DNA from: Acetobacter tropicalis
GTDB lineage: Bacteria; Pseudomonadota; Alphaproteobacteria; Acetobacterales; Acetobacteraceae
Reading direction: 5' to 3'
NCBI RefSeq assembly: GCF_001580915.1
Contig: NZ_LHZQ01000219.1
Location: 1-64,000 of the forward strand
DNA: 64,000 nucleotides
The notes under the pieces were generated by a model. It was not told where the DNA came from, did no database searches, and saw only the letters and a program-made list of their open reading frames with translations. Each line of letters opens with the position of its first letter. The stretch's first letter is position 1. Shown here in pieces: positions 1 through 64,000 of the stretch. The position numbers and the translations under genes were made by a program.

Positions 1-327
1 GTCCTAAAATTACATGATCTGTGAGAAATGGGCGTCGAACCCGCTCGCTTTGGTCGTAACCAATCAGACAAACCATTGAAATAGAACGATAATTTCAGAT
101 GAAATCATCCTTCGCATGGTGACTGCGGGTTCACTCTGCGGGCAAACCCGTGGGGCAGTCAAGTTATCAGTAAAATAGTGGGCAATCTGTTAATTGATTT
201 GAATCACAGGTTCTCTGGGGTGAGGAAAATAAGCAAGAGAATTTACAATTAGAAGTGTCTACCGAAAAATTATTGACTTTTCTTAAATCATAAAAAGATA
301 ATAAATTTTATAAATTATGGTGTGGAA
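1..327. other. AT-rich region without a gene at the left edge
   Basis: No convincing coding frame is visible. The stretch carries a structured inverted repeat at 121-160: GACTGC at 121-126 pairs with GCAGTC at 155-160, and GGGTT at 127-131 pairs with AACCC at 145-149, leaving a five-base bulge. Base composition becomes strongly AT-rich after about 200 and presumably includes the promoter of the small secreted-protein gene that follows. It belongs to the older, degenerate mobile element. Confidence 0.4.
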
Positions 328-753
328 ATGCGCTCATTCTCGTTTCTATTGAGTATTCTTATCTCTTTTTCTTTTTTTACGCCAGCTTTCGCGGTCGGTT
401 TAGTGTGTGCTTACGGTGGAAATAGAATTGAACGATTTGCGATAAGAGAAGATGATAAAGGAAAAACACTAGTACTATTGTATCAAAAGAATAGTAATAA
501 AATGGAAGACTTTTTTGCAGCAACTACTGAGCCTTATCGTATCGTGGTTGGTTTAAATGATAATTCTCCTGCCGACATAAAAAAACATCGCACTTTGATT
601 GCTGTTTCAAAAGATATTGCAGACGAAAACCCATCTTCGGAAAATATTATATTTGAGGAAGATACAGGTAATTTTAGAGATATAGCTATAACAGCCACTG
701 AAATCACAAAAGATGAAAAAGGAAAATGTGAGATAGATGAAAATATAAAATGA
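328..753 (+). CDS. Small secreted protein of unknown function
   Basis: This encodes a 141-residue protein with a clear Sec signal peptide: MRSF, then a hydrophobic run to about residue 22, ending in AFA as a likely signal peptidase I site. The mature part is hydrophilic and acidic, with two cysteines (one near the mature N-terminus, one near the C-terminus) that could form a disulfide. I do not recognise the family. ATG at 328 is chosen because a GTG two codons upstream would only add two residues before the signal peptide. The gene is much more AT-rich than the chromosomal genes and lies next to a broken integrase, so it is probably cargo of the older integrated element. Confidence 0.6.
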   Translation: MRSFSFLLSILISFSFFTPAFAVGLVCAYGGNRIERFAIREDDKGKTLVLLYQKNSNKMEDFFAATTEPYRIVVGLNDNSPADIKKHRTLIAVSKDIADENPSSENIIFEEDTGNFRDIAITATEITKDEKGKCEIDENIK

Positions 754-784
754 AAAATCAACATTTTTATTTTGATCTGTCTTT

Positions 785-865
785 TTGGGGGTCAAGGGGG
801 GAGATTTCTCCCCCTTGTCAGCTGTCGAATGCTACTTTGGGTAGCCATTCGACACTGCTGGCTCC
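785..865. repeat. oriT-like double-hairpin repeat, copy 1
   Basis: About 80 bp closely matching 4701-4780. The first hairpin has a GGGGGAG arm at 797-803 and a CTCCCCC arm at 808-814 around a four-base loop. The second has TGTCGAATG at 823-831 pairing with CATTCGACA at 846-854. In the other copy the middle pair of the second stem is changed on both sides, which keeps the pairing. The other copy lies directly upstream of mobC, so this one is probably the transfer origin, or another recognition site, of the older element whose mob genes are absent from this window. Confidence 0.5.
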
Positions 866-867
866 CT

Positions 868-2241
868 TTAAAACGGTATCTTTTTGAAGGCTGTTTCGGA
901 GTAGCTTATTGCCTCTATGGTTTGTTGCAGATTGGCAGTTGAAATGCCGGTCAGATAGGTAGTCGTTCCTTGGCTCTTATGGGTTGCTTCATGACCAAGT
1001 AGGCGGTCAATCCACACCTCTCGGATATCTGTATGGGCGTTTCTGAGTTGTGTCGAAACAGTATGCCGGAACGAGTGGAATGTGATTTCAGCAGGCAGAC
1101 CAATACGGGTCTTGAGCAATGAGAAAGCCCGTCCCAATACTGCGCCCCTTGTACCCTGTTTCGAGGTTTCCAGACCGGAAATGAGGTAAGGGTCATTCGT
1201 GGTCTCTTTCAGCACCAGCACACCAGCTTCAATCAGTTTTGAATGGACTGGTACCACACGATTGCCAGCTTCCGTTTTGGGTGCCCAGCCGGTTTCGGTA
1301 TGGGGGCGGATAAGAAAGCAGGGGATACCGTCAACGCTCTGGAGGTCTTCTTTCCTCAAGGTGCAGATTTCGCCCAGCCTCATCCCCGAATAGGCTGCAA
1401 TCAATGTGACCAGCCTGAAGGTCTCTTCTGGCACCGAAGTGCTATGCCATGAGGCAGAAGCCAGCAAAGCCAGTTCTTTGGTCGTCCAGCTTCTTCTGAC
1501 GGTCTTCTGTCCGTTCTCGAAATTCCAGCCTGTCCACGGATTGCGTGTGACCAATTCCCTTTGGTGTAACTGGTTCCAGAGAGCAGAGAGGCGCATCATA
1601 TGATTTTTAACACTCTTGCCACTCAAGGTTGGCAGACCTTCCTCTCTGGCCCTCTATGCTTCTTCCTCAAGGGTAAGGCTGCTTTTACGTTTGCCCAGTG
1701 ATGCTGGAAGGGAAAACAGGAGGTCACGGAACGCCCCAGCCTTTTCTCCACCAATAATGGACACAGGAGCATCGCCAAATGCTTGCAGAAAAAGATCTAT
1801 GGCCCGCTGGGTCGCCTTTTTGGTGTCGGCGCTGGCATGGGGATTATCCAGCACGAAGCGTTTTAAGGCACCCGAAAGCATAAGGGGAGTAGCCTTGGCG
1901 GGTTTGGTTGCCTTCTTCACTGTTAGGGGTTTGGGCACCAGTGCTGAAACTGGCAAGGACCCCGTTTCCTGAGCAGATGAAGGCAGGTTCACGCTCTGCA
2001 AATCCCGCAGTGAAACCCGCACTCCCTCAAGCCTACTTAAAGCATCTGGTTCCAAGAGGGCCAGATGGGTCTGAGAGAATAATTCTGTTGTTCTGGCATG
2101 AAGCAAAGAAGCGCGTTTGCGGGCTTCATTTTGATAGCTAGTTTTTAAAGAAACCCAGATTTCCCGCCGGTTCAAGGCTGCTCGCAGGGCAGGGGGAACG
2201 ATACGGCGGAAGTGGTAAGTGGTGCCTCTAACTCGGAGCAT
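868..2241 (-). pseudogene. Tyrosine integrase interrupted by one in-frame stop
   Basis: This is a homologue of the intact integrase at 8227-9849, about 457 codons long and on the same strand. The N-terminal part (MLRVRGTTYHFRR) and the C-terminal catalytic part share one reading frame. They are separated only by a TAG at 1654-1656, where the intact relative has Glu: A-stop-RAREEGLPTL here against VERAQELDLPTL there. Arg in GMRLGE, HSFRH, LGHE and Tyr in TTYLTG are all present downstream, so GAG to TAG is the simplest explanation. A TTG at 1626 could restart translation, but the product would lack the N-terminal DNA-binding region. Start 2241 is chosen for the AGGGA upstream and the match to the intact copy. 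Confidence 0.85.
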
Positions 2242-2333
2242 AAAATCTTCCCTCAGTGGGGAAGGACGATGGAGCAAAGACAGCCTTTGCCCCTCATTCA
2301 GCCGAAAAATCGTGCTATTTCAGGTGTATGTGG

Positions 2334-2356
2334 TGCGAACTGCGGGACTCGAACCC
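2334..2356. repeat. Attachment-site repeat (23 bp of tRNA-Leu 3' end)
   Basis: These 23 bp are identical to the 3' end of the tRNA-Leu gene at 9944-9966 and in the same orientation, beginning TGCGAACTGCGGG. Such repeats form when a tyrosine integrase inserts an element into a tRNA 3' end. Read on the minus strand the copy is followed by CCA (plus-strand TGG at 2331-2333), which the present tRNA-Leu gene lacks. It sits between the broken integrase and the relaxase, so it is the junction between two tandem elements. Confidence 0.85.
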
Positions 2357-2493
2357 TGAGAAGAGGGTGAGTTGCGTTCGAAACCTTCATGATTTCATCA
2401 AGAAAAACGCTAAAAGGCGTCCTTCCCGGTAACGATTTATGAGAAGAACTTTGGAGAAGAAATAAGGTCTCGTCAAGAGACTTCCCAAAACGT

Positions 2494-4302
2494 TCAAAAC
2501 GGTGAAGGGGTGGAAGAGAGCTTTCGGTTTAACTGCGGGTTCGGTGCGGGTTTTTGCCGGATTGTGGCTTCTGTTTCAGGCCTGAAAAACTCCTTTCTGG
2601 GGTCGGTTGTTTTATAGGCCTGCGCCCTGAGAATCATGAGAGCCTGTTCAAGCTGCCCGGCATGTTGAGCCCGGAAGAAGGCTTTTCGTGTGGCCTCATC
2701 AAGGTCTTTGTGCTGGCCAGGCAGTTGCTTGAGCTGGCGTAAGCGGTTTTGAGCGGCTTCGAGGGTTGGCTTATAGGCAGTTTCAGCCTTGCTTTGCTCT
2801 TCTTGCCGTCGGGTCATGGATTTCCGGTAAAGGACGCGGAGCAGGTCAAGTCTTCTCTCTTTATCGAGAAGCACCGCCACGTATGTTCTATTCTGTTTGT
2901 AATAGTTTTTTAACGAGCGTTCCCGTTCTGTCGGCACCGGCAAGGTGAGGGGCGGGGGTGGTTCTGCCCGCAGGCCGAACAGATAGAGCAGGGTCTCAAT
3001 CAGATGGAAGAGGATTTCAGCAAGGACAAGCATGGCCTTTTCACAAGCCTCATCTGCTCTGTTCCGTCGTTCGGTCAGGCCCCCGAACAGGGACGCATAG
3101 GCTGCCTTGCGTTCCTGATGCGCCAGGTCGAGAGTTTCCTTGGCGCTTTTAAGCTGTAAGCGGAGTGGCCCTGTTTCTTTCAGGACGTTTTGGAAGACCT
3201 GGTCGCGTGTTGGTACTGGCCCATAAACGGACAGAGGGTTCTGGCGGATAATCTGTTCACAGCGCGCCACCTCTTTTTTCCAGTCTGCCAGGTAGTGGGC
3301 AAAGCCGGGGTTAAGGTGGTGGGTCTGGTTGAGTGAGGTCACTGTAGGACGATGCCTCTGCCTTGTACGCAATGGCATGATCATCGCTTCCGGTGGAAGG
3401 ACGCGGAGCGGTCTGGCGCTAAGAGGGCTTACCCGGCGGGCACGGGCGGCAACCGGGCGCACACGGCGGGGCTCTTCTGCTGGCAGGGCTTCCTGCATCA
3501 GAAGCGCACGGAAGTCTTTCATGCGTGTTTTTGTCAGCCGGGTAAAAGAGCCAATCAGGGTGCCGTCTGCTGTCTCGATAATATGCGCCCCTGGTCTGGT
3601 GGCCTGTCTGTCGCCTTCACGCATGACCAGCCCCTGCTCCTGTAACAGACGGCGGAAGGCCGGGAGCTTCTCGTCGGAACGCTGCCAGAGCGCGATAATC
3701 TCTTTCTTCAAAGCCGGTAAATCCACTGCCTGCCGTTCTGTCATGCGGCGTGCCTGTGAGGTGTATGCTGCACGGGGGAGGGAGGCATCCCCTGGTATGA
3801 GGGCTTCCACCAGTTCGGCTTCGCTCTGTTTACCCTCTTTGCGCAAGGCATTGGCAATGGCTGCATCATGACGCCCTGCCGTTAACGGGTGTCCGAGCCG
3901 GATTTCTTCTAAGCGGGCGACCTTCTCCAGTCGCATATAGGAGAAGCGGCTACTCAGCACATGGTCATGCTGCCATTCCGGCAGAATAAGATGCCCGTGC
4001 CTCTTGCCGTCTTTCTGGTGAAGGATAAGGGTGCGAGAGGCTTTATTCGCTCCAAGTTCCTCACAAAGCCGGTCAGCAAAGCCTGACAGTTCAGGGTCTG
4101 TCATGACCTGTTCGGGATTGAAGGCGATATGACGGAGGCCATAGGTCAGGCCTTCACGTTTGGCTTCCTTCACCCAGTCTTTAAGCCAGTATTCGCTGCC
4201 TTCAAACAACAGAATGGCTTCGTTCTTCTCCCCCCGCAAGACATGGGCGGCAAGGGCTTTATGGCCGCTGCCCGTCTTGATGCGGGTTTCCTTGACAATC
4301 AT
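2494..4302 (-). CDS. Relaxase / mobilization nuclease
   Basis: A protein of about 602 residues. The N-terminal part has the relaxase metal-binding histidines in LILHQKDGKRHGHLILP (about residues 95-108, numbering from ATG 4302), the three-His arrangement of MOB relaxases that nick oriT and stay bound to the DNA 5' end. The C-terminal half is long, basic and helical, with predicted coiled-coil stretches, and may handle DNA or contact the coupling protein. It lies 24 bp downstream of mobC on the same strand, the usual relaxosome pair. ATG 4302 is preferred to an upstream GTG at 4308; neither has a strong ribosome-binding site. The MOB subfamily cannot be fixed by eye; MOBP is most likely given the MobC partner. 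Confidence 0.8.
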   Translation of the reverse strand: MIVKETRIKTGSGHKALAAHVLRGEKNEAILLFEGSEYWLKDWVKEAKREGLTYGLRHIAFNPEQVMTDPELSGFADRLCEELGANKASRTLILHQKDGKRHGHLILPEWQHDHVLSSRFSYMRLEKVARLEEIRLGHPLTAGRHDAAIANALRKEGKQSEAELVEALIPGDASLPRAAYTSQARRMTERQAVDLPALKKEIIALWQRSDEKLPAFRRLLQEQGLVMREGDRQATRPGAHIIETADGTLIGSFTRLTKTRMKDFRALLMQEALPAEEPRRVRPVAARARRVSPLSARPLRVLPPEAMIMPLRTRQRHRPTVTSLNQTHHLNPGFAHYLADWKKEVARCEQIIRQNPLSVYGPVPTRDQVFQNVLKETGPLRLQLKSAKETLDLAHQERKAAYASLFGGLTERRNRADEACEKAMLVLAEILFHLIETLLYLFGLRAEPPPPLTLPVPTERERSLKNYYKQNRTYVAVLLDKERRLDLLRVLYRKSMTRRQEEQSKAETAYKPTLEAAQNRLRQLKQLPGQHKDLDEATRKAFFRAQHAGQLEQALMILRAQAYKTTDPRKEFFRPETEATIRQKPAPNPQLNRKLSSTPSPF

Positions 4303-4326
4303 GGCCACACATCTGTGAGGGCAGGG

Positions 4327-4680
4327 TCAATGTATCGTTTGCCGGGAGGCAGGACGGATACGGCTCAACAGCCTGTCCGTCCGGTCTTTCAGGGCGTCGA
4401 TGTCGTCCAGGGTGGCGGCACAGGCGACAGCCTCATCACGGTTGGCGGCATGGGCTAACTGGTTGAGGTTGTTACCAATGCGGGCAAGGTCACCCCGTAG
4501 GCCTCTGAGTTCAGCAAGGAGCCGGTCGCCTTCCTCGCCTGCGAACTCGGCATCATGCAACAAAGCGCGTATCCACGCGGCGGTAGTATGGTGCCCGGCC
4601 CGTCTGGCGACGACTTGCCATCGGTCGAGTTCGTCAGGTCTGGCCCTGACGGAGAGGCGGGACGTTCGGATTTCAGGCAT
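4327..4680 (-). CDS. mobC: Relaxosome accessory protein MobC
   Basis: 117 residues. The N-terminal segment (RTSRLSVRARPDELDRW) resembles the ribbon-helix-helix DNA-binding part of mobilization accessory proteins. The C-terminal part contains LARIGNNLNQLAHAAN, a signature of the MobC family, which helps melt oriT and recruit the relaxase. Start 4680 has GGAG seven bases upstream. The longer frame to 4770 would run through the oriT-like hairpin and is rejected. It lies between the candidate oriT and the relaxase, the expected place. Confidence 0.8.
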   Translation of the reverse strand: MPEIRTSRLSVRARPDELDRWQVVARRAGHHTTAAWIRALLHDAEFAGEEGDRLLAELRGLRGDLARIGNNLNQLAHAANRDEAVACAATLDDIDALKDRTDRLLSRIRPASRQTIH

Positions 4681-4700
4681 GGTTTCAGTCTCCATAGTGT

Positions 4701-4780
4701 GGGGGTCAACGGGGGAGGCACTCCCCCTTGCCAGCTTGTCCAAGGCACCCAACGGGTAGCCATTGGACACTGCTGGCTCC
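4701..4780. other. Candidate origin of transfer (double hairpin), copy 2
   Basis: Hairpin one: GGGGGAG at 4711-4717 pairs with CTCCCCC at 4721-4727 around a GCA loop, followed by TTGCCAGC. Hairpin two: TGTCCAA at 4737-4743 pairs with TTGGACA at 4763-4769. Compared with the copy at 785-865 the central base pair of hairpin two is swapped but still pairs. The location 20 bp upstream of the mobC start is where oriT lies in mobilizable elements. The nick site is not identified. Confidence 0.55.
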
Positions 4781-5262
4781 TGACCAGAACCCCATGGAGG
4801 CTAAGGTAATCTATTTTCATGCGAGGAACGAAAAAAGAACACGCTTTTAACAAGCAGAAAGATAATGCCCTGACATAGGTAGACCTGCTGTGTTTAGGGT
4901 TCATCCATAAAAAATAAGAAGGGTTTCCAGACGAAGGAGGAGATTTCCTAAACTGAACCTAAGACAAACTCGCTTTGTTGCAGATAGACATGAGGTAAAG
5001 GGTTTCTTACCGCGCTATCGTCGATTTCATCTGCACGGACAAAGTCTATGTCTTCGAGGTTGTCATTCATTGCTTATTTTCTTCGCAAGGTTAAATATCC
5101 AAAGAGTGAGTTTCAACGTTCACATCAAAGGATATGACTCCAAGTGATGTTTGAACTCATTTAGGAATAATGCGCCTAAACATCCATGATGTAATTCTGC
5201 TGGAAAGCACATACGGTGTTTGGACGATAATAAAACTTTTCCCTATCCAACTTATTATTCAA
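4781..5262. other. Long intergenic stretch inside the element
   Basis: A non-coding region of about 480 bp between the candidate oriT and the glycosyltransferase genes. Apart from one doubtful 40-codon frame on the minus strand, I see no tRNA, clear terminator or repeat. It probably contains the mob promoter. Confidence 0.35.
4948..5070 (-). CDS. Possible 40-residue peptide, unrecognised
   Basis: An open frame begins with ATG at 5070 and reads MNDNLEDIDFVRADEIDDS, then a mixed C-terminal part ending in VLGSV. It is acidic at the N-terminus. The ribosome-binding site is weak and no family is recognised. It may be a remnant of a larger cargo gene or chance coding. Confidence 0.2.
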   Translation of the reverse strand: MNDNLEDIDFVRADEIDDSAVRNPLPHVYLQQSEFVLGSV

Positions 5263-6735
5263 TTAACCAGAATGAACCAACTTATAAAGGGATAGAGAAA
5301 GCTTATTAGGCTTTGAGCGTCGGACGTTGACCGAGTAAATCAACTGATAATGGGTCTGAACCCACTGACATACAGGCATCTCTACCTCGTGCCGTTCGCA
5401 TGCGTCGTAGGACATCACAACATAAGGAGGCTGACGCTGAAGATCATCCATATAATGAAGTCCTGCGTTCCGACCGTAAAGAACATCAATGTGGTCTCTG
5501 AATAGATAAATATCAAATGGCTTGAGGTCAGACAGATAAAATACCGTCTGGTAAGCTCTAATATTTAGAACCTTTCTCTGCCCGACTTCCTTGCTAATCG
5601 CGGCATAATCGACTTGGCTATGATAGAATCTATCTTTGAAATTGTTTAAGGTGTTATGAGTTATAGAAAAAGACGCTACCATAAAGAACGGAATAAAAGC
5701 GTATCGTGTAAAAACGACATCCTGCTTCAATAGAATGGCCCACATGATGACTGCAGGAGCAAAGCATAGCTGAAAATAATGGTCAAATGGATGGCCAGAC
5801 AATAATGTCGCAGGTATAGATGATAAAAACCACAATGGCAGAACAAAATTTTTTCTGCTGGTTTGTGTCCAACCTAACATAGGGAAGCGCCGATACCATG
5901 CGGCCAATACTGGCCACATTAGAAAAACATAGAAGCCCACCAAAAGCAGGCAGCGAATACGCTCACGTGTCGTCCCACTATAGTGACGTAAGAATTCGTG
6001 CTGCATAGAAAAATATGCATATAAAGACCCGTTCTCCGGCATCAAATAAGGCGAGAACAGTAGCCCTAAGCCTACCAAGCCACCGATCACAACTGAAAAG
6101 CTACGAGAAATACGAAACCATCCAGGAGATAAGAGCAAAAAAGCCACTGGCCCTAAAAGACAGACAGCCGCAAGATAATTTACATTAATTATAAACGAAG
6201 CGACAATACCAGCTAGGAAAAAAAGTGAATTTCTGTTTTTTTGTATGCCTCTAAGCATTAAGGATAGGCATAAAGCCTCTCCTGTAACCACAACAAGCTC
6301 CGAATTGCCGGACATTACGTCAAAAATGGAACCGCCGATTGTCAGCAGGATAAAGGCCGTCCATTGGGAAAAGTTACCAAAGATGCGGCATAAACCGACA
6401 AAAATCGCGCTCAGGGTAATAGCTAAAAGGGTAAATTTACCTGAATAAAAAGGTATAAGGCAGTCCCATATCCCATAGAATATGTAATTACCAAGCGGTT
6501 TATGATCAAACGCATAATGATACGGAAGGATATGGTCTCGTACCAACCCGCGTCCCACAATAGAGTAAAAGGCGGGATCCCCGTTGCTAAATGGCACAAG
6601 GGCATAGCTTAAAACATAAATAAAAATAGCTGGTGTTATTATATATTTTAAGGTAAAATCGCTATTTTTCTTATGAAAAAAAAGAAATTCCCATTTAATA
6701 TAGGGGGTATGAATATTATTCTTTTCTTGTGGCAC
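5263..6735 (-). CDS. Multipass membrane glycosyltransferase (GT39/ArnT-like)
   Basis: A 490-residue integral membrane protein with about ten hydrophobic segments. The first periplasmic loop reads NGDPAFYSIVGRGLVRD and then FDHKPLGNYIFY. This resembles the loop of the PMT/ArnT superfamily, where an acidic residue is catalytic and an HKPP-like motif follows. These enzymes move a sugar from a polyprenyl phosphate donor to lipid or protein on the outer face of the inner membrane. The start is GTG 6735, with AGGA nine bases upstream. It is followed in the same direction by the other genes of the element and is AT-rich, so it is cargo, probably altering the cell surface. The acceptor is unknown. 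Confidence 0.65.
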   Translation of the reverse strand: MPQEKNNIHTPYIKWEFLFFHKKNSDFTLKYIITPAIFIYVLSYALVPFSNGDPAFYSIVGRGLVRDHILPYHYAFDHKPLGNYIFYGIWDCLIPFYSGKFTLLAITLSAIFVGLCRIFGNFSQWTAFILLTIGGSIFDVMSGNSELVVVTGEALCLSLMLRGIQKNRNSLFFLAGIVASFIINVNYLAAVCLLGPVAFLLLSPGWFRISRSFSVVIGGLVGLGLLFSPYLMPENGSLYAYFSMQHEFLRHYSGTTRERIRCLLLVGFYVFLMWPVLAAWYRRFPMLGWTQTSRKNFVLPLWFLSSIPATLLSGHPFDHYFQLCFAPAVIMWAILLKQDVVFTRYAFIPFFMVASFSITHNTLNNFKDRFYHSQVDYAAISKEVGQRKVLNIRAYQTVFYLSDLKPFDIYLFRDHIDVLYGRNAGLHYMDDLQRQPPYVVMSYDACERHEVEMPVCQWVQTHYQLIYSVNVRRSKPNKLSLSLYKLVHSG

Positions 6736-6881
6736 GATTTATATTCCTGGATTTTTCAAGATGCATTCTCTAATGATAATTTCAGAATGCAGTAATTCAT
6801 TAATATATATTAGGCGCTAAAATGAAGCGGCCAATATACTTTCTCATCCTATTTAGAGTAGGTGAAGCACTAATGCTCCAC

Positions 6882-7883
6882 CTACGCCGCTTTTGATGCT
6901 CCCACACTGTTAAAATTGCCATCGTTATTGGGAAGGTTTTGGATCGATGCGGCTACGAGTGCGCTGAAGTAATCTTGCTCTTTGTGGTCGTGAATATAGG
7001 ATGGACTTATCAGATTAACGCGCTCTTTGGTACGAACTGATGCATACCAGTGTACAATACAAGTCTCAGGATAAATAATATCATAGGGATTGACTATTTT
7101 AGTCTTTTCAAAAATGTGTTCTGATATTTCAGGAGGAACTGGATAAAATACCGAGGGATTATAAATTTTCAGATTTTTTGCGTCTAAGGCTACTCTATGC
7201 ATCAAGTGAGTTCCTAGAGCAAAACGCTTGAACTTTTTTTCATCTGGTAGATTAACCATTTCCTGAAGGCAGTCACCATGCCATTGATCATTTGGCGGTG
7301 CGCCAATGACGGCGTTATTCAGGCCCAATGGAAAGAAGACTTCAAGCGGGCGAAAGCCTTTCCATCCTTTGGGGATATGCCGGAAGATTTTCCTGATCAA
7401 AGATAGAGTTCTATGACGAGCAATTACTCTAATTGATTTGGATTCTTTTACCCCTGGCGGCCAGACAATACGCTCCGCGCCAATAAATGGAGTCCCATCA
7501 GCTAAAAGTGGACGGAGAGAGGCCGTTGTTATAGTGTCTGTATCTAGATAGATGCCACCATAGCGATAGAGAATGGCTATACGGAGGATATTGGCGCGCT
7601 GAACAGGTGTTGTTGTCGTATTGTAAATATCAAGTATTCTTCCAGACGAAATTCCTAGCAGGTTTTCTATTATCGTGAGCTCATATTCTGGGTTCAAACG
7701 AGATAAAATGATTTTCGGATTGCTCGTGAGTGCTCGTTTTTGTGGACCGTCTTCTAGTTCGTCGGTGCAATGGAAATAAATACGTTCCATTCCCCCGGTG
7801 TCAGCGGCTGACAATGCGGCATAGACATATGCCCACGGCAACTTTGAGCCGATCCAACAAAAATGGACATATGCGGGAATCAT
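6882..7883 (-). CDS. Cytoplasmic glycosyltransferase with DXD motif (GT32-like)
   Basis: 333 residues beginning MIPAYVHFCWIG, the typical start of the family with the sugar-binding DXD region. The motif is RYGGIYLDTDT at about residues 108-117, with the two metal-binding aspartates at 114 and 116. Such enzymes add mannose, galactose or related sugars to capsular or lipopolysaccharide chains using nucleotide sugars. A GGATGAG lies upstream of ATG 7883. It lies in the element beside a membrane glycosyltransferase, and the two could decorate one surface glycan; that pairing is inferred from position only. Confidence 0.7.
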   Translation of the reverse strand: MIPAYVHFCWIGSKLPWAYVYAALSAADTGGMERIYFHCTDELEDGPQKRALTSNPKIILSRLNPEYELTIIENLLGISSGRILDIYNTTTTPVQRANILRIAILYRYGGIYLDTDTITTASLRPLLADGTPFIGAERIVWPPGVKESKSIRVIARHRTLSLIRKIFRHIPKGWKGFRPLEVFFPLGLNNAVIGAPPNDQWHGDCLQEMVNLPDEKKFKRFALGTHLMHRVALDAKNLKIYNPSVFYPVPPEISEHIFEKTKIVNPYDIIYPETCIVHWYASVRTKERVNLISPSYIHDHKEQDYFSALVAASIQNLPNNDGNFNSVGASKAA

Positions 7884-7908
7884 GGTAACTCATCCGTAAT
7901 CTGTTCTC

Positions 7909-8211
7909 TCATTGTGTCTCTTTTGATACATGTTCTTCAATAGGTCTAGGCCCTATTAGTGCTTTAAATTCTTCCTGTATCGTAGAGGTGGTGGAAGGAG
8001 GCACTTTCACGAATGAGGCGTGGATGATCTGGGAAGCTTTGGTCGAGGCGGCTCGTCCTCGAAGCAAGCTGGAGGGTTCTAGAAACCCTCTTTTCCCCCT
8101 GTATAAAAATCGTAATCCGTTGATATTGCTACTATTAGAAAAATCAAAATAGGGGTTTTTAGAACCCTCCAGCTTATTGGTATTTTGCTTCGCTACGCGG
8201 CCAGACACCAA
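7909..8211 (-). CDS. Doubtful 100-codon frame containing an inverted repeat
   Basis: The frame covers both arms of a 23-bp inverted repeat, so much of it may be regulatory DNA and not coding. The last 45 codons (from KASQIIHASFVKV onward) look more protein-like and could be a leftover gene end. No ribosome-binding site or recognised domain supports it. Confidence 0.2.
   Translation of the reverse strand: MVSGRVAKQNTNKLEGSKNPYFDFSNSSNINGLRFLYRGKRGFLEPSSLLRGRAASTKASQIIHASFVKVPPSTTSTIQEEFKALIGPRPIEEHVSKETQ
8066..8175. repeat. 23-bp inverted repeat downstream of the integrase
   Basis: AAGCTGGAGGGTTCT begins the left arm at 8066-8088, and its reverse complement forms the right arm at 8153-8175, with 22 of 23 positions matching and a 64-bp spacer. 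Each arm has its own small palindrome around TTCTAGAA or TTTTTAGAA. It may be a transcription terminator, a protein-binding site, or the ends of a lost small mobile unit. Confidence 0.5.
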
Positions 8212-8226
8212 CTTCCTCTTAAATAG

Positions 8227-9849
8227 TCATAGACTCCGTCTCAAGCTGAGTGTCGGATAGCTTATAGCTTCCACGGTCTGCTTGAGATTTTCCGTTGCAA
8301 TGCCTGAGAGGTAAGTTGTGGCCCCCTGGCTCTTATGGCTGGCTTCATGACCAAGCAGGGCATCAATCCAGAGTTCTCTGAGGTCTCCTGTCTGATTACG
8401 AAGACGGGTGGATACCGTGTGCCGGAAACTATGGAACGTAATGGCAGCCGGAAGACCTATGGTCATTTTGAATTTGGAGAAGTTCCGGCCAAAGTCAGTG
8501 CCACGCGGGCCGCTTTTGGGTGTTTTCAGCTCCGGGAACAGAAATTTCTCGCCGTTTTTCCTGAAATCCAGAATACCCCAGTCCAGCAAGGCACTATGGA
8601 TGGGCACGTTACGGGTGCCCGCTTCCGTCTTGGGAGCCCACTTGTCTTCGGGGTGAGGACGGATAAGGAAACAGGGGATACCGTCAACCTCCTGAACATC
8701 CTCATTGCGCAGGTTGCAGATTTCTCCCAGCCTCATACCGCTATAGGCGGCGACCAGTGTAATGCCTGCAAAGGTGGCTTGCGAGATGGTGCTGCACGTC
8801 CATGGTGAAGAGGAAAGCAGGGCCAGTTCGTCATCAGTCCATGCCCTGCGTGGATTGCGCCTGGTCAGGTCAAAGTCCCAGTTGCTCCACGGGTTCTTGT
8901 CTGCAATCTCGCGGCGGAGTAGCTGGTTCCAGAGGGCTGAGAGGCGCATGAAGTGGTTTTTCACGCTCTTGCCACTGAGTGTGGGGAGGTCAAGTTCCTG
9001 TGCCCGTTCAACTTCTGCGTTTAAATCCAGGTCCTGCTTGCTCTTGGCGTAGGAGGAGGGGAGAGAGAACAGCAGGTCCCGAAATTCCCCGACAACCCGC
9101 CCGGTAATTTCTTTAACCGGCTTATCGCCAAAAGCCTGAACAAACAGCGCCACCGTGCGGGCGGTCTCTTTCTTGGTGGCCTCACTCTTCTGACTATCCG
9201 CCAGCACGGCAAGCTGAAGGGCTTCTGTCAGGCGGGGAGAGGATGGGGCAGTCGGCGTGGGGGTGGGTGAGGCTAACTGGTGGGACGGCGGCACAGCGCC
9301 GGGGGCCTGAGACAAAGCCGGGCCAGTCTGGAACAGTTTGACCAGGGTCGCATGAAGCCGGTCTATTTCTTCGGTCTTGCGGGCAAGGCTGGCTTTGTCC
9401 TGCGCTGTGCCCGTTATCATGTCCTGTCGCAGCCTGGTCATGTTCTGATTGAGCTGTTCCAGGGCCTCTGAGGAATAGGTGATGAAGGCTCTTGTCTTGA
9501 GAAGGTCTTCATAGCGGGTCATGCTGGCCCGGTAGCGCTCAAGTTTGAGCTGTTCTGCGGCATGCCGCTCGTTGGTCTCTATGACCTCTTTCTGCTTTTT
9601 GATGATGTCTTGATACAGCGCCAGAAGGTCGTCTTTGGTGATGGGTTTCTTCTGGGTTGGGTCAGTCATAAGGCGGGCCGTCCTGAAAAGCGCGCTGGTC
9701 TGGGCATGAAGAGCCATGGCCGAGAGGCGGGCTTCTGGTTTGCTTCCCGTTTTGAGGGAAATCCAGAATTCAGTTTTGCCGAAGAGGGGGCGCAAGGCAA
9801 CGGGGACGACGCGGCGGAAATGGTAGTGGGTGCCCACGAGAGCCAGCAT
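8227..9849 (-). CDS. int: Site-specific tyrosine integrase of the element
   Basis: 540 residues. The N-terminal ~50 residues (LVGTHYHFRRVVPVALRP) match the DUF6538 arm-type region common in alphaproteobacterial integrases. Residues about 85-180 are charged and coiled-coil-like, and the central SAM-like core domain starts near 205. The catalytic set is present: Arg373 in GMRLGE, Lys407 in APKTEAGTR, His473 and Arg476 in HSFRHT, His501 in LGHE and nucleophile Tyr513 in TTYLSG. Start 9849 has GGAGAAG nine bases upstream; a longer frame to 9903 is less likely. It ends 94 bp from the tRNA-Leu gene and should catalyse insertion at the 23-bp att core. Confidence 0.9.
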   Translation of the reverse strand: MLALVGTHYHFRRVVPVALRPLFGKTEFWISLKTGSKPEARLSAMALHAQTSALFRTARLMTDPTQKKPITKDDLLALYQDIIKKQKEVIETNERHAAEQLKLERYRASMTRYEDLLKTRAFITYSSEALEQLNQNMTRLRQDMITGTAQDKASLARKTEEIDRLHATLVKLFQTGPALSQAPGAVPPSHQLASPTPTPTAPSSPRLTEALQLAVLADSQKSEATKKETARTVALFVQAFGDKPVKEITGRVVGEFRDLLFSLPSSYAKSKQDLDLNAEVERAQELDLPTLSGKSVKNHFMRLSALWNQLLRREIADKNPWSNWDFDLTRRNPRRAWTDDELALLSSSPWTCSTISQATFAGITLVAAYSGMRLGEICNLRNEDVQEVDGIPCFLIRPHPEDKWAPKTEAGTRNVPIHSALLDWGILDFRKNGEKFLFPELKTPKSGPRGTDFGRNFSKFKMTIGLPAAITFHSFRHTVSTRLRNQTGDLRELWIDALLGHEASHKSQGATTYLSGIATENLKQTVEAISYPTLSLRRSL

Positions 9850-9943
9850 TGAGAACTTCTCCAGTTTGGAGAAGGACTGTGGAGAAGCGGGTTTACACTT
9901 CACCGCTTTCAGGTTTTCTCAATGAAATCAATGCCTTAATGTA

Positions 9944-9966
9944 TGCGAACTGCGGGACTCGAACCC
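9944..9966. repeat. Attachment-site repeat within the tRNA-Leu gene
   Basis: The 3'-terminal 23 bp of tRNA-Leu, including the discriminator base, the acceptor 3' strand and most of the T arm, are identical to 2334-2356. The match ends abruptly on both sides, which sets the crossover region. Confidence 0.85.
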
Positions 9967-10026
9967 GCACGCCCTTACGGGCTGGAGATTTTAAGTCTCC
10001 TGCGTCTACCATTCCGCCAAGTTCGC
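9944..10026 (-). tRNA. tRNA-Leu (anticodon TAA)
   Basis: On the minus strand the sequence folds as a class II tRNA. The acceptor GCGAACT pairs with AGTTCGC. The anticodon arm GGAGA-CTTAAAA-TCTCC has TAA in the loop. A long variable arm is CCCGTAAGGGC, and GGTTCGAGTCC forms the T loop. Length is 83 nt with discriminator A. CCA is not encoded, since the next bases are TAC. It is the integration target of the adjacent element. Confidence 0.93.
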
Positions 10027-10128
10027 TTAGAGGGCTGGGGCCGTTGGAAGTGTGTCGGGCCCGCCCGGCATGAGGCGTTGTTGAGTTGGGTTTTTAGCAT
10101 GATGCGGCGCGGCGGCAAGGGGTGGTTT

Positions 10129-10845
10129 TCAGCGGGCGCTCAACAACTGGTTGCCGTGTTGTTTCAGCCACGCTTCGGCCTGTCGTCGGTGGGGGGTTAA
10201 TGTGTCCACCAAAGTCCAGAAAGCAGGACTGTGATTCATGTGTTTCAGGTGTGCGAGTTCATGCGCAATAAGGTAGTGCTGCACTGGATGCGCCGCCATG
10301 ACCAGCCGCCAGGAGAGCATGATGCGTCCTGAACTGCTGCAACTGCCCCATCGGCTGGAAGTGTCTCTTATATCCAGTCGGGACGGATGAAGTTCAGATC
10401 TTTGTGCAAGAGTGCGCAGTTCCTGCCCTAAAATAGTGTGTGCATGTTTTTTCAGAAAATCCGCCACGCGTCGGCCGATAAAATCTTCCTCCCCGGTCAC
10501 AACAAGCGTTGTGTTCTCCAACCACGCCCCTCCTCGTGCGTGAGGATGGTGGACGATGGTATGAGGGATACCGCAAATGGGAATGATGCTGTTCGGCGCA
10601 AACAGAGGGGCTTGGGTCAGAAGTGTCAGCCGGGAGGTGATCCAGTGAGATTGGTTCTGTAAGAACAGAAGAGCGCGCTGTTTGGGAAAAGCAGGAGGAT
10701 AGCTGACAATCACTGCCTGCCGTTTGGGATCAATACGGACAGAGAGGCGGCGTGCGCGTGAGGAAGGCCGCCAGAGGATGGGGACAGCAGTGTTTCCGAG
10801 CAGAACAGTTTCGGTGTGTGTAGAAGTTGTACGGGGAGCTGCCAT
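10129..10845 (-). CDS. YgjP-like zinc metallopeptidase (SprT/DUF45 family)
   Basis: About 238 residues from ATG 10845. The family signature is visible: basic N-terminal RRLSVRIDP, then DTSSRWGSCSSSGRIMLSWRL at about 161-181, and the zinc site HELAH at 195-199 with a third His at 205 (NHSPAFW). YgjP-type proteins are cytosolic metalloproteases of uncertain substrate. The gene follows the YkgJ-like gene on the same strand; the annotated upstream extension to 10962 would overlap that gene and is rejected. There is a GGAG at a rather long distance of 12 bases. Confidence 0.8.
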   Translation of the reverse strand: MAAPRTTSTHTETVLLGNTAVPILWRPSSRARRLSVRIDPKRQAVIVSYPPAFPKQRALLFLQNQSHWITSRLTLLTQAPLFAPNSIIPICGIPHTIVHHPHARGGAWLENTTLVVTGEEDFIGRRVADFLKKHAHTILGQELRTLAQRSELHPSRLDIRDTSSRWGSCSSSGRIMLSWRLVMAAHPVQHYLIAHELAHLKHMNHSPAFWTLVDTLTPHRRQAEAWLKQHGNQLLSAR

Positions 10846-10883
10846 ATTAGAGCGACGCTCCGTCCCGATGAGAGCAGAGAAAA

Positions 10884-11399
10884 CTAGCTTTTTCTGGTGG
10901 AGACACGGCGCACGGCTGGGCGCTGGTGTCCTGTAACCGGTTGAGCAGGTTCTCCCGGCCACGTAACCACGTAGTCTTCCAGATTTCCAGCCTTGCGTTC
11001 ACTGACACATCGCCCCGCTGCTGATGCTCCTGCTTCTATCACAGTTTCGGCCCTACCGGTCAGTAATGGATGCCACGCAGGCAGAGAGCGTCCTTCAGAC
11101 AGGCGGCGGTAAGCGCAATCAGGAGGAAGCCAGTCCAGCCCTGCAACCATCTCCGGCGTGAGGGTGATGCAGTCCTGCACTTTGCGGTGACGGTGTGCGT
11201 AGTCTGTGCACCGACACGTGGAAACATCAAGCAGGCGGCAGGCAACAGAGGTACAATGAATTTCGTCCGTGTCTTCATCACGGAGTTTATGCAGGCAGCA
11301 TCGTCCACAGCCATCACAGAGGGATTCCCACTGTGATGTGGTCATGTCTTGCAGAGCGGTGGTTTCCCAGAATGGCGCGGGAGCCGGAGAACGTGTCAT
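10884..11399 (-). CDS. YkgJ/YcgN-family cysteine cluster protein (UPF0260)
   Basis: 171 residues. The N-terminal part has [16 protein letters not shown], followed by further cysteines in [11 protein letters not shown] and CRCTDY, then DCITLTP and [10 protein letters not shown]. This pattern of about eight cysteines is that of the YcgN subgroup, thought to bind a metal or Fe-S centre. The biochemical role is unknown. ATG 11399 lies too close to an AGGGA for an ideal spacing, and the internal ATG at residue 19 lacks any such site. It lies just after the permease remnant and just before the YgjP-like gene. Confidence 0.8.
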
Positions 11400-11426
11400 T
11401 TCCCTAGAATAAACTGCCTTGGCTGC

Positions 11427-11906
11427 TCAGGGAAGAGAAGCCTTCAAGAGACAGACCGCGCCCGTCAGCCCGAGAACAAAAGCAAGAAGCAAACTGAGCA
11501 GGAGAGGCTTCCTGAGTAGTGGCAGCCATAGAAAGCGAAGGCGCATCTGGCCATTTGCGCCAAGCTCTTGCGCGGTAAGCGTCCATGTTGAGGGAATGTT
11601 TATCAACCGGACAAGTGGCGTCACTGCAAGAAGCGGACTGAGGAGGGTTCCCTGCACAGCAGAGCCCCAGAAGGAAGGGAGCTGTCTGGGCACCAGAAAC
11701 GGCAGAAACACGGCAGCTGCCGTGGCGGGGAGGACAATCAGCAGCAGGAGCACATATGTTCTTTGCTCTTGCTTGATGATCAGCGCCACGCCGGACAGGA
11801 GCGCTGCCAGACACAGGCCAACCGAGGCCGTGCAAAGGGTATGGGCAAACAGAGAAGGAAAAGACAGCAAACGGAAAAACTTTATGGTTAGGGTTCTTGG
11901 GCCCAA
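11427..11906 (-). CDS. Short ABC-transporter permease, probably truncated
   Basis: 159 residues with four or so membrane segments. Near the end, AQELGANGQMRLRFLWLPLL is the EAA loop that contacts the ATPase in importer permeases. Only one further membrane segment follows before the stop, where a full permease would have about 70 more residues, and only about half a normal subunit is present overall. It starts inside the end of the substrate-binding-protein gene. With its neighbours it looks like the worn remainder of a polyamine- or iron-type importer. Confidence 0.5.
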   Translation of the reverse strand: MGPRTLTIKFFRLLSFPSLFAHTLCTASVGLCLAALLSGVALIIKQEQRTYVLLLLIVLPATAAAVFLPFLVPRQLPSFWGSAVQGTLLSPLLAVTPLVRLINIPSTWTLTAQELGANGQMRLRFLWLPLLRKPLLLSLLLAFVLGLTGAVCLLKASLP

Positions 11907-12892
11907 TGCTCAAAGCGAGCGGAGATGGTGGCCAGATGGGCGCTCCAGAATGCATCGTCAACCGGGATGGCCGTTGGGAGGTGCTGCAACTCCGGTGAGC
12001 CCGAATTGATTTCCGTAAGAGAGGGGAGTGAGGGCCAGGCGTTGGCAAAAGCCTGTTTCTGGGTTGGGTGCTCAAGCCAGGATGTAAACGCCAGAGCCGT
12101 GTTGTCCTGAGCGGAGCTTTTGGGAACGCCCCATGCGTAATTGACTTGCAGGCGCTGTGACCAGAAAACGCCAAACCGTAAGCGTTCAGCGGGGGCTGCG
12201 CTGAGAATTTCGCCTGTGGGCACACAGCCCATAAGAGCACCACCGCTTTTCAGAATATGCGCGGCTTCCGCAGGGGTGGACCACCAAACAATATAAGGGC
12301 GGATCTGCTCCAACTTGTGAAAGGCGCGGTCCAGCCCTTCATTACTGTTCAGCACACGGTAAAGGGCTTCGGGCTGCACACCATCCGCCAGGAGTGCAAT
12401 TTCCAGAGTGGTGCGGGGGTCTCGTCGGAGGCTGCGGCGTCCGGGGTGGCGGGCAACATCCCAGAAATCGGCCCATGTGGGGGTGGTCTCAAAGCGGGAG
12501 CGGTCCCACGTCATGGCAAAATCAATGGCGGCGGAAGGTTGTCCACAGCTATTGTTAGAGCTGTCCGTGGGGTCTCGCGCCAGCAGGCCGAGAGAGCAGC
12601 TGATTTGTAGGCTGCTGTCTTCCATCATCACTGCGGCCCAGCGATGGGGGGCAACGGTTTCCTGTTTGCGCAGGGCGTCAATTTCGCCGTCCCACGAGGT
12701 TGTGGTTATGGGGCGTTTGAGAAGCTGAGCATAAGGTTTGAACAGAATTTTCTGCTGCGTTGCTGAAATTGTTCCGCCAAATGTCAGAACGCGCAGAGGA
12801 GGCGTTACCGACCGGGTGGTGCGACGGGAGAAATGCGTGCTGGCCTGTGCTCCACTGTGTAATAACGCCAACCCCATGACAAACGCCCCCAA
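11888..12892 (-). CDS. Polyamine-type ABC solute-binding protein, start uncertain
   Basis: About 334 residues with the fold pattern of PotD/ThiB-like binding proteins: LRVLTFGGTISATQQKILFKPYAQ in the N-terminal lobe, then IVWWSTPAEAAHILKSGGALMGCV and the C-terminal SLPSLTEINSGSPELQHLP. The only in-frame starts are TTG 12892 and ATG 12877. The codons immediately before them encode LLRRSLGAF, which with GLALLHSGAQA would make a twin-arginine-like signal peptide. That extension reaches an in-frame TAA at 13001-13003 without an ATG, GTG or TTG. The gene may have lost its start codon, or may use an unusual one. Confidence 0.55.
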   Translation of the reverse strand: MGAFVMGLALLHSGAQASTHFSRRTTRSVTPPLRVLTFGGTISATQQKILFKPYAQLLKRPITTTSWDGEIDALRKQETVAPHRWAAVMMEDSSLQISCSLGLLARDPTDSSNNSCGQPSAAIDFAMTWDRSRFETTPTWADFWDVARHPGRRSLRRDPRTTLEIALLADGVQPEALYRVLNSNEGLDRAFHKLEQIRPYIVWWSTPAEAAHILKSGGALMGCVPTGEILSAAPAERLRFGVFWSQRLQVNYAWGVPKSSAQDNTALAFTSWLEHPTQKQAFANAWPSLPSLTEINSGSPELQHLPTAIPVDDAFWSAHLATISARFEHWAQEP

Positions 12893-13023
12893 ACTGCGCC
12901 GCAGAAGCGGGGCAGGTGCAACCTGGCGGGGGCGGTCCAGAACGGAAGACCGACGATGTCTGGGGCGACGGAAAGAAAAAAACAGGGTGACCTCACGCGG
13001 TTACGGCTGGGCTCTAATTTACT

Positions 13024-14148
13024 TTAGCCTGATTTCTGGTCCATCGGGAAGGCGGTTGCGTTTGCTGTTTGCCACGCCAGCAATGCCACGCGGCCCGGTT
13101 CAAGGTCCTTGAGCGTATGAACGGGTGGGCGATGGGCAATAAGCTCTCCCCCGTCCTGCATGCGGAAGCGAATATGGATAATTGTGCCCAGATGGCGTGC
13201 CGAGACCAGTGTGCCGATGACCATGCCCTCGGTGTCTTCTTTTGAAAGAGTGGCAGTGCGGGGGAACATCACAGACAGCCGATCTGGTGGGACGCAGATG
13301 GCGGCCAGACCATGCTCTTCCAGTTCAGGGGAGGCCATGGCTTCTACAGTCTCGCCGGAGGGCAGGCGGAGTTCGGCGCAGTCATCATCCGCATAAAGCA
13401 CTTTCCCTGTCAGTACATTGGCCTCTCCAAAAGCGACGGCAACGCTTTCACAGGCTGGCCGCTGTAGCAGTGTAGGGGCATTGCCAAGCTGGAGAAGGTG
13501 ACCGTTTTCCACCACGCCAATGAGGTCACCGAGTAAAAGGGCTTCCGTGCGATTGTGGGTGAGCAGAAGCAGGCTGAGACCAATGGCCCGCTGGAGTTTT
13601 TCAAGCAGCGTAATCAGGCGAAGGATACCGGCATGATCCAGCCCGGTGAACGGATGGTCCAGCACAATAGCTTCAGGGCGGAGAATAAGGGCGCGGGCCA
13701 GTTGGGTGCGAAAAACCTGCTCTGCGGTCAGTTTTTCGGGCAATAGGGTGCGCACTGCGTCCAGCCCCGTCAGGGCAAGCGTTTCCGCTACCCGATGCTG
13801 CATGGCGCTGGCGGATAGCTGATTGCTGGCCTTGAGTGGGAAAAGGCAGTTCTCCGCCACCGAAAGGTGGGGGAAGAGGGGCGTATGTTGGCCAAGGGTG
13901 GCCAGCTTGCGGTGGCCCGCTGGTTTGGAGGTGACATCTTCCCCGCTCACGTGCAGCGTTCCGGTCCGTGCGGGGGTATGCCCCGCAAGGGCGAGAGAAA
14001 GAGACGCAAGATCCTGAGATCTTTCGCCGATTCCCAAAAGAGCGACGCACCGTCCCGCCTGGACAGAAAAAGTCAGCCCCGGCGCGGTTGGATGATACGT
14101 AAAGTTGAAAAGCGCCATTGGCGGTGGCGAGCCATGCGTTGTATGCAT
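13024..14148 (-). CDS. ABC-transporter ATPase subunit with degenerate nucleotide site
   Basis: 374 residues with the layout of a PotA/UgpC-type subunit: an ABC domain to about 235, then TOBE-like domains. The key motifs are eroded. The Walker A region reads LLGIGERSQDL where GxxGxGKST is expected, so the lysine is missing. The signature is LTAEQ instead of LSGGQ. Walker B is IVLDHPFTG, with His replacing the catalytic Glu. The H-loop region LLTHNRTEA survives. Hydrolysis is therefore unlikely. It is first in the minus-strand set ATPase, binding protein, permease. Confidence 0.65.
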   Translation of the reverse strand: MHTTHGSPPPMALFNFTYHPTAPGLTFSVQAGRCVALLGIGERSQDLASLSLALAGHTPARTGTLHVSGEDVTSKPAGHRKLATLGQHTPLFPHLSVAENCLFPLKASNQLSASAMQHRVAETLALTGLDAVRTLLPEKLTAEQVFRTQLARALILRPEAIVLDHPFTGLDHAGILRLITLLEKLQRAIGLSLLLLTHNRTEALLLGDLIGVVENGHLLQLGNAPTLLQRPACESVAVAFGEANVLTGKVLYADDDCAELRLPSGETVEAMASPELEEHGLAAICVPPDRLSVMFPRTATLSKEDTEGMVIGTLVSARHLGTIIHIRFRMQDGGELIAHRPPVHTLKDLEPGRVALLAWQTANATAFPMDQKSG

Positions 14149-14215
14149 GCAACGATGTCCTTACCGATCCGTTAAAAGGATATCTTCAATAGTTCTAGAG
14201 CGAATAGGGTTTTCC

Positions 14216-14518
14216 ATGTCTTCTGATAAACTCAAGGATGTAAAGGCTGCAGGTGAAAATGCAGCAGAAACGGCCCGCGACGAAATTGAAGCGGTAAAGG
14301 CGCATGTTGAACGTCTGATCACCAAACATATTGTGCCTGCGCTGACGAACGCTGGTGGCAAAGCCGAGAATTTGACTGAGCAGGCGGTTGCCAATGCGCG
14401 TGAACTGGCCAATCATGCGCGCAATGATATTTCCAAGCAGACGCGTGGTCCGTCCTCTCTGGTCTCTATCGCCATTTCTGGTGTTGTGGGCTTTATCCTC
14501 GGTCGGTTGTCACGCTGA
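14216..14518 (+). CDS. DUF883/YqjD-like membrane-anchored protein
   Basis: 100 residues: a charged amphipathic helical part (DKLKDVKAAGENAAETARDE, then several heptad-like repeats) and one C-terminal transmembrane helix with glycines (SIAISGVVGFILGRL). ElaB/YqjD proteins of this shape sit on the inner membrane, bind ribosomes and are induced in stationary phase in E. coli. Start 14216 follows AGGG by six bases; the longer frame from 14105 overlaps the divergent ATPase gene and is rejected. It is followed 38 bp later by a YqjE-like gene, as in enterobacteria. Confidence 0.75.
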   Translation: MSSDKLKDVKAAGENAAETARDEIEAVKAHVERLITKHIVPALTNAGGKAENLTEQAVANARELANHARNDISKQTRGPSSLVSIAISGVVGFILGRLSR

Positions 14519-14556
14519 AGCGTAACGTGATCTGAACGAAGGTAGTCTCGGAGTCC

Positions 14557-14982
14557 ATGCGTATCTTTGAACTTGGCAGGTCAGCCCTGCATGCCCAATC
14601 AAGCCTCATGCAGCAGATGGCCATCCGGCTAGGTCGTCAGGCTGCGTTCCTGGTGGTTGCCGCTGTATTTGGCTTTTTTGCGCTGGTCTCGGGGCATGGA
14701 CTCCTGTGGGCCCTTTTCCTCTTTACCTTCCACTGGGGTCCGGTAAGCGCCGCTTTTGCGGTGTTTGCACTTGATCTGCTGGTTGCCCTGATCTGTGTGC
14801 TGTTTGGCCGTCGTTCCTATCTGACAACGGCGGAAGTGGATGCACGCATTGCCCGTAACCGCTGCATGACCCAGATGAAGGAATCTGTGACCATGGCGGC
14901 TGTTACCGCCACAGTGGCCAGTTCTCTGGGCCGCCACGGCACCCGCAAGGTGTGGGATGTGGTGCGCCGCAAGAAAAACTAA
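14557..14982 (+). CDS. Holin-X/YqjE-like membrane protein
   Basis: 141 residues with two adjacent transmembrane helices at about 26-50 and 60-85 (AAFLVVAAVFGFFALVSG and SAAFAVFALDLLVALICVLF), followed by a charged cytosolic tail. This is the architecture of the phage-holin-like DUF1469 family, including YqjE. It follows the YqjD-like gene in the same orientation and probably forms an operon with it. The molecular role is not established. Confidence 0.7.
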   Translation: MRIFELGRSALHAQSSLMQQMAIRLGRQAAFLVVAAVFGFFALVSGHGLLWALFLFTFHWGPVSAAFAVFALDLLVALICVLFGRRSYLTTAEVDARIARNRCMTQMKESVTMAAVTATVASSLGRHGTRKVWDVVRRKKN

Positions 14983-15085
14983 GCGTTTTTCTTTTTCTCT
15001 CCGCCTTTGCCCATAGGTTCCATTCCAATTTTGCATTGGCGGGGAAGTATCTTTTCTGGGAATGATGAGCCCTACATTTTGTAAG

Positions 15086-15105
15086 TGTGCAAACAGTTTG
15101 TATGC
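15086..15105. promoter_or_regulatory. Possible MarR operator upstream of the efflux operon
   Basis: CAAACAGTTTG at 15090-15100 is an 11-bp palindrome about 25 bp upstream of the marR start codon. A short AT-rich palindrome overlapping the promoter is where MarR-family autoregulators usually bind. No experimental or comparative support was available. Confidence 0.3.
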
Positions 15106-15124
15106 TTGCTAGTATGGGCACCTT

Positions 15125-15619
15125 ATGGAACCTGACCACGATTCCGCTAACAGTCATGAGATCCGCCGGTCCTTCGGGTATCGGTTGGCTCGTCTTGCGT
15201 CCGTCTGGCGGCGCGAGATTGACGCTGATTTGCGGGAATTCGGGCTGACGGACGCAACGTGGCGGCCCATTTATTATCTCAATTTTTCATCGGCACCGGT
15301 CAGGCAGACTGATCTGGCCCGCTCCCTCTCTCTGGAAGCGCCTTCGCTTGTGAGGCTTCTGGACGTGCTGGAGAAACGCGGCTTTATTGTGCGTGAAATT
15401 GATGAGGATGACCGCCGTTCCAAACTTGTCAGTATTACGGAAGAAGGGCGGGATGTTGCCGCTCTGGTCAGCCGCGCGGCTGACGAGGTGACAAACCGTC
15501 TGACAGCGGATGTCTCTTCCGCCGAACTGGAGCAATGCTGCCATATTTTTGACCGTGTGGAACAGGCCGCCGTTGGACAGAAAGAGCCACCGGCAAGTGA
15601 GAGAGAACACGCACGGTGA
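15125..15619 (+). CDS. MarR-family transcriptional regulator
   Basis: 164 residues with the family layout: an N-terminal dimer helix, the winged helix-turn-helix (RQTDLARSLSLEAPSLVRLLDVLEKRG, residues about 59-85) and the wing with DEDDRRSKLVSIT, the conserved DRR segment. It probably represses the efflux genes that follow 22 bp downstream and responds to an aromatic or antimicrobial ligand, as SlyA/MarR relatives do. The ligand is not deducible. Confidence 0.85.
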   Translation: MEPDHDSANSHEIRRSFGYRLARLASVWRREIDADLREFGLTDATWRPIYYLNFSSAPVRQTDLARSLSLEAPSLVRLLDVLEKRGFIVREIDEDDRRSKLVSITEEGRDVAALVSRAADEVTNRLTADVSSAELEQCCHIFDRVEQAAVGQKEPPASEREHAR

Positions 15620-15641
15620 TGGTTGGAATGAGAATGGCGTC

Positions 15642-15836
15642 ATGCTGACGGAATTCAATCTCTTCGGCGTTTTTATGGCGCCGGTTGTTGTCTATGCGCT
15701 GGCGGCGTTGCCGCTCACGATGTTCGTACGCTTTGCGCTGTGGTGGAGCGGCCTGCTGGGCTGGTTCTGGCATATCGCTCTGTTCGAAGTCTCTCTTTAC
15801 GTGTGTATTTTCTGCTTGCTGATCCTGTACGTCTGA
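15642..15836 (+). CDS. DUF1656/AaeX-like small membrane protein
   Basis: 64 residues with two transmembrane helices and the opening MLTEFNLFGVFMAPVVVYA that characterises DUF1656. These proteins accompany aromatic-acid efflux pumps (AaeX in E. coli). Start 15642 is preferred over an upstream frame overlapping marR. In most operons this gene stands between a FUSC-type inner-membrane protein and an HlyD-type protein. Here the FUSC gene is absent. Confidence 0.8.
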   Translation: MLTEFNLFGVFMAPVVVYALAALPLTMFVRFALWWSGLLGWFWHIALFEVSLYVCIFCLLILYV

Positions 15837-15867
15837 TCCCCCCGATAAAGGCTTTTGAGTCCCCGCA

Positions 15868-16779
15868 ATGCCCCTTCTGCGCACCCTGATACGAGTTATT
15901 CTGACCTTAGCGGTCGTCTCACTGGCTATTGTTCTGGGGATAACCCTCTGGAACGTGTACATGATTGCACCTTGGACCCGTGACGGGCGTGTGCGTGTGT
16001 ACGTGGTTAACGTTGCGCCTGAAGTGGCAGGAACGGTGGTTCAGATCCCTGTGGTGGACAACCAGTTTGTCCATAAGGGTGACCCTTTGTTCGTGCTGGA
16101 CCCCGTGCGTTTCCGTCTGGCGATTCGGGAAGCGCAGGCCCGGCTGGATGGGGCATTGGAAGACCTGAAGCTCAAGCGTAATGACGCACGCCGCCGTATG
16201 GGGCTAGGTGGCATTGTGTCAGCGGAAGAGCAGGAAGTCTTCAACTCCAACGTGGCAACCCAGATTGCCGCAGTGGATGCCGCCCGCGCGGCTCTGGATC
16301 TGGCAAAGCTGAACCTCCAGCGTTCCGTGTTGTATTCACCCGTTAATGGTTACGTGACCAACCTGAACGTGCGGGTAGGGGATTACGCTTCTGCCGGGCA
16401 GGCCCGTATGGCCGTGATCGATTCGGACTCCTACTGGGTTTACGGGTATTTTGAAGAAACCAAGATGTGGGGCGTGCATGTGGGTGATGAAGCCCGCGTG
16501 AAGCTGATGGGGTATAAACCTATCCTGACAGGCCATGTTGTCAGTATTGCCCGTGGTATCAGTGACACCAACGGCACCCCCGACAAACTCGGTCTTCAGG
16601 ATGTGAACCCCATCTTTACATGGGTGCGTCTGGCCCAGCGTATTCCGGTACGTATCCATCTGGATCATGTTCCGGATAGTGTCACGCTGGCAGCAGGGAT
16701 GACGGCCACCGTCAGTGTTGGGCCGGAGCCACGTGGACGGCGCGGTAAGCTGACGTCCTGGCTACAAGATCATCTCTGA
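15868..16779 (+). CDS. HlyD/AaeA-type membrane fusion protein of an efflux system
   Basis: 303 residues: one N-terminal membrane helix (about 8-30), then the biotinyl-lipoyl-like half VYVVNVAPEVAGTVVQIPV, a helical hairpin at about 90-160, the second lipoyl half SPVNGYVTNLNVRVGDYASAGQ and the beta-barrel domain SYWVYGYFEETKMWGVHVGD. It bridges an inner-membrane transporter and an outer-membrane channel. TRDGRVR after the helix is typical of the AaeA/EmrA branch. It stands 31 bp after the DUF1656 gene and 19 bp before the NodT gene. Confidence 0.9.
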   Translation: MPLLRTLIRVILTLAVVSLAIVLGITLWNVYMIAPWTRDGRVRVYVVNVAPEVAGTVVQIPVVDNQFVHKGDPLFVLDPVRFRLAIREAQARLDGALEDLKLKRNDARRRMGLGGIVSAEEQEVFNSNVATQIAAVDAARAALDLAKLNLQRSVLYSPVNGYVTNLNVRVGDYASAGQARMAVIDSDSYWVYGYFEETKMWGVHVGDEARVKLMGYKPILTGHVVSIARGISDTNGTPDKLGLQDVNPIFTWVRLAQRIPVRIHLDHVPDSVTLAAGMTATVSVGPEPRGRRGKLTSWLQDHL

Positions 16780-16798
16780 GCGCGACGGGAAACGGGAA

Positions 16799-18313
16799 AT
16801 GAAGCTTCGTCGTCGCCTCGGCCTGTTCATGGCGTCTTCCATGCTGCTTTCGGCCTGCACAGTTGGGCCCAACTATCAGCCTGACCGCATGAAAGTGCCA
16901 GCGCAGTTCAAGGAAGCGGCGGAGGAACACGCCGCCACTCCGGAAGAAATTGCGCATACCAACCAGGAAATGACCGAGTGGTGGTCTTCCTTCAATGACC
17001 CCATGCTGACCAGTCTGGTGCAGCAGGCGATTGAAGGGAACTTTGATCTCCAGATTGCGGGCCAGCGGATTCTGGCGGAACGGGCTATTCGTGATCGGTC
17101 AGCTTCTCAATGGTATCCGCAGATGGATGCCAACATGGGTGGTGGCGATGTTCGGTACTCTCTGAACATTGATAACTGGCCCATTCGGCCAGGTAACCCG
17201 CAGAACCGGCCTGAAGCCTCCATGTTGACATATGGCGCTATGGCCACATGGGAGATGGACGTATTCGGCCGTATCCGCCGGGATGTGGAAGCGCATGAGC
17301 GCGCAGTGGAGGCCTCCATTGAAGGCCGTCGCGCTTTGCTGATGACGCTGCTTTCCGAACTGGCATCTGATTACATGCTGCTGCGGGTAACGCAGTTGCA
17401 GATCCATATTGCCACGGACAATATCCGGGTGGCGAAGGATGCGGTGGATCTGACCAACAAGCTGTATCTGGAAGGCGTGGGCAACACCTTGCAGATTGCA
17501 CAGGCGCAGGCAGAACTCGATTCCCAGATAGCTGCCCGTGAACCCTTGAAAACCCGTGTCTCTCAGATTACGCATGCCATTGCTGTGCTGCTGGGGAAAA
17601 TGCCGGGCGAACTGGAAGATCAGCTTAAGGTCGTTCGGCCCTTGCCTGCGGTGCCAGCGTTCCCCGCTACCATGCCGTCTATCGTGATGGCGAACCGTCC
17701 GGATATTCGGATGGCGGAACGCAAATATGCGCTGGCAACGGCGCAGATTGGGGTGGCTGTGGCCAACCTGTATCCGCACTTTGTTATTCCGTTGACCTTC
17801 AATCCGAACGCATCGGCCATGTACCAGCTCTTTCAGGTGAACGCCATGAGCTGGCAGTTCCTGATGATGGCCAGCTTGCCGCTGATGCACGGTGGTAAAA
17901 TGACGGCGGAAGTTCGCGCCGCTCAGGCATCGGCTGAAGCGGCACGGCTGGAGTATCGGCAGGCGGTGTTGACCGGCTTCAAGGAAGTTGAAGACGCCAT
18001 GGCTGCCTGGCATGATGACATTGAATATGCCGAGCAACTGCATAAGGCTGCGGAAGATAGCGCAACGGCCAGTGAGCGGGCACGCAAGCTCTACGGTGCA
18101 GGGTTGGTGGGCTTTCTGGAAGTGCTGACTACGGAACGCACCACCTTGAACGCCCAGAATCAGGAAGCGCTCGCCAAGTTGGAACGTCTGCGTGATGCCG
18201 TGAACCTTTACACGGCTCTGGGCGCTGGGTGGAAAGGCGTGCCGCTCACCAACACCACTCTTCCTGTTTCTCTTGAAACCCAGAATGTGTTAGCGCGGGC
18301 CTTCAAACAGTAA
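16799..18313 (+). CDS. NodT/OprM-family outer-membrane efflux lipoprotein
   Basis: 504 residues. The signal peptide ends in a lipobox (MLLSAC, lipidated Cys20) followed by TVGPNYQPD, the usual start of mature OprM-like channels. Two outer-membrane-efflux repeats follow, with long helices such as SEARA/AAEAARLEYRQAVLTGFKEVEDA in the second. It forms the trimeric exit duct for the upstream HlyD protein. A strong terminator pair lies about 400 bp downstream. Confidence 0.92.
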   Translation: MKLRRRLGLFMASSMLLSACTVGPNYQPDRMKVPAQFKEAAEEHAATPEEIAHTNQEMTEWWSSFNDPMLTSLVQQAIEGNFDLQIAGQRILAERAIRDRSASQWYPQMDANMGGGDVRYSLNIDNWPIRPGNPQNRPEASMLTYGAMATWEMDVFGRIRRDVEAHERAVEASIEGRRALLMTLLSELASDYMLLRVTQLQIHIATDNIRVAKDAVDLTNKLYLEGVGNTLQIAQAQAELDSQIAAREPLKTRVSQITHAIAVLLGKMPGELEDQLKVVRPLPAVPAFPATMPSIVMANRPDIRMAERKYALATAQIGVAVANLYPHFVIPLTFNPNASAMYQLFQVNAMSWQFLMMASLPLMHGGKMTAEVRAAQASAEAARLEYRQAVLTGFKEVEDAMAAWHDDIEYAEQLHKAAEDSATASERARKLYGAGLVGFLEVLTTERTTLNAQNQEALAKLERLRDAVNLYTALGAGWKGVPLTNTTLPVSLETQNVLARAFKQ

Positions 18314-18328
18314 TTGCAGGAGGCCGCG

Positions 18329-18613
18329 ATGCGTAGCCAGTCCTCATCTTATGTGCGTCGGCTTCTGCTGATTTCCTTCTGTTTTCTGGGAGGGTTTACG
18401 CTTCTGTGTATCAGCGGCTGGGTCATGGTGGTCAGGAGCAGCCCGCAGGATACGACACTGGTTACGGTGTTTCGCTGGGTGCCTGTCATTTTGGGAGCGT
18501 TGACCGTTCTGTTCGGGTTCTATCTGCTTAATCTGCCCGTGCCAGAAGATCCGGAAGATTTTTTTCTGGGTGACGATGCAGATGGAACGGTTGAACGGAT
18601 GGATGGAAAGTAA
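18329..18613 (+). CDS. Small two-helix membrane protein after the efflux genes
   Basis: 94 residues with transmembrane segments at about 11-35 and 50-70 and an acidic C-terminal tail (EDPEDFFLGDDADG). AGGAGG stands six bases upstream of ATG 18329, which supports this start over the TTG at 18314. The family is not recognised. It is the last gene of the MarR/efflux operon and may be an accessory part of it. Confidence 0.6.
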   Translation: MRSQSSSYVRRLLLISFCFLGGFTLLCISGWVMVVRSSPQDTTLVTVFRWVPVILGALTVLFGFYLLNLPVPEDPEDFFLGDDADGTVERMDGK

Positions 18614-18720
18614 CCGGCTGTTTGAGACGCTTTCCCGGCCAGTTTGGCAGGATTTTTGACTCAGATTGCCTTGGCTGCTTCCGTTGCGTCGGTATTACGA
18701 AAGCAAGAGAATAAAAAACC

Positions 18721-18753
18721 ATCCCCCGCTTTTTATGAGCGGGGGATTTTTTC
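18721..18753 (+). terminator. Rho-independent terminator of the efflux operon
   Basis: ATCCCCCGCT at 18721-18730 pairs perfectly with AGCGGGGGAT at 18738-18747, followed by a T run. The A run before the stem lets it also act on the opposite strand. Confidence 0.9.
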
Positions 18754-18756
18754 TTG

Positions 18757-18790
18757 AAAGACCTCGAACCTTAAAGTTTGAGGTCTTTTT
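18757..18790. terminator. Second terminator hairpin between convergent operons
   Basis: AAAGACCTCGAA at 18757-18768 pairs with TTTGAGGTCTTT at 18777-18788 with one mismatch, ending in T runs on both strands. It separates the rightward efflux operon from the leftward amine oxidase operon. Confidence 0.75.
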
Positions 18791-18802
18791 CAAGCGACTG
18801 CC

Positions 18803-19330
18803 TTATTTTTTGGGCGCGCGTACAGCCGTCACTTCAATTTCGATCAGCCAGCCGGGGTTGGCGAGTTGTGCCACGGCGAAAGCAGAGCGAACCGGCAGAT
18901 TGGGCTGTTTCGCTGTGCCGAAATACTGGGTGTAGGCTTTCATCATGCCCGCAAAATCAAGCTGTTTTGTGCGTGGGTCGGCCACCATGTAGATATGCAT
19001 CTGCACAACGTCCCCCATGGTCAGGTTCAGCTTTTTCAGCTCAGCTTCAATGCGCTGAAGAGAGGCAAGCGTCTGGGTCTGCGTGTCACCATAGGCTTCA
19101 AGGCTTTTGGGCGGAGCAGTTTTATCCTGCACCGGGGCCCCCATGCCGCTCAGGTAGATTGTGCTCGCTCCAGCCGGAACCTCAATGGAGGTCGAGATCG
19201 GAAAATCGCCTTCGGCATGACGCACAATGCCCGTTTCAGCCTTGGCCACCAGCGGCATGGCCGTTGTGGCGGCAACCAGCGCCAGCGTACCAGCGGAAAG
19301 AAGAGTTTTGGAAAGGCGCACGTTATTCAT
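18803..19330 (-). CDS. Exported RidA-family (YjgF) imine deaminase
   Basis: 175 residues. Unlike ordinary cytosolic RidA it has a signal peptide (MNNVRLSKTLLSAGTLALVAATTAMPLVAKA, cleavage after AKA), so it should act in the periplasm. The RidA core follows: STIYLSGMGAPV, TLASLQRIEAELKKLNLTMGDVVQMHIYM, RSAFAVAQLANPGWLIEIEVTAV. RidA proteins hydrolyse reactive imines and enamines to ketones and ammonia. The start overlaps the end of the cytochrome c gene, and an amine oxidase gene is first in the operon, so it probably hydrolyses the imine that enzyme makes. Confidence 0.85.
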   Translation of the reverse strand: MNNVRLSKTLLSAGTLALVAATTAMPLVAKAETGIVRHAEGDFPISTSIEVPAGASTIYLSGMGAPVQDKTAPPKSLEAYGDTQTQTLASLQRIEAELKKLNLTMGDVVQMHIYMVADPRTKQLDFAGMMKAYTQYFGTAKQPNLPVRSAFAVAQLANPGWLIEIEVTAVRAPKK

Positions 19331-19742
19331 CCTCTACAGTCAGGTGAGGCCGCATGGCGGCGACGTCTTCAGGCTTGAGCGTGTCAGTATAATGGTTGCC
19401 AAAGTGCGTGCGAACGTAATTCACAACATTGGCCACCTGCTGGTCATTCAGCGCCACACCAAACCATGGCATGCCACCAAATCCGTTCAGCACCACATAG
19501 GCCGGGTATTCGGCACTTTGTAGCTTGGGGTTTCCTGCCAGCGCGGGAAAGCGGGCTCCAGCGCCTTCCGCGCCTTTGCCGTCCGGCATATGGCACCCTT
19601 GGCAGACATGTTTGTAAACCGCAGCACCATCGGGCAGCGTCTGCACTTTGCCTTCAACTGAGCTGGCGCTGTCAGCATAGGCGACAACCGGCATAAGGGC
19701 GGAGGAGAGCATAAGGGCGGAGAGAAGGAGAATGTGACGCAT
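19323..19742 (-). CDS. Small exported cytochrome c
   Basis: 139 residues: a signal peptide (MRHILLLSALMLSSALMPVVAYA), then one heme site CQGCH at residues 47-51 and a likely axial Met in FGGMPWFG near 91, the pattern of class I cytochromes. ATG 19742 overlaps the amine oxidase stop codon as TGATG, and the gene's own end overlaps the RidA start, so all three are translationally coupled. It is the likely electron acceptor of the neighbouring flavoenzyme. Confidence 0.88.
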   Translation of the reverse strand: MRHILLLSALMLSSALMPVVAYADSASSVEGKVQTLPDGAAVYKHVCQGCHMPDGKGAEGAGARFPALAGNPKLQSAEYPAYVVLNGFGGMPWFGVALNDQQVANVVNYVRTHFGNHYTDTLKPEDVAAMRPHLTVEDE

Positions 19743-21340
19743 CAGGCGGCTCCCAGTGCGCGTTTGTGCAGACGGGTGACGGCATCCAGCGCGGAGAGGA
19801 TGGCTCCTTCCTGCCAGCAACCAATGTAGGACGCGTGTTCACCAGCCAGAACAACCCGGTTATCGACACTGCACAGTGTTTTGTAGTGGGTTTTGCGGGC
19901 CTCTTCCGTCCACATGGAGCAGCAGCCGAGAGTCCAGGGCACGCGGCTCCAGGCAAAGCTGACGCCGTTTGAAAACTCCTTGCGGTATTGCGGGTGAATG
20001 GCTGTACCTTGGGCCAGGGCGCGTTCAAGCCGTTCCTTGGGGGGCATGCCTGCAAAATCATACGCGGCGGGGCCAAACATGTAGCCCCCCAGCAGAACCG
20101 CCGGTCCTTTGGAGAAAATACCGTGGCTGGGGTAGGAGATCTGGCTGATCTGCTGGTCAGTAAAGCTGATGCCGCCATAAATCTGATCATCTTCCTCCCA
20201 GAAGCGGCGTTTGAATTCCATGCCCATCTTGACCGAGGACGCATAGGGCACGGCCAGAATGGCGGCTTTCATGGCGTCACTCACCTGCACATCCAGCTGG
20301 GACAGAACGGAGAGAGGAATGGTGCAGACGCAGTAATCGGCCTGGGCCTGGCGCACCGCCCCACCGTTGGCCATATCATTATAGGTAACGGTCACGCCTT
20401 TCTGGTCCTGATGCAGCGCTATGACCTTGCAGTTGAACGTGATCAGATCCTTCACCTGCCGGGTGAAGCCCTTGCCAATCTGGTCCATGCCGCCAACTGG
20501 CTGGAACATGGTGGTCTGCATATCCAGCCGTTCATGAAAGGCCATCCAGTTCCATAGGCCGGACTTCATGACATCGTCCCGTGCGAACAGATCGGAGGGA
20601 ATGGGCGCGCCATCAATGCCGCCTCCTTGCGGGCGGGCGAAGCCACGGCGAAGGGAACTGATGTTTCCTTTCTTGTAGGTGTAGTCTTTTCCCAACCCAC
20701 CCCAAGATTTCATGGCCGTGCGCAGATGGTCGCGTTCGTCCTCGCTGACAAGATCGTCCAGCTTGTGCTGATCAATGGCTTTGGCAATCAGTTCGGCCGT
20801 GAAGCCAGTGAAATCCGATGCAAATTCCCGATAACGGACGGCCTTGCCGCCAAAGGCTCCCGTGGAATGCAGCCACGAGTTATGATTGAGCTCGATAAAC
20901 GGTTCGAGCTGGATGCCAAATTCCCGACAATAATGAAGGAGCCCCTGATGATGATAGGGGATACGCCACGGGCCGGGGTTGATGTAATTGCCCGGCGCAA
21001 ACCCCACTTTTTGCGTGGCTCCGCCCAGTTCTGTTACGGTATCGCCACCGCGCAGGCTGATGTTGCGGCCACCACTGCGGCTCTGAAATTCAAGAATCTG
21101 AACATCGTAGCCGGCTTTTCGTAATTCATAGGCGGAGAGCATGCCCGAAAGGCCAGACCCCAGCACGAGAACCTTGGTTCCTTTTTTGGCTCCGCCAAGG
21201 GCTGGCGGCCCTTTGAAATCCGTTCCCTGAGCATGGCCAAGACTGGTCATGGCCTGATAAAGGGCGGCGCTTCCTGCCAAAGTGCCAATGCGCGTCAGCA
21301 ACTGCCTGCGGGTGGGAGGAGAAGAATGAGCTGATGGCAT
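19742..21340 (-). CDS. Tat-exported flavin amine oxidase/dehydrogenase
   Basis: 532 residues. A twin-arginine signal (PTRRQLLTRIG, arginines 11 and 12) precedes the FAD-binding motif GSGLSG at 61-66 and ILEFQSRSGGRN, the dinucleotide motif of the flavin monoamine oxidase superfamily. The C-terminal FAD segment is RVVLAGEHASYIGCWQEGAILSALDAV. Such enzymes oxidise amines or amino acids to imines. Export folded with FAD to the periplasm and coupling to a cytochrome c gene suggest it works as a dehydrogenase feeding the respiratory chain rather than reducing O2. The substrate is unknown. Confidence 0.85.
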   Translation of the reverse strand: MPSAHSSPPTRRQLLTRIGTLAGSAALYQAMTSLGHAQGTDFKGPPALGGAKKGTKVLVLGSGLSGMLSAYELRKAGYDVQILEFQSRSGGRNISLRGGDTVTELGGATQKVGFAPGNYINPGPWRIPYHHQGLLHYCREFGIQLEPFIELNHNSWLHSTGAFGGKAVRYREFASDFTGFTAELIAKAIDQHKLDDLVSEDERDHLRTAMKSWGGLGKDYTYKKGNISSLRRGFARPQGGGIDGAPIPSDLFARDDVMKSGLWNWMAFHERLDMQTTMFQPVGGMDQIGKGFTRQVKDLITFNCKVIALHQDQKGVTVTYNDMANGGAVRQAQADYCVCTIPLSVLSQLDVQVSDAMKAAILAVPYASSVKMGMEFKRRFWEEDDQIYGGISFTDQQISQISYPSHGIFSKGPAVLLGGYMFGPAAYDFAGMPPKERLERALAQGTAIHPQYRKEFSNGVSFAWSRVPWTLGCCSMWTEEARKTHYKTLCSVDNRVVLAGEHASYIGCWQEGAILSALDAVTRLHKRALGAA

Positions 21341-21427
21341 CAATTAACCCCAAGATATCCTAAAAAGCGTTACATCAGAAGCGATCACGGCGGAGGAGTG
21401 TCTGGTGGAGCGTGACGGTGCTGTCAA

Positions 21428-21449
21428 AATGTTCCCCATTGGGAACATT
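21428..21449. promoter_or_regulatory. Perfect 9-4-9 palindrome upstream of the amine oxidase operon
   Basis: AATGTTCCC and GGGAACATT surround a CATT spacer. It lies 88 bp before the amine oxidase start and about 100 bp after the xfp stop. It could be the operator of an unlinked regulator. Read on the minus strand it is followed by TTTTG, so a weak terminator for ackA-xfp is the alternative. Confidence 0.45.
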
Positions 21450-21550
21450 ACGTTATCAATTTGAGAGTGACAACAGGTCTGATGAGAGGCAATGAGGGTT
21501 TGGGGGCGGCAGGGGCAACTGCCGCTTGAGATGCTCTGAAAAAACCGGGC

Positions 21551-23923
21551 TTAACGCGTCCAGCTCCAGTTCCGTATTTCCGGCATATCCTCTCCATATT
21601 CGCACACATAGCGTTGGTGCTCAGCCAGTTTGTCCAGCACGGCCTGATGGGCGTAAGCCGCTTTCGAGGCCAGTCTGGGTACGCGCCGGATGACGTTGGA
21701 CACCAGATGGAAGCGATCCAGATGGTTGCGCACTGTCATGTCAAACGGGGTGGTGGTTGTGCCTTCCTCACGGAACCCGTGCACATGGAAGTTGATGGCG
21801 TTCCGGCGCTTGTAAATAAGCTGATGCACCAGAGCAGGATAGCCGTGGAATGCGAAAATAACCGGCTTGTCGGTTGTGAACAGGGTATCAAACGTGGCGT
21901 CTGGCAGGCCGTGCGGGTGCTGGTCTGGCGTTTGCAGCGTCATGAGATCAACCACGTTGACCACACGGATTTTCAGGTCCGGAATATGTTTGTTGAGAAT
22001 GCTGACAGCCGCCAGTGCTTCCAGTGTCGGCACATCCCCCGCGCAACCGATAATCACGTCCGGTTCTGAGCCTTTATCGTTACTGGCCCATTCCCAGATG
22101 CCAATGCCCTGCTGGCAATGGGTGAGTGCGGCATTCATGTCCAGCCATTGAAGTTCCGGCTGTTTGCCCGCCACAATCACGTTGATACGGTTGCGGCTGC
22201 GCAGGCAATGGTCTGTTATACACAGCAGCGTGTTGGCATCCGGCGGCAGATAGATCCGCACCGTTTCGGCTTTTTTGGTCACCATGTGGTTGAGAAAGCC
22301 GGGGTCCTGATGGCTGAACCCGTTATGGTCCTGCCGCCAGACGTGAGAGGTCAGCAGATAATTCAGCGAGGCAATAGGTTGCCGCCACTCGGTTTCAGAA
22401 GCTGTTTTCAACCATTTTGCATGCTGGTTAACCATGGAATCCACAATGTGGATGAACGCTTCATAACAGGACATGAAGCCATGACGGCCCGTCAGAAGAT
22501 AGCCTTCCAGCCAGCCCTGGCACGTATGTTCGCTTAGAATTTCCATCACGTGGCCATCAGGGGAGAGATGGTCATCATAGGAATAGGTTTCCGCGTTCCA
22601 CGCACGGTTGGTCACATCCAGAACGGCGTTCAGGCGGTTCGAGTTGTTTTCGTCCGGGGCCACAATCCGGAAGTTCCGTTTATCCGCATTGGCGGCCATG
22701 ACATCTTTCAACCACGAGCCCAGAATGCGTGTGGTTTCCGCTACGGTCTGGCCTGGGGCTGTGATCTGCACCGCATGGGTGCGGAAGTCGGGCAGACGCA
22801 GGGGCCGCAGATGGGTGCCGCCATTGGCATAGGGCGTGGCGCTCATGCGTTTGTCGCCCTTGGGCGCAAGGGCAGCAAGTTCCGGTTTTAATGCGCCTTC
22901 GGGTGTGAACAGATCATCCGGTTTGTAGGACCGCATCCATTCTTCAAGCATCGCCAGATGGCCGGGCTTGCTCATATTGTCCACCGGCACCTGATGGGAG
23001 CGCCAGTACCCTTCCGTGCGCAGACCATCAACCGTTTTGGGGCCGGTCCAGCCTTTGGGGCTGCGCAGCACGATCATGGGCCATGCGGGGCGGGTGGTGT
23101 CTCCCTGTGTGCGGGCCTTTTCCTGAATGGCGCTGATGCTGGCAAACGCCTGATCCATGGCTGTGGCCATGGCCTGATGCATGGGATCAGGTTCATGTCC
23201 TTCCACAAAAATGGGGTCATACCCGCAGCCTTTCAGGAAATCTCTCAGCTCGGGCTTGGGAATGCGGGCCAGAATGGTGGGGTTGGCAATCTTGTAGCCA
23301 TTTAGGTGCAGAATGGGCAGCACTGCCCCGTCTGTCCTGGGGTCAAGAAACTTGTTGGAATGCCAGGATGTGGCCAGTGGACCCGTTTCTGCTTCTCCAT
23401 CACCGATCACGCAGGCTACAACCAGATCAGGATGGTCAAAAGCCGCGCCATAAGCGTGGGAGAGGCTGTAGCCCAGTTCTCCGCCTTCATGAATGGAGCC
23501 AGGCGTGGTTGCCGCGGCATGGCTGGGGATGCCGCCCGGGAACGAGAACTGGCGGAAGAGGCGGGTCATACCCTCTTCATCCTGCGTTACGTCCGGAAAA
23601 TATTCTGTGTAAGTGCCTTCCATCCATGTGGAGGCAATCAGCCCCGGAGCGCCATGACCCGGCCCCGCGATGAACAGGATGTTGCGGTCCTGCGCGCGGA
23701 TAATACGGTTAAGGTGGAGCCAGATGAAGTTCAGGCCGGGCGTTGTGCCCCAATGCCCCAGCAGGCGTTTCTTGATGTCCTCCAGCTTCAGTGGCTCACG
23801 CAGTAAAGCATTTTTCAGCAGGTAGATCTGACCAACCGAGAGATAATTGGCAGCGTGCCACCACCTGTTGAACAGGGCCAGATCTGCGGCTGAAAGCGGT
23901 GCTGAGGGAGTTTGCGTGCTCAT
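21551..23923 (-). CDS. xfp: Xylulose-5-phosphate/fructose-6-phosphate phosphoketolase
   Basis: 790 residues, the normal length. Thiamine-diphosphate enzyme motifs are clear: GPGHGAPG near residue 86, [32 protein letters not shown] near 170-185 and [11 protein letters not shown]. It splits xylulose 5-phosphate or fructose 6-phosphate with phosphate into acetyl phosphate and glyceraldehyde 3-phosphate or erythrose 4-phosphate. AAGGA stands six bases before ATG 23923. It follows ackA by 47 bp on the same strand; together they give a cytosolic route from sugar phosphates to acetate with one ATP, known in acetic acid bacteria. Confidence 0.95.
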
Positions 23924-23970
23924 GGAGTGTCCTTTTTCAGGAAAGAGGCCGGAAGCAGGAGGCGCAAGGA

Positions 23971-25200
23971 TCAGGCCGGAGAGGCTTTGGCCAGCAGATC
24001 CAGCGTTGAGATGACATCCTTGCAGATCATCAGTTCTTCATTTGTTGGCTCCACGCGGATGATGACGGAACTGTCGGGCGTGCTGATAATGGGGGCATGG
24101 CGCTGGTTGGCTTCCGCATCCAGGCGCACACCAACCCAGTGCAGGGCAGTGCACACCTCTGCACGGAGGGCGGCATCATTCTCGCCAATGCCTGCGGTGA
24201 AGATAAGCCCATCCAACCCTTGCAGGATGGCCGTAAGGGCACCGATTTCCTGCACCACGCGATAGGCGAACAGATTGAGGGCTTCCCGCGCATTGGCGGC
24301 TTGTGGAGTGGACGCCTTTGCCTGCTCGCGGAGGGAGCGCACATCTGCCGCAAGACCGGACACGCCCAGCAGGCCGGATTGATGGTAGAGGACATCAACA
24401 ATGGTATGCCATCCCGCGCCTTCTTCCTGCATCATGTAGAGCAGGACCCCTGGGTCCAGCGCTCCGCAGCGCGTGCCCATCATCAGTCCGTCCAGCGCGG
24501 AGAACCCCATGGTGGTTTCAATGCTCTGGCCGTTTTTCAGGGCGCACAGGCTGGCCCCGCTGCCCAGATGCGCAACAATGGTTCGGCCCTGCGCAAGTTT
24601 GGGATCAATCTCGCGCAGGTGGGAGGAGATATAGGCGTAGGAAAGGCCATGAAAACCGTAGCGCCGTATGCCTGCCTGATCGTATCGGCGGGGAAGGGGT
24701 AGCAGTTTGGCCAGCGGGGGCATGGTGTGGTGGAAGCCTGTATCAAAACAGGCAATCTGCGGAAGATCAGGGCGTTCGCGCGCAATCACTTTGATCGGGG
24801 CGAGTGTAACGGTCTGATGCAGGGGGGCGAAGGGCGTCAGCTTTTCCAGTTGCGCCAGAATATCCGGCGTAATGCGAACCGGAGCGATAAAATCAGGGCC
24901 GCCATGAACCACACGGTGGCCCACAGCCACCACTTTTCCACCGTCAAGATGGCTTTCTATCCATTTGAAAAGCGGACCAAGCGAAAACGGGGCCGTTTTA
25001 TCCGTATGGTCTGGCTGACTCCAGGTACAATCCGCCAGAACGGTGCCTGTGTTGTCCACAGCATGAAAGCGCGGGGAGTCGGGCGTTGTTTCAACTGCGC
25101 CATGTGCCAGCACGGCTGGAGCAGCGTGTGCCTGCAAACGGAACAACGTGAATTTCAGGCTGGATGATCCGCAATTGAAGGCCAGTATGACGTCTGACAA
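23971..25200 (-). CDS. ackA: Acetate kinase
   Basis: 409 residues. Family motifs: [13 protein letters not shown] at the N-terminus, [20 protein letters not shown], the phosphate-binding [12 protein letters not shown] and [10 protein letters not shown]. It interconverts acetyl phosphate plus ADP with acetate plus ATP. The start is TTG 25200 with GGGAG eight bases upstream; no ATG is available at the proper N-terminus. It is first in an operon with phosphoketolase, which supplies its acetyl phosphate. Confidence 0.95.
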
Positions 25201-25656
25201 CCCAGGGGCTCCCGTTGCTTGATAGTGGAGAAGGCGTTTGCGAGCATAACGTTAAACGGGTGATGCCCGTATTGATACGCCTCATGCCGAGCACTTTTTC
25301 AGGAATTTGTAACAGACAAAAGCCGGTCGTCGTTCCCCGAGGCACAGGGATAGCAAGCAAATCTGCCGTGTGCTGAAGAGTGTGAAAATGCTGGCTGCCG
25401 CAATAAGGGAAGGCTGCCTTGCCTGAATAGAATGATTTTTTGGCTGATATCGTGGGGTAAGGCGCGTCTTGCCAGCGCCCAAAAATGTCCGGCTTTTCCG
25501 AGGGAATAATGCAGACGGGGCGTTAATGCTGAAAAAGGGACCGTTGAGCCGTGTTCTCTCACGACGGAGCGAAAAAGGGGCAGAGCAATAAGGGGAGGTG
25601 GAAAATGGCTCAGACGGCGTGAGCTTTCCGGCTGAGCTTGTTTTTAAAGAGGCTGT
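25201..25656. other. Intergenic region between ackA and the hopanoid operon
   Basis: About 456 bp. No protein frame stands out. It should hold the ackA promoter and the end of the hpn transcript, but I see no hairpin with a convincing T run. Confidence 0.4.
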
Positions 25657-26361
25657 TCAGGAAGCCAAACGCGCAAAGGCCGGTTGGGCGCGCTGGTGGT
25701 TCAGAAAAGTCTGCATGGCCGAGCGAGCCATTCCTGCGTCCCGGCCCAGGGCAATAAGCCCCGGAATTTGGCCGGGATGGCGCAGAAGGGACTTTGTAAG
25801 CGCCCCAACCTTCAGGCCGCCATCGGGTGACAGCACTGTGCCTGCAATGGAAGGAAGAGAACGGGTTGCGGGATCACATACCACCCGCAGTACGGCGAAT
25901 GGTAGCCCAGCCTCATCAGCAGCACGGGCCAGAAAACCACTTTCCATATCCAGCGCGGCACAATGAGAAGACGCGAACAGACGCGCCTTTTCATCCGCGT
26001 TCAACACAACGTCGTCACTGTGGAGCAACGATCCGCTTAGGACACCAGACTGCCCGGCCCCCAGAATGTGGCGCAAGGTAGCGTCTGCCGTGTAAGAGCT
26101 GCCCCATGCCGAGACTTTTTCTGGCACGATAATGCTGCCCGCAGGCAAATCCGGGTCGAGGCCAGCGGCAAGCCCGAAGGAGAGAAGGCAATCTGCACCA
26201 CAGGCCGCAAGGCGAGCGGCTTCCCGCAGGGCGCCCGCACGGCAGGCCCCGCTGGCGGCGATGGCCGCATGCGGAAAAACCTGCCGGATAAAGCGGGCTT
26301 CGGCCTTAAGCCCGACCAGAATACCCGGCCGGGATGGGGATGGCTGAGCAGATTGCGCCAT
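25657..26361 (-). CDS. hpnG: Hopanoid-associated phosphorylase HpnG
   Basis: 234 residues of the purine nucleoside phosphorylase fold: GILVGLKAEARFI at the N-terminus, CLLSFGLAAGLDPDLPAGSIIVPE and ALDMESGFLARAADEAGLPFAVLRVVCD. HpnG cleaves adenine from adenosylhopane to give ribosylhopane, on the way to bacteriohopanetetrol. It is the last gene of the hpn operon, starting 6 bp after hpnF. Confidence 0.88.
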   Translation of the reverse strand: MAQSAQPSPSRPGILVGLKAEARFIRQVFPHAAIAASGACRAGALREAARLAACGADCLLSFGLAAGLDPDLPAGSIIVPEKVSAWGSSYTADATLRHILGAGQSGVLSGSLLHSDDVVLNADEKARLFASSHCAALDMESGFLARAADEAGLPFAVLRVVCDPATRSLPSIAGTVLSPDGGLKVGALTKSLLRHPGQIPGLIALGRDAGMARSAMQTFLNHQRAQPAFARLAS

Positions 26362-26367
26362 GGAGCC

Positions 26368-28338
26368 TCAGAACCCGAATGCGACGCGGCGGGTGTTGCT
26401 GCTTTCCAGATTACGGTAGCGGGCTAGCGCCATCAGCGGGAAGAACTGCTTGTAACCGTGGTAGCGCAGGTAGAACACCTTCGGGAAGCCAACGGCATTG
26501 TAGGGATCTTCATGCCATTCGCCGTTTTCATCCTGCTGTTCGGCCAGCCATGCCATGCCCTTTGCTACGGCGGGATCATCCCGGCGGCCAGCGGCCATCA
26601 GGCCCAGCGTAGCCCATGCGGTCTGGGACGGCAGGCTCTCGCCATAGGTGCCGTGTGCGCCGCCTTCATAGGATTCGCAGCCTTCACCCCAGCCACCATC
26701 GGCACCTTGAACGGAGCGCAGCCATTCCACGGCTTTCACCACAGCCGGATCATCATGTGAGATACCCGCCGCGTTGAAGGCGCACAGAACAGACCATGTG
26801 CCATAAATGTAGTTGGTGCCCCAACGGCCAAACCAGGAACCGTCTTCCTCTTGATCCTTGCGCAGATATTCTATGGCACGGTCAATAACTGCCTGATCTT
26901 CCACATGACCAAGCTGGGCCAGGAAGGAGATGCAGCGTGCCGTAACGTCCGCTGTCGGCGGGTCAAGCAGCGCGCCATGGTCTGCAAACGGAATGTGGTT
27001 GAGCAGATCCTTGTTGTTATCGATATCAAAGGCGCCCCAACCCCCGTTGGTGCTCTGCATACCGATAATCCACTGGCGGGCGCGTTCCAGAGCCTCGGCA
27101 TTGGCCGGGTCACCTTCACGATGCAGCAGCATGCCAACAACAGCGGTATCATCCACATCTGGATAATAATCATTGCCGTACTGGAAGGCCCAGCCGCCGG
27201 GGGCAAGGTCAGGCTTGTTGATGGCCCAGTCGCCCTTCACGTCCAGAATCTGCTTGTCGCGCAGCCATGCACTGGCTTTGCGAAGCTCCGTGAGCGTTTC
27301 TTCCGGAGCCACGCCATTGGGGCCGGAGGCGGCTTCAAGCATGGCGTGGCCAGACAGGCCGGTATCCCAAATGGGGGAGACGCAGGGTTGGCAGTAGGCT
27401 TCATCATCCTTGATGACCAGCAGCTTCTGCACCGCTTTCCATGCCGTTACCGCGCGGGGATCTTCATCTGGCACACCAAGAGCCCGGTACATCATGACCA
27501 CGTTGGCCATGGCCGGATAAATGGCACCCAGTCCATCTTCTCCGTTCAGGCGGGGTTCAATGAAGTCCACTGCCGCCTTGATGGCTTTGTCATGCGTTTG
27601 GGTCGGAATAAACGGCAGAACCGGGCGCAGAACCGTATCCAGCCCCTTGAAGACCCGGCCCCAGACGGAACGGTAAGGACCACGGATCCAGTCTTTCACC
27701 ACTTCCGGGGGGGTTACAAACAGTTCGCGCACGTGAATCTGGCGCGGGTTGATGGCAATCGGTTTGAGGGCCGCAAGAACCAGCAGGGGCGCCACCACCG
27801 TGCGGGACCAGTAAGACATGTTCCATACGGAGAAGAATGCCTTGCGGGGCAGCAGCATCAGTTCCACCGGCATGACCGGTGTGGCGCGCCAGGGGGCATC
27901 TCCAAACAGGGCCAACTGGCACCGGGTGAACACGTTGGTGCGCTCTGCGCCACCGTGATCCAGAATGGCTTCCCGCGCCCGGCGCATGTGCGGGGCGTTT
28001 ATATCATCCCCAACGGCTTTAAGCGCGAAATAGGCTTTTACCGAAGCGGAGAGATCAAACTTGCCGTTGTGATACAGTGGCCAGCCACCGTGATCCTTGC
28101 TCTGGATACGGCGCAGGTAGTTCCCTATTTTCTGTTCAAGCGCATCATCAATACGGTCCAGATAGTGCTCAAGCAGCACATATTCCGCCGGGATGGTGGC
28201 GTCAGCTTCAAGTTCGTAAACCCAGTGGCCATCAGCCTGCTGGCGCTTGCCCAATGCGGCATGAGCGTTTGTGACTGCGCGATCCAGTGTTTCTTTGGAA
28301 ACGGGGGCGTCGGAAAAAGCGCTGCCGTCAGCGGCCAT
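26368..28338 (-). CDS. shc: Squalene-hopene cyclase
   Basis: 656 residues. The catalytic acid motif DVDDTAV is at about 394-400. QW repeats (for example GWAFQYG, GGWGAFD, DGSWFGRWGTNYIYGTW, DGGWGEGCESY) run through the C-terminal half. The membrane-associated enzyme folds squalene into hopene and hopanol, the core of hopanoids that order the membrane and help acetic acid bacteria tolerate ethanol and acid. AAGGA stands eight bases before ATG 28338. Also called hpnF. Confidence 0.96.
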   Translation of the reverse strand: MAADGSAFSDAPVSKETLDRAVTNAHAALGKRQQADGHWVYELEADATIPAEYVLLEHYLDRIDDALEQKIGNYLRRIQSKDHGGWPLYHNGKFDLSASVKAYFALKAVGDDINAPHMRRAREAILDHGGAERTNVFTRCQLALFGDAPWRATPVMPVELMLLPRKAFFSVWNMSYWSRTVVAPLLVLAALKPIAINPRQIHVRELFVTPPEVVKDWIRGPYRSVWGRVFKGLDTVLRPVLPFIPTQTHDKAIKAAVDFIEPRLNGEDGLGAIYPAMANVVMMYRALGVPDEDPRAVTAWKAVQKLLVIKDDEAYCQPCVSPIWDTGLSGHAMLEAASGPNGVAPEETLTELRKASAWLRDKQILDVKGDWAINKPDLAPGGWAFQYGNDYYPDVDDTAVVGMLLHREGDPANAEALERARQWIIGMQSTNGGWGAFDIDNNKDLLNHIPFADHGALLDPPTADVTARCISFLAQLGHVEDQAVIDRAIEYLRKDQEEDGSWFGRWGTNYIYGTWSVLCAFNAAGISHDDPAVVKAVEWLRSVQGADGGWGEGCESYEGGAHGTYGESLPSQTAWATLGLMAAGRRDDPAVAKGMAWLAEQQDENGEWHEDPYNAVGFPKVFYLRYHGYKQFFPLMALARYRNLESSNTRRVAFGF

Positions 28339-28395
28339 GTCGATTGTTCCTTCTAGCTTTTAGCGTTGAATTGGAAAAAGCCCGACATGATGGGA

Positions 28396-29694
28396 TCATG
28401 ACGGAGAGCGAAGCCCAAGCGTATAAACAGCCCTTACACCTGAGCGCATTGCGCCTTCCAGTGTGGCGGGCAATCCGGTTGCCGTCCAGTCACCAGCCAG
28501 CGCCAGATTGACCAGCGCCGTTGCTGGGCCGGGCCGCAGGCGGTTCTGTTCTGGGGTGGCGGCAAAGGTGGCCCGTTTCTCCCACACCACCCGTTGCTGG
28601 GGCGGGGTGTCTGGCAGGGCTTCCATCAGAACCGGGTCACACGCATGGCGGACATCCTGCCAGATGGTGCGGGCCAGTTCATCCGGGTCCTGTTCCGTAA
28701 AGCGGTTTGCGGCGCTGACCGTTACGGAGAGGATGTCATCCCGCAGGAAAACCCACTCCGCAATGCTGCCCACCAACCCCATGAATCCACTTTTGGCGAA
28801 TGTGCCAAGCGGGCGCGGGGGGGCTGCCAGACGGAAATGCAGGTTCAGAATGCTCTCAAACGCATCAGGTGCGGTAAAGCCCTGCACGCGGCCATCCAGC
28901 AGGCTGGCGGCAACCGGGGCAGGCACGGCAAGAATAACAAAATCTTCGTCCGTCAGCGGAATACTGCCTTCTGGGCCGTGCAGGGCAGTAATGCGGCCAC
29001 GCTCAATATCCAGGCCCCCAATGCGGCTTTGGGTCCGGATTTCCGCCTGCATCACACGCAGATGCGCCAGCGCAGGGTCCACTAGTGTCTCGGACAATCC
29101 ATCCCGTGCATACCATGGCACGCAGGCTTCCCCGCCCAGAGAGAGGGATTCCCGAATGACCGCGCCAAGGAGGGCAGCGCTCCCTGTCTCGCAGGGGGTG
29201 TTGAGTGCGGAAATAGCGAAGGGCTCAAGCAGACGGCGGGAAAAGGCACCCGGCAGCAGGCACTCGGCCACGGTCTGATCTTCCTTGGCGGACATCAGCT
29301 TTTGCAGGCTGCGCAGTTCCACCAGTCGCATATCCGGCACCCGGCGATGCGGCTGGAAGACCCACCACGGAACCCGCCCGCGGGAGAGATCAAGCGTCCA
29401 GCGTGCATCTTCGGTCAGATCGACAAACGGAAACAGGGGTTCCCGCGGGCCTGTTAACGTATCCAGACCGCCGGTCATGGCCAGATAGCGGAACACGGTC
29501 TTGTTGGCGGAAAGAAGCAGATGGTTCCCGTTATCAATCCGGCACCCGATCTGACGATCTTCATAGGAACGGGCACGACCGCCACAGGCGCGTCCGGCTT
29601 CGTGCAGCACAATATGCTTGCCAGCGCCAGCCGCTTCTACTGCTGCGGCCAGTCCGGCCATGCCGCCGCCAATAACGTGCAGGGTGCCTGCCAT
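28396..29694 (-). CDS. hpnE: Hydroxysqualene dehydroxylase HpnE
   Basis: 432 residues with an N-terminal FAD motif (HVIGGGMAGLAAAVEAAGAGK, then CGGRARSY) and the C-terminal LAGDWTATGLPATLEGAMRSG typical of squalene-associated desaturase-like proteins. HpnE removes the hydroxyl of hydroxysqualene, completing the HpnCDE route from farnesyl diphosphate to squalene. It lies between hpnD and shc with gaps of 25 and 57 bp. Confidence 0.93.
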   Translation of the reverse strand: MAGTLHVIGGGMAGLAAAVEAAGAGKHIVLHEAGRACGGRARSYEDRQIGCRIDNGNHLLLSANKTVFRYLAMTGGLDTLTGPREPLFPFVDLTEDARWTLDLSRGRVPWWVFQPHRRVPDMRLVELRSLQKLMSAKEDQTVAECLLPGAFSRRLLEPFAISALNTPCETGSAALLGAVIRESLSLGGEACVPWYARDGLSETLVDPALAHLRVMQAEIRTQSRIGGLDIERGRITALHGPEGSIPLTDEDFVILAVPAPVAASLLDGRVQGFTAPDAFESILNLHFRLAAPPRPLGTFAKSGFMGLVGSIAEWVFLRDDILSVTVSAANRFTEQDPDELARTIWQDVRHACDPVLMEALPDTPPQQRVVWEKRATFAATPEQNRLRPGPATALVNLALAGDWTATGLPATLEGAMRSGVRAVYTLGLRSPS

Positions 29695-29719
29695 TCTGTG
29701 TGCTCTTTCCGCTCTCAGC

Positions 29720-30610
29720 TTACGGGAGGTAGGAGGCGGTCAGCCAGAAGGCCTTGCCCAGAGTGGAGGTGTGAGGCCGGTCCAGCAAGACGGCGCTGTT
29801 CCAGCCGCGCTTCCGCATGGCCACCAGCACAGCCTCATAGCTTGCCCCCATGATGCGCGCTGGCAGCATGGCCTTGGGGCGGCAGTGGCGCATGGTGGCA
29901 AAAGCGGCGCGGAAATGATCCTCCGCACGGGCGGCCAGAATGTTGGCCACATCCTGCAAGCCGGGAGCCGAGAGCGCCTTGATGGGATCATGCGGCACAT
30001 TGAAGCGTGTCAGAAGATCGCCCGGCAGATAAAGCCGACCACGGGCGGCATCTTCTGCAATGTCACGCAGGATGTTGGTCAACTGTAAAGCGCGGCCGAG
30101 GTGATGCGCCACTTTGTCCGCTTCCTGTGTGCTGTCCCCAAAAATACGGACAGAAAGGCGACCAACGGCGGAGGCTACGCGATCACAATACAGATCAAGC
30201 GTTTTTTCATCCGGGGCAACAATGGTGTTTTCGGCATCCATGATCATGCCGTCAATCACCGCATCAAAATCTTCCTGCCGAAGGGAGAAGAAACGGATGG
30301 TAGCCATCAGAACGCGGTCAAGCGGGTCAATCGCTTTGCCATCATAGAGATCAGCAATGTGCTGATGCCATGCGTCCAGACGGGCCTTGCGCTCTTCCAT
30401 GGGTTCATACCCATCGGCAATGTCATCCACCACGCGGCAGAAGGCATAGATGGCGTACATGCCGTAGCGGCGCATGGGGGGCAGAATGCGCATACCGGCG
30501 GCAAAGGATGTGCCAGCCTGTTTTACAGTGCTTTCTACCCACGCCAGATCAGCAGGATCACACCCAAGCGGGGTTGGCTTGTCATGCGTCTGGATGTCTT
30601 CGGCTGTCAC
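29720..30610 (-). CDS. hpnD: Presqualene diphosphate synthase HpnD
   Basis: 296 residues of the trans-isoprenyl synthase head-to-head family. Both Asp-rich motifs are present: FCRVVDDIADG at about 55-65 and LTNILRDIAEDAARGRLYLP at about 180-199. It condenses two farnesyl diphosphates to presqualene diphosphate. The start is GTG 30610 with AGGTGGA upstream. It is the third of the squalene-making genes by position in the operon. Confidence 0.93.
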   Translation of the reverse strand: MTAEDIQTHDKPTPLGCDPADLAWVESTVKQAGTSFAAGMRILPPMRRYGMYAIYAFCRVVDDIADGYEPMEERKARLDAWHQHIADLYDGKAIDPLDRVLMATIRFFSLRQEDFDAVIDGMIMDAENTIVAPDEKTLDLYCDRVASAVGRLSVRIFGDSTQEADKVAHHLGRALQLTNILRDIAEDAARGRLYLPGDLLTRFNVPHDPIKALSAPGLQDVANILAARAEDHFRAAFATMRHCRPKAMLPARIMGASYEAVLVAMRKRGWNSAVLLDRPHTSTLGKAFWLTASYLP

Positions 30611-30682
30611 GCGCTTTCCACCTGTTGGTTCATGGTTGTTCGAAACACGGTCTTTTTACAGAACTTCCGGCAGAGGGAAAGC

Positions 30683-31570
30683 TCAAGACCATCCCCGCAG
30701 GGCCGCAAGGGCTGCATGCATGGCATCAGTCCGTTTCAGGGCAACCCGCCCAGCCAGAGGATCTTCCCGGCGCAGGCGCAGGGTCAGCCGCTTGGCCAGT
30801 TCCACAATGGCGGCACATTCCATACGGAAACGGCGGTCTCTAATGTGGGAGGGCAGCGTGGCGGCCTGACGGTTGAGATCGTCCACACCATCCAGCAGGG
30901 TATTGAAGACGCGGCGCAGGCGCGGGCTGGTGCGTCCGGCCAGAATGTCCTCTTGCGATGCTCCGGCCAGTGCCAGCATGTCTGACGGCAGGTAGCAGCG
31001 TTTCAGCCGGATCAGGTCCCCCTGACAGTCCTGTAGATGGTTCAGAATCTGGAGAGAGGTGCACAGAGCATCAGATGCCGGAAAAGCATTGAGGCTTTCA
31101 CGGTGCAACTGAATAAGGAAGCGCCCGACAGGATTGGCGGAATATTTGCAGTAGCGCAGCAGGTCATCCCACGTTTTGTATTCCACCCCGCGAGAATCAT
31201 CCCGGAAAGCGATGATCAGATCTGTTGCGGTTTCAAAGGGAACCCCAGTGCGGGTGAGAGAGGCCCGGAGCACGGCGGCACTCATGGAGTCCTGTCGTGT
31301 AATGGCTTCCCGCTTGCCCAGAAGAACGTCTTCCATGGCGTTCAGGCGGGCCAGCTTTTCCTCTGGTGTCAGGGTTTCACAGTCCGCAATGTCATCAATC
31401 ACGCGGGCGTAGGCGTAATAGGCATGCACATGCGGGCGCAGCGCCTTGCTGATCAGCAGGGAGCCAACAGGAAAATTCTCGTCAGACGCACCCTTGCCGG
31501 AGGAAACGTCTGCCGTGCCCCATACAGATGATGTCTCGGTCATGCTCGGCTCTGCGCGGTTGGCTATCAT
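30683..31570 (-). CDS. hpnC: Hydroxysqualene synthase HpnC
   Basis: 295 residues, a relative of HpnD. The first Asp-rich motif is RVIDDIADCE and the second is LNHLQDCQGDLIRLKRCYLP. HpnC turns presqualene diphosphate into hydroxysqualene. An AAGG lies eight bases before ATG 31570; the alternative ATG 31543 has none. A 151-bp gap separates it from hpnB with no distinct feature. Confidence 0.92.
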   Translation of the reverse strand: MIANRAEPSMTETSSVWGTADVSSGKGASDENFPVGSLLISKALRPHVHAYYAYARVIDDIADCETLTPEEKLARLNAMEDVLLGKREAITRQDSMSAAVLRASLTRTGVPFETATDLIIAFRDDSRGVEYKTWDDLLRYCKYSANPVGRFLIQLHRESLNAFPASDALCTSLQILNHLQDCQGDLIRLKRCYLPSDMLALAGASQEDILAGRTSPRLRRVFNTLLDGVDDLNRQAATLPSHIRDRRFRMECAAIVELAKRLTLRLRREDPLAGRVALKRTDAMHAALAALRGWS

Positions 31571-31721
31571 GAAGCGGACCTTTACACCCTCTGTTCAGGC
31601 GTGCCTACTCCTTGCGCGTGCAGACAGATTTTCTGGCCGGGTACCGGGTTGAAGCAGGACCGGGTTTTCGCCTGCCCTGTGGTGTTGGGGTATTGCTCCG
31701 CCTGTTCTGCTTGGGGTGGGG

Positions 31722-32960
31722 TTACCGGCCGGGGCCGGCACCCCGCTGGGCGGAGCGAATCGGTTCTTCCTGCTGCGCAGGGGCAGGGCTAATGCGGCCA
31801 TCATTGGGAATAGCTTCCCGATAGGCGCGATTTTTCCACACCACACCATGCCCACAGTAATGATTGACAGCAGAACCGATGGTGGCCGCTGTATAGAAAA
31901 GCGCCACAAACGGCAGGGTTAGTGCCCACAAGGGGGAGAGACGGAAACGCCGCAGGGTTGGCACGAAGGAGCCGATGGAGACCAACCATGTGGCCGCCCC
32001 GACCCAGCGGGCCAGACCGTGACCAAACAGCGCAATAACACCCGGTGCCACCCACACCACGCACATGGCGAGAACCGTGAGCACCAGCAACACGGGCGAA
32101 AAACGAAGCTGTACATAAGCGGTGCGGGCAATCATGCGCCAGACATCAGCCACATACGGATAAGGGCGGATGGATTTGGCGAGGCATGAATGACCCAGAT
32201 ACAGCCGTCCTCCGGCCTGTTTGACGCACGTGGCCAATGTACAGTCATCAATCAACGCACCTTTCAGTGCGGCAATTCCGCCGATTTCGGCCAATGTGTC
32301 GCGCCGGATCAGAATGGTGCCCCCAGCAGCGCCAGCGGTGCGGCTTTCAGGGTCATTGACCTTGGCGAAGGGGTAGAGCAGCGCGAAAAAGAAGACAAAG
32401 GCCGGAACCAGAGCGCGTTCTGGCAGGCTTTCACACTGTAGCTCCACCATTTCAGAAACCATGTGCAAGGCATCTGTCTGGGCTTTGGCGACCAGAGTGG
32501 AAACATGGGCCGGTGCGTGGACGATATCCGCGTCTGTCAGCAGGATATAGCCGGTGTCCTGTTCCTGTTGTCGGCGGGCTTCCGCCACACCTTGCGCCAC
32601 GGCCCAGAGCTTGCCGCTCCAACCGGGAGACGGATCTGCACCATCAAGAACTGTAAGGCGCCCCATGGGGTCCGGAAGGTTGCGGGCAAGAGCCCCCGTA
32701 TCGTCCTCGCTGCGATCATTGACCAGAATGAGGGAGAGCTTGCCGGGATAATCCTGCTGCAACAGGGAACCCAGCGCAGCTTCAATGCCTTCGGCCTCGT
32801 CACGCGCTGGAATGACCACTGTGACACTGGGGGCAATATCCGCAGGGGTATGAGAAGGGTTGGCAGGGCGGAGAATGGGGCCGCCCTGCCAGAATTTACC
32901 GTGGAAAAAGATGAGCCCGAACCAGATGAGCGCGGAGAGAACAGCCAGGCCGAAAACCAT
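31722..32960 (-). CDS. hpnB: Hopanoid-associated family 2 glycosyltransferase HpnB
   Basis: 412 residues: an N-terminal membrane helix, then the GT2 domain (VTVVIPARDEAEGIEAALGSLL, ILVNDRSEDDTG, LLTDADIVHAP with the metal-binding DxD, and LIDDCTLA), and three C-terminal membrane helices. It is found regularly in hopanoid clusters and may glycosylate a hopanoid head group, though the exact product is unsettled. AGGAGG stands eight bases before ATG 32960. Confidence 0.9.
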   Translation of the reverse strand: MVFGLAVLSALIWFGLIFFHGKFWQGGPILRPANPSHTPADIAPSVTVVIPARDEAEGIEAALGSLLQQDYPGKLSLILVNDRSEDDTGALARNLPDPMGRLTVLDGADPSPGWSGKLWAVAQGVAEARRQQEQDTGYILLTDADIVHAPAHVSTLVAKAQTDALHMVSEMVELQCESLPERALVPAFVFFFALLYPFAKVNDPESRTAGAAGGTILIRRDTLAEIGGIAALKGALIDDCTLATCVKQAGGRLYLGHSCLAKSIRPYPYVADVWRMIARTAYVQLRFSPVLLVLTVLAMCVVWVAPGVIALFGHGLARWVGAATWLVSIGSFVPTLRRFRLSPLWALTLPFVALFYTAATIGSAVNHYCGHGVVWKNRAYREAIPNDGRISPAPAQQEEPIRSAQRGAGPGR

Positions 32961-32972
32961 CCCTCAGCCTCC

Positions 32973-33968
32973 TTATTTCAGCATTCCATTATTACGGAAC
33001 CAGGTAATGGCGTCTTCCACTGCCTTGCGGGCAGGGCGGGGGGAATAGCCCAGTTCCTTGATGGCTTTTTCTGATGAAAAGAACATTTTCTTGCGGGACA
33101 TGGCCAGCATCTCACGCGTAACGCGCGGAGAGAACCCAAAAGAACGGGAAAGCCATTCTGAAACAATGGCAACAGGCCAGATCACTTCCTGCGGCAGACG
33201 GATGCGCGGCGGTGGCACATGGGCAATTTCAGACACCATGGCGAACAGATCCCGCAGCAGGTAGTTTTCTCCGCCCAGAATGTATTTCTCGCCAATGGTG
33301 CCGCGTTCGAGGGCCAGAGCATGGCCTTCTGCCACATCATCCACGTGCACAATATTCACGCCCGTATCCACGTAGGCGGGCATGCGGCCCGCTGCGCAGT
33401 CCAGAATCATCTGGCCTGTCGGCGTCGGCCGGATATCGCGCGGGCCAACGGGTGTGGACGGGTTCACAATAACGGCGGGCAGGCCGTTTTCCTGCACCAG
33501 GCGCAGAACTTCCTGTTCCGCACGATATTTTGAACGCTTGTAGATGCCAATGACGCCATGCTCCTGCACAGGAGTCTCTTCATCCGATTCCGTACCGTCG
33601 CCAATCAGGCCCAGTGCCGCAACGGAGGAACAATAGACAATGCGTTCAACGCCAGCTTTCTGCGCAGCCAGCATCAGCAGGCGCGTGCCTTCTACATTGG
33701 CCGTCATCATGGGGGCGGGATCAGGCACCCACAGGCGGTAATCAGCAGCAACATGAAACACATAGCGGCAGCCTTCCACCGCGCGGGCGAAGGTTTCCGG
33801 GCGGGACAGATCACCATCCACCAGTTCGGCCGGAATATCGGCAATGTTGCGGCGATCGCTGCCTTCACGCACCATCAGTCTCAGGGTGTGGCCGCGTTCC
33901 AGCAACGTACGGGCTACGGCAGACCCGACAAAACCTGTCGCGCCGGTTACGAGCGTATGGGCGGTCAT
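32973..33968 (-). CDS. hpnA: Hopanoid-associated sugar epimerase HpnA
   Basis: 331 residues of the extended short-chain dehydrogenase family: the NAD motif VTGATGFVGSAVARTL at the N-terminus, CSSVAALG, and YKRSKYRAEQEV with the catalytic Tyr and Lys. ATG 33968 with GGGAG nine bases upstream is chosen over an ATG 27 codons earlier. It is first in hpnABCDEFG and probably acts on a nucleotide sugar for the hopanoid side chain. Confidence 0.92.
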   Translation of the reverse strand: MTAHTLVTGATGFVGSAVARTLLERGHTLRLMVREGSDRRNIADIPAELVDGDLSRPETFARAVEGCRYVFHVAADYRLWVPDPAPMMTANVEGTRLLMLAAQKAGVERIVYCSSVAALGLIGDGTESDEETPVQEHGVIGIYKRSKYRAEQEVLRLVQENGLPAVIVNPSTPVGPRDIRPTPTGQMILDCAAGRMPAYVDTGVNIVHVDDVAEGHALALERGTIGEKYILGGENYLLRDLFAMVSEIAHVPPPRIRLPQEVIWPVAIVSEWLSRSFGFSPRVTREMLAMSRKKMFFSSEKAIKELGYSPRPARKAVEDAITWFRNNGMLK

Positions 33969-34176
33969 GAAAGTGCGCTCCCACAAGGGTATAAAAAGGA
34001 CGGGTGTGAAACCCGAACGGCTGGATTGTCTCTTTATCCTGCCCTCCAAGGTGGCGCCAGACCCCGTGCTGGTGTAAGTGATCCTCCACTCACGAACAAA
34101 GCCCTCCTGGATGGACTGACTGCCGCCAGGCGCTGGGAGGCCCAGGGGGGCTTCTCGGGCAGATAGAGCTTAGGCC
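33969..34176. promoter_or_regulatory. Divergent promoter region, hpnA / hpnL
   Basis: A 208-bp gap between the leftward hpnABCDEFG operon and the rightward hpnL gene; both promoters must lie here. No clear operator palindrome was found. Confidence 0.5.
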
Positions 34177-35235
34177 TTGAAAAAGCTTACGATTTTTCTT
34201 ACTTTGCTGGGCCTTTTGGCCATTACGGCAGCCATGGCATGGAGCGGTTTTGGCTCTGTGGTTCATGCTGTTATGCGTATTGGTCTGGGCGGCTTTCTTC
34301 TGATGGTATGCTGCCAGTTGGCGGTGGACGGAGTGCTGGGCCTAGCCTGGCACGCTGCGTTTCCCGAGATTGGTTATCTGCGCCTGCTTGGTGCGCGGAT
34401 GGTGCGTGATGCTGCGGCAACCTGTCTGCCGTTCTCCCAGCTTGGGGGGATTGTCATCGGGATTCGGGCCACCTGTTCCGGGCACGGCCTGCATGGGCGT
34501 GAGGCCAGACAGGTCGATCTGCCAGAAGCCGCGTGCGCCAATCTGGTGGATATCACCACGGAAGTGATGGGGCAGGTGGCCTTTGTGCTTCTGGGGGTGG
34601 CGTTTCTGGTGGCCCACCAGCGCAACAGCCCGTTTGTGATGCCTGTCATTATAGGGGCAGTGTTTTTGATTGTCGGCACGGCAGGCTTTATCTGGACCCA
34701 GCGGCATGGTGGCAGCATTTTCCGCCGTTTTGGGGGGATGTTCACCCGCAGTCTGGCGTCTCAGTGGCATGACAGCGTGCTCAATGGCGCGGATGACCTG
34801 CAGGAACGGATGGAAGCAGTATGGGGTCGGCCTGGCCGTATCTGCGCCTCTGCGGCCTACCATCTGGTGGGGTGGCTGGGGAGTGCCGCCATGCTGTGGA
34901 TGACAGCGGGTTTCCTTGGCGCGTCTCTCTCCTTTCCCAACGCGGTGGCTGTTGAGGGTGTGACGTGCGCCATCATGTCACTCGGCTTTCTGGTGCCGGG
35001 CAGTCTGGGTGTGCAGGAAGGAGCCTATATGGCCCTTGGTCATGCCTTTGGAATCGATTCTTCCGTCTCTCTCGGGCTTTCTCTCCTGCGGCGTGGGCGT
35101 GAACTGGCCATTGGTATTCCGGTATTGCTGCTGTGGCAGTTCATGGAAGTGCGTGGATTGCGGACGACAAGCGCCAAGCCCATGCCTAAAACAGAGGTTG
35201 GCTATGTTCCGGCTTCTTCCGTGGTGAAGGAGTGA
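34177..35235 (+). CDS. hpnL: HpnL-type integral membrane protein (flippase-like)
   Basis: 352 residues with seven to eight transmembrane helices, beginning at TTG (MKKLTIFLTLLGLLAI). It has the pattern of the UPF0104/lysylphosphatidylglycerol-synthase membrane domain, including LGFLVPGSLGVQEGAY near residue 275, a conserved feature of that family. HpnL-type proteins occur with hopanoid genes and are proposed to move a lipid across the membrane. It is divergent from hpnA and overlaps the next gene by a few bases. Confidence 0.82.
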   Translation: MKKLTIFLTLLGLLAITAAMAWSGFGSVVHAVMRIGLGGFLLMVCCQLAVDGVLGLAWHAAFPEIGYLRLLGARMVRDAAATCLPFSQLGGIVIGIRATCSGHGLHGREARQVDLPEAACANLVDITTEVMGQVAFVLLGVAFLVAHQRNSPFVMPVIIGAVFLIVGTAGFIWTQRHGGSIFRRFGGMFTRSLASQWHDSVLNGADDLQERMEAVWGRPGRICASAAYHLVGWLGSAAMLWMTAGFLGASLSFPNAVAVEGVTCAIMSLGFLVPGSLGVQEGAYMALGHAFGIDSSVSLGLSLLRRGRELAIGIPVLLLWQFMEVRGLRTTSAKPMPKTEVGYVPASSVVKE

Positions 35236-36188
35236 CGGGCGTGGCCGATGCGGGGCTTTCCATGCCTGACAACCAGAGTCGTCCCGGTGCGTCAGCGGTG
35301 CCTCTTCCTCCTGTGTTCGAGACGCTGGTGGTGGTCGGGCCGGGGCTGATCGGATCTTCTGTCCTTCGGCGTGCGCGGGAGTTCGGAGGGCTGGCTCGGC
35401 GTGTCATTGCGGTTGATGTGTCGCCAGAGGTCAGGGCGCGGGTATCCGAGTTGGGCATAGCAGACGAAGTCATGGCCGATGCTGCTGAGGCCGCGGCGCA
35501 GGCCGATTGTGTCATGCTGTGCGTGCCTGTGGGGGCAATGGGGCCTGTTGCTGCGCAGGTGTTGCCCGCCATGCGTCCGGGTGCGATTCTGACAGAAGTG
35601 GGATCAACCAAGGTTTCGGTCATAGAAGCCATTACCCCTTATTTGCGGCCCGATGTCCCTTATGTGCCCGCGCACCCAATGGCGGGCACCGAGTTTTCCG
35701 GGCCGGATGCAGGTTTTGCTACGCTATTTGAAAAACGCTGGTGCTTGTTGACCCCGCTGGACAACACGCCTGTTGAAGCTGTGGACGCCATTCGCACTTT
35801 ATGGGAGCGGTGTGGGGCACGCTTGAGGGAAATGACCCCGGCGCATCATGACCGTGTTTGCGCCATTGTGAGTCACCTACCGCACTTGCTGGCCTTTACC
35901 ATTTGTGGCACGGCGGATGATCTGGCAGATGAAACGCGCTCGGAAGTGCTGGATTTTGCTGCATCCGGCTTTCGGGATTTTACCCGTATCGCAGCTTCTG
36001 ACCCCATTATGTGGCGCGATATCTTTCTGTTAAACCGGGATGCGCTTCTGGAAATGCTGGCGCGCTTCATGGAAGACGCACAAGCCATGGCACGTGCCAT
36101 CCGATGGGGAGATGAAGCGTATATTGTGGACCGCATCGAACGGGGGCGGAAAATCCGCAAAAGCCTGATTGAAAACGAGCAGGCCTAA
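35232..36188 (+). CDS. tyrA: Prephenate/arogenate dehydrogenase
   Basis: 318 residues from GTG 35232. The NAD(P) motif VVVGPGLIGSSVLRRAREFG is followed by LTEVGSTKVSVIEAI, PAHPMAGTEFSGPDAG with the conserved His, and HHDRVCAIVSHLPHLLAF, all typical of TyrA. It converts prephenate or arogenate to the tyrosine precursor. GTGA overlap with hpnL and a GAAGGA just upstream imply translational coupling. Confidence 0.9.
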   Translation: MTGVADAGLSMPDNQSRPGASAVPLPPVFETLVVVGPGLIGSSVLRRAREFGGLARRVIAVDVSPEVRARVSELGIADEVMADAAEAAAQADCVMLCVPVGAMGPVAAQVLPAMRPGAILTEVGSTKVSVIEAITPYLRPDVPYVPAHPMAGTEFSGPDAGFATLFEKRWCLLTPLDNTPVEAVDAIRTLWERCGARLREMTPAHHDRVCAIVSHLPHLLAFTICGTADDLADETRSEVLDFAASGFRDFTRIAASDPIMWRDIFLLNRDALLEMLARFMEDAQAMARAIRWGDEAYIVDRIERGRKIRKSLIENEQA

Positions 36189-36366
36189 GACGTGCCGCCG
36201 TTAGACGCCGTGTGAAAAATCAGCCCGCACAGGAGTTGAAAGGCTCATTTGAAGGCGCGATGGGGTAGGCCATCGGGACGAGTATCCAGCATCTTCGGTC
36301 CCAAACAGATTTGTGGGGCCGATCTGCCAGACGCTTCAAACCGCTCTCGTATAGAACGGACGTATC

Positions 36367-37158
36367 TCAGGTAGGCTGGCCGAAGGCTTTGATACGGAGC
36401 GCATCCAGGCGCTTGTGATTTTTGTCCGCCATGGGATTGAGATCCAGCATTTTCTGCCAGGCTTTCAGCGCGGCCTGACCATCATTGCGGTGCTCTTCAA
36501 CAGTTGTCAGCAGGTTCCAGCTCTGGGCATCTTTCGGGTCCCGCTGGAGGGCTGCGCCCAGATCCTGCACGGCTCCTGCCAGATCTCCGGCGACCAGACG
36601 CATCTGGGCGCGTGAGCGCCAGAGAATGGCCTGGTCTGGCTGGAGAGCTATGGCGTCTCCCATATCGTCCACAGCGTTATCTGGTTTTTCCGCAGACACA
36701 TCTTTCTGTGCACGACGCAGTAGAAGCTGGGTTGTGGGGGAAAGCCCGGCAGAACGAAGGGTTTCCAGCATGTCTTCCAGCGTATGGGCTTCTTCTGGCG
36801 TCTTGGCGTGGGCAAGCTGGTCTGCCAACAGGCCGATCCGGTCCTGACGGGTCAGTTTCTTGGCAGAAGGGGTAGAAGGCTTGTTATCGTCGCTGCTCTG
36901 CTGAGGTGATGTAGCTGCGGGCGGAGGCGCCTTGGACGGGGCGGAGGAAGGGGCTGAGCCAGCGGAAGCAGGTGGATGTGTCGTGGAAGCGGGGGCTGCC
37001 ACTATCTGCCCGGCAGAGGCAAGCAGGCAGGAACCAGCCATGAGGAGTATCAGAAAACGGGAGCGCAAATGCAAAAACCCGTTTCTCCGGCGTGCGGAAA
37101 AACGGGTTGCGCGCATGTCATGCGTCAAACGCCAGCCGGAAGAGGCCGGAGATGGCAT
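36367..37158 (-). CDS. Exported TPR-repeat protein
   Basis: 263 residues: a basic N-terminus and hydrophobic stretch FLILLMAGSCLLASAG (signal peptide or anchor), a Pro/Ser/Ala-rich linker to about residue 100, and then TPR-like helices (AVDDMGDAIALQPDQAILWRSR, GAVQDLGAALQRDPKDAQSWN). TPR domains hold protein partners; the partner is unknown. ATG 37158 has AGGG eight bases upstream and begins three bases after the rpmJ stop, so it is co-transcribed with L36. Whether the signal is cleaved or remains an anchor is unclear. Confidence 0.75.
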   Translation of the reverse strand: MPSPASSGWRLTHDMRATRFSARRRNGFLHLRSRFLILLMAGSCLLASAGQIVAAPASTTHPPASAGSAPSSAPSKAPPPAATSPQQSSDDNKPSTPSAKKLTRQDRIGLLADQLAHAKTPEEAHTLEDMLETLRSAGLSPTTQLLLRRAQKDVSAEKPDNAVDDMGDAIALQPDQAILWRSRAQMRLVAGDLAGAVQDLGAALQRDPKDAQSWNLLTTVEEHRNDGQAALKAWQKMLDLNPMADKNHKRLDALRIKAFGQPT

Positions 37159-37161
37159 GGA

Positions 37162-37287
37162 TCAGCCCTGACGAGCCTTCATGCGGGGGTTCTTCTTGTT
37201 GATGACATAAACCCGGCCGCGACGCCGCACGACACGGCAATCTTTATCGCGCACCTTGGCTGACTTCAGGCTGTTTCTGATTTTCAT
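37162..37287 (-). CDS. rpmJ: Ribosomal protein L36 (Cys-poor form)
   Basis: 41 residues, [19 protein letters not shown] then [21 protein letters not shown]. It is the zinc-independent type: only one Cys is present of the four zinc ligands found in the C+ form. The basic protein binds 23S rRNA. GGAG stands about 11 bases upstream of ATG 37287. Confidence 0.95.
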
Positions 37288-37423
37288 GGCCCGTTTTACT
37301 CCGCCGATGCTTAAGGAACTGGAAACAAGTTGAGTGGGCACATACCGGCCCCGCCTGTACGAGTCAATGTTTCTCAAGGGTTCCAGACGGAATTTCTTCT
37401 TCTGGGTCTGGTTTCTTGCCGTT

Positions 37424-38410
37424 TTATTTGGATCTGGCTGTGTCTTTTTTCCCGATTGCGGAAAGGTCCGGCCTTGGTGTTTCCCGGTTGGCGGGCGCAA
37501 GGGTGGCAAAAGCTGAAGCCAGAGTATGGAAATCCGCTGCGCGCGGGGAGCGTGGGCGCCATGCCAGCCCGATGGTGCGCCACACCGGACCGCCGGAAAG
37601 CGGACGGGCGACAACACGATGATTCTGAAGAAGACCGTTCTCAATAGCCAATGCGGGCACTACCCCAATGCCCAGAGAGAGTTCCACCATTTCCACCATG
37701 GTCTGGAGTGATGTGGCTGTAAATGTGGAGTCGCCTTCTCCGTCCGAACTGTCCCATCCTCGGCCCTGGCGGCAGACAGCGAGCGTTTGCTCGCGCAGGC
37801 AGTGGCCATCTTCCATCATGATCATGCGCTGGTTTTCCAGGCGCTCCACCGGCACATGCGTGAGGTGGCTCAGGTCGTGGCCTTCCGGCATGACAACATG
37901 AAACGGGTCCTGCCACAGGGGGAGCGTTTCCGTGCCATCACACAGGCAGGGCATGGCCAGTACCAGCATATCCAGCCGCCCGAGGGACAGTTTCTCCAAT
38001 AGATGTTCGGTTGTGTCTTCTGTCAGGGAGAGCACAATCTGAGGGAAGCGTAGCCGGATGATTTTGACCAGCGGAGTCAGGAGAAAAGGGCCAATTGTCG
38101 GAATAATGCCCAACCGTAGCGCACCTGTCAGTGGTGTGCGGGCGGCAGCGGCCAGTTGCGGCACGGCTTCCAGCGCTTCCAGCGCCTGCCGGCCCTTATT
38201 GGCAATGTCATGCCCCAGCGGTGTGAAGACCACTTTCTTTCCCACAGTGCGGTCCAGAAGCTGGGCATCAAGCTGGCGTTCAAGGGCCATGATTCCCGCA
38301 GAAAGCGTCGATTGCGTCACGGCGCAGGCTGCTGCCGCCCTGCCAAAATGGCGGAGTTCCGAAAGGGCAATCAGGTAGCGGAGTTGTTGAGCGGATGGGA
38401 GGGGGAGCAT
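37424..38410 (-). CDS. oxyR: Hydrogen peroxide-sensing LysR regulator OxyR
   Basis: 328 residues. The N-terminal helix-turn-helix is [20 protein letters not shown]. In the sensor domain [11 protein letters not shown] places two cysteines at 204 and 213, nine apart as in E. coli OxyR (199 and 208). Peroxide oxidises this pair to a disulfide and switches the protein to its activating form. It is divergent from ahpC-ahpD, its usual target. AAGG stands six bases before ATG 38410. Confidence 0.93.
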
Positions 38411-38619
38411 GGCAGACCTTACGCGTTTACGGCTGGCAGCAGATGCGCGGACATGATTCTCTTCTGACGAACAAGAGGGGGATTGTTAATCGATCATTCC
38501 GATTGTTTTAATATAAAATATTCATTGGCATGAATGGACGCATCGCGCCATAGATACTTCCGCGGCAGCGGTGCCCATGTGCCGTTGTAACATATGCCCA
38601 ACATATAAGGAGCAATCTG
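38411..38619. promoter_or_regulatory. Divergent oxyR / ahpC control region
   Basis: 209 bp. An AT-rich block at about 38486-38520 (GATTGTTAATCGATC, then CCGATTGTTTTAAT) has spaced ATCG/CGAT-like half sites that could bind OxyR, but the match to the enterobacterial consensus is loose. The ahpC promoter should lie just downstream of it. Confidence 0.35.
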
Positions 38620-39162
38620 ATGCTGACCGTTGGTGATAAATTTCCGAGCTTTGATCTGACTGCTGTTCCGGGTGGTCCGGAAGGGCTGAAGGGCGAATTC
38701 GTTCAGATTTCTGATAAGTCTGACGCTGGCAAATGGAAGGTTGTCTTCTTCTGGCCGAAAGACTTCACGTTCGTTTGCCCCACGGAAATCGTGGCATTTG
38801 GCAAGCTGTCCAAAGATTTCGCTGATCGTGATGCCGTTGTTTACGGTGTGTCCATCGATAGCGAGTTCGTGCACCTTAACTGGCGCCTGCACAACGAAGA
38901 CCTGAAGGATCTCTCGATCCCGATGCTGGCTGACATCAAGCGTGAGCTGACAGAAGGCACGGGCGTGATGGCGAAGGATGCCGGTGTGGCCCTGCGCGCA
39001 ACCTTTGTTGTGGACCCGCACGGCGTCATTCGCCACGTGTCCGTGAACGATCTGTCCGTGGGTCGTAACCCGCAGGAAATCGTGCGTATTCTGGATGGCC
39101 TGCAGAGCGACGAACTGTGCCCCTGCAACTGGAAGAAGGGTGACGACTTCATCAAAGTCTGA
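38620..39162 (+). CDS. ahpC: Alkyl hydroperoxide reductase AhpC (2-Cys peroxiredoxin)
   Basis: 180 residues. The peroxidatic Cys53 is in FTFVCPTEI and the resolving region is DELCPCNW (Cys167 and Cys169). The short form with this end matches the AhpC group that works with AhpD and not AhpF. It reduces organic and hydrogen peroxides. AAGGAG stands eight bases before ATG 38620. Confidence 0.95.
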   Translation: MLTVGDKFPSFDLTAVPGGPEGLKGEFVQISDKSDAGKWKVVFFWPKDFTFVCPTEIVAFGKLSKDFADRDAVVYGVSIDSEFVHLNWRLHNEDLKDLSIPMLADIKRELTEGTGVMAKDAGVALRATFVVDPHGVIRHVSVNDLSVGRNPQEIVRILDGLQSDELCPCNWKKGDDFIKV

Positions 39163-39436
39163 TCCTTCTGCTGTGTTAAAGCCAGATCATGCCAGTGATG
39201 GCTTTGGTCTGGCCGTGGCCTTCGCAGCGGTTTCGTGCCGCTGTGGGGGCTCTGTCTCAGGGTGTTCTGCTCCGGTTTGATGGGAGTAGAAGCCTGAGCC
39301 TTCCCGCCCATGCGGGTTATTCCTATGGTTTACGCCGGGCCTTCGCTGTTGACGGAGGGTTTGTGTCAGGTGCGCTGCACCGGCGTCCATATGCCTTGCT
39401 TTTTCTGTTTCCCTTTCATTTTCTGCGGATTGACCA

Positions 39437-39964
39437 ATGTCCCTTGATGCCCTGAAGGATCGTATTCCCGATTACGCGAAGGATCTGAGGTTAAATCTCA
39501 GCTCTCTTGCCAATGATATTACGCTGACACCGCAGCAGCTTGCCGGTGCGTTTGTTGCGTCTGCCATCGCGTCTCGCAATGATGAGGTGACCAAGGCCAT
39601 TGTTGCAGAATTTGGCGGCAAGCTCTCTGCCGAAGCATTGAATGCCGCCAAGGCTGCCGCTGCCATTATGGGTATGAATAACATTTACTATCGCTTTGTG
39701 CATATGGCTGGTGGTGATTACGCCAAGATGCCTGCCCAACTGCGTATGAGCGTTATTGCGCGGCCCGGAGTGGAAAAAGCGGATTTTGAACTGTGGTCCT
39801 TGGCTGTGTCCGTCATCAACGGATGTGACCTGTGCGTGACCAGCCACGAGAAAATTGTGCGCGACGCATTGGGTGCAGAAGCTGTTCAGACCGCCGCCCG
39901 TATTGCTGCGACGGTGCATGCCGTTGCTGTGGCTGTAGAAGGCGCTGCTGCTCTGCGTGATTGA
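39437..39964 (+). CDS. ahpD: Alkylhydroperoxidase AhpD
   Basis: 175 residues of the carboxymuconolactone-decarboxylase fold. The active CDLC is at residues 130-133 with His137 in TSHEK, the same spacing as mycobacterial AhpD, which uses Cys130, Cys133 and His137. AhpD passes electrons to AhpC. It follows ahpC by 274 bp, a gap with no convincing gene. Confidence 0.93.
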
Positions 39965-40001
39965 CGCTCAGTCCGCTATCGGGCGGCGTCTTTTCAGCCT
40001 C

Positions 40002-40108
40002 AAAAACCTCGGCACATCCTGCCTGCTAACCGCGTGAGTGAGGGGCCTTCCTTTAGTAAGGCCTCAGAGCTTTCGTGTGTAGGGGAGGGGTGCCGAGGTT
40101 TTTTATTT
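40002..40108 (+). terminator. Long structured element ending in a T run, after ahpD
   Basis: AAAAACCTCGGCAC at 40002-40015 pairs perfectly with GTGCCGAGGTTTTT at 40090-40103. The 74-base interior contains a nested hairpin (GGGGCCTT near 40042-40049 with AAGGCCTC at 40058-40065). The 3' side ends in TTTTTTA, so it can terminate ahpC-ahpD. The large ordered interior also fits a small non-coding RNA. Confidence 0.5.
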
Positions 40109-40411
40109 GAGACAGAATAGCTCAAAAGGATAGGGAGGTTTGCTTGGATAAAAAGGGAAAGTGATTGTTTCGTCCCGAGCAAAGCTTCCCTTAGCAGGTA
40201 TCAGGAAATAGGTTGTTAATGTTCTAGGGGTCTCTCTTGGAGTATCACTGTGAGAGAGTTCGGGCACATAAGGCGGTGGCAGAAATAGCCTCAGCTCTGG
40301 TGTCCATATTATCAATAAGCAAGGAAACAGCGAAGCTGGAAAATCCAGCAGCTATCAAAGTCACGTAGAAACGCGCCCTTGCTCATTTTGATAAAGTTTT
40401 AAATGAGAAAG
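40109..40411. other. AT-rich gap before tRNA-Asp
   Basis: About 300 bp with no supported gene. A 70-codon minus-strand frame is present but has no ribosome-binding site or recognisable domain. Confidence 0.35.
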
Positions 40412-40488
<77 letters not shown>

Positions 40489-40709
40489 AGTCCAGACGCT
40501 TACCAGTAGTGTGCGTCGGTATGAGGGGCTTTATAACGGGGATTTTTCGTTTGGCAACAGGGTTTGGGTAAAAAAATGCAAGATTATGTATTTTTCTCTT
40601 TAATCCAGAGACTTAAGAGGAAAACCAAGCCCGTGGACAGAGGCGGAAAGGAGAGGGGAAACCTTGATATTTTTGCGTGTAAGCGCCTCAGAATGAAGAG
40701 GCCGGAAAA

Positions 40710-40735
40710 CCCCATCCGCTGGAACACGGATGGGG
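40710..40735 (-). terminator. Terminator of the YceI gene
   Basis: CCCCATCCG at 40710-40718 pairs with CGGATGGGG at 40727-40735. On the minus strand it is followed by TTTTCC, 8 bp past the stop codon of the YceI gene. Confidence 0.7.
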
Positions 40736-40742
40736 AGACAGA

Positions 40743-41351
40743 TTAATTCTGTTTTTCAAATGCGCCAGCCAGAGTGAGGGTGACATCATCCCCCACCATT
40801 GGCACGTACGTTTTCACGCCAAATTCGCTGCGTTTGATAACCCCGGTGGCCTGAAAGCCGACCGTATAGGCTTTGTCCATCGGGTTTACACCAGAGCCTA
40901 CATAGTGGGCTTGGAGTGTCAGGGGCCGGGTCACGCCATGCAGAGTAAAGTTACCGGTAATGGAAGCACCCCCTTTACCATCCGGTGTGACCTGGGTGGA
41001 GACAAAGGTGGCGGTGGGATATTTGCCAGCGTCCAGCCAGTCAGCGCCTTTCAGTTCTTCTGTCAGCCTGTCACTGGTGGTCTGAACACTGCTGACCGGT
41101 ACGGAAATGGTTAGTTTGGAGGCCGCCGGATGCGCGCTGTCCAAAGTGAGGGAACCGCTGGCTCCGGAGAATAGGCCAGAATAATTGGTAAAGCCGAAAT
41201 GCAGCAGGGAAAACACAACCTGCGTATGGCCCGGCTCAACCTTGTAGGTGCCGCTTTGAACGTGCTGGGGCGCACTGTCAGCCAGAGCCATGCCGAGAGA
41301 GGTAGCCATCCCGATGACGGCAAGAGAGCATGCAAAGATACGTTTAGACAT
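40743..41351 (-). CDS. Periplasmic YceI-family protein
   Basis: 202 residues: signal peptide MSKRIFACSLAVIGMATSLGMALA, then the lipocalin-like YceI domain (GTYKVEPGHTQVVFSLLHFGFTNYSG, ADWLDAGKYPTATFVST, GNFTLHGVTRPLTL, KRSEFGVKTYVPMVGDDVTL). These proteins bind polyisoprenoids or similar lipids in the periplasm. ATG 41351 has AAGGA ten bases upstream; the longer frame lacks support. Confidence 0.88.
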   Translation of the reverse strand: MSKRIFACSLAVIGMATSLGMALADSAPQHVQSGTYKVEPGHTQVVFSLLHFGFTNYSGLFSGASGSLTLDSAHPAASKLTISVPVSSVQTTSDRLTEELKGADWLDAGKYPTATFVSTQVTPDGKGGASITGNFTLHGVTRPLTLQAHYVGSGVNPMDKAYTVGFQATGVIKRSEFGVKTYVPMVGDDVTLTLAGAFEKQN

Positions 41352-41457
41352 GAAGGAATGTCCTTGGTTGATGGTGAGGAAAAAGAGGCAGAGGGGCAGA
41401 CGGTTCGTGTTGCGTAACGCAAGACCGTCCGGTTCGTGCTCTGCCGGGGAAAAAAGA

Positions 41458-42285
41458 TCAGCCTCCGAAGGTAAAGCCGGAGAGAGATTTACCCATGACC
41501 GTGTCACTATAGGTCCGCACGCCTCCATCGGTGCCCGCAGCCCCTGCGACGACCATGAGAGGAAGGAGATGTTCTTCTCTGGGGTGGCAGATGCGCGCGG
41601 ATGGGGCATCTTCCCATTGAATGAGGGCCTGATTGCGTAAGGTTGCCGGTTGGGTCACAGCATCGGCCAGCCACGTATCGAACTGATGGGATGCATCATC
41701 GGACTGTGGGTTCGCCGCCATGAAGTGGCGCAGATTGTGGTAGGTCATGCCTGTGCCCACAATCAGGATATTTTGGTCACGGAGCGGGGCGAGCGCCTGC
41801 CCGATGCGCAGATGCAGGGCCGGGTCCATATCCTGTTGGAGCGAGAGTTCAACAACGGGAATATCGGCTTTTTCAAACGCCAGCATAAACGGAATGAAGA
41901 CTCCGTGGTCCAAACCACGTTCAGCGTCTGCTTCCGCCGGTATGCCAGCGTCTTTCAGTAAATGTTGCACCGTTTCCGCCAATTCGGGCGAGCCCGGTAC
42001 ATCATACTTCAGATGATAGGTATGGGGAGGAAACCCATAATAATCATAAATCAGCGGAAGCTGTGTGCCAGACGTAACTGTTGGAACACGGGTCTCCCAA
42101 TGGCCAGAGATCACCAGAATGGCATCCGGTTTCTGGGGCAGAGTGTGAGGGATGTCCCGCAGATAAGCCGCCATGGTGTCCCATGTGTCCGGCCAGTCCA
42201 TAAAGAAGCACGGACCGCCACCATGCGGCAGAAAAAGGACTGGCTGGCGCTTGGGGTGCTGTGAAACAGGAGAGAGGTCAGGCAT
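41458..42285 (-). CDS. DODA-type (LigB-like) extradiol dioxygenase family protein
   Basis: 275 residues. Likely metal ligands and active-site histidines are in FLPHGGGP, SGHWET, LDHGVFIPF and CHPREEHLLPLMV, the pattern of the 4,5-DOPA dioxygenase/YgiD family. YgiD opens the ring of DOPA-like catechols; the physiological substrate here is unknown. ATG 42285 is the first ATG; a TTG nine codons earlier is possible. Confidence 0.85.
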   Translation of the reverse strand: MPDLSPVSQHPKRQPVLFLPHGGGPCFFMDWPDTWDTMAAYLRDIPHTLPQKPDAILVISGHWETRVPTVTSGTQLPLIYDYYGFPPHTYHLKYDVPGSPELAETVQHLLKDAGIPAEADAERGLDHGVFIPFMLAFEKADIPVVELSLQQDMDPALHLRIGQALAPLRDQNILIVGTGMTYHNLRHFMAANPQSDDASHQFDTWLADAVTQPATLRNQALIQWEDAPSARICHPREEHLLPLMVVAGAAGTDGGVRTYSDTVMGKSLSGFTFGG

Positions 42286-42415
42286 GGGACAAATCAACCT
42301 TGGCAGGTGCAATGGTGTGAGTGTTGCCTTCTCTTCCTCGTTTGATAATCCTGTGTTTCAGTAAGATATCTCACACCCGAAGTGTGAGATTGGATTTGAT
42401 GTGAGCGTAAGCCAT

Positions 42416-42455
42416 AAAAAAACCGGAGGGGGCATAAGGCCACCGGCTCCGGTTT
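42416..42455 (-). terminator. Terminator of ppa
   Basis: AAACCGGAG at 42420-42428 pairs with CTCCGGTTT at 42447-42455. On the minus strand a run of eight T follows the stem. It lies about 50 bp past the ppa stop. Confidence 0.85.
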
Positions 42456-42506
42456 TCTCAGGTCATCCTGCGGCCTTGCCAGGCCATAGGGAAAGGCGAA
42501 AACGCT

Positions 42507-43037
42507 TTATTTGGCCTTTTTGGCTTCTTCCACGCCAGTGCGGATGAAGTCACCAGCTTCTTCACGGGTGCCCCAGCCGGTCACTTTCACCCATTTGCCG
42601 GGTTCCAGATCCTTGTAGCGGGTGAAGAAGTGCTCAATCGCCTTGACGGTGATTTCCGGCAGATCCTGCACGCTTTCCACTTTGCTGAACTGCGGGTGAA
42701 CCTTGTCATGCGGGACGCAGATGATTTTTTCGTCCTGGCCGGATTCGTCTTCCATCTTCAGCACACCGATGGGACGGGCGCGAATCACGGAGCCGGGCAC
42801 AACGTTGCTGGGGGTCAGCACCAGGGCGTCTGTCGGGTCTCCATCAGCGGCCAGCGTGCCGGGAATGAAGCCATATGCCGTGGGGTAGGCCATGGGCGTG
42901 AACAGGAAGCGGTCCACAAACAGGGCGCCGCTTTCCTTGTCGATTTCGTATTTGACGGAAGATCCCTGCGGGATTTCGATCACCACATTGATGTCAAACG
43001 GCACATCTTTACCAGGAGAGAGTTTCGACACGTCCAT
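42507..43037 (-). CDS. ppa: Inorganic pyrophosphatase (type I)
   Basis: 176 residues. Family features: VVIEIPQGSSVKYEIDKESG, YPTAYGFIPGTLAADGDPTDALVLTP with the metal-binding aspartates of DGDPTDAL, and CVPHDKVHPQF. It hydrolyses pyrophosphate and so pulls biosynthetic reactions forward. GGAG lies eight bases before ATG 43037. Confidence 0.96.
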   Translation of the reverse strand: MDVSKLSPGKDVPFDINVVIEIPQGSSVKYEIDKESGALFVDRFLFTPMAYPTAYGFIPGTLAADGDPTDALVLTPSNVVPGSVIRARPIGVLKMEDESGQDEKIICVPHDKVHPQFSKVESVQDLPEITVKAIEHFFTRYKDLEPGKWVKVTGWGTREEAGDFIRTGVEEAKKAK

Positions 43038-43192
43038 AAGGCTGCTCCAGCATGGGTAAAATACGGATGCCAGACCCTATCCGCCATGGTGCAACTTGCC
43101 AAGTCGGAACAGAAGGGAGTGAATTTTGGCTGTTTTTCACACTCAGAACTCTTGCCAAATGTGTCAGGTTGCGTAATCAGAGAGCCACCTGC

Positions 43193-43266
43193 GCGCCCGT
43201 AGCTCAATTGGTTAGAGCGGGCCGCTCATAACGGCTAGGTTGCGGGTTCAAGTCCTGCCGGGCGCA
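43193..43266 (+). tRNA. tRNA with CAT anticodon, probably tRNA-Ile2
   Basis: The acceptor GCGCCCG pairs with CGGGCGC with discriminator A. The D arm is GCTCAATTGGTTAGAGC. The anticodon stem GGCCG/CGGCT carries CTCATAA in the loop, and the T arm is GCGGGTTCAAGTCCTGC. CCA is not encoded. CTCATAA and the T arm resemble E. coli tRNA-Ile2, whose C34 is changed to lysidine by TilS; elongator tRNA-Met is the alternative. Confidence 0.88.
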
Positions 43267-43329
43267 GGTTTTTGCCTTTCACGTCCTTATCGGCGCCTTT
43301 TTACCAGTCCATTCGCGGGAGTTCATCTC

Positions 43330-45009
43330 ATGGCACCATATCAATACGTCTATGTGATGAAGGATCTGACCAAGTCCTATCCGGGTGGTCGGGAAGTGTT
43401 CAAAGGCATTACGCTGTCCTTCCTGCCGGGCGTGAAAATTGGTGTTCTGGGCGTTAACGGTGCCGGTAAATCCACCCTGCTCAAGATCATGGCGGGGATT
43501 GATAAGGAATATGGCGGGGAAGCCTGGGCGGCTGAGGGCGTAAAGGTCGGGTATCTGGAGCAGGAGCCCCAGCTTGACCCCAAACTGACCGTTGGCGAGA
43601 ACGTGGCCCAAGGCTTTGGCGACCTGAAAAAGGCCGTTGACCGCTTCAACGAGATTTCCATGCGCTTTGCCGAGCCCATGGAAGATGATGAAATGAATGC
43701 CCTGCTGGCTGAACAGGCCGATCTGCAGGAAAAGATTGATGCTGGCGATGGCTGGGAGCTGGACCGCAAGCTGGAGATCGCGCTGGATGCACTGCGCTGC
43801 CCGCCTGCTGACAGCCCGGTAGACAAGCTTTCCGGTGGCGAACGCCGCCGTGTGGCTTTGTGCCGCCTGCTTCTTGAAAAGCCTGATATCCTGCTGCTGG
43901 ACGAACCAACCAACCATCTGGACGCAGAAAGCGTGGCATGGCTGGAAAAGACGCTGCACGATTATCAGGGTACCGTGATGGTCATCACCCATGACCGTTA
44001 CTTCCTGGACAACGTGACCAACTGGATTCTTGAAATCGAACGCGGTCGCGGTATCCCGTTTGAAGGCAATTATTCCTCCTGGCTGGAACAGAAGCGCAAG
44101 CGTCTGGCACAGGAAGAAAAGGAAGAAAGTGCCCGCCAGCGTGCCCTTGCTGCCGAACAGGAATGGATTGGGTCCAGTCCCAAGGCGCGTCAGGCCAAGA
44201 GCAAATCCCGTATTGCGCGATATGAAGAAATGCTGGCCCAGAGTGCTGAAAAGCAGACGGGTGTGGCAGATATCGTCATTGCGCCTGGCCCGCGTCTGGG
44301 TGGCACGGTGATTGAAGCCGATCACCTCAGCAAAGGGTTTGGTGATCGTCTGCTGATTGACGATCTCAGCTTCAAACTGCCGCCGGGTGGTATTGTCGGG
44401 GTGATCGGGCCGAACGGTGCTGGTAAGTCCACGTTGTTCAAGATGATCGTGGGTCAGGAAAAGCCGGATTCGGGTGAACTGAAAATCGGTGAGACTGTAA
44501 AGCTGGGATATGTTGACCAGTCCCGTGACGATCTGGACCCCAACAAGACCGTGTGGGAAGAAATTTCCGGCGGGACGGATGTCATTTATCTGGGCAAGCG
44601 CGCCGTTCCTTCCCGTGCTTATGTCGGGGCGTTCAACTTCAAGGGCTCAGACCAGCAGAAGAAGGTTGGCATTCTTTCCGGTGGTGAGCGCAACCGCGTG
44701 CATCTGGCCAAGATGCTCCGCAAGGAAAGCAACGTGCTGCTGCTGGACGAACCAACCAACGATCTGGACGTGGATACCCTGCGCGCGCTGGAAGAAGCCT
44801 TGGCAGAATTTCCGGGGTGTGCCGTGGTCATTACCCATGACCGCTGGTTCCTGGACCGTCTGGCAACGCATATTCTGGCGTTTGAAGGGGATTCCCACGT
44901 CGAGTGGTTTGAAGGAAACTTCCAGGCTTATGAGGAAGACAAACGCCGGCGTCTGGGTGCTGATGCTACGGAACCGGGCCGCATCCGTTATCGGCCTATC
45001 GCCCGCTGA
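43330..45009 (+). CDS. ettA: Energy-dependent translational throttle EttA (ABC-F)
   Basis: 559 residues with two ABC domains and no membrane part. Domain one: Walker [10 protein letters not shown], signature LSGGERRR, Walker [13 protein letters not shown] linker rich in charged residues follows (about 240-300). Domain two: [28 protein letters not shown]. EttA binds the ribosomal E site and gates the first peptide bond according to ATP level. GGGAG stands nine bases before ATG 43330; the frame upstream runs into the tRNA gene and is rejected. Confidence 0.95.
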
Positions 45010-45081
45010 TCAGGTCTGGATGGGTGTCTGATGCGGCATCCGTCCTGTCTGCCCTCAGGTAAATCTATCTTTTCTTGTCTG

Positions 45082-45099
45082 ACGCCCCATGCCGGGGCG
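45082..45099 (+). terminator. Possible terminator after ettA
   Basis: ACGCCCC at 45082-45088 pairs with GGGGCGT at 45093-45099 around a four-base loop; only a short TT follows, so termination would be weak. Confidence 0.35.
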
Positions 45100-45136
45100 T
45101 TTGCGCGTACCCCTGCCTTTGTGCGGAGGGCGTGCC

Positions 45137-45640
45137 ATGTCTGATGCCCGGACAGTCCGCACTGGCCGTTTGGTGCTCCAGCCAGTTACCTGGCGTGACA
45201 TGGAAGATATGGTTCGCCTCAAGGCCGATGGCGGTGCTTTTGGCCAGATGCTGGGCGGGGTTTGTACCCGTCAACAAGCTGAACGCGATATGGCGGATGA
45301 TATTGCGTTCTGGGCCTGTCATCGTGTGGGTATTTTCACCATCCATGAGCACGGCAAATTTGTGGGTATGACCGGCATTCATGACAGGCCGGACGGGCGC
45401 GGATTTGGGCTGAGGTTCGCCCTGTACCCATGGGCAAGCGGCAGAGGTATTGCGCGGGAAGCCGCCAACGCCGCTTTAAGCTTTACGCATAATGCGGGCA
45501 TTCGGCGTGTTATCGCCGTGGCCAAAGAGACCAATCTCCCTTCCCGTAGCATTCTGAAGGGAATCGGGATGCGTGAGTGTGAAACATTTCAGCGCGATGG
45601 CCAGACCATGGTGGTCTATGAGAGTATCCGGCCTTCCTGA
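45137..45640 (+). CDS. GNAT-family N-acetyltransferase
   Basis: 167 residues of the RimJ/RimL-like group: TGRLVLQPVTWRDMEDM at the N-terminus, the acetyl-CoA loop LYPWASGRGIAREAANAAL and NLPSRSILKGIGMRE at the C-terminus. The acceptor could be a ribosomal protein N-terminus or a small molecule. GGAGG stands seven bases before ATG 45137. Confidence 0.85.
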   Translation: MSDARTVRTGRLVLQPVTWRDMEDMVRLKADGGAFGQMLGGVCTRQQAERDMADDIAFWACHRVGIFTIHEHGKFVGMTGIHDRPDGRGFGLRFALYPWASGRGIAREAANAALSFTHNAGIRRVIAVAKETNLPSRSILKGIGMRECETFQRDGQTMVVYESIRPS

Positions 45641-45835
45641 AGAGATGACTTTAGGGCTGCGTTGAAAAGTCTCTCATGGTGTCTTTCTGGAAGGGTGTTT
45701 GCATCATCTTCCGCCAATATTTCGTCCTGTTAGTCTGAAATTGGAACCTCACATTTCCTTTTAGACTCAGGCAGTCACATTGTTTTTCTGCAAAATCAGT
45801 GAAGCGTTTTGAAGGTAAAGGGCAGCAGCGGCCAC

Positions 45836-46597
45836 TTATCGGGCGAAATCCGCATTGAGTTTGCGGGTCTGATCAATAATTGTTTGAGTTAGATGGCTCT
45901 GGTTCGAGGCAAGGCGCACATGAATCGTCATCAAATCCTGCGCGGAGGTGAGATGGATCACGTCTTTGATCGGGGTGTTGTTGGCTGTCAGCCGACTTTC
46001 CGTGCCGAATCCGACCGTCTGGGCTGGCGTTACAAAAGCGATATCCCTATCCCCTTCGCGGGTTATCTGGTCATCAGGGTATGGGCCGGTTGGAAAGCGG
46101 CTGGTGGGTTCTATGCCCTCCTGAATGACGGATTGCACAAAGGGTTGGTGTGTAGGGAAGGCGCGGGCAATGGTGCGGGCCACGTCAAAACGGCCGCTGG
46201 TTGTGCCGGACGTTGAGGAAACCTGAATGCCGGGGCCGCTGATTCTGACTTCCAATGTCGAGTCTGTTTGGGGAAAAGCATCAGGTTTGAGCATCAGAAA
46301 CGCGCCTGAAGACCCATATAATTCCAGACAATGCCAGCCTGCGGGCGCCACAGCCGCAAGGTCTTGCGAGGCATAAAGCGCCAGCCCTTTTGGAAGAGGC
46401 GCAGGCAAGGTGAAGTGCGAGAGTGTGGGCGCGGGAACAGGCCCTGTCTGCCCATTTGCCGGACACCCCTGAAAACGAGAGGCTGGTGAAGAGCCTGCTT
46501 CAGAGGGCAGAGGACACAGGAGCAAGATACCTGTCAGGGCCGCATAGGGCTGGAAGAATGCCCGCCTGTGTCCAAGGAATATGCGCAGAAAAATCAT
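45836..46597 (-). CDS. Exported protein of unknown function
   Basis: 253 residues. A signal peptide is likely (AALTGILLLCPLPSEAGS). The mature part begins with Pro-rich sequence and contains WHCLELYGSSGAFLMLKP and AQDLMTIHVRLASNQSHL, with beta-rich character. No family is recognised. It stands alone between an acetyltransferase gene and mlaC. Confidence 0.6.
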   Translation of the reverse strand: MIFLRIFLGHRRAFFQPYAALTGILLLCPLPSEAGSSPASRFQGCPANGQTGPVPAPTLSHFTLPAPLPKGLALYASQDLAAVAPAGWHCLELYGSSGAFLMLKPDAFPQTDSTLEVRISGPGIQVSSTSGTTSGRFDVARTIARAFPTHQPFVQSVIQEGIEPTSRFPTGPYPDDQITREGDRDIAFVTPAQTVGFGTESRLTANNTPIKDVIHLTSAQDLMTIHVRLASNQSHLTQTIIDQTRKLNADFAR

Positions 46598-46730
46598 GAT
46601 TGTGCCTTTTCCCGTCCAGTCCTGTCTCGCTCAGTTCTTTGTCATCGTGTGTCTTAAAAGAACGAAAGAGGAGAAGAGGTTCCTTCCGATGTGGAACGTT
46701 CAAAAAAGGGGAAGAGATGGCGCATAAAAA

Positions 46731-46757
46731 AAGCGCCACTCCAGAAGAGTGGCGCTT
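46731..46757 (-). terminator. Terminator of mlaA-mlaC
   Basis: AAGCGCCACT at 46731-46740 pairs perfectly with AGTGGCGCTT at 46748-46757, and on the minus strand seven T residues follow. A second small hairpin (TTCAACC/GGTTGAA, 46763-46782) precedes it. Confidence 0.88.
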
Positions 46758-46790
46758 GGTCATTCAACCGTAAAAGGTTGAAAAAGAGGC

Positions 46791-47411
46791 TTACTGCTGC
46801 GTGGCGGCGGTTGTGTGGTGTGCAATCTGGCGCTTCAGAGCGCCGATCAACGCATCTACGCTCCCCCCATTGCGGGCAATGTAGGAAGAGTAATCCTGCC
46901 GCTGCGTCAGGCGCAGGCTGGCACCTTCCCCAATTACGTCCACCACTTTGGAGGAGTTGTTCACAATCCACTGCATGGTTGCGGGGGGCTGCTGCGGGCG
47001 GAGAAGGGTGGCCTCAACGGCATCATCTTCACCAGATTTGGTCACGTTGCCAATGGTGAAGCTTACACCGCGGTAATCACCCAGTTTATCTGTAATGGCG
47101 TTCACCAGAACCTGGTGGAACAGGCCCAGATATTCTTTCTGCTGGGCAGGGGTGGCCGCTTTCCAGTAACGGCCAAGGCAATAGCGGCCAATGCCATCAA
47201 TATCCACGTTCTGCTGGATAAGCGGCATGACCCTTTCCTTTTTTTCAGAAAGAGAAACCGGGCTGTTCACAATTGCGACCAGCTTGTTGCCGAAATCCTG
47301 AATAAACAGGCGGGTATTCTGAGCTGCATGTGCGGGCAGGATAGAAAGGCTACCTGCACAGACCATGGCAAAGGCACCCAGAAGAAAGCGGCGGCCAGAG
47401 AGGAATGTCAT
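46791..47411 (-). CDS. mlaC: Phospholipid transport protein MlaC
   Basis: 206 residues with an export signal (SGRRFLLGAFAMVCAGSLSILPAHA; RRFLLG also resembles a Tat motif), then the Ttg2D/MlaC domain: RYCLGRYWKAATPAQQKEYLGLFHQVL, WIVNNSSKVVDVIGEGASLRLTQRQDYSS. MlaC ferries phospholipids between the outer-membrane MlaA complex and the inner-membrane MlaFEDB transporter. It begins eight bases after the mlaA stop. No mlaFED genes are in this window. Confidence 0.9.
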   Translation of the reverse strand: MTFLSGRRFLLGAFAMVCAGSLSILPAHAAQNTRLFIQDFGNKLVAIVNSPVSLSEKKERVMPLIQQNVDIDGIGRYCLGRYWKAATPAQQKEYLGLFHQVLVNAITDKLGDYRGVSFTIGNVTKSGEDDAVEATLLRPQQPPATMQWIVNNSSKVVDVIGEGASLRLTQRQDYSSYIARNGGSVDALIGALKRQIAHHTTAATQQ

Positions 47412-47418
47412 GTCAGTG

Positions 47419-48318
47419 CTACCCTTGTTGTTTATTTTTGACATGGTACCACAAAGGCACAGTCGCCCGGTGGTCGTTCTTGATAGCTTCAATCTGGGCT
47501 TTGCGCTGCTGCTGATACGCGCTGCGGATGGTGGCGTAGGGGTCCAGAGCATCACGTTGCAGTGCGTCCAGCTCATCCAGATGTTCTGAACGGCCGTGCA
47601 CAATGCCCATCATGTTATAGGCCCAGTTGAAGCTGATCAGCCCATATCCACGAGGTACATAGTTCCAAGGGGAAAGCCCCTGGTCAATCCCGTAACCAAT
47701 TCCGTCACGGATGGAGGAAGGTCCCATTGGCAGGAACAGGTAAGGGCCAGAGGGAATACCCCAGTTGGCCAGCGTCATCCCGCCATCATTATCATGATGA
47801 GGATATCCGGCCATTTTGGCGACATCAATCAGCCCGCCAAGGCCGACTGACATATTGATGCACCAGCGTACAAACGCATCCCCCGCACGGCGTGGCTTAC
47901 CTGCGCCAACATCGTTAAAGAAGACAGAGGGTTCGTTCATGGTGGTGATCATGTTGCCCAGTGAATTCCGCACAGGGCGGGGCACGGCCCATACATAGGC
48001 CTTGGCTACCGGCCGCAGCGCCCATTTATCGAACGTCATGGTCAGGTTGTAGACCTTGCGGTTCAGGGGCTCGTAGGGGTCATTCGCCTGTTTGTATTCG
48101 GCTAAAGCGTCGGGGTCTTTGGGGGGAGGCGTGCGGATGCTGCTGCACCCGGCCAGCGCCAGCAGGGAAACGGCAAGAAGAGAAGAGCGGGTGGAGAAAC
48201 GGCGATAAGCCGAAAAGCCTGCCCGGGTCTGACCATTCTGTGCCTGACCGCGAGGGCGGAGCCGCATACCGTTCCGTCCTGAATTCATTGCCGCCTTCAC
48301 CTTCACCCTGTGACGCAT
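47419..48318 (-). CDS. mlaA: Outer-membrane lipoprotein MlaA (VacJ)
   Basis: 299 residues. A lipobox LLALAGC is followed by SSIRTPPPKDPD and the VacJ domain: NDPYEPLNRKVYNLTMTFDKWALRPVAKAY, NEPSVFFNDVGAG, GGMTLANWGIPSGPYLFLPMGPSS. It removes misplaced phospholipids from the outer leaflet and hands them to MlaC. The start could be the first ATG or ATG at residue 11 or 18, as the residues before the lipobox helix are unusually many. Confidence 0.9.
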   Translation of the reverse strand: MRHRVKVKAAMNSGRNGMRLRPRGQAQNGQTRAGFSAYRRFSTRSSLLAVSLLALAGCSSIRTPPPKDPDALAEYKQANDPYEPLNRKVYNLTMTFDKWALRPVAKAYVWAVPRPVRNSLGNMITTMNEPSVFFNDVGAGKPRRAGDAFVRWCINMSVGLGGLIDVAKMAGYPHHDNDGGMTLANWGIPSGPYLFLPMGPSSIRDGIGYGIDQGLSPWNYVPRGYGLISFNWAYNMMGIVHGRSEHLDELDALQRDALDPYATIRSAYQQQRKAQIEAIKNDHRATVPLWYHVKNKQQG

Positions 48319-48567
48319 CCTTAATCTGACCTGACCGTATGGCAGGCCTATCCTGCCGCCTTGTCTACCACGAGAACGGCGCTACGCAATGCAGGGCTTC
48401 TCTGCGCGTGAGGCAGGGTAGAGGAAAAAAAGCGCCTCTCTGGCCCTTCGGTTCATCGCAAGGTGTGATTTTTTTGTTCTCTGTTGCCTGAATGCCGCAA
48501 TTATGGGGTTTCTCGCTCCATTATTAAGCGCGAGTGAGGGGATTCTATTGGGTGGCAGACGGCCAGT

Positions 48568-49395
48568 TTACAGGCCGCGTTCCCGTTTGATCAGATCCCA
48601 TGCCGCGTTAATGCGTGAAATACGGGCAGAAGCCTCCGCAATTTCGGCAGGTGTCGCATTGCGGGCAGACATCACATCCGGGTGATATTGGCGAACCAGC
48701 GTTTTCCAATGCGCGCGAATCTTGTCATTGGAGAGAGAGGCCTCTACCCCCATGATCACGTAAGCATCTTCTTCCGCCATGGCAGGGCGTGCGCGGCCCT
48801 GCTCCGCACGGTCCCATGCCCCCTTGCTTAACCCGAACAGGGCGTGAACCCGTTGCAGAAAGCGTGTTTCTTCTTTGGTTAAAGGTTCATCAGCGGCAAG
48901 GTCAGCGCGGGCAATGGTGAACAGAATCGCCAGCAGGTCTTCCAGCGGCTGTTTGTCATCAGCGTAAGCCTGCCCCAGTTCGCGGGCAAAGGCTTCATAA
49001 TCATCCGTGCGTTGACGGGCCATATCAAACAGCCGTCCCAACTCACGCATGTTTTCTGGCGGAACCCGAAAGCGTGCCTTGAAGGCGTTAATTTCACGCC
49101 GGTTCACGGGGGCGTCGCATTTGGCCAGCTTGGCGCACAGAATCACGCTGCTCAGGCCATAAAGCTGTTCTTTCTTACCCATGGCGGCGGCCAGTTTGGC
49201 CGCCATAAAGGTTGCCGCACCGTTGGGGTCCGGATGAGCACGGGCCGCCCAGCGGTCACTCCACCCTCCTGTGGGGGGCTGGAGCAAGGTGCCTTTATCC
49301 GCGGCATGCCCCAGAGCTGTGCCCAGAGCTGCTCCCACGGGGCCTCCCATAGCAAACCCGGCAACGCCACCAAAAATTTTACCCCAAATAGCCAT
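48568..49395 (-). CDS. DjlA-like co-chaperone (TerB plus J domain)
   Basis: 275 residues: an N-terminal glycine-rich membrane-like segment (KIFGGVAGFAMGGPVGAALGTALG), a central TerB-like helical domain (about 85-185) and a C-terminal J domain with the HPD motif in VRQYHPDVMSARN. DjlA-type proteins stimulate DnaK at the inner membrane. ATG 49395 is chosen because the hydrophobic segment then begins at the N-terminus; the site upstream is weak (GAAG). Confidence 0.82.
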   Translation of the reverse strand: MAIWGKIFGGVAGFAMGGPVGAALGTALGHAADKGTLLQPPTGGWSDRWAARAHPDPNGAATFMAAKLAAAMGKKEQLYGLSSVILCAKLAKCDAPVNRREINAFKARFRVPPENMRELGRLFDMARQRTDDYEAFARELGQAYADDKQPLEDLLAILFTIARADLAADEPLTKEETRFLQRVHALFGLSKGAWDRAEQGRARPAMAEEDAYVIMGVEASLSNDKIRAHWKTLVRQYHPDVMSARNATPAEIAEASARISRINAAWDLIKRERGL

Positions 49396-49646
49396 TCTGC
49401 TCGCTTCAACCATGTCTGCTGTGAGTACCATATGGTACCCGGTTTCAGCCTTGCAAACACCATAGCAAGCAGATGGCCTGCAAGAGAAGGCAATCTAGCG
49501 GCAACGCTGCCATGGCGATCTTTACGCAATAAGACGAGGAACAGGGCGAATGCCGCGAAAAAAGGGATCAGGCTTTTCTGGTCTGTATCAGCACAGAACT
49601 TTGGACATAGAAGAAAACACGAGAGGCTTTCTTCTGTGCAGGCCAT

Positions 49647-49958
49647 TTATGCTTTGGGGTCCGTCATGGAAATCAGGCGGCTTATGGCGTCCAGATACGC
49701 AATGTAGGCTTTGCGCCCTTTCTCTGTCAGGCTGAGCTGGGTGAGGGGGCGTCGTCCTGCAAAGCTTTTATTTTGCAGGATGTAGTCGGCTTCTTCCAGT
49801 TTTCTGAGATGCGTGGACAGATTGCCATCTGAAACCTGAAGATGCGCCTTGAGAGTTGTGAAATCTGCCGTGCCTGTTGATGCCAGAAAGGTCATGATAC
49901 CCAGCCGCACCCGCCCATGAATGGTTTCATCCAGGTCACGAATATCAAAGGAAAACAT
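49647..49958 (-). CDS. Winged-helix transcriptional regulator (PF13601-like)
   Basis: 103 residues, almost all DNA-binding domain: HGRVRLGIMTFLASTGTADFTTLKAHLQVSDGNLSTHLRKLEEADYILQ and then the wing KSFAGRRPLTQLSLTEKGRKAY. This small MarR/ArsR-like family usually accompanies membrane proteins. It starts six bases after the stop of the upstream membrane-protein gene on the same strand and probably controls it. The ligand is unknown. Confidence 0.85.
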   Translation of the reverse strand: MFSFDIRDLDETIHGRVRLGIMTFLASTGTADFTTLKAHLQVSDGNLSTHLRKLEEADYILQNKSFAGRRPLTQLSLTEKGRKAYIAYLDAISRLISMTDPKA

Positions 49959-49964
49959 GGGTTC

Positions 49965-50582
49965 TTAAGCAGTCGCGTTATGTTTGCGCATCAGAACACC
50001 GCCGGGCACCGCCAAAAGAAGCACGAGCAAACCGCCATAAAGCAGGAAAAGATATGGGCTGTTGATGAAAATTGCAGACAGAAGAGCCCCAATGAAAGAG
50101 GAAGCGGCAACAATTTGCAGCCACTTCTGGCCGGAAATCAAGGCTGCAACTAACCAGCCTGTGCCGTAAAGCCCCAGAATGAGCGAGGGAAACAGCGCCC
50201 AGACCAGCGTTGTCTGGCATCGCCACATGATAAGCAGCCCGGCAAGGAAAACCGTAAGAATGCACCAGCCAATGGATTGCCAGACCTGTGCCATGGCCTG
50301 ATTCATGAAGGAGGCTGCACCTGTAAAGGATGTTGTCCGTGCAAGAATGAAAATACAAGCGCAGTGAACCGCCATTGCCACACCATAAATCCATATGATG
50401 GCATCTGGTCCAAAACCTAAAAGGTGCAGGGAGGCTGCCCAAGCGACAGCGGAAGCAACACCAAAAATCAGGCCTCCTGCAAGAAGGAAAGGGCCAAAGG
50501 TAAGGGGCGTATGCTGTCCGGCTTCAGCAAGTGCACGCAGAAAACTGATGTCCTGTTGCAGAGAGTGATTGTCTTGGATCAT
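49965..50582 (-). CDS. Multipass membrane protein paired with the winged-helix regulator
   Basis: About 205 residues with five to six transmembrane helices (for example FGPFLLAGGLIFGVASAVAWAAS, CILTVFLAGLLIMW, YLFLLYGGLLVLLLAVPGGVL). The N-terminal part, QQDISFLRALAEAGQ, is cytosolic. ATG 50582 is preferred; an ATG at 50639 is possible. The function is unknown. Adjacent winged-helix regulators of this family typically control such a membrane gene. Confidence 0.7.
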   Translation of the reverse strand: MIQDNHSLQQDISFLRALAEAGQHTPLTFGPFLLAGGLIFGVASAVAWAASLHLLGFGPDAIIWIYGVAMAVHCACIFILARTTSFTGAASFMNQAMAQVWQSIGWCILTVFLAGLLIMWRCQTTLVWALFPSLILGLYGTGWLVAALISGQKWLQIVAASSFIGALLSAIFINSPYLFLLYGGLLVLLLAVPGGVLMRKHNATA

Positions 50583-50639
50583 GGCGCATCTCACAAGGGA
50601 GCGGAAGGGAATGGCTGTCAGTAACCATGGACAGAGCAT

Positions 50640-51031
50640 AGGAAATTAACTTTGAAATTAAAAGTAAAATTTTATGCAAAGTTTGAGAGATGAGTCGTTG
50701 GTTTAATCGGGGCACTCAGAAAGTGGGCGCCCAACGTAGGAAGATGATAAGGAGGAGGGAATGCAGGGAAGAAATACCGTGCTCGTGGGGATGCCGGACG
50801 GTAGTTTCTCACCTAGTCAGAGGTCATTTCAAAAATTATCCGACGAAAATTGATGTTTTTTTATTGCAGAATGTGTTGTCTTTAATATCATCGTAGTGTG
50901 GGCGCAAAATGATACTTTAAACTCTAAAGCGTTTTGATAATTCTCACCCCAGACTTTTGAAACTGCAATCTCAGTGTATGGCGGTCTTTGAATAATCCGT
51001 TATAGTGGAATGGAAAATTGATAAAAAACCA
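50640..51031. other. AT-rich intergenic region
   Basis: About 390 bp. No gene, tRNA or strong hairpin was identified; a 68-codon plus-strand frame lacks support. It probably carries the promoter of the leftward membrane-protein/regulator pair. Confidence 0.4.
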
Positions 51032-51307
51032 TCAGGGATCGTAATTTTTTTGAATGGTATGAGGAGGAGTGTCATCTTGCCTCTCCATGACTTTTTTGCG
51101 TAACCAGTTGAGAGCATGAACCCTTAAGGCAGAAGCCAGAGAGTGCGGAGGAAGGCGTTCTGAATCCACCTGTGCAACCAGAGCCGGAAGAGGCCGTTGG
51201 GTTGCCTGTGCCATTTCCTCCAGAACCTGCCAGAACTCCTGTTCCAGTGCCACGCTTGTATCGTGTCCGGAAAGGATAAGGCTACGTTTGCGTAAATGCA
51301 AACTCAT
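51032..51307 (-). CDS. Ribbon-helix-helix domain protein
   Basis: 91 residues: SLHLRKRSLILSGHDTSVALEQEFWQVLEEMA is the strand-helix core of the RHH_4 family, followed by LASALRVHALNWLRKKV. The small protein is likely to bind DNA as a dimer. ATG 51307 overlaps the queG stop, so its translation is coupled to queG. Its target is unknown. Confidence 0.8.
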   Translation of the reverse strand: MSLHLRKRSLILSGHDTSVALEQEFWQVLEEMAQATQRPLPALVAQVDSERLPPHSLASALRVHALNWLRKKVMERQDDTPPHTIQKNYDP

Positions 51308-52443
51308 GGCTGGTGTTCTTTCAGGCGGAGGGTGGCCCATTGGGCGGCGTCCGTAACGACCGGATCAGGGTCTGTCAGCAAATTTTCGGCGTGGGGTAAC
51401 AGGGAAGGGGTGTGGCTGTTGCCAATAGCAATCAGCACGTTGCGCACAAAGCGGTTACGGCCAATACGTTTGATGGGAGAACCGGAAAACATCTGACGGA
51501 ACGCCGTATCATCCAGTTGGCTCAAGGTGGTCAGCTCTGGTGCAATCAGGTCTGCCCGGGGATGCAGTTTGATCTGGCGGGAGGTCTGGGCAAAGCGGTT
51601 CCAGGGGCAGACGGCCAGACAATCATCACACCCATAAATATGTGTGCCAATGGCAGGGCGCAAAGCATGCGGTATTGGGCCGGAATGCTCAATGGTCAGG
51701 TAGGAAATGCAGCGCCGTGCATCCATTTTGTATGGTTCTGGAAAGGCCTGTGTGGGGCAGGCGGTCAGGCAGCGGGTGCAACTCCCGCAGCTTCCGCCCG
51801 AAGGTGCGGAGGGCGGAAGCTCTAGGGTAGTATAAATCTCACCCAGGAAAAGCCAGCTTCCATGCGCGCGGGAAACAAGGTTGGTGTGTTTGCCTTGCCA
51901 CCCTAATCCTGCCTTTTCTGCTAAAGGTTTTTCGGAAACAGGCGCGGTATCGACAAAGACCTTCACCTGGGGCGTTTCCAAGGCTGGATGTGCCTGTGTG
52001 GGGACTTCCAGCGCAGTCCGTCCTTCCTTGACCACAAACTGGGCTAGGTGTTTCAGCATGCCTTTTATCAGGTCATGGTAATCGCGGTGGCGGGCATAGA
52101 CGGAAATGTTGCCGCGATCTGGCTGGCGCAGGGTTGCCAGAGCATCGTCCTCTGGGGCGTAGGACACGCCGAGAGCAATCACACTGCGAGCTTCTGGCCA
52201 TAAATCCTGCGGATGCGTACGCTGCTCCGTGCGCTTCGCAAGCCAGTCCATTTCCCCTTGATAGCCATTGGCCAGAAAATCGGTCAGCCGGTCGCGTACC
52301 TCCGGTCCCAGATGTGCAGGGCAAAAGCCAATGGCATCAAACCCTAGCGTCAGCGCTTTGTCCCGAATACGGGTGGCGAGTTTCTCCATGTGGGCGGAGG
52401 GCTGGGAAGAAGAGGTGTGTGGGTCAGGCAAGAGAGGTGCCAC
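51304..52443 (-). CDS. queG: Epoxyqueuosine reductase QueG
   Basis: 379 residues from GTG 52443, or 361 from ATG 52389; neither has a strong ribosome-binding site. The N-terminal cobalamin-binding part includes GFCPA and FLANGYQGEMDWLAKR. Two 4Fe-4S motifs follow: CGSCTRCLTACPTQAF and CDDCLAVCPWN. A HEAT-like tail ends the protein. QueG makes queuosine from epoxyqueuosine in tRNA, the last step of the pathway begun by the nearby tgt and queA genes. Confidence 0.93.
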   Translation of the reverse strand: MAPLLPDPHTSSSQPSAHMEKLATRIRDKALTLGFDAIGFCPAHLGPEVRDRLTDFLANGYQGEMDWLAKRTEQRTHPQDLWPEARSVIALGVSYAPEDDALATLRQPDRGNISVYARHRDYHDLIKGMLKHLAQFVVKEGRTALEVPTQAHPALETPQVKVFVDTAPVSEKPLAEKAGLGWQGKHTNLVSRAHGSWLFLGEIYTTLELPPSAPSGGSCGSCTRCLTACPTQAFPEPYKMDARRCISYLTIEHSGPIPHALRPAIGTHIYGCDDCLAVCPWNRFAQTSRQIKLHPRADLIAPELTTLSQLDDTAFRQMFSGSPIKRIGRNRFVRNVLIAIGNSHTPSLLPHAENLLTDPDPVVTDAAQWATLRLKEHQP

Positions 52444-52571
52444 TGTATGCCAAACCTGTTTGGGCTTGCACTGAGAAAAAGGGAGGTGCGGATGCTAAGG
52501 CAAGATGAGCCGCAGGGAGTGCGGCCCATAAGAGAGAGCATTTCCGTATCCTGTAAACGAAGGGAAAAGTC

Positions 52572-53732
52572 TCAAGAAACGGATGGGATGACCGGTTGTG
52601 GCATTTCATCTTCTGTCCAGTCTTCTGCGGCCCATTCAGCCCGAAGCTGTGTAGCCAGCGTTTCCAGTCGGCCTTCCAGAATGGCTTGGCGTATCTGGCG
52701 CATCAGCCGCTGATAATAGGCGATATTATGCCATGTCAGCAGCATGGGGCCCAGAATTTCATTCGCACGGAATAGATGATGCAGATAGGCGCGGCTGTGG
52801 CGTGAACAGGCCAGACAGTCACAATGTGGAGAAATGGGCCGTGCATCGCCAGCGTGGCGGGCGTTGCGTAAATTCAGGGTGCCACGTTCTGTATAAGCGC
52901 GGGCTGTACGGCCGGCACGGGTGGGCATGACGCAGTCAAACATGTCCACGCCGCGCATCACGCTGCCCAGCAGATCATCAGGCGTGCCAACGCCCATCAG
53001 GTAGTGGGGCGCATTTTGCGGCATAAGCGGAACGGTGGTGTCCAGTGTGGCGAACATCAATTCCTGCCCTTCGCCAACGGCAAGGCCGCCAATGGCGTAG
53101 CCTTCAAACCCGATGTCGGTCAGGGCTTTCACGCTTTCAGCCCGCAGGTTTGTTTCTGTGCCGCCCTGCACAATGCCAAACTGACCGTAGCCCTCGCGGT
53201 GCACAAAAGCCTCGCGGGAGCGTGCTGCCCAGCGCATGGACAGGCGCATGGATTTGGCAATGATTTCTGGCGGCGCAGGCAGGGCCGGGCATTCATCAAA
53301 ACACATGGTGATGGTGGCATCCAGCGCGTGCTGGATGTCGGTCGAGCTTTCCGGAGTCAGACGATGCGTTGAACCGTCAATATGGGATTTGAAGGTGACG
53401 CCATCCTGATCCAGTTTGCGCAACGCCCCCAGAGACATGACCTGAAAGCCGCCAGAATCCGTGAGAATCGGGCCGGACCAGTCCATGAATTTGTGCAGGC
53501 CACCCAGTTGCCGCACCCGCTCCGCGCCCGGGCGCAGCATCAGATGGTAGGTGTTGCCCAGCACAATGCCCGCGCCGGTGGATCGCACAGCATCCATGGT
53601 CATGGCTTTTACGGTGCCCACAGTGCCCACGGGCATGAAGGTGGGGGTGGCAACGGGGCCGTGAGCAGTGTGCAGGGTACCAGCGCGGGCGTTGCCGTCC
53701 GTGCTCTCGCAGGTCCAGTTGAAACGGGTCAT
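52572..53732 (-). CDS. tgt: tRNA-guanine transglycosylase
   Basis: 386 residues. Catalytic and substrate motifs: [21 protein letters not shown], and [16 protein letters not shown] with the nucleophilic Asp. Zinc ligands are in [18 protein letters not shown] and the later His of LLTWHN. It exchanges guanine-34 for preQ1 in tRNAs with GUN anticodons, such as the tRNA-Asp(GTC) in this window. The start overlaps the queA end as ATGA. Confidence 0.96.
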
Positions 53733-54844
53733 GAAAGGGCTCCGGCCGCACCTGTGGGGTGGGCAGTGGTCTGATGAGAAATGCGGTGGGTATCAATGGG
53801 GTTGGCGCACCGCAGCAGGCAGGCATCTCCGTAGGAATAGAAGCGGTAGCCAGAGTGTACAGCGTGGGCATAGGCCGCACGCATGCGCTCTGTTCCGGCA
53901 AAGGCGCTGACCAGCATGAACAGGGTGGAGCGCGGCAGATGAAAATTGGTCATCAGCATGTCCACCGCCCGGAATTTGTAGCCGGGCCGAATGAAAATGG
54001 AGGTTTCAGCGTCAAACGGATGCACACGGCCTGTTTCATCCGCAGCGCTTTCCAGAAGGCGCAGGCTTGTGGTGCCGACAGCAACAATACGGCCACCCGC
54101 CTGCCGTACGGCGTTGATACGCTCTGCTGTTTCTTGCGTGATGATCCCGCGTTCAGCATGCATGTGGTGTTTGGAGATATCGTTCTCCCGCACGGGCAGG
54201 AAGGTGCCGGCACCCACATGCAAAGTAAGCGTGCAGCGTTCAGCTCCGGTCGCGTCCACTGCTTCCAGCAGGGAGGGCGTAAAGTGCAGTCCCGCCGTGG
54301 GGGCGGCCACAGCCCCTTTATGCTCGGCAAAAATGGTGGCGTAGTCTTTGTCGTCCTGCGCCGTCGGGCCATGTGGGCGGTGAATGTAGGGTGGAAGCGC
54401 CAAAGCCCCGACATCTTTCAGGAACGCATCAAAGGCGCTGCCTTCTGCTGAGAACCGGAGCACGGCTCCGCCACCCTCTTCCCGCGCCAGAACCTCGGCA
54501 GTGTGGGGGCTGCCGGTAAATGTCAGGGTATCGCCCACCCGCAGGCGGCGCGCATTGCGGACCAGCACATGCCATGTGCCATCGGCCAGAATACGGTCCA
54601 GCGTGATGCCGATACGGGCTTCCCCACGCAGGGCGTGCAACTGGGCGCGGATAACGGCTGTATCGTTTGCGACCAGCAGATCATCCGCGCGCAGCAGGGA
54701 GGGGAGATCAGACACATGCCGGTCATGGAACGGGCCGTCTTGCGGCACATCCAGCAGGCGGGCGCTCTCCCGTGGTCTGGCAGGTTCCTGCGCGATCAGG
54801 GTTTCGGGCAGGTGGAAATCAAAATCTTCGGTACGGTCGCTCAT
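53729..54844 (-). CDS. queA: S-adenosylmethionine:tRNA ribosyltransferase-isomerase QueA
   Basis: 371 residues. Motifs: [25 protein letters not shown] at the N-terminus, [29 protein letters not shown] and [22 protein letters not shown]. It transfers the ribosyl part of SAM to preQ1 in tRNA to form epoxyqueuosine. It is first in a queA-tgt operon. The C-terminal tail after CLLRC is extended and low in complexity. Confidence 0.96.
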
Positions 54845-55070
54845 GGCCCGATGGGTTTACGCAATAGGCAGCGCCTGCGCCAGAGGGCAGATGGATGGAA
54901 AACTGAACCTTGTGAGCACTGATGCGTCTGGCCCACAGGGAAGAGGGCAGAAGGCGGCAGCAGGGTTTTGCAAAAGATGGCATGGGTGGTACGCCTCATC
55001 CTGTCTTGAAGTGCGAGCAGGCGAGGTTCAAAGTCCACTCCTGTTTGTATGAGAAAATTTGGAGAAGAGA

Positions 55071-55289
55071 ATGTCTTACGCATTGCTTGATGCAGACCGG
55101 GTTGCCAAAGCAGCCAAAACCTCCCTGGGTGTTTTGCAGGCCAGCAACGAATCTTCTGAAGCGCATCAGCGCAAGATCATCATGATTGAACGGATTGAAG
55201 CTCTGGCCCGTGCTGCGGCTGAATCTGACGCTGGCAAGGCCGTTACCCTGACTTCTGAAGAATTCTGGCTGATCAGCCGCAACTGGTAA
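55071..55289 (+). CDS. Small cytosolic protein of unknown function
   Basis: 72 residues, mostly helical: MSYALLDADRVAKAAKTSL, then SSEAHQRKIIMIERIEALARAAAESDAGK and a C-terminal EEFWLISRNW. No family is recognised. GGAGAAGAGA lies directly before ATG 55071. It precedes the PEBP-family gene by 17 bp and is probably co-transcribed with it. Confidence 0.7.
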   Translation: MSYALLDADRVAKAAKTSLGVLQASNESSEAHQRKIIMIERIEALARAAAESDAGKAVTLTSEEFWLISRNW

Positions 55290-55306
55290 CAAAGGAAAAG
55301 CACATC

Positions 55307-55801
55307 ATGGCGTTTGTTCTCTCAAGCCCGGCTTTTACTGAGGGCGCAACCCTGCCGCAGGCCCAGGTTTACAACGGCATGGGGCAATCCGGGCAGAATC
55401 TTTCCCCCGCGCTGGAGTGGAAAGGCGCGCCGGAGGGCACCAAAAGCTTCGTGATCACAGTGTATGATCCGGATGCTCCAACAGGGTCCGGCTGGTGGCA
55501 TTGGGTGGTTGCCAATATTCCTGCAAGCGTGACCAGCCTGCCCGAAGGTGCAGGGTCAGGCAAAGGCGGGCTCCCCGCAGGGGCCCTGCAGGTGCGGACT
55601 GACTTCGGCGTGCCGGGATATGGTGGGGCAGCTCCTCCGCCCGGACCGGTGCATCATTATGTTTTTACGGTGCATGCGCTGGATGTGCTTCAACTGGACG
55701 TAACCGCAGAGTCGAGCCCGGCTCTGGTTGGTTTCATGGTGCATCATCATAGTCTTGGTGCGGCCAGCCTTACGGCTGTTTATGGCGGCAAAGCATCGTA
55801 A
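55307..55801 (+). CDS. YbhB/YbcL-family protein (PEBP, Raf kinase inhibitor-like)
   Basis: 164 residues. Conserved PEBP blocks: SPALEWKGAPEGTKSFVITVYDPDAPTGSGWWHWVVANIP and PPPGPVHHYVFTVHALD, forming the anion-binding pocket. Bacterial members bind phosphate-bearing or lipid ligands; the physiological role is uncertain. No signal peptide is present. Confidence 0.93.
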   Translation: MAFVLSSPAFTEGATLPQAQVYNGMGQSGQNLSPALEWKGAPEGTKSFVITVYDPDAPTGSGWWHWVVANIPASVTSLPEGAGSGKGGLPAGALQVRTDFGVPGYGGAAPPPGPVHHYVFTVHALDVLQLDVTAESSPALVGFMVHHHSLGAASLTAVYGGKAS

Positions 55802-55851
55802 CCCTCCGACTCTAAAGAAGCCGGGAGGTCACAGGATTTTCTGTGAAGTAA

Positions 55852-55885
55852 AAAAAGGGAGGCGCTCCTACGTGCCTCCCTTTTT
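55852..55885. terminator. Bidirectional terminator between convergent genes
   Basis: AAAAAGGGAGGC at 55852-55863 pairs perfectly with GCCTCCCTTTTT at 55874-55885, with T runs on both strands. It lies between the PEBP gene and the leftward glycosyltransferase-like gene. Confidence 0.92.
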
Positions 55886-55890
55886 GTTTT

Positions 55891-58055
55891 TCAGGATGAA
55901 AGCGAGACAGAAGAGGCAGAAGCTGGAGTGTGGCGGGCCAGTTCCACCACCACATCCACCATGGATACGCTGCCATCATGGCTCAGCAGGGCCTCTTTCC
56001 CTCCCACATGATGCGGCATGACCATTAGGGGAGCCCCTTCATCCATGAATTTGATACGCAGATCATTCCAGCGGGGGGCTACAAAACGCCGGAAGGCAGC
56101 GGCCAGCGCACACTGGTCCACACACCAGTTGGTGGGGTTTTGGGGGCTATAGGCGGTATTCAGGTAGTCACTGAGAAAATGCGCAATGGGGGGCAGAAGG
56201 TCGGGCTCTCCAAAATAGGAAATGCCAGCCCCAAATCCCCATGGTTCGCCCATAACCTGTTTGCCTTCATGGTTATAGGCGTACAGACGGAACCCGTAAT
56301 CGGATGAGTTCGCCATCTGCCGCCACAAGGCCACGAAGTCTGCCGGGAAATAGCCGTCACAATCTGCCGTGATAAGCGGGCACCGGAAGCGGGCCACAAT
56401 TTCAGGCAGCATCAGATACCGTATGGCTGTGTAAGTTGCGCCATCTCGATATGTTAGCGTGCCGTGAGCAAAGCTCAGCTTGACCTTTGGGTCATGCGTG
56501 GCCAGCCATTCTGAAACCGTTGTCAGGAACGTCAACTGCTCCATGGTGGGTTGTTCCACCCCGATAAAGAGGTGAATGGCACTCCCTGATGGATCGGCGC
56601 GACAGGCCCGGACAAGGGAGAGGATCAGCTTGGGAATGAAGCGGAAATATTTGGAATCACACCCAAAGACGAGACCCAGGGCCGGAGGGATGGCGGCGGC
56701 GTTTTCTTCCGGGCTGAAATGCCATTTCCAATCAGATACGCCAAGGCGGTCTGGCACGGCGCGGGAGGAGAGTGAATTGCATTCACCCTCACTCAACCAG
56801 GAGAAGACTCCACAATTATAATGAATGGGATTAATCTTCGTCTCAATCGCCAAGGCTTTTGCATTTGCATAATGGGTATCGGCTTCTCTGCACAGGCCCG
56901 CCAGCCAGCTTGCATGCGCCATGTTCACTTCCTCCCAATAGCTGATGCCATTGAGATGGGCTTCTGCGGCCAGAAGCTTGAGGCGATGCGGAATATTTTG
57001 GCCTGTGCAGGTTTCTTCAAACCGTTCGCTGTAGGCCTGGCGTAGGTCGTGGCCATTCTGGCGTGCCAACGGCATGGGAACAAGAAGCTGGTTAAAAAGT
57101 CCGTCAAACATGGATAGGCCCATGCGGCGCAATTGTCTGGGTAAATCCAGCAGAGCGTCTTCCCCTCCCTTCAGCCGAGTGAGCAAAGGTTGAATTCGTT
57201 CCAGAGTGATATCGGGGAAACGGGTCGTCAGGGCCTCGTGCAGAAGTTGCGCGGCCGTTTCATACTCTTTGGTGCGCAGGGCCAGAATGGCGGCGTAATA
57301 GATCAGATCCGGGTTGGTATCCTGCGTGCGTGCGCAGGAGAGGAGGCCCGCTGCCAGATCCCAGAGTTCAAAAAAGCCACACGCGCGCGCTAGATGAAGC
57401 AGATACCCGGTATCCCCCGGATTCACACAAACCTTGAGGATATGCTCACGTAATTCTTCAGATACGGCCCATGGGGTGCGCTGACTGGGGCGGATTTCCC
57501 CCATCTGTAGCCGCTCTGTCAGTGTTTCCAACAACGCGGAAAGGGTGCGGGAGGGACATTGTGTCAACGTTACCCGTTGATCAGAGTCTTCGCTCCATAG
57601 GGTGAGTGTATCCCCCTTCCGTTCGGCCTGAAGGGCTTCAGCAGGCCACTTGTGGTCTCCCAGATGAATATGGTGTTCGTGGCATACGGCCCGTCCAACC
57701 CAGCGACCGTTTTCGTGCCAGTCCCTGGTCGTCAGATCTTTCAGAAGGGGAAGAAGCGTGGTGGGGATGGCCAGAAAATGTTCCCAGGCAGCGCAAATGG
57801 GTGCGGCGTCAAGTTTGTCGAGCCCGCGGCTGGAGAGGTAATGCGCGTTTGCCTTTAGCGCGATAAGCGGTCTGTTTGGAATTGAGTCGACCGGAACGAC
57901 TTTTGTAAAGCGTCACACGGCTCTACTGCGCCATCATCATGTAAAACGACAGGGGAGACCGCACGGAACAGAACATCCGTGAAGGAAGCGGGATGCATGT
58001 GCAGGCCTGTGTAACCCACCAGCGCGCCATGCCATGAGAGAAGAAAAAACGCCAT
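55891..58055 (-). pseudogene. Glycosyltransferase-like protein with a probable 5' frameshift
   Basis: The main open frame gives 558 residues from a TTG at 57567. The same frame stays open upstream for about 115 codons with no ATG, GTG or TTG (it includes KANAHYLSSRGLDKLDAAP and HEHHIHLGDHKWPAEALQ) until a TGA near 57912. A different frame starting at ATG 58055 or 57998 covers the missing N-terminus (ASFTDVLFRAVSPVVLHDD). One extra A in the AAAA run at 57901-57904 (minus strand) would join them into one protein of about 720 residues. The middle is TPR-like helical; the C-terminal half has YTAIRYLMLPEIVARFRCPLITADCDGYF, like a GT-A enzyme with a DCD metal site. A sequencing error cannot be ruled out. 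Confidence 0.6.
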
Positions 58056-58082
58056 TTCAAAACTTTATCCTGAAACGGCGTT
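58043..58082 (-). terminator. Terminator of folD-metF
   Basis: On the minus strand AACGCCGTTTCA pairs with TGAAATGGCGTT with one mismatch, followed by TTTTCTTCTC. The T-rich side overlaps the ATG at 58055, which is a reason to consider the next in-frame ATG at 57998 as the true start of the downstream gene. Confidence 0.75.
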
Positions 58083-58147
58083 CCTGAAAGAGGAATTTTA
58101 TCAGGTCAGACTGTTTTTGTGGGCAGTCAGAAAGAACAGACCTGCCT

Positions 58148-58897
58148 TTATGCCAGTGCCTCTAACAGCGGTGGCAGATACTGATCCAGTTTTACGCGAA
58201 GCGGCATCAGATAAGCCCGCCCTTTTTCCTGCGAGAGGTGCCGTAATACGGTCTGGGCAAAATGGATATTGGCCTCCAGCGTGGGTTCAAAATCCTTTGG
58301 GAACACCACATGGTTGGTGGTTTCCCAATAAGAGCGTGAGCGTGGGCCGATAACGGGAGACAAGCCCCAGAACACGGTTTCATCCCGCAGCCATTCGCGG
58401 CAGAGGTCAAACAGTTTCAGGTCAAACACGGGTTGGGTGAAGAATCCTTCCGCCCCGGCCTCTTTCTTGCGGGCAACGTCCTCCAGTTCCTGCCATGGCG
58501 CACGGCGGTAAGGATCAAATGCCGCATAAATGCGCAGGTGAGGCGCTTCCTTTTTGTAGCGGCGGATAATGCTTTCCGTGCTGTTGGGGTAGGTGCGGTG
58601 GGACAGATCTGCCGGCGGATCTCCGTGCACGACCAACACTTCTTCAAGCCCCGGCTGATCTGCGCCGGGCAGAGGGGCATCTGGAGCGATATCAATCGCC
58701 CGGATGTGGGGGACAACCCGCGCAAAGTGGGGGCGGATCAAGGCAGCAGCATCCCAACTGCGCAGCGGAAAGCGCATCAGATCCGGCACGTTCAGCGTAT
58801 CGGCTGCGGGAAACAGAGCCTTTACGCTGGCAACATCTTCCAGCAAGGCTTCCGTGCTGCGGGGGATCAGTTCAACGGAGAGGCGTGAAAGGCTCAT
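58148..58897 (-). CDS. metF: Methylenetetrahydrofolate reductase family protein
   Basis: 249 residues, somewhat shorter than the usual 290 or so. It begins [10 protein letters not shown] with the catalytic Glu position and contains [16 protein letters not shown], matching the conserved TQ-FFD block, and [10 protein letters not shown]-like sequence. It reduces 5,10-methylene- to 5-methyl-tetrahydrofolate for methionine synthesis using FAD. The start overlaps the folD stop as ATGA, so both folate enzymes are co-translated. Confidence 0.82.
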
Positions 58898-59802
58898 TCC
58901 GGTTTTCCCGTTACTAGAAGGCGCGCAGCCGTGAGAGTATTTTTCAGTAGGCAGGCAATGGTCATGGGGCCGACGCCACCCGGTACTGGCGTGATACGGC
59001 CAGCCACTTTGACGGCTTCGTTAAACACAACATCGCCGACCAACCGGGTTTTGCCGTTTTCCAGCGTGACGCGGGTGATGCCCACATCAATGACCGTGGC
59101 CCCCGGTTTGATCCAGTCACCCCGCACCAGTTCACGTACCCCGGTGGCTACCACCAGAATGTCGGCCTGCCGGGCCAATGCAGCGGTATCCCGCGTATGG
59201 ATATGCGCGATAGAGACCGTGCAGCCTTCGGCCAACAACAGCAGGGCCAGCGGCTTGCCGACCAGATTGGATGCGCCAATCACCACGGCGTGTTGGCCGT
59301 GCATGTCTCCCAACTGGTCTTTCAGCAGGAGCAGGCAGCCCAGCGGGGTGCAGGGCACAAGACCGGGGAGCCCGATTGCCAGACGCCCTGCGTTGGTTTC
59401 TCCCAGTCCATCCACATCTTTTTCGGGGCGGATGGCATTGGTCACACGCCGCGCGTCCAGCCCTTTGGGCAGCGGAAGCTGAACCAGAATGCCATGAATT
59501 TCCGGATCGTTGTTCAGGCGTTCAATCAGCGCCAGAAGTTCGGTTTCAGAGGTTGTTTCCGGCAGCATGTGCATGAAGGAGCGCATGCCTGCATGATGAG
59601 TCTGGATCGCCTTGTTGCGCACATAGACTTCGCTGGCCGGATCATTCCCTACCAGAATGACAGCCAGCCCCGGCGTGACGCCGTACTGATCATGGAAAGT
59701 ACGCACATCATCGCGGATCTGAGCGCGAAGGGAGGCGGCAAAGCCTTTGCCATCAATCAGGGAGGCCTGATGGTCGGAAGAAAGGGGAGAGGATGCGCTC
59801 AT
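58894..59802 (-). CDS. folD: Methylenetetrahydrofolate dehydrogenase/cyclohydrolase FolD
   Basis: 302 residues. Motifs: [21 protein letters not shown] with the catalytic Lys, [43 protein letters not shown] for the dinucleotide, and [20 protein letters not shown]. The bifunctional cytosolic enzyme interconverts methylene- and formyl-tetrahydrofolate. AGGA stands just before ATG 59802. It is coupled to metF. Confidence 0.96.
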
Positions 59803-59966
59803 CGTTCCTGCTGCCAGTCTAATCGGGAAGGGGCGGTCTGAAGTGTTGGAGGCATACGCAAAAAAACACCTTGGGACAATGCCGCAGCCCGGTACAGCCG
59901 CAGTTTTCTGCGCGCATGTCAGGGCAGCAGGGATAAACCGGCAGCCGCCACATGTGGCGGGCTCCC

Positions 59967-61121
59967 TTACTCTGCGGCGTTATCCTGCCGATAGGGGGAA
60001 AGCTGGCCCAGCGCCTGGGCTTCTTCCGTCATTGCTGAGCGTTCGTGTTCCAGAAAGTTCGCTACACTGGCCCGAAAGGAAGGGTTTTCAATCCAGTGGG
60101 CGGAATGGGTGAGGCTGGGCACATAACCGCGTTGGATCTTGTGTTCCCCCTGTGCGCCGGCTTCTACACGTTTCAGTCCATGTGCGATGGCAAAGTCTAT
60201 GGCGCGATAATAGCAGAGTTCAAAATGCAGGAACGGCCAGTTACCCGTGCAGCCCCAGTTGCGTCCGTACAGAGTATCTTTGCCCAGCAGGTTCAGGGCG
60301 GCGGCTACTGTTTCTTCACCGTTGCGCGCTACCATCAGTACAACCCGTTCCCCCAGCCGTTCTGAAAGCAGAGGAAAGAAAGCAGGGGTGAGGTAGGCGC
60401 TGCCCCATTTGCGGTCCACCGTGTTCTGGTAAAATCTGTAGAACGCATCCCACTCGGGTTTGGTAATGTCGTTCCCGCGCAGGGTATGAAAGGTGAGGCC
60501 CGCCGCATTGGCGTCTCGCCGCTCGCGCCGCAGGACCTTGCGTTTGCGGGATGAGAGCGCCTCAAGAAAATCCTCAAAGCCCTGATAACCCCGGTTATGC
60601 CAGTGATATTGCAGCCCTAGCCGATGCAGCCAGCCACGTTTGGCCATCAGGGCACTTTCCTGCTCCTGACAGAAAGTGACATGGGCGGAAGAAAGGCCGG
60701 TATCGCCACATATCTGGCGCAGGGCATCTGCCAGCACGGCTGCAGCTTCTGGGGGAGCATCAGGGTGCACAAGCAGGCGCGGGCCGGGTGCCGGGGTAAA
60801 AGGAACGGCAATTTGCAGTTTGGGATAATACTGGCCGCCTGCGGCTTCAAAAGCGCGGGCCCAGCCTTGGTCAAACACGTATTCGCCCCAGGAATGCCCT
60901 TTCAGATAAGCGGGGCAGACGGCCGCCAAGGTGCCATCCGGGGCGTGCAGGCTGACATGCCGGGGCATCCAGCCCGTGCGGCGGGAGACAGAACCACTGT
61001 CTTCCAGCGCAGAGAGAAAGGCGTGGCTGACAAACGGGTTATCTGACCCCGCGCAGGCATCCCACGCCTCTGCCGTGAGGGAATGGATGCCTTCGTGGAG
61101 TGAAACAGACCAGTCCGGCAT
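59967..61121 (-). CDS. FemAB/GNAT-like protein (COG3146 family)
   Basis: 384 residues. The family pattern includes [65 protein letters not shown], and [44 protein letters not shown]. These proteins have duplicated acetyltransferase folds; an acyl or aminoacyl transfer is assumed but no substrate is known. AGAGGA stands seven bases before ATG 61121. It follows a RidA gene by 15 bp. Confidence 0.82.
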
Positions 61122-61136
61122 GGCGCATCCTCTCAA

Positions 61137-61601
61137 TCAGTCGATTTCGAACAACCCTTCCACTTCAACCGGGGCATCCAGCGGCAGGGATGGCACACCC
61201 ACGGTGGAGCGGGCATGGCGGCCAGCATCACCAAATACATCCACGGCCAGATCAGAGGCACCATTCATGACGGATGCATGAGCCGTAAAATCTGGCGTGC
61301 AGGCAATAAATCCGCCCAGACGCACCACGCGTTTCACACGGCTGAGGTCACCCACGGCGGCCTTAACCTGTGCGATCACGTTGATCATGCTGTAGCGGGC
61401 AGCTTCAACAGCGGTTTCAACAGATACCGCGCCACCCAGCTTGCCTGTGGCGAACAGCTTGCCGTCAACCATGGGTAACTGGCCGGATAGAACCAGCAGG
61501 TTGCCAGTCTGCACGGTCGCTACATAGTTGGCAACAGGAGCAGCGGGTGTGGGCAGGGTGATACCTAGTGCGGCCAGACGTGCTTCAGGGGTGGTGCTCA
61601 T
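61137..61601 (-). CDS. Cytosolic RidA-family protein
   Basis: 154 residues without a signal peptide: LLVLSGQLPMVDGKLFATGKLG, AARYSMINVIAQVKAAVGDLSRVKRVVRLGGFIACTPDF and GRHARSTVGVPSLPLDAPVEVEGLFEID. The C-terminal Arg and Glu positions of the RidA active site appear present. It belongs to the longer subfamily (COG0251 relatives with VNGASDL near 118). GGAG lies nine bases before ATG 61601. It is the second RidA paralogue of the window and the only cytosolic one. Confidence 0.9.
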   Translation of the reverse strand: MSTTPEARLAALGITLPTPAAPVANYVATVQTGNLLVLSGQLPMVDGKLFATGKLGGAVSVETAVEAARYSMINVIAQVKAAVGDLSRVKRVVRLGGFIACTPDFTAHASVMNGASDLAVDVFGDAGRHARSTVGVPSLPLDAPVEVEGLFEID

Positions 61602-61682
61602 ACAATCATCTCCGTTCAGGGTGCCGCGTGCGCCATCAAAGGCGCATGCGGCGGGAAAAGAGGCTGCCCCGGCAGGCTAAAA

Positions 61683-61707
61683 GCCGGCCCCGAAAGGGAG
61701 GGCCGGC
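61683..61707 (-). terminator. Terminator of the ribonucleotide reductase-like gene
   Basis: GCCGGCCC at 61683-61690 pairs with GGGCCGGC at 61700-61707; on the minus strand TTTTAG follows. Confidence 0.7.
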
Positions 61708-61791
61708 GATAGAAAACCGCTCCGTTTGGCTCCGGCGTATCCCCCGCAACAGAGTGCAGGGCAGCGCCGGGGCTAGAGGACCAGAGTTCCG

Positions 61792-63321
61792 TTAGCTGAC
61801 AACCAGCCGCAGGCTGCCTCGTTTGCGGGGGGCAGGGTCGCTCTCATCCGCCGGGAAATCAAGCGGCAACAACGGATCAGGCTCGCCCTGCATGTCCTGA
61901 TGGGGGCCGTCGGGCAGCTTTTTACCCAGATAGGCTTCAGACAAAGCGCGAAAGGCATAATCCAGCATGGAGGTGGCGTAGGTGGCCACGGGGTCGCCTT
62001 CCACCGTGCCGGAGGGGCCGAAGCAGGAATAGGCAAAGCTGTTCACATATTCTTCCAGCGGCGCACCATATTGCAGGCCAATGCTCACGGCTTCCCCAAA
62101 GCTTTCCATCAGCCCTTTCACCATGGCGCTCTCCCGCGTGGGGGTGAGGGACAGTTCGCCTAGCGTTCCGTCTTCATACTCTCCAGTGCGCAGGAACAGG
62201 CGGTGGCCGCCAATGGCTGTTTTCTGGGTAAAGCCGCCGTGGCGGTGGGGCAGCGCACGGCGCATTCCGCGTTCCAGCTTGCGGCGTAGCGGCTGGGCGG
62301 CCGGGTCTGGCCGTGCTGGCATGCGGTCAATAAAGCCGGTCAGCGCCCGATACATGGCCATGTGCGCGGTGGGCCCAGGCAAGGGTAGTACGGTTTCCCC
62401 AGCCAGCGCGGCTGCCAGCGCGGTTTCTGTAGTGAAGCCTCGGGCCTCCAACCGGTTGACGGTGCTTTGAGCCAGCCGTCCATCCGGGCGCAGCAGGGAG
62501 AAAACGGGAGCAAGGCCGCACGCTTCCACGCCCAGCACACCATCGACTGGCCCGGAGGTGGAGAAGCCGGTTTCAATGGCTTCAAGCGGATTTTCAGTTT
62601 CTACCGCAGCTTCATTCCACACGGCCCGGAGTGTTTCGCTCAGGCCCGGCAAAACGGTCCGCACAGGCGGAAGGGGCAGGGACTCGGGGCCACAGCCGGA
62701 ATGGGCTGTCAGCGTTGCCAGTGTGGCAATGGCGCATGCGGCGGCACGGCCATCTTCACTATCATAGTCCAGCCCTACTCCAGCCAGACACGCATCCAGA
62801 TTGGTCAGCAGGATGTCCCCGGCACAGCGCGGGGCAGTGCCTGCGCCATCCACATCAGAGCTCTTGACGGCAGGCTGAGTGTTTTCAGACTGGGGTGCAA
62901 ACAGATCAGGCAGGGGTAGCTCGCCGTTGCGCTGGTTGCCCATGGTGTGGGAGGCATCACGCAGCACGCGGGAGAGCAGACGCAGGGCCGCCACAAAGGT
63001 TTCTGCGGCAAACCCTTCCCCCGGAGAGACAAAAGCGGCCAGATTGAGCACAAAGCCCGGTGGTCGATCGAACTCACATGCCCAGACGGCTTCTGTCGGA
63101 GCCGCCTGACGCATGAGCAGAAGCCAGATGAGAGACCGCGCAGTGGCGTCATCCTGTGTCAGGGCGTCCACCCAGCGCGAGGCCGCGCGCGGGAGGTCTA
63201 TTGCGTCCGTGCCGGATATGAGCTGGGCCAGCGCAGAAGCTGCGTCGGTATCCCACTCAGCGGGCAGCGTTACGGAGCGGAAAGGAGCATCCGGGTCTGC
63301 TGCGGCCTGTAGTGTGCTCAT
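61792..63321 (-). CDS. Class II ribonucleotide reductase-like protein, C-terminal type (TSCPD)
   Basis: About 509 residues. The C-terminal third matches the end of adenosylcobalamin-dependent reductases (NrdJ): GGHRLFLRTGEYEDGTLGEL, SAMVKGLMESFGEAVSIGLQYGAPLEEYVNSFAYSCFGPSG and YATSMLDYAFRALSEAYLGKK. The N-terminal two thirds lack the NPCSE-like active-site block and the paired C-terminal cysteines of a working reductase. It is likely non-catalytic, perhaps a binding or regulatory paralogue. ATG 63321 is the first credible start. Confidence 0.75.
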   Translation of the reverse strand: MSTLQAAADPDAPFRSVTLPAEWDTDAASALAQLISGTDAIDLPRAASRWVDALTQDDATARSLIWLLLMRQAAPTEAVWACEFDRPPGFVLNLAAFVSPGEGFAAETFVAALRLLSRVLRDASHTMGNQRNGELPLPDLFAPQSENTQPAVKSSDVDGAGTAPRCAGDILLTNLDACLAGVGLDYDSEDGRAAACAIATLATLTAHSGCGPESLPLPPVRTVLPGLSETLRAVWNEAAVETENPLEAIETGFSTSGPVDGVLGVEACGLAPVFSLLRPDGRLAQSTVNRLEARGFTTETALAAALAGETVLPLPGPTAHMAMYRALTGFIDRMPARPDPAAQPLRRKLERGMRRALPHRHGGFTQKTAIGGHRLFLRTGEYEDGTLGELSLTPTRESAMVKGLMESFGEAVSIGLQYGAPLEEYVNSFAYSCFGPSGTVEGDPVATYATSMLDYAFRALSEAYLGKKLPDGPHQDMQGEPDPLLPLDFPADESDPAPRKRGSLRLVVS

Positions 63322-63537
63322 GAGCACACCGTTCCAATGGCGTCTGGCTCTTGTCATGCCCGCAGTTTACGCCCTGTGCACAGGCCGATGGAACCCGGTC
63401 AGACCCCTCTGCAGATTATACAGACCCCGGTATAATGAGGATATGGGGGATAACTTTTTTCCAATCGAGCGCAGTTGATCGAACAGGCGGCCAAAAGGCA
63501 TGGACCGCGCCTTGCCAGCGGTTTTATCATCCCGTTC

Positions 63538-63906
63538 ATGGCAAATATCGGAACACGGCTGTATACGCGCCGCAAAGGGCGGCTGGTTGGCAAGGACGCC
63601 CAAGGGCGCTGCTATTACGAATCGACCGGCCCCGCACGCCGTGGCGGCGGGCTTGACCGGCCTGAACGGTGGGTGATCTACCTGAAAGGGGAAGATCCTT
63701 CCGCCGTGCCGCCGGAATGGTGGGGGTGGCTGCACCATACGCTGGATGCGCCCATTCCTGATGAAGAGCGCAAGCCATGGCAGCTTCCGTACCAACCCAA
63801 CATGACCGGCACGGCGCAGCGCTATAGCCCGCCGGGCAGTGCATACAGCAGCGGGCAGAAACCTCCTGCCACAGGAGATTATGACGCCTGGACGCCGGAT
63901 GCGTGA
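63538..63906 (+). CDS. NDUFA12-family complex I accessory protein
   Basis: 122 residues from ATG 63538 (a TTG 21 codons earlier is possible). Family blocks: GTRLYTRRKGRLVGKDAQGRCYYES, RPERWVIYLKGEDPSAVPPEWWGWLHHTLDAP and KPWQLPYQPNMTGTAQRYSPPG. This alphaproteobacterial relative of the mitochondrial 17.2 kDa subunit sits at the interface of the peripheral and membrane arms of complex I. Confidence 0.92.
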   Translation: MANIGTRLYTRRKGRLVGKDAQGRCYYESTGPARRGGGLDRPERWVIYLKGEDPSAVPPEWWGWLHHTLDAPIPDEERKPWQLPYQPNMTGTAQRYSPPGSAYSSGQKPPATGDYDAWTPDA

Positions 63907-63963
63907 TCTCGGACGCATTCCCTGCTAAGAGGAAAATCCAGAGCAGGGAGTGCAACAGGATTC

Positions 63964-64000
63964 ATGGCTTCAGTGACATCAGCAACCGCACGGCGGAATT
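63964..64000 (+). CDS. Start of a further gene, cut by the window edge
   Basis: ATG at 63964 is preceded by an AGGA site and opens MASVTSATARRN, after which the window ends. NDUFA12 genes are often followed by a DUF2155-type gene in this group, but nothing here proves that identity. Confidence 0.35.
   Translation, partial: MASVTSATARRN

Follow-up and report, generated by a model that had tools for sequence, protein, structure and literature searches.

Gene organization and export signals

The window, that is, the whole stretch of 64,000 nucleotides of Acetobacter tropicalis DNA that was analysed, carries three genes on the minus strand at positions 18803-21340, arranged in the order lao, cytochrome c gene and ridA. 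The first of these, lao (19742..21340), is an open reading frame for a predicted FAD enzyme of 532 amino acids, in which the FAD amine-oxidase domain PF01593 spans residues 64-524 (E 1.9e-52) and thus the whole protein. It is followed by the gene for a single-heme cytochrome c of 139 amino acids (cccA ortholog; 19323..19742), matched by PF13442 (E 4.5e-13) and PF00034 (E 2.2e-10) with a query that carried one extra upstream codon, and by ridA (18803..19330), whose 175-amino-acid product is a predicted exported Rid imine/enamine deaminase (PF01042, E 1.8e-16). The stop of lao and the start of the cytochrome gene share one base, and a further 8 bases belong to both the cytochrome gene and ridA. 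With one CXXCH heme attachment motif (CQGCH; 19590..19604) and a downstream candidate axial methionine in GGMPWFG, the cytochrome belongs to class I.

Export signals, assigned heuristically by eye and with simple charge and hydrophobicity rules, are present on all three products. The lao N-terminus, TRRQLLTRIGTLAGSAALYQAMTSLGHA, reads as twin-arginine type, and its signal region of approximately residues 1-38 (21227..21340) comprises TRRQLL, an uncharged stretch and GHA, with the arginine pair invariant in 14 aligned relatives. The N-termini of the cytochrome, MRHILLLSALMLSSALMPVVAYA, and of RidA, MNNVRLSKTLLSAGTLALVAATTAMPLVAKA (approximately residues 1-31; 19238..19330), read as Sec type. 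The open reading frames, Pfam domains and these heuristically read N-termini confirm an earlier, sequence-only reading of the locus, which had proposed three overlapping genes for a Tat flavoenzyme, a Sec cytochrome c and a Sec RidA. A terminator-like hairpin with a T-run on both strands lies between the operon and convergent efflux genes (18721..18747), but the pattern scan gave 3 matches in the region where shuffled sequence would be expected to give 3.7, and the pattern alone is no proof; a promoter scan of the region was uninformative (1 found, 1.6 expected).

Relationship to L-amino acid oxidases and to a published cluster

The solved structure closest to the lao product is that of the L-amino acid oxidase (LAAO) of R. 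opacus (2jae), which ranks first both by sequence (phmmer, E 1.8e-86) and by fold (Foldseek, 35% identity over the fold). NicA2 was named neither among the best 60 of 78 PDB sequence matches nor among the best 50 of 1916 fold matches, and a generic NicA2-like amine dehydrogenase was rejected as the closest relative, since LAAOs come first on both measures. The same Arg, Lys and Trp occur at aligned positions of the R. opacus and window enzymes. Arg126 (codon 20963..20965), the predicted binder of the substrate carboxylate, is Arg in 96/96 rows of the LAO tree and in R. opacus LAAO, where its counterpart is Arg84, which we take to have this role. Likewise, Lys371 (codon 20228..20230), the lysine expected near flavin N5, is Lys in all 96 rows and in R. 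opacus LAAO. An attempt to use Cys337 and Cys473 as a signature of the cytochrome-bearing clade found both in 62 rows, neither in 29 and one in 5. By sequence and fold, the window enzyme is grouped with L-amino acid oxidases and not with generic amine dehydrogenases, a grouping from which its substrates are probably L-amino acids, not amines generally. Of the amine dehydrogenase first proposed, the assignment to the amine-oxidase family therefore stands, while the choice of substrate shifts. R. opacus LAAO itself is regarded as an oxidase, also in the account given in PMC5053998.

By sequence, the window trio is the ortholog of the lao-cccA-ridA cluster of the sugarcane bacterium Gluconacetobacter diazotrophicus, which has already been published: in strain PAL5 the three genes (GDI2456-2454) lie in the same order (PMC5053998). 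Locus L084 carries the sequences of all three forward qPCR primers given in that paper, and the identity of the window proteins to those of L084 is 82% for LAO, 65% for the cytochrome and 68% for Rid (residues 35-172). In G. diazotrophicus, lao insertions abolish auxin (IAA) production from tryptophan and leave the tryptophan unused (PMC5053998), and ccm mutants make little IAA (PMC5053998; PMC2765452), so that requirements for lao and for cytochrome c maturation have been shown in the ortholog. G. diazotrophicus differs from the window in genus, and the available sections of PMC5053998 treat the enzyme as an oxidase, mention export solely for the enzyme and leave the roles of its partners open.

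Distribution and compartment of the partner genes

Across 398 Pseudomonadota genomes, including the window's own, the LAO profile was found at 31 places in 27 genomes, with a neighbouring cytochrome at 23/31, RidA at 22/31 and both at 17/31. LAO-linked Rid, when searched independently, occurred in 24/398 genomes, all 24 of which are among the 27 that bear LAO. The association of LAO, cytochrome and Rid exceeds chance. In a 96-row LAO tree built by a quick method, the cytochrome gene keeps to a single LAO clade, where 66/67 rows have it (2 changes), and Rid has been gained or lost repeatedly (16 changes). Since Rid changes this often, an obligate triad is rejected; the cytochrome is the constant partner, and RidA is optional. 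LAO without cytochrome or Rid, a situation that the sequence-only reading had named as evidence against it, was found at 16/165 loci and in 15 of the tree rows; one of these rows, L067, falls within the cytochrome clade and the other 14 do not. These counts were made after exclusion of L081, L082, L109, the partial copies L139-L163 and short loci superseded by longer ones; the tabulated LAO matches exclude those given no locus (36/64 in one search, 7/37 in another), and 80 of 186 relatives from one LAO search were retained. A profile search found no natural fusion of LAO, cytochrome or Rid among the open reading frames of the LAO loci examined.

The best PDB matches of the window Rid are the Rid proteins PSPTO3006 (E 4.6e-31) and PFL1385 (E 3.4e-26). 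Its Arg148 (codon 18887..18889), equivalent to the catalytic Arg105 of RidA, is Arg in 119/119 aligned LAO-linked Rid proteins, and by the heuristic rules a signal is present at 105/119 of the LAO-linked Rid loci. Beside a cytochrome, Rid has a signal in 85/85 cases (79/79 once identical LAO sequences are removed), and at cytochrome-less loci with Rid the signal is kept in 20/34. In one subclade Rid lacks a signal peptide and the Tat region of LAO is degraded as well; this joint degradation suggests that LAO and Rid work in the same compartment. PFL_1385 and PSPTO_3006 (PDB 9bkc, 9bka), to which the window Rid is most closely related among solved structures, are Rid3 proteins that quench the imines formed from L-amino acids by a snake LAAO; they come from Pseudomonas, and the paper contains no word starting with 'signal' or 'periplasm' (PMC5619798). 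Hydrolysis of the imine by Rid outside the cytoplasm, as first proposed, is supported by this relationship, the invariant arginine and the frequent signal. In the genus of G533, whose LAO and Rid form a signal-less pair and whose Rid is similar to PFL_1385 and PSPTO_3006, the cytochrome was absent by rule from 31/31 LAO loci examined; L200 and L203 in this genus show a weak cytochrome c match of 19-21 bits on the opposite strand.

An exported Rid is uncommon, as had been noted from the sequence, but it is not unique. Among the matches listed in 55 genomes, 60 Rid open frames of at least 150 amino acids were surveyed, a set that omits 5 listed rows of that length (2 of them the window's own), all shorter frames and 30 further loci; the rule flagged 8/60, of which L251, L253, L294 and the LAO-linked L301 looked genuine by eye. 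No precedent for an exported Rid was found in the available parts of papers on chitin oxidation and the hybrid nicotine pathway. Chlamydomonas does offer one: its LAO1 system, with LAO2/RIDA, combines an extracytoplasmic LAAO with a Rid protein and converts tryptophan to IPyA, a step towards IAA; unlike the window it is eukaryotic, H2O2 is reported and the accessible text mentions no cytochrome c partner (PMC10805672). For G. diazotrophicus, both the cluster and its part in oxidizing tryptophan were already known, and to these we add the tie between the cytochrome and an LAO clade, the coming and going of Rid, the conserved arginine and the joint loss of export signals.

Electron acceptor and alternative explanations

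In our view the operon probably specifies a module of three periplasmic parts, an L-amino acid dehydrogenase, its cytochrome acceptor and a Rid protein. The Tat system would export the folded FAD enzyme, which would form imino acids from L-amino acids outside the cytoplasm; judging from G. diazotrophicus, these would include at least tryptophan. Most electrons of the reduced flavin would then go, in single-electron steps, not to O2 but to the cytochrome c that the operon also encodes and that Sec exports. The exported Rid3-like protein, located in the same compartment, would hydrolyse the imino acid once it is released, giving ammonia and a 2-oxo acid.

The combination of a Tat flavoenzyme with an adjoining exported cytochrome c has been published as the signature of dehydrogenases that depend on a cytochrome (PMC12224317), and the window has both elements, the Tat call being heuristic. 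NicA2/CycN, Pnao and the other FAO dehydrogenases of that study share with the window the superfamily, the Tat signal and an adjoining exported class I cytochrome c. In vitro, such Tat and cytochrome pairs generally preferred the cytochrome, although one pair was mixed and clade 1 was modest with both acceptors (PMC12224317). That set was sampled by similarity to NicA2. The window enzyme is nearer to LAAOs than to the NicA2-like enzymes on which the signature was tried, a point against a dehydrogenase; the main text of the study contains neither 'amino acid oxidase' nor a word starting with 'Rid', and our literature search found no report of an LAO-branch enzyme reducing cytochrome c. L067, which retains the enzyme with neither partner, also points away from a dehydrogenase. 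Cytochrome c is the likely acceptor of the enzyme's electrons, as the sequence-only reading had it, a claim upheld by the published signature and by the presence of the cytochrome throughout nearly all of its clade. From these analogies we infer that the window enzyme itself reduces the window cytochrome.

A search of the window's genome brought up no recognised cytochrome c oxidase, which complicates the cytochrome route there and leaves the respiratory rationale first offered, the incomplete oxidation of acetic acid bacteria, incomplete. The available part of PMC10715153 describes acetic acid bacteria that keep c-type cytochromes and acetous genomes without cytochrome c oxidase. A cytochrome c peroxidase-like protein is present in the window's genome, and among LAO genomes such a peroxidase occurs in 9/13 without CtaD, in 6/10 intermediate ones and in 0/11 clearly with CtaD. 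It is also found in 43/249 genomes of the family overall, many of them without LAO, and a peroxidase sink specific to the operon is not supported. The nearest solved relatives of the window cytochrome are heme-c subunits of membrane dehydrogenases. Somewhat short of an even chance, in our estimate, is the broader proposal that the LAO clade, descended from LAAOs, forms a further line of amino-acid dehydrogenases that depend on cytochrome c and have a co-targeted Rid. Acetous bacteria would run it without cytochrome c oxidase, so that the electrons would need another sink. This could be a cytochrome c peroxidase, or else ubiquinone could be reached through the heme-c subunits of membrane dehydrogenases.

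Other explanations of the operon are possible. The flavoenzyme could be a periplasmic oxidase that uses O2 and makes H2O2, with the cytochrome otherwise employed, for example in feeding a peroxide-removing peroxidase, and with Rid handling the imine. The closest characterised structures are indeed oxidases, and Lys371, a residue linked to O2 activation, is retained, although almost every oxidase and dehydrogenase in the superfamily has an equivalent lysine (PMC12224317). There are also relatives that have Tat and Rid but no cytochrome, many with the Rid signal, and the genome combines a peroxidase-like protein with the lack of a recognised cytochrome c oxidase. However, the peroxidase is absent from 4/13 LAO genomes without CtaD and from 11/11 clearly with it, the cytochrome stays with its LAO clade, and the preference of comparable pairs in vitro was for the cytochrome; we regard this explanation as unlikely.

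Less likely still, the true substrate could be an amine-bearing compound imported by a TonB-dependent receptor rather than a free amino acid, with the oxidation of tryptophan incidental. Such receptors were the clear recurrent family when neighbours were clustered (many other clusters resembled shadow frames), and in raw counts a receptor gene lies in the lao flanks at 57/164 loci, or 30/97 when the count is limited to loci with 3.5 kb or more of flank in each direction. None adjoins the window genes, however, Arg126 and the fold shared with LAAOs indicate alpha-amino acids as substrates, and lao mutants leave tryptophan unused (PMC5053998). Finally, a chance or purely positional cluster of partners that do not cooperate, to which the many changes of Rid might be thought to lend weight, is highly improbable in view of the co-occurrence of LAO and Rid, the overlapping genes, the two-change pattern of the cytochrome and the joint loss of export signals.

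If this dehydrogenase reading is correct, some of the enzymes now classed as L-amino acid oxidases would be respiratory dehydrogenases, which would change both the product to be expected (no H2O2) and their use. Such a module would also explain why G. diazotrophicus loses auxin when cytochrome c maturation is mutated. That export signals were lost in pairs is comparative evidence that Rid proteins act where the imine is made. For the acetic acid bacteria, an old puzzle would become testable, with a cluster whose job would be to load electrons onto a c-type cytochrome.

A Tat-exported enzyme of the L-amino acid oxidase group

The operon comprises three genes on the reverse strand: lao, encoding a 532-residue flavoenzyme (21340-19742; Pfam PF01593), the gene of a 139-residue cytochrome c (19742-19323; Pfam PF13442/PF00034, matched with a query carrying one extra upstream codon) and the gene of a 175-residue Rid protein (19330-18803; Pfam PF01042). 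The lao and cytochrome genes have one base in common, the cytochrome and Rid genes overlap by 8 bases, and inspection of the N-termini by eye gave a twin-arginine signal for the enzyme and Sec-type signals for the cytochrome and Rid. Coordinates, Pfam matches and N-termini thus confirm what had been claimed from the sequence alone, namely three overlapping genes for an exported flavoenzyme, cytochrome c and Rid. Among the relatives listed, the nearest named one is Acetobacter senegalensis (LAO 99%, locus L001). Phosphoketolase and acetate kinase genes lie 5' of the operon on the same strand (21551-25200), and genes for a MarR regulator, DUF1656, HlyD and outer-membrane efflux proteins converge on it from downstream on the opposite strand (15125-18313).

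The sequence-only reading, which took the enzyme for an amine dehydrogenase, was right in part: the exported module stands, with the cytochrome as likely acceptor, but the enzyme groups with L-amino acid oxidases (LAAOs). Its best solved-structure match by phmmer is the R. opacus L-amino acid oxidase (E 1.8e-86), followed by vertebrate LAAOs. An AlphaFold2 model built from 14 relatives (mean pLDDT 83.9) points to the same R. opacus enzyme as top fold match, and the 31 best fold matches to this predicted structure are all LAAOs or related L-glutamate / L-lysine oxidases. Arg126 and Lys371 occur in all 96 rows of the LAO tree as well as in the R. opacus LAAO, and Arg126 is predicted to bind the substrate carboxylate. 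Lys371 does not discriminate oxidase from dehydrogenase, because the flavin-site lysine is, according to PMC12224317, kept by nearly all oxidases and dehydrogenases alike. Cys337 and Cys473, which could form a disulfide, are both present in 62 of the 96 rows and both absent from 29, a pattern that mostly tracks the cytochrome clade.

Partner genes at LAO loci

LAO loci were drawn from named genomes (80 of 186 relatives), 249 family genomes (60 with an LAO match; 28 of 64 matches taken as loci), 398 phylum genomes, 149 genomes of one genus (30 of 37 matches taken) and 229 genomes of one class (an LAO match in 3). A partner gene was counted if its match reached at least 40 bits on the lao strand and lay no more than 1.5 kb (cytochrome) or 2.5 kb (Rid) away, the flanks being shorter at some loci. 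In this sample of 165 loci, over-weighted to Acetobacteraceae and to the genus of G533 (a genus without the cytochrome by this rule), 85 had cytochrome and Rid, 30 the cytochrome only, 34 Rid only and 16 neither; without identical LAO sequences (six pairs) the counts were 79, 30, 34 and 16 of 159. The phylum sample had the cytochrome at 23 of 31 LAO places, Rid at 22 of 31 and both at 17 of 31.

On a 96-row tree built by a quick maximum-likelihood method, with near-copies (>88% identity and no difference in gene content) excluded, cytochrome presence changed twice and Rid presence 16 times, and we therefore regard the cytochrome as the fixed partner and Rid as the movable one. The check on conservation of the triad that had been proposed earlier shows that the cytochrome stays with one LAO clade (66 of its 67 rows) and that Rid is not fixed. 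The exception, locus L067, lacks both partners at the locus and keeps the twin arginine, Arg, Lys and cysteine pair. The weaker cytochrome match at L174-L176 resembles the second half of a diheme protein. By the partner rule, 0 of 31 loci in the genus of G533 had the cytochrome. Two of these cytochrome-less lao-rid pairs, L200 and L203, do have a weak match to cytochrome c (19-21 bits, CAMCH) within 1 kb, encoded on the other strand. Loci with the cytochrome and no Rid include L049, L051, L053, L056-L058 and L064-L066; several of these genomes (e.g. A. malorum DsW_057 and A. sacchari) carry a full triad elsewhere.

A search of the 398 phylum genomes with the window Rid gave 25 matches in 24 genomes, all of them within the 27 genomes with LAO; the distance to LAO was at most 0.75 kb for 22 of the 25, about 3.5 kb for two and about 4 kb for one. 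The catalytic Arg is present in 119/119 LAO-linked Rid proteins. A signal peptide was found in 105/119, including 85/85 of those adjoining a cytochrome (79/79 once identical LAO sequences are removed); four are lipoprotein-like (L114, L118, L120, L121), and L023, which also fits the pattern, is a doubtful case. All 14 Rid proteins that lack a signal belong to the genus of G533, where they make up a single clade (4 representatives, SH-aLRT 100), and at their loci charged residues interrupt the LAO stretch that follows the twin arginine. A run-length rule for the LAO signal agreed in 13 of these 14 loci, missing L206, and made false calls at L176 and L210, where Rid is exported. As the paired loss represents a single evolutionary event it is suggestive rather than statistical, and it suggests that Rid and LAO may work in a common compartment.

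Judging from their N-termini, exported Rid groups besides the LAO-linked one appear to exist: a general PF01042 search found signal-bearing Rid-family proteins (L251, L253, L294) in genomes outside those with LAO-linked Rid. The window holds a second Rid-family gene (PF14588; 61137-61601) without a signal peptide, with a 389-aa frame directly downstream on the same strand.

A TonB-dependent receptor gene (PF00593, PF07715) occurs in the lao flanks of 57 of 164 loci by raw count (e.g. L050:2006-4864), which hints that the lao substrate may be imported in some species; none lies beside the window genes. In the genus of G533, the receptor follows the exported Rid in 17/17 loci with a lao-flank receptor and an exported Rid. 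The signal-less loci with long flanks, L170 and L171, have no receptor after Rid and a receptor match 2.7 kb off on the other side.

Electron acceptor and electron sink

For enzymes assembled by similarity to NicA2, PMC12224317 takes a Tat signal together with a neighbouring gene for an exported cytochrome c as the signature of dehydrogenases. Enzymes of clades 2 and 3 that bear it were much faster with their own cytochrome than with O2, one mixed pair excepted, and clade 1 was only modest with either acceptor. The signature is common to that set and the window enzyme, whereas the latter groups with LAAOs; neither 'amino acid oxidase' nor 'Rid' occurs in the main text of PMC12224317. By this analogy, cytochrome c is likely the electron acceptor of LAO; we found no published experiment on cytochrome reduction by the LAO branch.

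The window genome (99.99% complete, 222 contigs) has only two COX1-family matches, the bo3 ubiquinol oxidase CyoB and a degenerate COX1-like protein adjoining a gene that resembles ctaB; this COX1-family search found no recognised cytochrome c oxidase. Such an oxidase content is described for Acetobacter in PMC10715153, according to which these taxa are without an efficient way to re-oxidize cytochrome c; in A. pasteurianus the cytochrome c oxidase is incomplete according to PMC3751514. LAO at 53% identity or more occurs in 34 of 249 family genomes (cytochrome adjacency checked in part; the copy in G049 is interrupted by a stop codon). CtaD is clearly present in 11 of the 34; another 10 are intermediate, and in the remaining 13 no CtaD match exceeds the level of CyoB. 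These 13 gave no CcoN match above the cut-off and, in three of them, sub-threshold matches (strongest 154 bits, in genome G169). A cytochrome c peroxidase-like protein (L213 type) occurs in 9 of the 13 and is not tied to LAO; the window genome (G000, L211-L214) has two CCP/MauG-family proteins. The best solved matches of the window cytochrome are heme domains of the cytochrome subunits of fructose and alcohol dehydrogenases, which deliver electrons to ubiquinone. Given this resemblance, a route to ubiquinone via dehydrogenase cytochrome subunits is conceivable.

The Gluconacetobacter diazotrophicus cluster and a proposed mechanism

A literature search for an operon of LAAO, RidA and cytochrome turned up PMC5053998 alone, which reports lao-cccA-ridA in Gluconacetobacter diazotrophicus. 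All three forward primers used there for qPCR occur in locus L084, whose proteins are 82% (LAO), 65% (cytochrome) and 68% (Rid, residues 35-172) identical to those of the window. Two mutants with a Tn5 insertion in lao no longer made IAA and left tryptophan unused in the medium, and in the one mutant examined transcripts of lao, cccA and ridA were all lower (PMC5053998). Mutants in ccm (cytochrome c maturation) made about 5% of wild-type IAA as cited in PMC5053998, or 10% per PMC2765452. The cluster is also mentioned in a Chlamydomonas paper (PMC10805672), where LAO1 is periplasmic and paired with LAO2/RIDA.

In the proposed mechanism, the Tat-exported enzyme would convert a periplasmic L-amino acid to the imino acid and pass its electrons to the cytochrome, and Rid would hydrolyse the imino acid to the 2-oxo acid and ammonia. 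By analogy, G. diazotrophicus genetics support an L-amino acid as the probable substrate, and in vitro work on relatives supports the putative Rid step. Among solved structures, the window Rid is closest to the Rid3 proteins PSPTO3006 and PFL1385, which strongly reduced the imine available from Leu, Gln, Phe and Met; with His the reduction was about 60% (PMC5619798). Clustering of RidA and Rid3 genes with FAD amine oxidases was noted earlier in PMC4433059. We infer the electron step from the association of the genes, from the signature described in PMC12224317 and from the ccm mutants. As a system, the cluster was already known from G. diazotrophicus, a member of a sister genus; the present analysis adds the fixed association with the cytochrome, the compartment that Rid and the enzyme may have in common, and the question of the electron sink.
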